In this document: positions 1-23,051 of the stretch, piece after piece
How the letters are laid out: the number at the start of each line of letters is the position of its first letter
Position numbering within the stretch: the stretch's first letter is position 1
Virus record (IMG/VR): IMGVR_UViG_3300000117_000215
Location: 1 to 23,051 of that record
Reading direction: 5' to 3' (one strand)
Source: a virus
DNA: 23,051 bases
Notes under the pieces: generated by a model
Seen by the model: the letters and a program-made list of their open reading frames with translations, nothing else
Databases searched by the model: none
What the model was told of the DNA's origin: nothing
Position numbers and translations under genes: made by a program

Positions 1-5
1 AGCGC

Positions 6-18
6 CCCCCTAAGGGGG
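6..18. other. GC-rich hairpin at left edge
   Basis: A run of five C and a run of five G flank a TAA loop (CCCCC-TAA-GGGGG on the plus strand), giving a perfect 5-bp stem with a 3-base loop. It lies immediately beside the GTATCCACC-type tandem repeat and downstream, in transcription direction, of the primase-helicase gene. No clear U-tract follows inside the window, so an intrinsic terminator is not shown. It may also be part of a longer inverted structure cut by the window edge. Confidence 0.4.
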
Positions 19-20
19 TG

Positions 21-46
21 CGTATCCACCGTATCCACCGTATCCA
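21..46. repeat. 9-bp tandem repeat, about 2.9 copies
   Basis: The unit CGTATCCAC is repeated head to tail at 21-29, 30-38 and 39-46 (last copy lacks one base). Because the period is nine bases it keeps frame. On the minus strand an ORF opening at ATG 80 runs through it off the left edge and would encode a V-D-T tripeptide repeat followed by H-P-L-R-G. Whether that ORF is a gene cannot be judged from 26 codons. Alternatives are an iteron-like protein binding site next to the replication genes, or a non-coding spacer. The rest of 1-125 holds no recognisable gene. Confidence 0.7.
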
Positions 47-125
47 GTACAGTCCTGTCCACCCCCTCACCGGCAGTCATGGCGATTTGTCCCGGTTGTG
101 TCTCTTTGTGTCATAAAATGGCCTA

Positions 126-2312
126 TCATTCCGCTTGCTCGGTAGCCGCTCGAATTAGCCCGGTGAGCTTAGTATGCGATATGCCCTTGCCCCAAGTCTC
201 AGCCCATTTGCGCCGCAGTTGCGCGCCGCTCGGCGGCCGTGCTTCATCTCCGTGCTTTTTGCCGTTCTCTTCGGCTGTCGCGAGCATTACCAGGCGTAGC
301 TTTTCGATACTGATCAGCCGTTTAATTGCGGCCGTCTGCTCGCGCTTCTGTTGCTTTCGCTCCGGCGTCGCTGGCGTGGTTTGCTGGCTCTGTGTGGGTG
401 TCGCTGGGTTCTCGTTCTCGCCGGCCGCGAATGCACCTTGCAGCATCTGCGAAGAGTCAACGTGTACCGGGTATCGGAAAAACATCCGACGCGGCGCCGG
501 TGGCGCGAATTCTCGCAACGTCGCTTCTACTCGCCATCCGGTCGTTATCGCTGCGGCGTCTTGTGCTTTTGCCCTTGCGTCGGCGACATCGTGCGCAATG
601 GCGGCCGCGTTGCTGTGCGTCCATCGCATCAGCTCATTTGCGGGCATCTCCGGCACGGGTGCGCCGGTTTCGGCCAATGTCTCGCGCATTGCGGCCAGTT
701 CCCACGCCTCGCTAATCTCGTCGCGTCGTTCGTTGCCTATCATCAGCTCGATTAGGTCAATGATCGCGTCAGGATCACGCGCAAAAACACCGGAACCGCT
801 GGCGCGGTCGTGGCTTGCTTTTTGCCCTTGCGCGCCCTTGCTGTGATGATGGCAGTAAACAATCGCGGCGTTTAGTTCTGTGCTGATCATATCGAAAAGA
901 TTACAAAACTCGGCCATCTCCGACGCGCTGTTTTCGTCGCCCGTCAGCACCTTGTATATCGGGTCTATTATAATCAATTCAACGCCAGAATCGTGAACTC
1001 TTCGCACTAGCCTCGGCGCTAGTTCGCGAAGGCTCACCGCGCGACCTCTTAGATCCCAAATTGTGATACTTCTTTTTGGCAGAATTTGCAACTTTTGCGC
1101 GATCGTCCAAAAGCGGCGCCGACTGCTCTGCGGGTCTAGTTCCAGGTTGACATAAAGCACCTTTCGCGGCTTGCCTATGCGATGCCCTAGCCACTCGCCG
1201 CCGCATGATGCTGAAAGCGCGAGCTGTTGCAGGAGGAACGACTTGCCGGCCTTAGACGGGCCAGCGATCAGCAGCTTGTGACCTTCGCGCAACATCCCCT
1301 CGATTATTTCCGGCCTGACTGGCGGCTCGCCGTTGCCGATGTCGAGCGTTGCCATCGGCGGTAGGTCGTCGTCGCGGTCGATCATCCACGCGCGCCACTC
1401 AGACCAATTCGCGCGGCCTATATTGACTGCTTCCAACGCCTGCACCTTGTCTGATCGCATCACTCCCGGCAGCCGTGATAGCCGGCTAGGATTTTTGTTC
1501 TGCTTGTCGAGCGGTAAACCTTCGGCTTCGCATATCTCGTATAGCTTGGCGACGCGCTCGACATATTGCGCGCGGTCTTCTGCGTCTACTCTGACTATCG
1601 CGTGCAAAGATTTGTTGCCGCTATGCACGAGCGCGGTGATCGGTAGCTCTAGCTTTTGTAGGATCTCGCGTTGTTTGTCGATCGGCACGCTGTCGGATTC
1701 CACCAGGGCGTGCCGGTATGCGGTTACGTTCGCATCTTTAGCCCCGGCGCCGTCGAGCGGATTAAATCGAATAAACGCGCCCGCGTTGCCCGCTTGGCCG
1801 ATGATCGGCACGGTGTCGCCGGATTCGCACAACGTGATCAGCTCGTCGCGCTCCCGCCATTCGCCAGCGTCGGCCGGTGCCATGCGCCCGCCCTTCTCGA
1901 ACGTGCGTTGAACGTAGCCGACGAGTTCGCCTGGCTCGAACACTGCGCGCAGGTAGTCGGCTATCTGCTTGGCCGATTCTTCAAGCGTGATCATCTCCGG
2001 CGTCGGGTCGTCGGATAACCGTTGCTGGCTAGGTGGCAGTAGCGTAATGTTCTCCCAATCGAGCGCGCCGCCCTTTCGCTTTCGCGGTGCCGGCTTTGAT
2101 GACGGTCGCGGTGTCGTGCGATATGCCGAGGCAATCGTCCGGGTTATTTCGTGATCGGTCAGCCCATCGCGCCGGGCCTTGTCGCCTAGCACTTGTTGCG
2201 CTTTGCTCTCCGGCCACCCGTCATTGAGCGCGAATGCCGCGTGCCTGTACAGCTCCAGGTTGCGCTGGCCCTCGACGGGCGGCGATTGCAGATATCGGTC
2301 GATGGCGTTCAA
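126..2312 (-). CDS. Bifunctional primase / RepA-like hexameric helicase
   Basis: A replication protein of 728 aa. The middle-C-terminal part is a RecA-fold AAA_25 (RepA/DnaB-like) helicase: Walker A GPSKAGKSF at residues 351-359, Walker B LIIID at 446-450, and a conserved HHHSKG loop at 488-493. The N-terminal half (about 180-300) resembles archaeo-eukaryotic-type primase-polymerase domains of phages, with ESDS (205-208), HSGNKSLH (230-237) and a NPSRLSRLPGV block (274-284). It would prime and unwind phage DNA in the cytoplasm. The only usable start is TTG at 2312: an in-frame stop lies just upstream and the next ATG is deep inside the primase half. That TTG overlaps the TGA of a 17-codon ORF (TTGA), so initiation is probably by translational coupling. 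Residues 83-91 (ALDWENITL) echo the N-terminus of the SSB-like protein at 6574-6993. The last 100 residues are low-complexity and basic. The helicase assignment is firm, the primase one moderate. Confidence 0.85.
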   Translation of the reverse strand: MNAIDRYLQSPPVEGQRNLELYRHAAFALNDGWPESKAQQVLGDKARRDGLTDHEITRTIASAYRTTPRPSSKPAPRKRKGGALDWENITLLPPSQQRLSDDPTPEMITLEESAKQIADYLRAVFEPGELVGYVQRTFEKGGRMAPADAGEWRERDELITLCESGDTVPIIGQAGNAGAFIRFNPLDGAGAKDANVTAYRHALVESDSVPIDKQREILQKLELPITALVHSGNKSLHAIVRVDAEDRAQYVERVAKLYEICEAEGLPLDKQNKNPSRLSRLPGVMRSDKVQALEAVNIGRANWSEWRAWMIDRDDDLPPMATLDIGNGEPPVRPEIIEGMLREGHKLLIAGPSKAGKSFLLQQLALSASCGGEWLGHRIGKPRKVLYVNLELDPQSSRRRFWTIAQKLQILPKRSITIWDLRGRAVSLRELAPRLVRRVHDSGVELIIIDPIYKVLTGDENSASEMAEFCNLFDMISTELNAAIVYCHHHSKGAQGQKASHDRASGSGVFARDPDAIIDLIELMIGNERRDEISEAWELAAMRETLAETGAPVPEMPANELMRWTHSNAAAIAHDVADARAKAQDAAAITTGWRVEATLREFAPPAPRRMFFRYPVHVDSSQMLQGAFAAGENENPATPTQSQQTTPATPERKQQKREQTAAIKRLISIEKLRLVMLATAEENGKKHGDEARPPSGAQLRRKWAETWGKGISHTKLTGLIRAATEQAE

Positions 2313-2362
2313 AATGCGAACTCAATCTGATCGCGCTCTGGGATCTTTTTTGTGTTGCTCAT
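2309..2362 (-). CDS. 17-aa leader peptide coupled to the primase-helicase
   Basis: A minute ORF encoding MSNTKKIPERDQIEFAF. It has a good ribosome binding site (CAGGAAAA just before ATG), overlaps the stop of the PAPS-reductase-like gene by four bases (ATGA), and ends in a TGA that overlaps the TTG start of the primase-helicase. This start-stop chain suggests it delivers ribosomes to the weak TTG start. It could instead be the true N-terminus of the primase gene separated by a frameshift, but an in-frame fusion would require an indel. No function of its own is proposed. Confidence 0.4.
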   Translation of the reverse strand: MSNTKKIPERDQIEFAF

Positions 2363-3570
2363 TTTTCCTGCCTGTTTTTCTTAATTTGCAGATATCGCCC
2401 ATAGGCGTCTGACTTGGGCTGCGTCAATCCAAGCCCCTTGCACCACCAGTCATTGCGCAGCAGAACCTTACATAGACGGCGCCATGATGGTGCCCAATAC
2501 TTGTTCTCCAACTGCTTTGGGGCTTCATCTGGAATACCGCGCGAGTACCCCCTGTAACGCCATCGGCGCATCCAGTCTTGGAACTTTGGAGTGTAGTGGT
2601 CGCGAGTCAGCTTCGGCATGGTTGCCAAGAGCAGCTTGCAGAAGGATTCCCAGGTGTGCCCCTCTGGCTTGCTGATACGGTTATAGCCATTCACGTTGCC
2701 CGTCTCGTTAATGTATAGCGAGCCGCTATTTACCCCATTGACCCTGGCAACGACCCTGTACCATGTTTGGGGCTCCAGAATATGATAAAGCCACAGGCCG
2801 CGCCTTTGGTCGTCCCCATAGGGCTGGCACAGTCGCATTTGATGGATTGACATGCCGGCCAAATGCATAAGGTCATAGACCGCATTGTGTGGCAAATCTT
2901 GATGCACGGCATGGAATCGCCAAATGTCTTGAGTCTTCCAGTCGTACACTGGATATAGGTTGAAAAGATGGTCCGAAACCTTTGTGGTGAACCTAGCGAC
3001 CCCATGCATTTCCTTCGTCTCGCTGGCGATCGTTCGGAATCGATTCAGTGATTCATCAGCACGAATGCCGATGCAGCCGCATGTGTCAACCCCCTTCGCG
3101 TACCATTCGCCAAAGAGAACCATGAACTCTTCAAACTCCATTTCGTCTTGGAAGAAGTCGAAGTAATCCTCGCCAGAGATCACGCAGCTACGCTTCGGCA
3201 TGGGGCGAACCCATTGCTCCTCTGCATCGCGTTGCCAGCATACCCAGCGCGGTTCAAAGTTGCTTACCGCGTTGCGGAGAGACAGCGGTAGGCATACCCA
3301 GTAGGGTTCGATGATCTCCGCGTACATGTCCAGCATCTCTTCAATGTGGAAAATGGTGTTGGAGTATTGCGCCTCAAGGTCGATAATGAGGACGGCAAAC
3401 TTTCGCCCTCTCCGTATCGCTTCTTGGGCAACAAGGTGCAGCATTACGCTTGAGTCCTTGCCGCCTGAGAACGACACATAGACTTTTTTGAAGTGGTCGA
3501 ATGCATATTGAACGCGCTCAATGCCCGCGCAATAAGTGTCTTGGTTAGTGTATTGCTTGAGCTTGCTCAT
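2359..3570 (-). CDS. IbrA-like PAPS-reductase family protein (DUF3440 type)
   Basis: A 403-aa protein of the phosphoadenosine-phosphosulfate reductase/PP-loop ATP pyrophosphatase superfamily. The PP-loop SGGKDS is at residues 35-40, and the GIRADESLNR segment typical of this subgroup is at 168-177, preceded by CGC (164-166). The C-terminal half (about 240-370), rich in W, Y and R, matches the DUF3440-type extension of E. coli IbrA/YbdN. In this family the enzyme activity is unproven; IbrA acts with IbrB as a regulator in E. coli, and related enzymes activate sulfate or transfer sulfur to nucleic acids. The start ATG at 3570 shares one base with the TGA of the ParB-like gene (TGATG), so the two are co-translated. 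Codon choice looks more AT-rich than in flanking genes, suggesting transfer as a cassette. Family placement is strong; the phage function is unknown. Confidence 0.85.
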   Translation of the reverse strand: MSKLKQYTNQDTYCAGIERVQYAFDHFKKVYVSFSGGKDSSVMLHLVAQEAIRRGRKFAVLIIDLEAQYSNTIFHIEEMLDMYAEIIEPYWVCLPLSLRNAVSNFEPRWVCWQRDAEEQWVRPMPKRSCVISGEDYFDFFQDEMEFEEFMVLFGEWYAKGVDTCGCIGIRADESLNRFRTIASETKEMHGVARFTTKVSDHLFNLYPVYDWKTQDIWRFHAVHQDLPHNAVYDLMHLAGMSIHQMRLCQPYGDDQRRGLWLYHILEPQTWYRVVARVNGVNSGSLYINETGNVNGYNRISKPEGHTWESFCKLLLATMPKLTRDHYTPKFQDWMRRWRYRGYSRGIPDEAPKQLENKYWAPSWRRLCKVLLRNDWWCKGLGLTQPKSDAYGRYLQIKKNRQEK

Positions 3571-4718
3571 CAGTACATGTTCGCCTGTGTTTTGGATTCC
3601 ACCGTGTCCACATCAACCGGTGTGCGACCATTGGCCAATAGCCATTGGTTCAGATGCTTCATGGCTATGCGATCCGCCTCCTGTTGCTCGGACTCAGTGA
3701 GAAGATTATAGCCACCTCGGAAGCATGCGGGAATGCCATGCTCATAGGCGAGTGCTGCCTGGCCAAGCCAGGCAATGCGGTTCATGCTCTCGTTGGTCAG
3801 GTAGTGTTCGCAGGAGTGGGGCCATTTATTCAAGACTTTATCGAGGACACCGTCGAAGAGTGCAGCATTAGATAGCAGCTCCCTGTATGCCTCTTCGCAC
3901 TCTTGGCCCGTCATTCCGCTCGGTGCGGATGTCCCGTAAAAGTTTGCACCGAAGCATTCCCATTTATCCCAAGTGTGGTAGATGCGACCGCCCTCTTCGT
4001 GTTCAACGGGTTCGCCTTCATCGTCGAACTGAAAGTCACCTTCATCGAAAATGCCGATGTCCCACGCGGCAGAAAAGTCTTGATTGTCAAAAAGGTCTGA
4101 CAGTCCCGACACTTGGCACAGTCGCAATATCTCATCCTCATCCATGCCGAGTTCTTTTGCAACTCGCCTATCTGTCCAGTTGCGCTTCTTGAGTTCCAGG
4201 ACAATATCCGACATTGAATCGACGCGATGCTTGCCGCGTGCGCGGTTGTGCCGGATGGTTGAGGCGATGCGGTCATTTCTTTCTACGCAGTCATCATTGA
4301 TGGTCACGACTGGCAAGAAGCCTTGAACGCGATTTCTTACGTCGTCCAACTCCTTGCAAACCCTAGTGCGATGGAATCCATCAATCACCTCGCGGCCATC
4401 TTGGGCGTTCCATGTTACCACTGGCTGCGTATATCCATCGTGATTAATGGAGTGTCGCAGCAATTCCATTTCAGGCGGCGCTACGCTGTTCGGGTTGTAG
4501 TCATTGGCCGCAACGTCATCGACGGCAACCCATTGCACCAAATCAACGGGTTCAGCATGGAACGGACTCGCTGCATGCAGGATGCGGCGCACGTCATTCA
4601 GGGCGGCAACCTTTTCGCCAATGCACATGCCATCGAGGGCACGCGCAATGTCTTGGGCGAGTCCCTGCGGTGTCTGCGCGTTTCCTGAAAAATCAAATAA
4701 ACTCATCTGTTCGCTCAT
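3570..4718 (-). CDS. IbrB-like ParB/Srx-fold protein
   Basis: A 382-aa protein when started at ATG 4718, which overlaps the stop of the 19-codon ORF (ATGA) and has GGAAG upstream; an ATG nine codons earlier at 4745 is possible. Residues about 61-160 are a ParB N-terminal/sulfiredoxin-like domain: QWVAVDDVAANDYNPN, then the signature VIDGFHR at 111-117 and RHNRARGKH at 156-164. Residues about 168-205 form a ParB-like helix-turn-helix (KKRNWTDRRVAKELGM). The C-terminal half is unassigned. ParB/Srx proteins bind CTP or ATP and some are nucleases; E. coli IbrB/YbdM is always paired with IbrA, exactly as here. The expected role is DNA binding or regulation together with the downstream PAPS-reductase homologue. 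Domain calls are firm; biological role is inference. Confidence 0.8.
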   Translation of the reverse strand: MSEQMSLFDFSGNAQTPQGLAQDIARALDGMCIGEKVAALNDVRRILHAASPFHAEPVDLVQWVAVDDVAANDYNPNSVAPPEMELLRHSINHDGYTQPVVTWNAQDGREVIDGFHRTRVCKELDDVRNRVQGFLPVVTINDDCVERNDRIASTIRHNRARGKHRVDSMSDIVLELKKRNWTDRRVAKELGMDEDEILRLCQVSGLSDLFDNQDFSAAWDIGIFDEGDFQFDDEGEPVEHEEGGRIYHTWDKWECFGANFYGTSAPSGMTGQECEEAYRELLSNAALFDGVLDKVLNKWPHSCEHYLTNESMNRIAWLGQAALAYEHGIPACFRGGYNLLTESEQQEADRIAMKHLNQWLLANGRTPVDVDTVESKTQANMY

Positions 4719-4774
4719 TTCGCTGCTTCCACTTTGAACGGGCATTCACGCGGCCCGCCGTCGTACTGTTTCAT
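4715..4774 (-). CDS. 19-aa small ORF coupled to the IbrB-like gene
   Basis: It encodes MKQYDGGPRECPFKVEAAK from ATG 4774, preceded by a clear GGGAG ribosome binding site at about 4781-4785, and its TGA overlaps the ATG at 4718. It looks like a translational leader for the IbrB-like gene. The CPF tripeptide is reminiscent of the start of Lar-type small phage proteins, so it might be the stub of an older gene interrupted when the cassette arrived. That idea rests on very few residues. Confidence 0.4.
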   Translation of the reverse strand: MKQYDGGPRECPFKVEAAK

Positions 4775-4812
4775 TTTTTTCTCCCTGTTTTGTTGTGCTG
4801 TGCTATTGCGTT

Positions 4813-5016
4813 TTATCGGCTTGTGCTGGTGTTCGGCTCGCGGTATATCATCCGCAGGATGGGCGCGTATCCTTCGACCGGGATCGATTCGAGGCGGAAT
4901 ATATGCCCGCAACTGTGCGCCAGTTCTCGCAGAATTTGCGCGTCTTCGGTGTCGCCCATGCAGTCGAATTTGCCGAGGCGCATAGTGGCCAGCATGATTT
5001 GTGTTCGTCGTGTCAT
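4813..5016 (-). CDS. Small hypothetical phage protein (67 aa)
   Basis: Started at ATG 5016, which overlaps the TGA of the SF2 helicase gene (ATGA); a longer reading to 5109 would lie inside that helicase and is rejected. The 67-aa product begins MTRRTQIMLATMRLGKFDC and contains a DTEDAQILRELAHSCGHIF segment with spaced Cys and His residues. There is no membrane segment. I do not recognise the family. Its place in the replication operon, directly after the helicase, suggests an early cytoplasmic role, and about 40 bases then separate it from the 19-codon leader of the IbrB-like gene. Confidence 0.6.
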   Translation of the reverse strand: MTRRTQIMLATMRLGKFDCMGDTEDAQILRELAHSCGHIFRLESIPVEGYAPILRMIYREPNTSTSR

Positions 5017-6572
5017 TGCATCGCTCCGAGTTGTCGCATGATCGGCGTTACGCGCCAGTTGTTGCGCGCGAGTTGTGAGATCATAGCGGTCGCGCGGTCG
5101 AATGTCCAAAGACCGACGCGCTCGAATCCGCGTTGCTCCAGCAACCGCACTTGCTTCGGTGTCGCGAGTCCATCTTCGCGGCGCCGCTTGAGCGTGTCCA
5201 TGATCGCGGCCGCTTGTCCCTTCGTTTCTACGACTGCGTGATCGATGCCGGCACGCTCTAGCGCGTTGCGCTGTGGCTCAGTCGCGGGGTCATGCTCCCA
5301 TCCGAAAGCCGGCACATAGTCGGCTAAGTCGGTGTCGCATATGCTGATCGCATATTGCAGCGGGTCCACCAGTTTTTTCTTCCGATGCCGCATTTCCGCG
5401 AGCTTGCGCGCCAGTTTTTCTTCGCGTTCTGCGGTCGCGTCGCGTTCTGCTTCTTCGGCACCTTCGAGAAGGTCGTACTCTGAGCCGGGATCGCGGCTTG
5501 CCATTCGATCAGCCATGTCATTTTCAGCAACTAGCGAACCGGGCCGGCATAGCTGGTGGTTCGCGGTATGCCACAAGAAATCAATCAGCAGTAGGTGATC
5601 CTTGCCAGGATGCAATCGCATCCCGCGCCCGACTATCTGCGCATATAGCGCGCGTATTTTTGTCGGTCGCAGACACACGATGCAATCGACGCTCGGCTCG
5701 TCCCATCCTTCGGTTAGCAGCATAGAATTACATAGCACATGATATTTGCCCGTAGAAAAGTCTTGCAGGATCTCGCGACGGTCAGGGCTTTTGCCGTTTA
5801 TTTCAGCGACTCGCGCGCCGCGCGCTGAAAGCATAGCGGCGAGGCGTTGTGATGTCGCGATTAGCGGCAAAAATACGACGGTTTTCCGCTGGCGGCAATG
5901 AATGTCCATCGCGTCGGCAATCTGTTCCAAGTAGGGGTCGAGAGCGTTGCCGGCTTCGCGTGCGGAAAAGTCGCCAGCTTGTGTGCGCACCTTGCTCAAA
6001 TCAATTTCGAGCGGCAGTGTTAGCGCCTTGACCGGCGACAGGTGCCCTTCCTTGATCGCTTTGCCGAGACGGTACTGATACGCAATAGAATCGTAGACCT
6101 TTTGCAATCCTTTTTTGTCTCCGCGATCCGGTGTTGCCGTCACGCCCAAAAGTCGCGCGGTGCTGAATTGGCCGATGATCCTCATGTAGCTATCGGCCAG
6201 CGTGTGATGAGCCTCATCGATGATCAGCACGTCGAAATTATCGGCTGGCCATGATGCCAAGCGATCCCCGGTAAGCGTCTGCACGCTCGCCACTACGACG
6301 CTCGCGCCCCGGTCGGCTTTGTGCTTCGCCATTTCCTTACTGGCACAGATCCCCGTCGCGCGGTGTAGCTTGTCGATTGCTTGGTCGATCAGCTCTTCGC
6401 GGTGCGCGAGTATCAGCACTCGCTTGCCCGCTTCGGTTAGTCTTTTCGCAAGGTGCGAAAATACAATGGTTTTCCCTGTTCCCGTCGGAAGCACGAGCAG
6501 CGTACGTCTCACCGTACGCCACTCGCGCAACACTGCGCGCAGGGCTTCTAGTTGGTATGCGCGCAGTTCCAT
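5013..6572 (-). CDS. DEAD/DEAH-box SF2 helicase
   Basis: A 519-aa ATP-dependent helicase from ATG 6572 (one base after the TAA of the upstream gene; the longer in-frame extension to 6770 lies within that gene). Motifs in order: Q-like ELRAYQ at 2-7, Walker A PTGTGKT at 29-35, motif Ia AHREELIDQA, DEAH at 119-122, motif III TATPDRG at 145-151, motif V LTEGWDEP at 286-293, and motif VI QIVGRGMR at 312-319. A charged coiled segment (about 365-400) and a C-terminal ATPKQ/EPQRNALERAG-type repeat seen in phage helicases complete it. It probably unwinds branched or recombination intermediates during phage replication, working with the neighbouring Sak4-like ATPase and SSB-like protein. Length and motif set are normal for phage DEAD/DEAH helicases. 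Confidence 0.92.
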   Translation of the reverse strand: MELRAYQLEALRAVLREWRTVRRTLLVLPTGTGKTIVFSHLAKRLTEAGKRVLILAHREELIDQAIDKLHRATGICASKEMAKHKADRGASVVVASVQTLTGDRLASWPADNFDVLIIDEAHHTLADSYMRIIGQFSTARLLGVTATPDRGDKKGLQKVYDSIAYQYRLGKAIKEGHLSPVKALTLPLEIDLSKVRTQAGDFSAREAGNALDPYLEQIADAMDIHCRQRKTVVFLPLIATSQRLAAMLSARGARVAEINGKSPDRREILQDFSTGKYHVLCNSMLLTEGWDEPSVDCIVCLRPTKIRALYAQIVGRGMRLHPGKDHLLLIDFLWHTANHQLCRPGSLVAENDMADRMASRDPGSEYDLLEGAEEAERDATAEREEKLARKLAEMRHRKKKLVDPLQYAISICDTDLADYVPAFGWEHDPATEPQRNALERAGIDHAVVETKGQAAAIMDTLKRRREDGLATPKQVRLLEQRGFERVGLWTFDRATAMISQLARNNWRVTPIMRQLGAMQ

Positions 6573-6573
6573 A

Positions 6574-6993
6574 TTAAAAGACCGATAGCGCGTCAGCTTG
6601 CGCGTCTTGCGGTGCGGGTAGCCACCGCGCCACGGTGTTGTATTTGTCGCCCTCATACTCGCGAGTTTTGATCTTACAGCGCCCGGTTTTGCCTTCGATA
6701 TCCCAGCTCGGCGCATCGTAAAGGCCGATTGAATTGAAAAAGGCGCTGATGATGCCGAGGCACGAATCATCGAGAAAAAGACGCTCTTTCAGCCCCGTGT
6801 TCCCGTGTTCAGATTCGATGCGGATGCTGATTTCAGCCTTTGGGCAGTTGCCGATCTTGCCGCCCGGCTTTGCGGTATGCATTCCGCGTTCCAGCCCGAT
6901 GACGGTGAATTCGTACTCGCCAGGCGGTAGCAGCGTGTGTTGCGGTTCTGACGCTTTTTGCAGGTTGATGTTTTCCCAATCGAGGGCAGCCAT
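6574..6993 (-). CDS. DUF669-like / single-strand-binding-type phage protein
   Basis: A 139-aa protein with an excellent ribosome binding site (AAGGAG) before ATG 6993. The PPGEYEFTVIG start of a beta-strand domain at about residues 23-33, the AEISIRIE strand, and the late GRCKIKTREYEGDKYNTVARW block fit the OB-like DUF669 proteins encoded beside recombination ATPases in many phages. The likely job is binding ssDNA or assisting annealing with the Sak4-like protein encoded just upstream (gap one base). The N-terminal ALDWENINL (3-11) is nearly repeated in the primase-helicase. The family assignment is by pattern and context and is moderate. Confidence 0.6.
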   Translation of the reverse strand: MAALDWENINLQKASEPQHTLLPPGEYEFTVIGLERGMHTAKPGGKIGNCPKAEISIRIESEHGNTGLKERLFLDDSCLGIISAFFNSIGLYDAPSWDIEGKTGRCKIKTREYEGDKYNTVARWLPAPQDAQADALSVF

Positions 6994-6994
6994 A

Positions 6995-7954
6995 TCATAG
7001 CTCCTTGTTTGTTGTTCTTGCGGTTGCGATCAAACCTTTGACCGCATCCCACTGTGTGATGAGCCGATCGACGTGATCGGCTGAGTAATTTGCGGGCGAC
7101 ACTTCCGCGCCATAGTAGCCGCGCGCGGCGTTGACATCGCGCAGTTCCTGCTCGGTCACATTATCGCGCTGCATGAGCTCGAAAAGTAGCGCCGGAAACG
7201 CTGCCGGGTCTTGCTCCTGCTCGGCCTTTGCTGGTGTCGTGGCTGGCACGATAGCCGCGATCGCATCCCAAGCGAGCGGCAGTTTGTCGGCTAGTCCGTG
7301 CCGGTTCTTGGCATCCCAGCACGGCGCGTGCGCGGTATGTAGTACGCGCTTGCCGCCTTTGGCTTTTTTTGTGCCGTCGATGTCGATAACGTAGGTCTCA
7401 TAGTTCGCGAAGAGTACCGCGTCGCTCCACTCCTTGACGGCAGCGGCCGCGAGCTTGTGTAACTTGAGTTCATAGCGATCGTATGCGCCAGCTTCGTCAG
7501 GTTTTTCGAATTTCCGCAAGTGCGAGTGTGCGAGCAATACGACATTGCACCGGCTCGCGATCACGTCGTCTAGTGCTTGTAGCAGCACCGCGAACCCTTC
7601 GGCCGCGTAGCGGTAGCCCTTGCCGTATCCGAAATCTTCGATTCCCGACTTGCCGGCCTTCGCGCAGACGTACTGCTGCGCGAGTTTTTCGGCCGCATCG
7701 ATGGTGTCGATGACTAGCGTCTTGTACTCGCCAGGGTTGTCAGTGATCGTTTCGTTGAATTGGTGAACGCCTTCGAGTAGCGCGTCCCATGTCGCGACCG
7801 CTGCCCGCGCAACGTCGAGATGTGCCGTGCCGTCCTCGACATCGAGGAAAAGCGGAGCCGGGAAAGCCGCCGCTAGCGTGCTTTTGCCGATGCCTTCCGG
7901 GCCGTAAATCGTGACGCGCTGGCAACGCTCTTTTTTGCCGGTGGTGATGTTCAT
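6995..7954 (-). CDS. Sak4-like phage recombination ATPase (AAA_24)
   Basis: A 319-aa RecA-fold ATPase: Walker A GPEGIGKST at 18-26, LFLDVEDGT at 35-43, Walker B TLVIDT at 79-84, and a LLAHSH motif at 140-145. These are the marks of the AAA_24/Sak4 family of phage proteins that support single-strand annealing recombination. Residues about 225-319 form an Ala-rich C-terminal extension with no motif I recognise. The ATG overlaps the stop of the upstream gene by four bases, and its TGA sits two bases before the start of the SSB-like gene, making a recombination pair. The ATPase call is firm; Sak4 function is by family. Confidence 0.85.
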   Translation of the reverse strand: MNITTGKKERCQRVTIYGPEGIGKSTLAAAFPAPLFLDVEDGTAHLDVARAAVATWDALLEGVHQFNETITDNPGEYKTLVIDTIDAAEKLAQQYVCAKAGKSGIEDFGYGKGYRYAAEGFAVLLQALDDVIASRCNVVLLAHSHLRKFEKPDEAGAYDRYELKLHKLAAAAVKEWSDAVLFANYETYVIDIDGTKKAKGGKRVLHTAHAPCWDAKNRHGLADKLPLAWDAIAAIVPATTPAKAEQEQDPAAFPALLFELMQRDNVTEQELRDVNAARGYYGAEVSPANYSADHVDRLITQWDAVKGLIATARTTNKEL

Positions 7955-8487
7955 TTGTGTCCTTCCTGCTTTTTTTTCTTTTGGTAGTATTTACGTCGGG
8001 CCGTAAGCCTATTTGAGTACAGCACGCGGAATTTGCGCAAGTCTTCGCCGCGCCGGTGGATACCTTCGCGAGCGAGTGCTGATTGCACCTTTTTCACTGC
8101 CTTTGCGATATGGGTTTTCCCCAGCAATTTCGCGCCCGCTTTGTCTCGCAGTTTTGACGCGGCCAGGTGTACCATTTCGCCGATCTGATTTTCGGTGTAC
8201 TTCTCTTCTTCTTCGTCGTCGTCTTCATGCGCGATCTCAAAGGGATCGACGTAATTCGGTGGCTTCGTCTCCCACCATTCGGGGCGTATTGGCTCAACGT
8301 CCACCGGGTCGGTCGCGAAGCAAAAGGAGCACCATACGCGGGTTAGCTGATCGCGCGGCGCCAAGTGGCCCCATTTGCGCCCGCACTCACCGCACGCCTT
8401 GTACGCAGCGGCGTTGTCGCTGTCGGTGCCGAGCAGAGCCACTACGAAGGCGTGGCAATCTCTTTGGAAGCTGATGTCGTGATTCAT
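7951..8487 (-). CDS. Hypothetical protein with CxxC pair and acidic/basic tracts
   Basis: A 178-aa protein started at MNHDISFQR (ATG 8487, ATGA overlap with the upstream membrane-protein gene). It carries CGEC and CSFC pairs near residues 32 and 53, a pattern compatible with one zinc ribbon, then an acidic run (EDDDEEEE), then a basic helical C-terminus ending in KKKKQEGHK. The zinc ribbon and basic tail suggest nucleic-acid binding. Position before the Sak4-like gene supports a role in early replication or recombination. I do not recognise the family. Confidence 0.6.
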   Translation of the reverse strand: MNHDISFQRDCHAFVVALLGTDSDNAAAYKACGECGRKWGHLAPRDQLTRVWCSFCFATDPVDVEPIRPEWWETKPPNYVDPFEIAHEDDDEEEEKYTENQIGEMVHLAASKLRDKAGAKLLGKTHIAKAVKKVQSALAREGIHRRGEDLRKFRVLYSNRLTARRKYYQKKKKQEGHK

Positions 8488-8624
8488 CGCCGCCACCGCT
8501 TTTCGTTCCCTGCGATGAAAGCTCGAATCAAATCGGCGACATAGCACGCAATCGCGCCAGCACCGACGATGAGGATAATGACGACCGGGAGCAGCATGAT
8601 CGCTTGCAGTATCACGACCATCAT
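8484..8624 (-). CDS. Small single-span membrane protein (46 aa)
   Basis: Starts at ATG 8624, overlapping the stop of the HTH gene (ATGA), and stops in an ATGA overlap with the next gene; the longer upstream reading would lie inside the HTH gene. The product is almost all membrane: residues 1-32 are hydrophobic (ILQAIMLLPVVIILIVGAGA), followed by a basic tail NEKRWRR, so the C-terminus is probably cytoplasmic. Candidate roles include superinfection exclusion, host membrane modification or a holin-like activity; none is proven. The overlaps on both sides support it being a real gene. Confidence 0.6.
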   Translation of the reverse strand: MMVVILQAIMLLPVVIILIVGAGAIACYVADLIRAFIAGNEKRWRR

Positions 8625-8848
8625 CGCGACACCTGCGCGATCATCTTTGCCAGCTTGGCGATTGGTGCGGGCACGATCGCGCCGTCGCGTTCGTAGCCCT
8701 CGTAGGTTCGCGGGCTGATCCCCAGTTCGCGGGCGAAATCGTGCTGCGTCCATCCGTTGCCGCCGTTCGCGGGCCTTCCCGGCCCGGTCGTCGCGACCTT
8801 CTTCGGTGGCAGCGAGTGGCGTATTTGCTTCAGTTGTTGCGGTGTCAT
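8621..8848 (-). CDS. Small XRE-type helix-turn-helix protein
   Basis: A 75-aa DNA-binding protein with a strong AAGGAG ribosome binding site before ATG 8848. Residues about 33-55 (WTQHDFARELGISPRTYEGYE) form a classic lambda-Cro/XRE helix-turn-helix. The first 30 residues are basic and flexible. Encoded within the early operon, it could be an autoregulator or a switch of early to late transcription. The inverted repeat at 9724-9740 is a candidate target. No partner repressor gene of opposite orientation is in the window. Confidence 0.75.
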   Translation of the reverse strand: MTPQQLKQIRHSLPPKKVATTGPGRPANGGNGWTQHDFARELGISPRTYEGYERDGAIVPAPIAKLAKMIAQVSR

Positions 8849-8850
8849 AA

Positions 8851-9093
8851 TTACTCCTTGTTAAAAAGCCCGCGCGCCCCCGAAAGTTTCGCGCGGCTGT
8901 CGGCCGTTTCACCGAGAGCTGGAATTGCGTCACGCGCGGCAGGATTTGCGACAAGCGGCAGTCCGAGAGATAGTGAGAGGGAAATCACCGACTCGCCAGC
9001 GAGTTTGTCGCGCGGTTCACCCGACCGTGTCTTTTTATCGGGCGTCTGGCCTGCTGGCGAGTCAGTGTTGAGAGGGTGAGTGCGCCTTGACAT
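8851..9093 (-). CDS. Hypothetical protein (80 aa)
   Basis: Reading from ATG 9093 with AAGGG a few bases upstream; its TAA lies next to the AAGGAG that serves the HTH gene, the same packing seen elsewhere in this operon. The sequence is hydrophilic with a short Leu/Ser stretch (VISLSLSLGLPL) around residue 36 and no known motif. Part of the opposite strand is also open, so this could be a spurious reading frame. It is listed because of the spacing and because it fills the only gap between coupled genes. Confidence 0.45.
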   Translation of the reverse strand: MSRRTHPLNTDSPAGQTPDKKTRSGEPRDKLAGESVISLSLSLGLPLVANPAARDAIPALGETADSRAKLSGARGLFNKE

Positions 9094-9124
9094 TGCCCTT
9101 GAGGACGCGCGGGCATGAATATGC

Positions 9125-9223
9125 TCAGTCGCTGAACTCGCTTATAAAAGCGATTATAAAACTGAGGACGATAGGCGCGAGCATCAGCGCGCCTCCGATG
9201 TTGTACGCGGCTTCGGTGATCAT
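9125..9223 (-). CDS. Tiny membrane peptide (32 aa)
   Basis: An ORF of 32 codons whose ATG at 9223 overlaps the TGA of the pentapeptide-repeat gene (ATGA). The product begins MITEAAYNIGGALMLAPIV and has one hydrophobic helix (about residues 10-28), ending in SEFSD. Too short to classify. The precise overlap and the membrane character make chance less likely. Possible roles are those of other tiny phage membrane proteins, such as inhibition of a host membrane complex or a lysis accessory. Confidence 0.5.
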   Translation of the reverse strand: MITEAAYNIGGALMLAPIVLSFIIAFISEFSD

Positions 9224-9690
9224 TTTTGCCCCTTTTTTTGCTCGGTGGCGATCCATCCTGGCGCAATAATTGCGCCGGTCAAATTGGCGTCGGTGAGTTT
9301 AGCTCCGGCGAGATTAGCCCCGGTCAGATCAGAGTGCGAAAGATCAGCGCCGGTGAGATCTGCGAGATATAAATTTGCACCGATCAGCTTCGCGATAAGC
9401 AAGTCAGCGCCTTCGAGACACGCACCGGTAAGATTTGCCCCAGTCAAATTGGCGCGGGCAAGATCAGCGCGGTAAAGATCCGCACCGATGAGGTCGCAGC
9501 TTGCCAAATTTGCACCGTGTAAAACGGCCGTTGCGAGATTGGCGCCGGTAAGATCTGCGCCGGTGAGTCTCGATCCCCATAGCTCCGAACCCGCAAGATC
9601 GGCCTCTGCTAGATCGGCTCCGTGAAGATTGGCTGGACGTGCTGCGAGATTCGCGGCCGCTATTTCGTCCATCGCCGTTTCTGTTTCCAT
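9220..9690 (-). CDS. Pentapeptide-repeat protein
   Basis: A 156-aa protein built almost entirely (about residues 14-145) of A(D/N)LxX pentapeptides, e.g. GADLTGANLA and GANLYLADLT, which fold as a right-handed quadrilateral beta-helix. Start ATG 9690 has a strong GGGAG site. It is the first gene after the gap that separates it from the lipase, so it may lead the early operon. Some pentapeptide proteins (Qnr, MfpA) mimic DNA and bind gyrase; others have no known role, and nothing here identifies a target. The fold is certain, the function unknown. Confidence 0.9.
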   Translation of the reverse strand: METETAMDEIAAANLAARPANLHGADLAEADLAGSELWGSRLTGADLTGANLATAVLHGANLASCDLIGADLYRADLARANLTGANLTGACLEGADLLIAKLIGANLYLADLTGADLSHSDLTGANLAGAKLTDANLTGAIIAPGWIATEQKKGQK

Positions 9691-9720
9691 AAATCACTCC
9701 CTGTTTTAGTTGCGGTAGCT

Positions 9721-9748
9721 ACAATACGCGCCGAGCGTATAAATGCAA
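9721..9748 (-). promoter_or_regulatory. Candidate early promoter with overlapping inverted repeat
   Basis: In the gap between the lipase stop and the pentapeptide-repeat start, the minus strand reads TTGCAT, 16 bases, TATTGT, a weak -35/-10 pair. A perfect 6-bp inverted repeat ATACGC-5-GCGTAT (9724-9740) covers the spacer and the edge of the -10, as an operator would. The match to sigma-70 consensus is modest (3/6 and 4/6). The region is visibly AT-richer than its surroundings. Confidence 0.3.
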
Positions 9749-9771
9749 GCGCAAAAAGAAATGGCGATAAA

Positions 9772-10494
9772 TTATTGCAGCGCGGCCGCGTCGGCTAGGT
9801 ATCCGGCCATCTTGTGCGCGGCGATGCCTACTCGGTCGCATGGCCATGCCATCGACTCGCCCGCGTGAACATAGCGCGGCCAAGGCGTGAGCCGGGTGAT
9901 CGCGCCCGGTAGCCAGGGCACTGGGTCGCCGCGATGATACGCGCGCGCGTGCGTACCATCTAACGCGCGCAACGCGCGCGAGAAGCGACGACAACCGGCA
10001 CGCGGTTGCCCGAAAGTAGCAGTGCTGATTCGCCGGTCGCCGACGCCGTAGCGCGTGGGCATCATCACGGCCAATATCTGCGCTATCATGCCGCCGAGGC
10101 TGTGACCGGTAAACGTGATTGAATCCCAAGGATACGCGCGCAGGTGAGTTGCGATAGTGCCAGCCGCTGAAAGCGCCGAATAGTAGCCGCCGGCGTGCGC
10201 CCGTACTTCATCGCCATCGGCCGCGCGGAATTTGCGCCGGGTTGCCCGCAAATCGGTATAGACATCGCGCATACTTGTAGTGCCCCGCACAGCTACCCAT
10301 GTGCGCCCGCTCTCACGCAATATCGCAAATTCGGTATCCGTCGCGGCATCATCATGCCAGGCGACGAAATCTAGCCCCAAGGCCCGCGCGCCGCGCGCTA
10401 CTGCGTCGCGATCGTGCGCGATGCACTCTGCTTCGCCATGCGCTACCGCTGCCGGATAGACGAGCGTCGAGAGTTGCGCCGCGCGAAATATCAT
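9772..10494 (-). CDS. Class 3 lipase / alpha-beta hydrolase
   Basis: A 240-aa serine hydrolase from ATG 10494 (ATGA overlap with the upstream gene; the longer frame to 10566 lies inside that gene). The family's features are all present: VAVRGTTSMRD at 67-77 (oxyanion region), nucleophile elbow GHSLGG at 130-135 with Ser132, TFGQPRAG at 160-167, the Asp in GDPVPWLP at 190, and a C-terminal His at 227 in AHKMAGYL (His210 is an alternative). It should hydrolyse acyl ester bonds of lipids. No signal peptide is evident. It follows an XhlA-like membrane protein and fibre-type genes, so it may weaken membranes at lysis or act at the tail tip during entry. Catalytic competence is likely; the substrate is unknown. 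Confidence 0.85.
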   Translation of the reverse strand: MIFRAAQLSTLVYPAAVAHGEAECIAHDRDAVARGARALGLDFVAWHDDAATDTEFAILRESGRTWVAVRGTTSMRDVYTDLRATRRKFRAADGDEVRAHAGGYYSALSAAGTIATHLRAYPWDSITFTGHSLGGMIAQILAVMMPTRYGVGDRRISTATFGQPRAGCRRFSRALRALDGTHARAYHRGDPVPWLPGAITRLTPWPRYVHAGESMAWPCDRVGIAAHKMAGYLADAAALQ

Positions 10495-10694
10495 TGCAGC
10501 ACGCGCAGAACGTGCGGAATCCAAGACAAGGCCGACAAAGCCATCACGATGCCGACCGCAAGCCAAACGCGCTTTTCCAGGTCGCGCACGCGGTGTTCGT
10601 GGTCGCGCAAGTCACGTTCTATCGCTTCCAGGCTTCTCGCAATTTGGAGCAGACGCTCTCGCACCATTCCTCTAAATTCGTCATCCGGCGGCAT
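10491..10694 (-). CDS. XhlA-like coiled-coil membrane protein
   Basis: A 67-aa protein: a charged coiled coil (about residues 8-42, heptad-like SLEAIERDLRDHEHRVRDLE) then one membrane helix (44-60) and a short tail. This layout matches XhlA/haemolysin-type proteins that accompany phage holins. ATG 10694 has AAGGTG about seven bases upstream. The stop overlaps the lipase start (ATGA), tying the two together. A holin-accessory role is the best guess; an assembly chaperone for the lipase is an alternative. Confidence 0.6.
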   Translation of the reverse strand: MPPDDEFRGMVRERLLQIARSLEAIERDLRDHEHRVRDLEKRVWLAVGIVMALSALSWIPHVLRVLQ

Positions 10695-10786
10695 TTATCG
10701 CACCTTTTTTTTGCCAGTCGATCGGTCACCAACTCGATACGATCGAGCGCGGCTATGGTTTCCGATCGCCAGGTCTGATCGCTCAT
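10619..10786 (-). CDS. Possible small Cys-rich protein overlapping the XhlA-like gene
   Basis: From ATG 10786 (ATGA overlap with the upstream gene) a 55-codon frame reads MSDQTWRSETIAALDRIE and continues through LAKKRCDKCRRM to a segment with two further cysteines, C-x2-C ... C-x3-C, which could bind zinc. Its last 76 bases overlap the XhlA-like gene in another frame. An eight-A run lies at codons 25-28; a -1 slip there would end translation at a TAA directly before the XhlA-like ATG. Start coupling supports translation, but the correct C-terminus is uncertain. Confidence 0.4.
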   Translation of the reverse strand: MSDQTWRSETIAALDRIELVTDRLAKKRCDKCRRMTNLEEWCESVCSKLREAWKR

Positions 10787-11301
10787 TCGGCGGCAACGGT
10801 AATCGGTGAGCCATCGGCTCCGAGGGTTACGGCGAGCATGACGCTATCCGCATTGCGGCGAATTTTGGCGATGGTGCCGGCGTTGCTGCTTTCGATGCTC
10901 ACGAATGTCCAATTACCAACACCGAGCGCCGCGTCTACTGCAATTTTTGCAGCCTCAAACGGCGTCGGTTCGATGACGGGCGCGGTATAGTTCGCAACGT
11001 CGGTACTGACTAGGTGCGCGCTTTCGTCGCCTTGTCCGAGATCGTACACCAGGACGAGTACAAATGTGAGCTTCTGTGAGCCGTTGCCGTCGGTGGTGAC
11101 GGTGACAGGTAGCCGCCCCTCCGTCAGCGCGCGCTGGCCTGTCGCGTCGTTCACTGCGATCGTGTTACCCTGCGCGCTGAATGCGCCGGTTGCGGTCACC
11201 GTGCCGCTACTGACAAGGCGCGCGGCTAGGTCGTCCAGGGTTTCCGCACCGACAACGGCGGCGGATGCGATGACGATTGCGATGGCGAGTGATTTGATCA
11301 T
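10783..11301 (-). CDS. Predicted exported protein of unknown function (172 aa)
   Basis: It begins MIKSLAIAIVIASAAVVGAE, a textbook Sec signal peptide with a likely cut after VGA. The mature part is Thr/Val/Ala-rich and beta-like, with no motif I recognise. Ribosome binding site GAGGAAA lies before ATG 11301, which overlaps the stop of the LamG protein gene (ATGA). It is the third of three consecutive genes with signal-like N-termini at the end of the tail region. It may be exported to the periplasm or membrane or attached to the virion; the data do not separate these. Confidence 0.6.
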   Translation of the reverse strand: MIKSLAIAIVIASAAVVGAETLDDLAARLVSSGTVTATGAFSAQGNTIAVNDATGQRALTEGRLPVTVTTDGNGSQKLTFVLVLVYDLGQGDESAHLVSTDVANYTAPVIEPTPFEAAKIAVDAALGVGNWTFVSIESSNAGTIAKIRRNADSVMLAVTLGADGSPITVAAE

Positions 11302-12425
11302 TGTGTTTCCTCAGTTCCAATTGTATAAAATGACGTGGGTGTGTTTTGGTTGGTGTATTCGGCGCTGATCCAATCGCTTGATAGTTCGGTATCGTGTAGC
11401 CTGATCTCGTCGAGCGTGCCGTCAGCGTAGCCGCTACCGTCCTCGCGGCGGAAGATGTAGAGCGGATATGCCGCCCAGCTATGCGAGCCGCCGACGCTGC
11501 CGCTATCTACCTGGACATCATTGACGATCAGTCGCCCGGTGCTGCCGTTGCTTTTTACCACGACGTGGTACCACGAACCGGTTGACATCGATGAGGTCGG
11601 GTAGGTTATGTTTGTCCACGCGGCGCCGGAGCCACCGTAGCCGGCACGCAAATTGCTGGACCATATCCAGAGGCTAATTCCGCCGGTTGTCGAGTTCATT
11701 TGATTGCCGTAGTAGGTGTCTGATCCGAACGTGTCAGCCTTCAGCCACATGGAAAGCGTGAAGCTACCATCAGGGCGCAGGTAGCTAGCCGCCTCCGATT
11801 GCGGCGCTGCATAATACTCGTTGCTACCGTCGGCGATAACCGCTTGCCCTACCTTTCCGGCGACGCTATCGCCGCTCTCAAAATTGTTGGCGTCCAGGTT
11901 GAGATTGCCATCGCTCCGACTGCTGTTGACTTGCTCGGCGTTTGCCGCCGTCGAAAGGTGGTAAACGTGCATATAGCCCGCACCGGACGTGCCGAAGACA
12001 TTTTCCGGCGTTGCGTATGCGGTCGCGCTCCCGTATCCGTAGTAGATGTAGATAACCGTGTCGGTCGCGCTGTCCACGCTCGGCACGCTAATGTGAAGCT
12101 CGCCAGTGCTTGCGCCGGTGTCAATCGCGACGAGCTCCACGTCGAGCTCGGTCGTGTGATCGTCTGCGCTTGCGCGGATGTCGTCGCCATCGGCCTGCAC
12201 GGTGGTAAAGAAAGAAGCGGGCAAGTCATCCAAGCGCACGAAGACCGGAAAGTCGGTAAGCGTGCTGCTGATCTGCGTGGCGTCGATGGTTACAGCGATT
12301 CGCTTGCTGTAGTTTGCATCGAGCCATGCGCCTCCGCCCGCGCGGAAAGCGCCGCGCCGATGTTGCAGCACTGGCCCGGCTATCGCGCCCGCGCATATCA
12401 AAAATATCGCTAGTGCGCGCATCAT
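11298..12425 (-). CDS. DUF2341 / LamG (concanavalin-like) domain protein
   Basis: A 375-aa protein from ATG 12425 (TAATG overlap with the fibre gene; a GTG two codons earlier is possible). It opens with a hydrophobic signal-like stretch, MMRALAIFLICAGAIAG. Residues about 34-130 match DUF2341 (ANYSKRIAVTID, then FPVFVRLDD and YIYYGYG), and about 150-315 match a LamG/concanavalin-like lectin domain (FTLSMWLKAD, WYHVVVKSNGSTGRLIVND, DEIRLHDTELSSDWI). Such pairs bind surface glycans, so a receptor-binding or adhesin role at the tail is likely. The signal-like start is odd for a virion protein. The LQHRRG at 20-25 recurs in the gene at 16198-17325. Confidence 0.8.
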   Translation of the reverse strand: MMRALAIFLICAGAIAGPVLQHRRGAFRAGGGAWLDANYSKRIAVTIDATQISSTLTDFPVFVRLDDLPASFFTTVQADGDDIRASADDHTTELDVELVAIDTGASTGELHISVPSVDSATDTVIYIYYGYGSATAYATPENVFGTSGAGYMHVYHLSTAANAEQVNSSRSDGNLNLDANNFESGDSVAGKVGQAVIADGSNEYYAAPQSEAASYLRPDGSFTLSMWLKADTFGSDTYYGNQMNSTTGGISLWIWSSNLRAGYGGSGAAWTNITYPTSSMSTGSWYHVVVKSNGSTGRLIVNDVQVDSGSVGGSHSWAAYPLYIFRREDGSGYADGTLDEIRLHDTELSSDWISAEYTNQNTPTSFYTIGTEETQ

Positions 12426-13717
12426 TACCACGCCGCCGGCTCGGTGGTGGATTCGTAATATTGCAGCATCACGCCCAAAAATTTTGCATCGACTGCGAGG
12501 GTGTCGCCGGCATCGTTCGCCACGCGCTTGAGTTGTAAAAAGATCATATCGCCGATGGCGGGCGAGCCATCGACTGTGATTGATGCGGTCGCGTCGCTGA
12601 TATGCACGTCGCCGACGCTCAGAACGGTGTCGGTGACGGTTTGCGCGGTGCTGATCGAGTGGTCGAGTACGTCGTGATTTCCGACCGCTTCAATCCCGAC
12701 GGACCATACTACGTCATTCGCGCCGGTCGCCAGGCAATCCCAGTATACTTTGGCTTTAACGGTGCCGTAGTTCCACTCATCGGGTAATACGAAATTAGCC
12801 CACGCGCTCTCTATCGTGCTGGCGTCGTAGTTAAGGTGGTCGAACATTACCGCGTTGCTCGCGGTTTCGCTTGTCAATGCTTCGGCGCCGTTTGTTTCGT
12901 TCGGGATAAACGCGCCGGCGCCGATCCACAGGTTGCGATAGACTCCCGTGGTCGCGGGCGCGAGCGCTACGACTGCTTGTTTTACTCGCTCCGGTGTCCA
13001 ACTGTATTCGGTCGTACTTGTGCCGGCTTCCGCGATGCCTTGCGTCACCGTCGTCCAGTTTGCTTGCGCGCCATCGGCCACATTCAGCACGGTCAATGCC
13101 TGCGCCTTCGTCATCGCGCCCACATTTCCGCCTGACGGTCTGCCGACAAATTGAGAGTCTGCAATCGTCGTCGCAACGGGCGTATCATCAGTCACTGCGA
13201 CTAGTATCGTCTGCGCGTCAAAGGTCGTGTCCTTTAGGGAGTCGGCGTCTAGCTGGCTCACGTCGATACCGTCTACCGTGCCGCTCAGACTGATATTCCC
13301 GACGCTGCCGAGGTTGCCGCTGTCGTCGATGGTGATCGCGCTTGTCTGTATGATCTTGCCGGTAGTCGAATCAAATCGCGCGACCTGGTTGTCTACGCTA
13401 GAGCCCGGCCCGGCAACATCTCCAGCGCCGGTAGGCGTTGCCCATAGCGGATTGGCGCCCGCGCCTTGTGTCTTCAGAAATTCGCCGCTTGTGCCAGCAC
13501 CTAGCGCCACCCAGTTAGTGCCGTCGTAGTAAAGCACGTCGCCTTGCGCTGGTGTCGTGAAATTAAAAGCGCCGATGTCGGTGCCGTTCACCTTCGTAGT
13601 GCCGGTAAAATCGATGTTTTGCGTGACTGTTCCGGTCGCGTCTTTTGTCCGTTGAATTGGCTCATACTGCGCGGCAAAAGTTGCGATAGCGGCCATGAAA
13701 AGTAATGCTTTTTTCAT
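12425..13717 (-). CDS. Tail-fibre-type protein with signal-like N-terminus
   Basis: A 430-aa protein with fibre hallmarks: GDVLYYDGTNWVALGAGTSG at about 59-78, VDNQVARFDSTTGKIIQTS, and the repeated ISLSGTVDGIDVSQLDAD motif, followed by a beta-rich C-terminal domain (about 270-430) ending in ESTTEPAAW. That type of C-terminus is familiar from tail proteins of environmental phages. The first residues MKKALLFMAAIATFAAQYEP look like a Sec signal peptide, unusual for a virion fibre. Start ATG 13717 follows the previous TAA by three bases. The role is inferred as host recognition. Confidence 0.75.
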   Translation of the reverse strand: MKKALLFMAAIATFAAQYEPIQRTKDATGTVTQNIDFTGTTKVNGTDIGAFNFTTPAQGDVLYYDGTNWVALGAGTSGEFLKTQGAGANPLWATPTGAGDVAGPGSSVDNQVARFDSTTGKIIQTSAITIDDSGNLGSVGNISLSGTVDGIDVSQLDADSLKDTTFDAQTILVAVTDDTPVATTIADSQFVGRPSGGNVGAMTKAQALTVLNVADGAQANWTTVTQGIAEAGTSTTEYSWTPERVKQAVVALAPATTGVYRNLWIGAGAFIPNETNGAEALTSETASNAVMFDHLNYDASTIESAWANFVLPDEWNYGTVKAKVYWDCLATGANDVVWSVGIEAVGNHDVLDHSISTAQTVTDTVLSVGDVHISDATASITVDGSPAIGDMIFLQLKRVANDAGDTLAVDAKFLGVMLQYYESTTEPAAW

Positions 13718-13720
13718 TTT

Positions 13721-14050
13721 TTAACTCAGGTTAGTTGTGCTGATATTTAAGTAGCGCCAATCGGTAGCGGAGTCGGCGAGTAGTGCGATGGCATCGCCGG
13801 GATTTTCGAGGGTAATAGATTCGCTAGCGTTGCCGTTTATCGTGCCGGCAGTCGTTGCGGATATTGTCACCGCGTTAGTCGTGTCAATGGCAAAAAATGT
13901 TGCAGCAGCGCCGGGAACGGGCGCCGGTAGTTTGACCGCAACGGCGACGCTGCTGGCATCGATCTCGTAGAACTGCGCGCCGCTAGGTTGCAGCACCGGC
14001 ACCGGCGCTGAGAGCGTTCGTATGCTATTTTTTGTGCTCTGCGTTGTCAT
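13721..14050 (-). CDS. Small tail-associated beta protein
   Basis: A 109-aa protein started at ATG 14050 (ATGA overlap with the upstream gene). Residues about 32-103 follow the pattern VAVKLPAPVPGAAATFFAID ... VTISATTAG ... SITLENPGDAIALLADS ... WRYLN, which is the same layout as the C-terminus of the preceding 296-aa protein, suggesting duplication or a shared trimerising fibre module. No signal peptide. It is probably a distal tail or fibre-base component; the exact role is unknown. Confidence 0.55.
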   Translation of the reverse strand: MTTQSTKNSIRTLSAPVPVLQPSGAQFYEIDASSVAVAVKLPAPVPGAAATFFAIDTTNAVTISATTAGTINGNASESITLENPGDAIALLADSATDWRYLNISTTNLS

Positions 14051-14937
14051 CGAATAATCGTGTCAAAGTTCAGATTTATCCAAGTGGCGGCGGCATTGCT
14101 GCGAATGATCATTGCATCATCTGCCGCATCGAGCGTAATTGTCGTGGTGTTTTTGATCGTGCCGCTGATCGTGACCGAGTTTGCGCCGCTGTCGTTTTTA
14201 ATGTGCGCAATCTCGCCAGCTTGGCCGGTCGGCAGCGCAACGGTAACGTCGGCGGCTGTCGTGTCGCACAAGTAATGCGCAGTCCCCGCGTGCGAGTCAA
14301 TCGCGCTTGCGGTGGCCCATGTCGCAGCACCGGCAACAACGCTAGTGGCTTTGTAAAGTTGCGAGCCGGTCGAATGCCAGATGTAGTCGCCGACTGCGTA
14401 CCCTGCCGAGCTGTCATCGCTGACGCCTGGCGCGGTCGTCTTTGCCACTACCTGGTAAATCGAGCCCGCAACGTCGGCTGAACTCGGTGTACTGGTCGCG
14501 GCGCCAAATGTGCCGAATATCGAGACATATTGTACGAGCGTGCGTTGCTCGTTCGTGCCGCTGATCACCGCGTATAGTATGCAATCTTTATTACCCAATC
14601 CGTCAGGCACGGCGCCGGAATCCACGGAGAAGTTAACGGTATCATATTCAGCCGCTTCGCTCTGCGCTACTGTGCCGGCCGCGTCTATCGTGTACGGGTC
14701 TGATTCGCTGTCGCGCTCTTTGATGTATAGTTTCGCTGTCGCGCTTGCGCCGAAATCGTGCTTTACGTCGGCGTCGTAGTCATCATATACGAGAAGCGAA
14801 ATCGCGAACGAATCGCCGGCCACTTGGTCCGGTACGATTGTTTCTTTGCCTGCGATGACGGGCACGCGCGACGATGCCGAATCCATGAAAAAAGAGCGGC
14901 TAAGATCGCAAACGAGCTGATAGTTGTTTTTGGCCAT
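14047..14937 (-). CDS. BppU-like baseplate/tail protein
   Basis: A 296-aa protein, first gene after the AT-rich gap, ATG 14937 with AGGCGG upstream. The N-terminal about 145 residues (VYDDYDADVKHDFGASATAK, KLYIKERDSESDPYTI, VPDGLGNKDCILYAVI) recall the N-terminal domain of BppU baseplate proteins. The middle, GYAVGDYIWHSTGSQLYKAT to TW (about 179-207), looks like a carbohydrate-binding-like module. The C-terminus (222-296) repeats the beta fold of the next gene. It likely anchors receptor-binding parts to the tail. The BppU call is tentative. Confidence 0.5.
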   Translation of the reverse strand: MAKNNYQLVCDLSRSFFMDSASSRVPVIAGKETIVPDQVAGDSFAISLLVYDDYDADVKHDFGASATAKLYIKERDSESDPYTIDAAGTVAQSEAAEYDTVNFSVDSGAVPDGLGNKDCILYAVISGTNEQRTLVQYVSIFGTFGAATSTPSSADVAGSIYQVVAKTTAPGVSDDSSAGYAVGDYIWHSTGSQLYKATSVVAGAATWATASAIDSHAGTAHYLCDTTAADVTVALPTGQAGEIAHIKNDSGANSVTISGTIKNTTTITLDAADDAMIIRSNAAATWINLNFDTIIR

Positions 14938-15079
14938 TTTATCCGCCTATTTCTTGTTCGGGAATATAGCGCCCGCGCGTTGTAAAGTTAATATATTTGC
15001 AAGCTTTTTCATGGTGGATCTAAGGTAGCAGGTTTTTTGGACGGTTGGGCTTATTTAGTGGTGGCGGTAGACACTTTTT
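14938..15079 (-). other. AT-rich gap between tail genes
   Basis: A 142-bp stretch with no large gene and visibly lower GC than its neighbours, the only break of this size among the structural genes. It contains AT runs (e.g. around 14985-15000 and 15055-15080) that could hold a promoter, but I see no well-spaced -35/-10 pair and no convincing terminator hairpin. It coincides with one boundary of the foreign-looking segment at 15080-17150 and holds one 21-codon ORF. Confidence 0.5.
14947..15012 (-). CDS. Possible 21-aa leader ORF
   Basis: An ORF of 21 codons from ATG 15012, product starting MKKLANILTLQRAGAIFP and ending NKK. Its TAG overlaps the AGGCGG used by the downstream BppU-like gene, the same packing seen for other small ORFs here. 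It has no strong ribosome binding site of its own. It may be a leader peptide or chance. Confidence 0.25.
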   Translation of the reverse strand: MKKLANILTLQRAGAIFPNKK

Positions 15080-16201
15080 TCAGGGGAGGAACTGGAATCC
15101 GTTGGTCGAGTCTTGGTCGTACTTGACGGCACATGCGTAGTCGGTCATGTGCCAGCCCCTGTAGGTGTTGGCTCCCTCTGTGGGTTCGTCTAGCCAGGGG
15201 GAGGGCATGGTGAGCGACCCGAATAGGGGAGAAAAGACGATGGCGGGGGAGAGGCTGGGAATGACGGGGTTGGGCGGTCCTGGTGCGGCCTTGGTGATAG
15301 TGGTGGTGCCGATGCTATGCCAGACGTCGATAGCTGAGAGGTTGTATTTGTCTGGGACTGCGAGTCCTTCGACGAGTCCGTAGAAATCGACGTCGGCTGC
15401 GTATCTGTGCATAATGGTGCAACTGACTGAGTTTCGGTTGCTGTACATTTGGGCGTTGTAGTCAGGCCCGGCGACGTTGTAGCTGCTGCGAGTGGACTGA
15501 CGGGGGGCACCGGCAGAGTTGGTTTGAGTGGTGAGGCTGGATGCGGTCCACGCGCTCTCTGCTGCGGCTTTTGCATCTGCCCATGTGCTGCGATCGACTT
15601 GCCCGAATTTTTTGCCGCCGACGGTAGCACCACCGGAGAAGAATTTTCCCTGGAAGCTGTAGTGAACACGCATCCATCGCAGTTGGTTTATAATGTCATA
15701 CTGCTGGCGTAGCCAGGCGGCGGTGAATTGCTGGCTGGATAGCCCGGTTGATCCCAGTCCATAGCGTGCGTCATGCTCGAAGCGGATTCTGGTTTGTCCC
15801 AGATGCGTCATAAGATCTGGCTCGGTCCATACTTTTGGTGCCGGGGTGCCGGCTGCGGAGTGGTGCCAGTTAGCCTCGTCGTGATGGTTGCAGAATAGGG
15901 GAATGATCTCGTCGATGTAGTATTGTATCCCCCAAATGACGTTACGGGCAGTGCCGCCTGACAGGTAGTCGACCAGATCGAGTGCTTGGTTTGCGGTGCC
16001 AATGGACCAATTTTCTTCCGGCGGATATTTGCTGCCGCCAAGTCCCCAATCGCTGAGATGCGGAAGTGAACCGATGTCCTCATGGATGCAGGACATGCGC
16101 TCGAGAAGGGCGAGGCGGATGGCTTGGACGTATTTGCGATGGGTGATGCGACCGGAGAGGTCGTCCCAGTGCATGTCTTCGTCTGTCCAGTTGGTAATCA
16201 T
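15080..16201 (-). CDS. Unrecognised distal-tail-region protein (373 aa)
   Basis: A 373-aa protein from ATG 16201 (ATGA overlap with the upstream gene). It starts MITNWTDEDMHWDDLSGRIT and is rich in W, Y and H, with an aromatic helical N-terminal half and a Ser/Thr/Pro-rich C-terminus (about 300-373). There is no catalytic motif or signal peptide I can name. Codon and base composition differ from the flanking genes: few of the GCGC-rich codons and more G-rich plus-strand runs. Position between the tape measure and the fibre genes suggests a tail-tip or receptor-binding protein that arrived with part of the preceding gene. Function unknown. Confidence 0.65.
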   Translation of the reverse strand: MITNWTDEDMHWDDLSGRITHRKYVQAIRLALLERMSCIHEDIGSLPHLSDWGLGGSKYPPEENWSIGTANQALDLVDYLSGGTARNVIWGIQYYIDEIIPLFCNHHDEANWHHSAAGTPAPKVWTEPDLMTHLGQTRIRFEHDARYGLGSTGLSSQQFTAAWLRQQYDIINQLRWMRVHYSFQGKFFSGGATVGGKKFGQVDRSTWADAKAAAESAWTASSLTTQTNSAGAPRQSTRSSYNVAGPDYNAQMYSNRNSVSCTIMHRYAADVDFYGLVEGLAVPDKYNLSAIDVWHSIGTTTITKAAPGPPNPVIPSLSPAIVFSPLFGSLTMPSPWLDEPTEGANTYRGWHMTDYACAVKYDQDSTNGFQFLP

Positions 16202-17325
16202 TGGAGGGTAAAGGGTATGATCTCGACGATGCCGGTGACGAGGCGGCGCCCAAAGAAGAGTCTACCTGGTGCGAGGATCTCATCATCATGGAGTTGGATG
16301 ACGTGGGCGGTGATGGTGCCGGTGTCGGGACTGTTTACGGTGGCGGGAGTGGTGGTGGCATCGTAGTAGTAGCTGCCGCGCCAGATGTGTGCTTCTGCGG
16401 TTTTGGCACCAGCCTCGTGGTCGATGATCTCGAGGACGACGAGGTCGGGGGAGCGGGCGTACTGGAGACGTTCGGTGTATGGTTTGAGGTAGGTGAGATA
16501 ACCGGATGAGTCGACGGATATGCGGCAGACACGGAGGGGGGTGACTAGCCAGTTTATGGAGTCGTGGAAGTCGAGCTCGATTCCGCCTCCACGCTTGATG
16601 CCCCAGCAGACGATGCGCTCGCCAGATGGGGCGGGTATGGCGAGACTCGCGGTGAGTCCTCCGTCTCCGGTGTCGTCGAGGTTGTAGACGTTGAGGGTGC
16701 CGGTGTCGTCGTCGTACTCGCAGAAGCTTCGAGTGGCGGGCGGCTCGGGGCGAACGAGGACGTGAGGCTTGGTGATGTTGTAGGGGATGGTGTAAGTGCC
16801 GTCGCCCTTGAGGGTGACTTTGGCGAGGCGGCGGAAGGTGCCGGTGCCTCCACGGTTGCTGGCGTCGGCGCTGTCGGTGGCTAGGCTATTGTGATCGACG
16901 AATTTGAGTGAGTAGGTGACGTTGGCGTGTTCGTGGACGTTGGGGGAGTATGTGGGCTCGTAGCCGATTTCGACGTCGCCATTTCCTGCGGAGAAGGTCC
17001 AGGCGACGGTTTCAAATGTGCCTTGTGCGGTGGGGTCTGTTTTTTCTTCTGCGGGGAGTCCGGCGTTGTCATATGCCCACCGCATGTCGGTGACGGTGAT
17101 GGTGAACTCGCTGGAGGTGGAGTCGTAGGTGACGGAGATGGGTTGGCGCTCAGGCCCGCGCCGATGCTGCAAGTGAATACCGGCGCCGGTGCTAATCAGT
17201 TCGTGATCGGCGTCGGTCGTCATCGTAGTACGCCGGCTCAGTTCCTTCAGCAGCGCGTCGTCGCTCCATCCGCCTAGATTGCGCGCCAAGTCGCCGGAAA
17301 AATCGTCTTGCGGTGCGGTGTTCAT
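16198..17325 (-). CDS. Unrecognised tail-region protein, apparently mosaic (375 aa)
   Basis: Started at MNTAPQDDFSGDL (ATG 17325, ATGA overlap with the upstream stop). The first 60 residues, to about HLQHRRGPERQP, share base composition with the rest of the phage. From about 17150 onward the DNA changes to the other style seen in the downstream gene. The body is beta-rich (e.g. FTITVTDMRWAYDN, GDGTYTIPYNITKPHVLV, GDGGLTASLAIPAPSG), as in baseplate or tail-tip proteins. The junction suggests that a phage N-terminal anchor was joined to a foreign distal part. No named family is recognised. Confidence 0.65.
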   Translation of the reverse strand: MNTAPQDDFSGDLARNLGGWSDDALLKELSRRTTMTTDADHELISTGAGIHLQHRRGPERQPISVTYDSTSSEFTITVTDMRWAYDNAGLPAEEKTDPTAQGTFETVAWTFSAGNGDVEIGYEPTYSPNVHEHANVTYSLKFVDHNSLATDSADASNRGGTGTFRRLAKVTLKGDGTYTIPYNITKPHVLVRPEPPATRSFCEYDDDTGTLNVYNLDDTGDGGLTASLAIPAPSGERIVCWGIKRGGGIELDFHDSINWLVTPLRVCRISVDSSGYLTYLKPYTERLQYARSPDLVVLEIIDHEAGAKTAEAHIWRGSYYYDATTTPATVNSPDTGTITAHVIQLHDDEILAPGRLFFGRRLVTGIVEIIPFTLQ

Positions 17326-17807
17326 TCGTCGGCCCAATCTGAGGTCTGCGTGAGGCTCACGGTGATCGTGCTGGTGCCGTCTCCGTGATCCTGGCAGCTC
17401 CAGTTATCGACGCGCAAACCCTTGTTGTAGAACGGCGTAGGCACTGGAGGATCGCCGCCATCATCTTCGGGCAGCGTCGGATCGATAGTGTCGTAGGTTT
17501 CGATGGTAAACTCAGTCGATGGCGGTGTTGTGCTGCCGAGATGCACGCCGATTCCACTCGATAGGGATGCAAAGAAGTTTTGATCGCGCATGAACTGATA
17601 TTGCGCTTGCAGCGTTAGCCCGTCAGATCGTAGCCGCGCGCTCATTACCGCGTGTATCGTGCGCATCTGTTGATAGGCTGCATCTTTGCCGGCCTGCAAT
17701 CGTCGCTGCACTCTGATGCCGCAACTACGGCGAATCCATTTGGCATTATCCAAGCTGCGAAAGTTCGCGTAATCGATCGGCTTTTCAGGATGTATCGGGA
17801 CGGCCAT
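17322..17807 (-). CDS. Small distal tail protein downstream of tape measure
   Basis: A 161-aa protein started at MAVPIHPEKPIDYANF (ATG 17807, TAATG overlap with the tape measure stop); the longer frame to 17957 lies inside the tape measure gene. It contains a basic segment (RRSCGIRVQRRLQAGKDAAYQQMRTI) and ends in an acidic DWADE. No named domain. Immediate downstream position after the tape measure is where distal tail proteins are usually encoded, so that is the best guess. Confidence 0.6.
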   Translation of the reverse strand: MAVPIHPEKPIDYANFRSLDNAKWIRRSCGIRVQRRLQAGKDAAYQQMRTIHAVMSARLRSDGLTLQAQYQFMRDQNFFASLSSGIGVHLGSTTPPSTEFTIETYDTIDPTLPEDDGGDPPVPTPFYNKGLRVDNWSCQDHGDGTSTITVSLTQTSDWADE

Positions 17808-18922
17808 TAGTAAGCGACTCCAGGTTGTGCTGCGGGCATCTTTGAATCGATCGAGCGCATCGCCGCCAGCATCTCCGGCGATCCCATTCCGGCGAATGTC
17901 TGCGCCCCGAATTTGGGCGTAAGATGTTCCAATATTGCAGCAGGTAGCTGCGACCAAACAGTCGCACCCTCACGCTCTATCGCGGCTCTGCCGCCTGCCT
18001 GCTCTACTGGGTCGGCGCCCGTTAGCTCGCTGACCGCTTGCGCGGCCGCACCTATAGAATCGGCGGCAAGTTGTACGCCTTTGATCGTTGCTTCGCTCTG
18101 CAATATATCGAGCGACATCGTAGCGAGATCGCGGAACATATTAGAGATGCTTTTCAGCGCCGGCAATGCAGATTGCAGCCCGCCACCTTGGGCGAACTCG
18201 TTGAACTGATCGGCGAGCGGTCGAAATGAATCGGCGACCGCCTGGAATGAAATAGCCTTGACGGCCGTTCGCATTCTCAGTAGCGAATCGTTGAACTCTT
18301 CAGCGTTGTCGATCTGCTCGTCGGTCATAAAATTGCCGAGCTTTGCGCGCTCTTTCATCAGATCGCGAAAGCCCTTCGCGCCCTTCTCCACCATCGGCAG
18401 GAGCGCGGTGCCCGATCGGCCGAAGATGTCTTCGGCAAGCGCGGCCCGCGTGCTGGCATCTTCTACGCCTGCGAGCGCGCCCATTAATGTCTCAAGCTGC
18501 TTATCGGGTGTTTTGCCCTTCACGTCTTCGAGCGATAAGCCGAGCCGATCAAACGCGCGCGTCGGCGTGCTCAGTCCGTTCTCGAGATCGAGGATAGTGC
18601 CGCCCATGCGCCGCGCGGCTTTCTCGACGCTGCCGATCTCGACGCCCGCCAGGCCCGCACCGAGTTGCAGTTTCTGTAGTGCCTCAGTCGATATGCCCGT
18701 TCGCGCGGCCATCTTGCCGATTTCGTCGCCAGCATTTGCAGCACCGCGCACGGTATTGGCCCAAATCTTAGCCATTGCGACGCCTACGCCAGCAACTGCG
18801 GCACCTATGCCCGCGACGGCTGTAACAACGCCCCCTATGCCGACTTCGACTTCCGAAAGCGATCGAAAAAAGTTTTTCGTCTCGCCGTTAAATACGGTCG
18901 TTAGTGTAGTTTTTGCAGCCAT
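17807..18922 (-). CDS. Tail tape measure protein (short)
   Basis: A 371-aa protein that directly follows the tail chaperone frameshift gene. It has a long hydrophobic Gly/Ala segment at about 28-52 (GIGGVVTAVAGIGAAVAGVG) and helical stretches (e.g. GDEIGKMAARTGISTEALQKLQL) typical of tape measures, including the ATGISTEAL-like motif. It sets tail length and is delivered into the host during infection. At 371 aa it is short for the family, implying a short tail. The start ATG 18922 overlaps the end of the T frame by 22 bases. Confidence 0.88.
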   Translation of the reverse strand: MAAKTTLTTVFNGETKNFFRSLSEVEVGIGGVVTAVAGIGAAVAGVGVAMAKIWANTVRGAANAGDEIGKMAARTGISTEALQKLQLGAGLAGVEIGSVEKAARRMGGTILDLENGLSTPTRAFDRLGLSLEDVKGKTPDKQLETLMGALAGVEDASTRAALAEDIFGRSGTALLPMVEKGAKGFRDLMKERAKLGNFMTDEQIDNAEEFNDSLLRMRTAVKAISFQAVADSFRPLADQFNEFAQGGGLQSALPALKSISNMFRDLATMSLDILQSEATIKGVQLAADSIGAAAQAVSELTGADPVEQAGGRAAIEREGATVWSQLPAAILEHLTPKFGAQTFAGMGSPEMLAAMRSIDSKMPAAQPGVAY

Positions 18923-19622
18923 TTTTTCTTATACCTGCTAAATATTTCTATGCGCCGGGCGCCTTTGCTGGTCAGCTTCGGTGCGCCGCGCGCGCCGCTT
19001 AATTCTCCCCATGATTCCACCATCATCGCAAGCGCGCCCATGCCGATCCGGTCTACTTGATCGGGCGACAAATGCAGCTTGCTTGCCGCGAATGCGTATA
19101 TCTCGGCTATCCATTCATCGGAGCATCGTTGCAGTTTTTTTTTATGGCGATCGGCGCCGATGATTGCAGCACTTCGACGACTATATCCGCGATCTCTTGA
19201 ATGGTGGCATCGAACTGGTCGGCCCAATTATACGCGCCCTCGATCGCTTCCGCTTCTGCTGATTCTGCCAGCTCTATCGCGCGCGCATCGCTCGCCCGTC
19301 GTTGGCGTGCTGGCAACGACAGGTAGGGCTTGATTGCGTCGCGCCCTTCGCAAATCACCCGCAGCGCCAGGACAAGGTCCGCGTCGGTCAGGCTGGCGAA
19401 GTCGCCACCGGGCGCGAGCGGAGAATTAGCAATGTCGAGCCATCGCCATACGCGCGGCCCAGGTGGCGCGATATGACGCCCGCAAAAGTCCCAGCCAGAG
19501 AACGCGGCGCCGCTGCCGGCCGATTGCTCAGGCTCGGCAGCTAGCGCGGCCATCTCCGCCCGAAAGTCGGGGTCGGCCTGCATCGCGTCTATCAGACGCT
19601 TTTGCTCGTCGGACGACATCAT
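18901..19622 (-). CDS. Tail assembly chaperone GT fusion (programmed -1 frameshift product)
   Basis: Predicted frameshifted product of the gene at 19107-19622. Translation follows frame 0 from ATG 19622 for 163 residues, slips back one base at AAAAAAC (19134-19140), and continues LQRCSDEWIAEIYAFAASKL ... to TAA at 18901, about 240 aa in total. The second frame has no good start of its own before the slip site and ends just inside the tape measure gene, exactly as lambda gpGT does. In that family the G part binds the tape measure and the T part recruits tail tube subunits. A true frameshift was not measured. Confidence 0.8.
19107..19622 (-). CDS. Tail assembly chaperone (G-type, unshifted)
   Basis: A 171-aa protein (or 170 from the second Met) whose ATG 19622 shares one base with the TAA of the upstream tail gene (TAATG). 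It begins MMSSDEQKRLIDAMQADPDF, is acidic and Ala-rich, and ends shortly after a lysine pair in the slip region (IAIKKNCNDAPMNG). It lies directly before the tape measure, as expected for the G chaperone that coats it during tail assembly. The identity is by position and the frameshift signal rather than by sequence motif. Confidence 0.75.
   Translation of the reverse strand: MMSSDEQKRLIDAMQADPDFRAEMAALAAEPEQSAGSGAAFSGWDFCGRHIAPPGPRVWRWLDIANSPLAPGGDFASLTDADLVLALRVICEGRDAIKPYLSLPARQRRASDARAIELAESAEAEAIEGAYNWADQFDATIQEIADIVVEVLQSSAPIAIKKNCNDAPMNG
19134..19140 (-). promoter_or_regulatory. Slippery heptamer AAAAAAC for -1 frameshifting
   Basis: In frame 0 the mRNA reads ATA AAA AAA AAC, so A AAA AAC is a canonical X-XXY-YYZ slip site. 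The -1 frame reads on for 77 codons. It sits in a nine-A run (19135-19143), upstream of the tape measure, the conserved place for the tail chaperone shift. Confidence 0.8.
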
Positions 19623-19942
19623 TAGCCGAGGTTCTTGTAGCTGTGCGCCTTGATCGAGAAGGTGCCGACCGCATCGTTGCTCTCGCCGTATGACACTTCG
19701 TCGACGACGTAGTTGCGGCCGTCGAATGCGATCACGTCGGAGACTGCGGGCGCAGCGCCATCGGTTTCGCCCTCGATTTCGAGCTCATAGTTGATTTCGG
19801 TATAGGACTCGGCATCAACTTCGCCGTCTTCATCGTGGCCGATCACGTTCTTGCCCGTCTGCGTCACGGTCCAGCTTGATACAGTGCCGAAAGCGGTTAT
19901 AGCCGCCGGGAAGGCTGCCGTTACGTCTGTTGTTTTTGCCAT
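19622..19942 (-). CDS. Probable major tail tube protein (short)
   Basis: A 106-aa beta-rich acidic protein from ATG 19942 (GGAG site upstream), e.g. YTEINYELEIEGETDGAAPA at about 47-66. It lies between the minor tail gene and the chaperone pair, where siphophages encode the tail tube protein. It is shorter than the common tube subunits, so this call is mainly by position. An alternative is a small tail accessory with the true tube elsewhere. Confidence 0.45.
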   Translation of the reverse strand: MAKTTDVTAAFPAAITAFGTVSSWTVTQTGKNVIGHDEDGEVDAESYTEINYELEIEGETDGAAPAVSDVIAFDGRNYVVDEVSYGESNDAVGTFSIKAHSYKNLG

Positions 19943-19945
19943 TTT

Positions 19946-20518
19946 TTATCTCCAGTTGTACTGCATTCGTTCTATGGTTTTCTTGATCTGTTTATTGTAG
20001 GTTTTCTGCGCCTCTTTCATGCCCTTGCGCACGATGCCGCGCGATTGACGGTGAACGTGCGGGCCTCGATAACTATCCTCTTGGTGCGGTATGCCTGGCA
20101 AGGCGCGCCCCGCGTCCATATTGGCGACGTAATATACGCTATTCGTCGCGCTAACTATAGGATCGGTCGCATTGAGCCGCACCATAGCCGAGCCCGGCCC
20201 GTATCCATATTTCGCCGCGCTGCTAATGTTCAGCTTTTGCGCTGCGCGCGCCCATCCCGAACGACCGAAACCGGCGCCAGGTGTCGGCACCTTCCCCTTG
20301 CTACCCAAGTCAATCACGCGCGTCTTCGACTTGTCGGCCCAAACGTAGCGGGTCTTTGTTTTGATGGGCTTGCCAGTTTGCCCGACCATCGCCCTCACTC
20401 CATCTTTTGCGCCAAATTTTATAGTGTTGATGATGCCATATTTTCCGCTGCGATGCACGCGCTTGAGGTTGCGCTTGAACTGCTTTATTCCTGCGGGTGC
20501 TATCTTTGTGCTTATCAT
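19946..20518 (-). CDS. Minor tail / HK97 gp10-like tail component
   Basis: A 190-aa basic protein started at ATG 20518 (ATGA overlap with the upstream gene). Features include an N-terminal FKRNLKRV helix, the central TKTRYVWADKSKTRVIDLGSKG, a VYYVANMDAGRALPGIPHQ segment resembling the YaxxvExGT-type region of gp10-like proteins, and a basic C-terminal helix (KEAQKTYNKQIKKTIERM). The gene order supports a head-tail or tail-completion role. Confidence 0.55.
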   Translation of the reverse strand: MISTKIAPAGIKQFKRNLKRVHRSGKYGIINTIKFGAKDGVRAMVGQTGKPIKTKTRYVWADKSKTRVIDLGSKGKVPTPGAGFGRSGWARAAQKLNISSAAKYGYGPGSAMVRLNATDPIVSATNSVYYVANMDAGRALPGIPHQEDSYRGPHVHRQSRGIVRKGMKEAQKTYNKQIKKTIERMQYNWR

Positions 20519-20982
20519 GTGATCACCGGGCCGATTGAGATTGCAACGTCAAATGTGCGCCCATGATATAGCGCGTCGGTCGAGTCAATCGATGAGATAG
20601 CCTCAGGCTGGTAAAGCTCGTTGTATATTTCGTGATCTGTTAAATCGCTGTTTAGCCATGTTTTCAGATCGTCAGCGAGCAGCACCGCGCGCACGGCACC
20701 GCATAGGTCGTAAAACTTTTGCTTAGCCAGGTCTTTTCGCTTGCTCACCCTGACTATTATCTCGGTCGTCGCTATCTCTATCCTGTCGTGAAATTTGCGA
20801 GTGGCCGGCACGATGTTGGCCGCACTAACCATAACGAACGGGTAAGCTATTTCCGTGCTCTGCAATTGTCCTAGGTGTATGGTATCTACGCCGAGCGTGC
20901 TTAGCATCGTGTTTTGTGATAGCGCATAGCTCCACGCGCTTTCTACAGCCTCTTCAGTGCTCCATTTGCTATTGATCGGCAT
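20515..20982 (-). CDS. Tail completion / terminator-type protein
   Basis: A 155-aa protein started at MPINSKWSTEEAVESAW (ATG 20982, TGATG overlap with the adaptor gene); the frame to 21018 would intrude into that gene. It shows a helix, the segment YPFVMVSAANIVPATRKFHD and strands with IEIATTEIIVRV, a layout like minor tail and tail-terminator proteins (gpU-like). Its placement between adaptor and minor tail genes agrees. The exact family is not recognised. Confidence 0.5.
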   Translation of the reverse strand: MPINSKWSTEEAVESAWSYALSQNTMLSTLGVDTIHLGQLQSTEIAYPFVMVSAANIVPATRKFHDRIEIATTEIIVRVSKRKDLAKQKFYDLCGAVRAVLLADDLKTWLNSDLTDHEIYNELYQPEAISSIDSTDALYHGRTFDVAISIGPVIT

Positions 20983-21620
20983 CAGTCGAACTCCCTTTTC
21001 AAGGTCAGCCGCAGCCAATCGCTGCGCTCTGCCTTTTCGACTTCCATCACGCGCAGGACTTCGCCGCGCACCGTCACGTCTTCATTCAGTGCCGAGAAAG
21101 CCGGCGAAAACTCGGAGACGCGCGCCAGTGCAACGGTGCGCAATGTTTTTTCCAAGCCGGCGTCGGTGTACTCTTGCGCCCGCTTCTCGTTGCGCAGAAT
21201 CACGTCATAGTTCACCGAATCATGTAGAAGACCATCGGTCACGATCACGGCGCCGTAATCATTCGCGACAATCAGCAGTTTGTCGGGCGCGTGGTTCTCA
21301 ATTCGCAAGATGTCGAAGTAGCGCCCGTCATCGTGCGCGATGCGGTGCGTGTCTTTAAGGTTCGCCGCCAGCGTCGCGTCGTATTGCACCTCGACGCTGT
21401 AGGTCGTGTGGCCTTCGATCTCGCGGAACTGGTCAGGCTCGGCGCCGCGTGGCTTGAGTCGCGCCCATCGCGCATAGTCTACGGTGTAAGTGCGCGTGAT
21501 GCTGCCGTCGGCCGCGTAGGTATCGCCCGGCGACTCAAACTCGACGCGATCGGTAAGGTCGAGCGTGGTCAGTCGCTTCGCGCGGGCCGCGTTCTTCTTT
21601 TTGCAATTTGCGCAAGCCAT
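20982..21620 (-). CDS. Head-tail adaptor (SPP1 gp16-like) with C-terminal extension
   Basis: A 212-aa protein from ATG 21620 with an N-terminal CANC and basic start. Residues about 20-108 match the head-tail joining family (LTDRVEFESPGDTYAADGSI, WARLKPRGA, YSVEVQYDATL, DGRYFDILRIEN). Residues about 110-212 are extra; the end (VTVRGEVLRVMEVEKAERSD) looks like the last strands of FII-type connectors, so this may be a fusion of two adaptor-type parts. It closes the capsid and connects the tail. Confidence 0.75.
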   Translation of the reverse strand: MACANCKKKNAARAKRLTTLDLTDRVEFESPGDTYAADGSITRTYTVDYARWARLKPRGAEPDQFREIEGHTTYSVEVQYDATLAANLKDTHRIAHDDGRYFDILRIENHAPDKLLIVANDYGAVIVTDGLLHDSVNYDVILRNEKRAQEYTDAGLEKTLRTVALARVSEFSPAFSALNEDVTVRGEVLRVMEVEKAERSDWLRLTLKREFD

Positions 21621-21622
21621 CG

Positions 21623-22195
21623 TTATGCCCCATAGCGGAATCTGTAGCGGTCGAGTATGCGCCGGGCACCGTCAGGCATCGCGCCGCAGCCTTCCCGGTC
21701 ATTCATCCAAGCGGTAACCATCATTTTTAGCGCGGTCTTGATCGCGTCCGGCACCTCGGTAGCGTCAGCATAGCCGACGACCGCGCGCACTGTGACCGCG
21801 TGGCGCTGTGCCCGCACTGTCGGCCATGTTGCGTTGTAGGCGAGGTATATGCGCGCAGGGTCAACGTCCACGTCGGCAACATAGTCGGCACCGGTCAGCG
21901 TCTGCTGCACGCCATCAACATCGACATACTTAACGCTGCTGATCGATGATGTCGGAGCGTAGGGTATCTCGATAAACCCGGCACCGGGGAAGGTGTCGTA
22001 TGTGAGGTCATACGTCGCTTCCATTATCTGCCGATCACAATACTCCTCCGCGAGTTCGCGCGCCGCGACGAGCAGCGAATCAATCAGCGAATCCTCGGCG
22101 GTCGAGTCAATGCGCGCGAATGTTTTGCATTCGTCGCGGGTAATGGGCTCGCCTGTTGGCGCGGTGACGAGTGTGCGGCCGACTAGCTCGATCAT
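21623..22195 (-). CDS. Head-tail connector, HK97 gp6-like
   Basis: A 190-aa protein started at ATG 22195 (ATGA overlap with the small head gene). The N-terminal PITRDECKTFARIDSTAEDS and LLVAARELAEEYCDRQI (about 16-59) and the later AYNATWPTVR and VRAVVGYADATEVPDAIKTA blocks are diagnostic of phage connector proteins of the gp6/phiE125 gp8 type. It forms a ring under the portal. Length is typical. Confidence 0.88.
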   Translation of the reverse strand: MIELVGRTLVTAPTGEPITRDECKTFARIDSTAEDSLIDSLLVAARELAEEYCDRQIMEATYDLTYDTFPGAGFIEIPYAPTSSISSVKYVDVDGVQQTLTGADYVADVDVDPARIYLAYNATWPTVRAQRHAVTVRAVVGYADATEVPDAIKTALKMMVTAWMNDREGCGAMPDGARRILDRYRFRYGA

Positions 22196-22374
22196 TCGGC
22201 CGGCTTGCTGGCGCGTTTGCTTGCTGTTCTAGGCTTCTTGGCGGTCACCGGCTCCGCTTGCCCACTGGCGAGCATTCGCACGGCTTCGTCGGCTTCTACT
22301 TCGATAATTTCGCCGGGCGCGAATGATCCAGCCGGTCCGCAACGGCCGGTAAGTAGTTTGATTTTCTTCGTCAT
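22192..22374 (-). CDS. Small head-region protein (60 aa)
   Basis: Starts at MTKKIKLLTGRCGPAGSFAP (ATG 22374) with AGGAG at about 22382-22386; the longer frame to 22401 reaches into the hairpin region and is rejected. Residues 20-43 (PGEIIEVEADEAVRMLASG) match a small protein regularly found between capsid and connector genes. The C-terminus is Lys/Ala-rich. Its role is not established; a capsid-completion or cement role is possible. Confidence 0.65.
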   Translation of the reverse strand: MTKKIKLLTGRCGPAGSFAPGEIIEVEADEAVRMLASGQAEPVTAKKPRTASKRASKPAE

Positions 22375-22386
22375 TTTTTTACTCCT

Positions 22387-22440
22387 CCCCCGAAGGGGCA
22401 ACCCGGCGAAGCACAGGGAGGGAAAGCTCCGCCGGGTTGC
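22387..22440 (-). promoter_or_regulatory. Two hairpins between capsid and downstream head gene
   Basis: On the transcribed strand a perfect 11-bp stem (22398-22408 with 22430-22440) is followed at once by a CCCC-UUCG-GGGG stem with a stable UUCG tetraloop (22387-22398), whose G-side abuts the AGGAG ribosome binding site of the next gene. There is no U-tract, so this is probably not a terminator. It may protect or process the capsid mRNA or modulate downstream translation. Confidence 0.6.
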
Positions 22441-22457
22441 TAATGTTGCGTTTAGGC

Positions 22458-23051
22458 TTACGCCTGAACGAGGTGCTTGATGGGATTAGTGCCAGCATCG
22501 GCGAGCTCGCCATCGGTGCGAAGAATCGCAACCCAGGCGATCTGATCGTTATCAGCGAAACGCTCGTTCAACCGAACGAGGCGAACTGCGCCAACGTCGC
22601 GGATGTAGTAGCGGGAGAAATCGCCGAAGAGGACGGTCTTGTTGCCGGTGGCAAGCGCGGCCATGTCGTCGTTGGTGATGACCGGAGCGCCGAAGAGCGT
22701 GTCAGGCAGGCCCATGCTCAGGCCGGGCTGCCACAGGTAGTTACTGTCGCCATCCTTGAGCTTTCGGACGTATTTGGCAGTTGAATCCGCCAGCATCCAA
22801 GTACCGTTGCGGCGGTATGCACGGCCGACGCTGTGGTAAAGGTCGATGAGCTCATCGCTGGTGATCGCGGCGACGCCGGCAGCGGTGACACCGGCCGCAG
22901 AAGCGGTAACGACACCATTGACGGTCGAAGAGCCCGAACCGGTCGTGTAAAGCGCCGAGGCGTTGCGGGCGATTCGCTCACCGAGAAGTCGGCCGAGAAG
23001 GCTGCCGAGATCGAATGCGCTATCCTGCAACAGCTCAAACGGGATCTTTAC
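22458..23051 (-). CDS. HK97-type major capsid protein, C-terminal part
   Basis: The gene runs off the right edge; 197 aa are visible and the start is outside. The signature VKIPFELLQDSAFDL opens the visible part, followed by LGERIARNASALYTTGSG, the GVTAAGVAAITSDELIDLYH segment, MGLPDTLFGAPVITND and the final IAWVAILRTDGELAD. These are the P-domain and A-domain segments of HK97-fold phage capsids. It forms the icosahedral shell. The two hairpins follow its stop, probably to set capsid mRNA levels. Confidence 0.92.
   Translation of the reverse strand, partial: VKIPFELLQDSAFDLGSLLGRLLGERIARNASALYTTGSGSSTVNGVVTASAAGVTAAGVAAITSDELIDLYHSVGRAYRRNGTWMLADSTAKYVRKLKDGDSNYLWQPGLSMGLPDTLFGAPVITNDDMAALATGNKTVLFGDFSRYYIRDVGAVRLVRLNERFADNDQIAWVAILRTDGELADAGTNPIKHLVQA

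Follow-up and report, generated by a model that had tools for sequence, protein, structure and literature searches.

A two-gene cassette in the replication module

We analyzed a window of 23,051 nt, which is part of a 25,579-b virus record in IMG/VR. Its early/replication module lies on the minus strand and runs in the order HTH gene, 179-aa ORF, Sak4-like annealing protein, 139-aa ORF, SF2 helicase, gene B, gene A, and primase-helicase. The features considered in this study, with the basis of each assignment in parentheses, are listed below.

126..2312 (-), primase-helicase (RepA-like), downstream edge of the slot holding the pair (PF13481 1e-31, PHROG_2597 2e-192)
2359..3570 (-), A, PP-loop PAPS-reductase-like protein with DUF3440, 403 aa, IbrA/YbdN family (PF01507, PF11922, PHROG_2302, YbdN identity)
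2506..2859 (-), DUF3440 part of A, aa 238-355 (PF11922 match)
3451..3468 (-), PP-loop SGGKDS of A, aa 35-40 (conservation in 208 relatives)
3570..4718 (-), B, ParB/Srx protein fused to the Bc domain, 382 aa (PHROG_2159, YbdM identity)
3573..4001 (-), Bc domain of B, aa 240-382, all-helical (AlphaFold model, neighborhood counts)
4014..4088 (-), acidic, disordered linker between ParB core and Bc, aa 211-235 (pLDDT <50)
4062..4550 (-), ParB/Srx core of B, aa 57-219, IbrB class (tblastn, Foldseek)
4368..4388 (-), VIDGFHR motif of B, aa 111-117 (direct reading)
4813..5109 (-), doubtful small ORF between helicase and B, 98 aa, TTG start (ORF only)
5013..6590 (-), SF2 (ResIII-type) helicase, upstream edge of the slot (PF04851 3e-35, PHROG_16 1e-100)

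Genes A and B are adjacent and co-oriented, and their junction (...TAC TGATG AGC) is a 1-nt stop/start overlap. An alternative upstream ATG of B at position 4745 would give a protein of 391 aa, and a Pfam scan of the small ORF returned no match. An earlier sequence-only reading of this DNA had described the pair at these positions, between the SF2 helicase and primase-helicase genes, and joined by a TGATG overlap, all of which we could reproduce. It had also pointed out that this DNA is less GC-rich than its neighbors. This is correct (0.521 for A and 0.532 for B versus 0.543-0.635 for other genes), but GC3 of A (0.644) lies inside the range of the neighbors, so the dip mostly reflects amino-acid composition and is a weak sign of recent import; the argument for recent import from GC content was therefore dropped.

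Protein A retains ATP-activation residues and lacks an invariant cysteine

Protein A matched PF01507 (PAPS_reduct, 2e-10) and PF11922 (DUF3440, 3e-33), both above cut-off, as well as PHROG_2302 (4e-81). It shares 42.5% identity with Escherichia coli K-12 YbdN over 395 aa and 44% with annotated phage IbrA, while the corresponding values for B are 47% with E. coli K-12 YbdM over 207 aa and 49% with phage IbrB. The IbrA/IbrB-like identity first proposed from the letters of the window is thereby confirmed. PDB sequence searches gave no match for either A or B. The AlphaFold model of A (pLDDT 79) found its best Foldseek matches in CysH, CysD, and FAD synthase, and other neighbors include NAD/NMN synthetase, TtuA, NcsA, and TilS. 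These fold neighbors form a superfamily that adenylates or transfers many different groups.

The sequence SFSGGKDS is present at aa 33-40 of A. Alignment of 208 A proteins revealed that S35, G37-S40, D64/E66, G168/R170/E173/S174/R177, and D210-W211/D215 are essentially invariant, and the motifs SxGKDS, DxE, and GxRxxES..R are kept in approximately 100% of them. Across the same 208 proteins, none of the cysteines is invariant; the best kept are C377 (93%, in the tail), C367 (77%), C248 (76%), C93 (74%), and C111 (65%). The catalytic motif of CysH, ECGLH, occurs in 0/208 and CxxC in only 4/208. Because the ATP-activation motifs are kept and no cysteine is invariant, residue conservation implies that A should activate something with ATP, without a conserved site for protein-bound sulfur or an Fe-S cluster.

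Protein B combines an IbrB-class ParB core with an additional domain

Protein B matched PHROG_2159 (3e-67) over aa 31-221, and the Pfam ParB_N model gave only 18 bits, which is under its cut-off. Foldseek analysis of the ParB core identified Noc/KorB/ParB (2e-6) and sulfiredoxin (TMt 0.70). B carries the DGFHR and RHNRARGxH motifs of the IbrB family. DGFHR stands where sulfiredoxin has its catalytic cysteine (GCHR) and also replaces the GERR CTP-binding motif of partition ParB, both of which are missing in B, and ParA was not detected among the Pfam-scanned window genes.

Beyond the ParB core and the disordered acidic linker, B contains a third, separate C-terminal domain (Bc, 3573-4001) that the sequence-only reading had not included. 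This addition of roughly 140 aa makes B longer than its relatives. In the AlphaFold model of B (pLDDT 82.8, pTM 0.50), the ParB core and Bc are each confident, whereas their relative placement is not. Foldseek found no PDB match for the Bc fold, and stand-alone Bc copies had no Pfam or PHROG match. The distance between Bc and A is at most 3 kb in 100/113 viral loci and in 3/80 bacterial loci (p = 7e-36); the 113 viral loci were retrieved by similarity to the window, and the former proportion thus describes window-like phages. In 46 viral loci Bc is fused to B, as in the window. It is also found as its own gene in Microcystis phage Mwe-JY13, Pseudoalteromonas phage XCL1123, Pseudomonas phage Amjad_SA, Mycobacterium phages Nebkiss and Gaia, and many IMG/VR phages. 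In the whole phage collection, Bc was found in only 6 records at the search sensitivity used. We propose that Bc is a third component of the cassette.

Pairing, distribution, and selection

A tblastn search over 50,697 phage records identified A in 210 and B, by its ParB core, in 221 records from nearly the same genera. A has a nearby B in 108/113 viral loci, with the five remaining loci at contig ends, and in all 80 bacterial loci. The co-occurrence of the pair in related phages, whose absence would have counted against the earlier reading, is thus conserved. Gene order varies (A-B or B-Bc-A), which means that the unit is conserved and the layout is not. The E. coli K-12 relatives, YbdN and YbdM, are chromosomal and lie outside phages. 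Both genes are under strong purifying selection, with dN/dS among IMG/VR relatives of about 0.03-0.11 for A and 0.03-0.16 for B. The mirror-tree correlation between A and B was r = 0.71, a measure that cannot separate linkage from co-evolution and was set aside. Streptococcus thermophilus phage CHPC1246 does not contain IbrAB, and its flanks are 97% identical to those of CHPC1230; the pair therefore behaves as an exchangeable cassette.

Besides B and Bc, no fixed neighbor was found across the loci. Helicases near the pair are frequent but not universal: ResIII and DnaB types each occur in 13 viral loci. In 16/80 bacterial loci, the gene immediately before A encodes an SNF2-like helicase. An SNF2-like helicase of 390-400 aa also lies beside the pair or one gene off in phages of unrelated hosts (L046:4145-5356, L052:3199-4398, L054:3833-5002, L055:3836-5005, and L043:8153-9349), and it is a possible fourth partner.

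Several distant phage loci (L031-L036 and L038) have an ectoine-synthase-like cupin gene between A and B, and a stand-alone DUF3440 tail of about 85 aa. An apparent A-B fusion in one of them (L036) was rejected, as it is merely the DUF3440 tail joined to ParB. In addition, Fusobacterium phage phiFN37 (L043:10745-12030) has two ParB genes a few kb apart, one with a PAPS-reductase-like gene and the other beside a queuine tRNA-ribosyltransferase (TGT) gene.

Genomic slots shared with DNA-modification genes

Homologs of the window helicase (55% identity) and primase (approximately 40-47%) lie side by side in many phages; the primase homologs were located by alignment scans, a single-sequence scan having given none. 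The gap between the two genes is below 100 bp in 82/126 distinct viral loci, and neither A nor B was found between or in any of these helicase-primase loci (0/126). The slot is empty (15 bp) in Javan199 and holds a C5-methylase fragment in Javan355. An unbiased Pfam scan with a length-matched control showed that at least 8 of 51 slot genes of ≥100 aa encode DNA methyltransferases (PF00145, 4; N6_N4, 3; D12, 1), compared with two methyltransferases seen among 146 length-matched non-slot genes when the top 25 listed families were considered. The corresponding Fisher p-value is 4e-4, or 0.003 if two more control methyltransferases are hidden below the listed families, and non-independence among the phages makes both values optimistic. 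The idea also preceded the counting of methylases. A previous estimate of this enrichment (p = 1.5e-6) was discarded as biased, its seeds having been drawn from the slot itself. Because unrelated genes are found there too (Abi_alpha, YopX, DUF1642, and collagen-binding), the location of the pair is suggestive of DNA modification rather than proof of it. At one locus (L252:6276-7610), the slot is filled by a protein of 444 aa that contains a canonical ParB_N domain.

The second comparison concerns the slot directly upstream of terminase in mycobacteriophages of the Bclasvirinae. At this position, ParB-DpdA-QueC-QueD-QueE-FolE is present in TA17A and Funsized, and ParB-TGT in Nigel. Rosebush, which belongs to the genus of TA17A, has dPreQ0 at 28% of its G (PMC6884629). 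In Akoma, the same slot contains ParB (gp1), two small genes (gp2 and gp3), a short A (gp4), an IbrB-class ParB (gp5), and then terminase. The mycobacteriophages Athena and Gadjet also have the pair; their relative UncleHowie does not, and its terminase is gene 2. The two Akoma ParB proteins showed no crossover between profiles: gp1 scored 186 bits with the DpdB-slot ParB profile and -1.4 with the IbrB profile, while gp5 scored 122 bits with the IbrB profile and 0.5 with the DpdB-slot profile. DGFHR or DGYHR is likewise present in IbrB-class proteins and absent from the DpdB-slot class. Since gp1 and gp5 belong to distinct ParB classes, the simplest reading of these sequences is that the first ParB was retained and the modification enzyme was probably exchanged. 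Akoma gp4 does not have DUF3440 and is only about 25% identical to A of the window, so this slot argument carries to the window by family and not by close orthology. The short form adjoins terminase in several phages.

Proposed function and alternative explanations

On balance we favor, with moderate confidence, the interpretation that the cassette carries out phage DNA modification by ATP-activated chemistry, most likely on the phage's own DNA, with the involvement of sulfur unproven. A would be the chemical engine, whose PP-loop uses ATP to activate its target by adenylation, this target being a base or phosphate oxygen or else some attached group; a nucleophile would then displace the group activated by A. 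B would serve as an NTP-dependent ParB/Srx partner coupling A to DNA, and Bc as a phage-specific accessory domain with a role in docking the complex or directing it to its target. The resulting mark would hide phage DNA from host restriction or other sequence-sensing defenses.

ParB-superfamily proteins accompany several modification enzymes: ParB-like proteins lie beside DpdA (PMC6392294), the ParB-superfamily protein DndB occurs with DndCDE (PMC11662687), and ParBc proteins are found beside CmoX/CmoY (PMC12783734). Such companions are a recurring theme. Counting against modification, the cassette contains no dedicated sulfur-donor or precursor-synthesis gene, the chromosomal ybdNM of E. coli K-12 is, to our knowledge, tied to no DNA mark, and IbrAB is reported to activate genes. 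The nucleic-acid modification suggested from the sequence alone gains support from the two slot comparisons, while its sulfur version is weakened by the cysteine survey; host gene control and anti-defense, suggested at the same time, are possible. We also put forward, tentatively and with some doubt, a more specific scheme, namely a three-part hypermodification system (A, IbrB-class ParB, and Bc) that would add a new group to phage DNA by sulfur-independent ATP activation, with bacterial IbrAB/YbdNM acting as an epigenetic switch.

Sulfur as the added group is possible, but we do not favor it. Here A would be a DndC-like sulfurtransferase producing a phosphorothioate or thio-base in phage DNA, B would be DndB-like, and sulfur would come from host IscS. 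A belongs to the PAPS_reduct family and has weak partial matches to DndC (3e-8), DndB is in the ParB superfamily, host IscS can substitute for DndA (PMC11662687), and CysH, CysD, TtuA, and NcsA are among the fold matches. DndC, however, requires cysteines for its 4Fe-4S cluster (PMC11662687), whereas the 208 relatives of A have no invariant cysteine and almost no CxxC; DndD, DndE, and a desulfurase are missing from the cassette, and FAD synthase, NAD synthetase, and TilS, which are equally among the fold matches, do not move sulfur. Overall, we consider the DndC-like scheme unlikely.

An action on RNA is less probable still. The pair may modify host or phage tRNA or rRNA, for example to sustain translation during infection, and many PP-loop enzymes do act on tRNA, including TilS, TtuA, and NcsA among the fold matches; moreover, the chromosomal copies ybdNM exist outside phages. 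The slots common to DNA methylases and DpdA cassettes point instead to DNA, and the adjacency of the short form to terminase also speaks against RNA. A role as a transcription regulator appears about equally improbable; here B would be the DNA-binding part and A the sensor of a nucleotide or sulfur metabolite, and the phage would use the pair to control its host or lysogeny. IbrAB is described as an activator of eib genes (Sandt 2002, as cited in PMC6008420), ybdNM is repressed by CitR (PMC9068703), and the fold of B resembles the regulators Noc and KorB. On the other hand, the ATP-activation residues of A, which a passive partner would not need, are all invariant, the slots favor modification enzymes, and the reported gene activation by IbrAB could itself follow from a DNA mark. 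Finally, a role in assimilatory sulfate reduction as an auxiliary metabolic gene, which the family name and annotation habit in phage papers imply (PMC10434257, PMC8879888), can practically be dismissed, because the CysH cysteine motif ECGLH is missing in 208/208 and an obligatory ParB partner would make no sense for this pathway.

Relationship to known systems

The closest described relatives are E. coli IbrA/IbrB and YbdN/YbdM, which represent the same two families with conserved adjacency and 42-49% identity. The window pair differs from them in its reversed order (B then A), its position inside a phage replication module, and the extra Bc, which is near A in so few bacterial loci. Microcystis phage Mwe-JY13 has a ParB-Bc-A cassette in the same order, with 61% (A) and 56% (B) identity to the window; in this phage, however, Bc is not fused to ParB and the cassette lies beside RecT/YqaJ recombination genes.

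Three modification systems share parts of this design. The DpdA/DpdB cassettes of Bclasvirinae likewise combine a modifying enzyme with a ParB-superfamily partner, and a divergent A-B pair occupies their slot in Akoma. In contrast to them, the window pair has no TGT or Que enzymes, A is of the PP-loop ATP-pyrophosphatase type, and the ParB classes are distinct; DpdA (TGT-like) was not found among the Pfam-scanned window genes. Dnd phosphorothioation (DndC with DndB) also joins a PAPS_reduct-family enzyme and a ParB/Srx-superfamily protein. Unlike Dnd, A of the window does not have invariant Fe-S cysteines and the cassette does not include DndA, DndD, or DndE; neither a PADLOC scan of five window genes nor the Pfam scans detected DndA/IscS, DndD, or DndE. 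Cytosine hypermodification by CmoX/CmoY involves an ATP-dependent, AMP-forming enzyme that acts on phage DNA and is often near a ParBc protein. CmoY, an ATP-dependent asparagine-synthetase homolog, ligates glycine to modified cytosine in phage DNA (PMC12783734). It thus differs in type from A, and neither CmoA nor CmoX was seen in the window.

Pairs of the IbrA/IbrB type occur widely in both phages and bacteria, usually under the label of sulfate-assimilation genes or partition proteins. The pair had been called undescribed in the sequence-only reading. This holds for its function, as no phage function of such a pair was described in the literature searched, but not for the pair itself, which already carries an annotation in about 200 phage records and appears by name in several papers. 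A 2024 Thermus phage paper stated that phage PAPS-reductase homologs merit further investigation (PMC11437467). As far as we have checked, the Bc component, the family-wide loss of sulfur-chemistry cysteines, and the two slot exchanges are new. If the slot evidence is right, the family would be an unrecognized class of DNA-modifying enzymes, exchanged by phages for methylases and deazaguanine machinery, and one such pair would be present in E. coli.

Other features of the window

In the region 14750-17400, GC skew is strongly positive (0.2-0.33) despite the minus-strand genes, and the proteins encoded there had no match in Pfam. A capsid gene is split into two ORFs by N bases at approximately 23030-23051 (L376, ~1031-1060), which is probably an assembly gap. 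The phage early region encodes a pentapeptide-repeat protein (9220-9690; PF00805, 4e-36), and proteins of this type can mimic DNA. A class 3 lipase-like protein, which is an unusual phage cargo, is encoded at 9772-10566 (PF01764, 1e-20).
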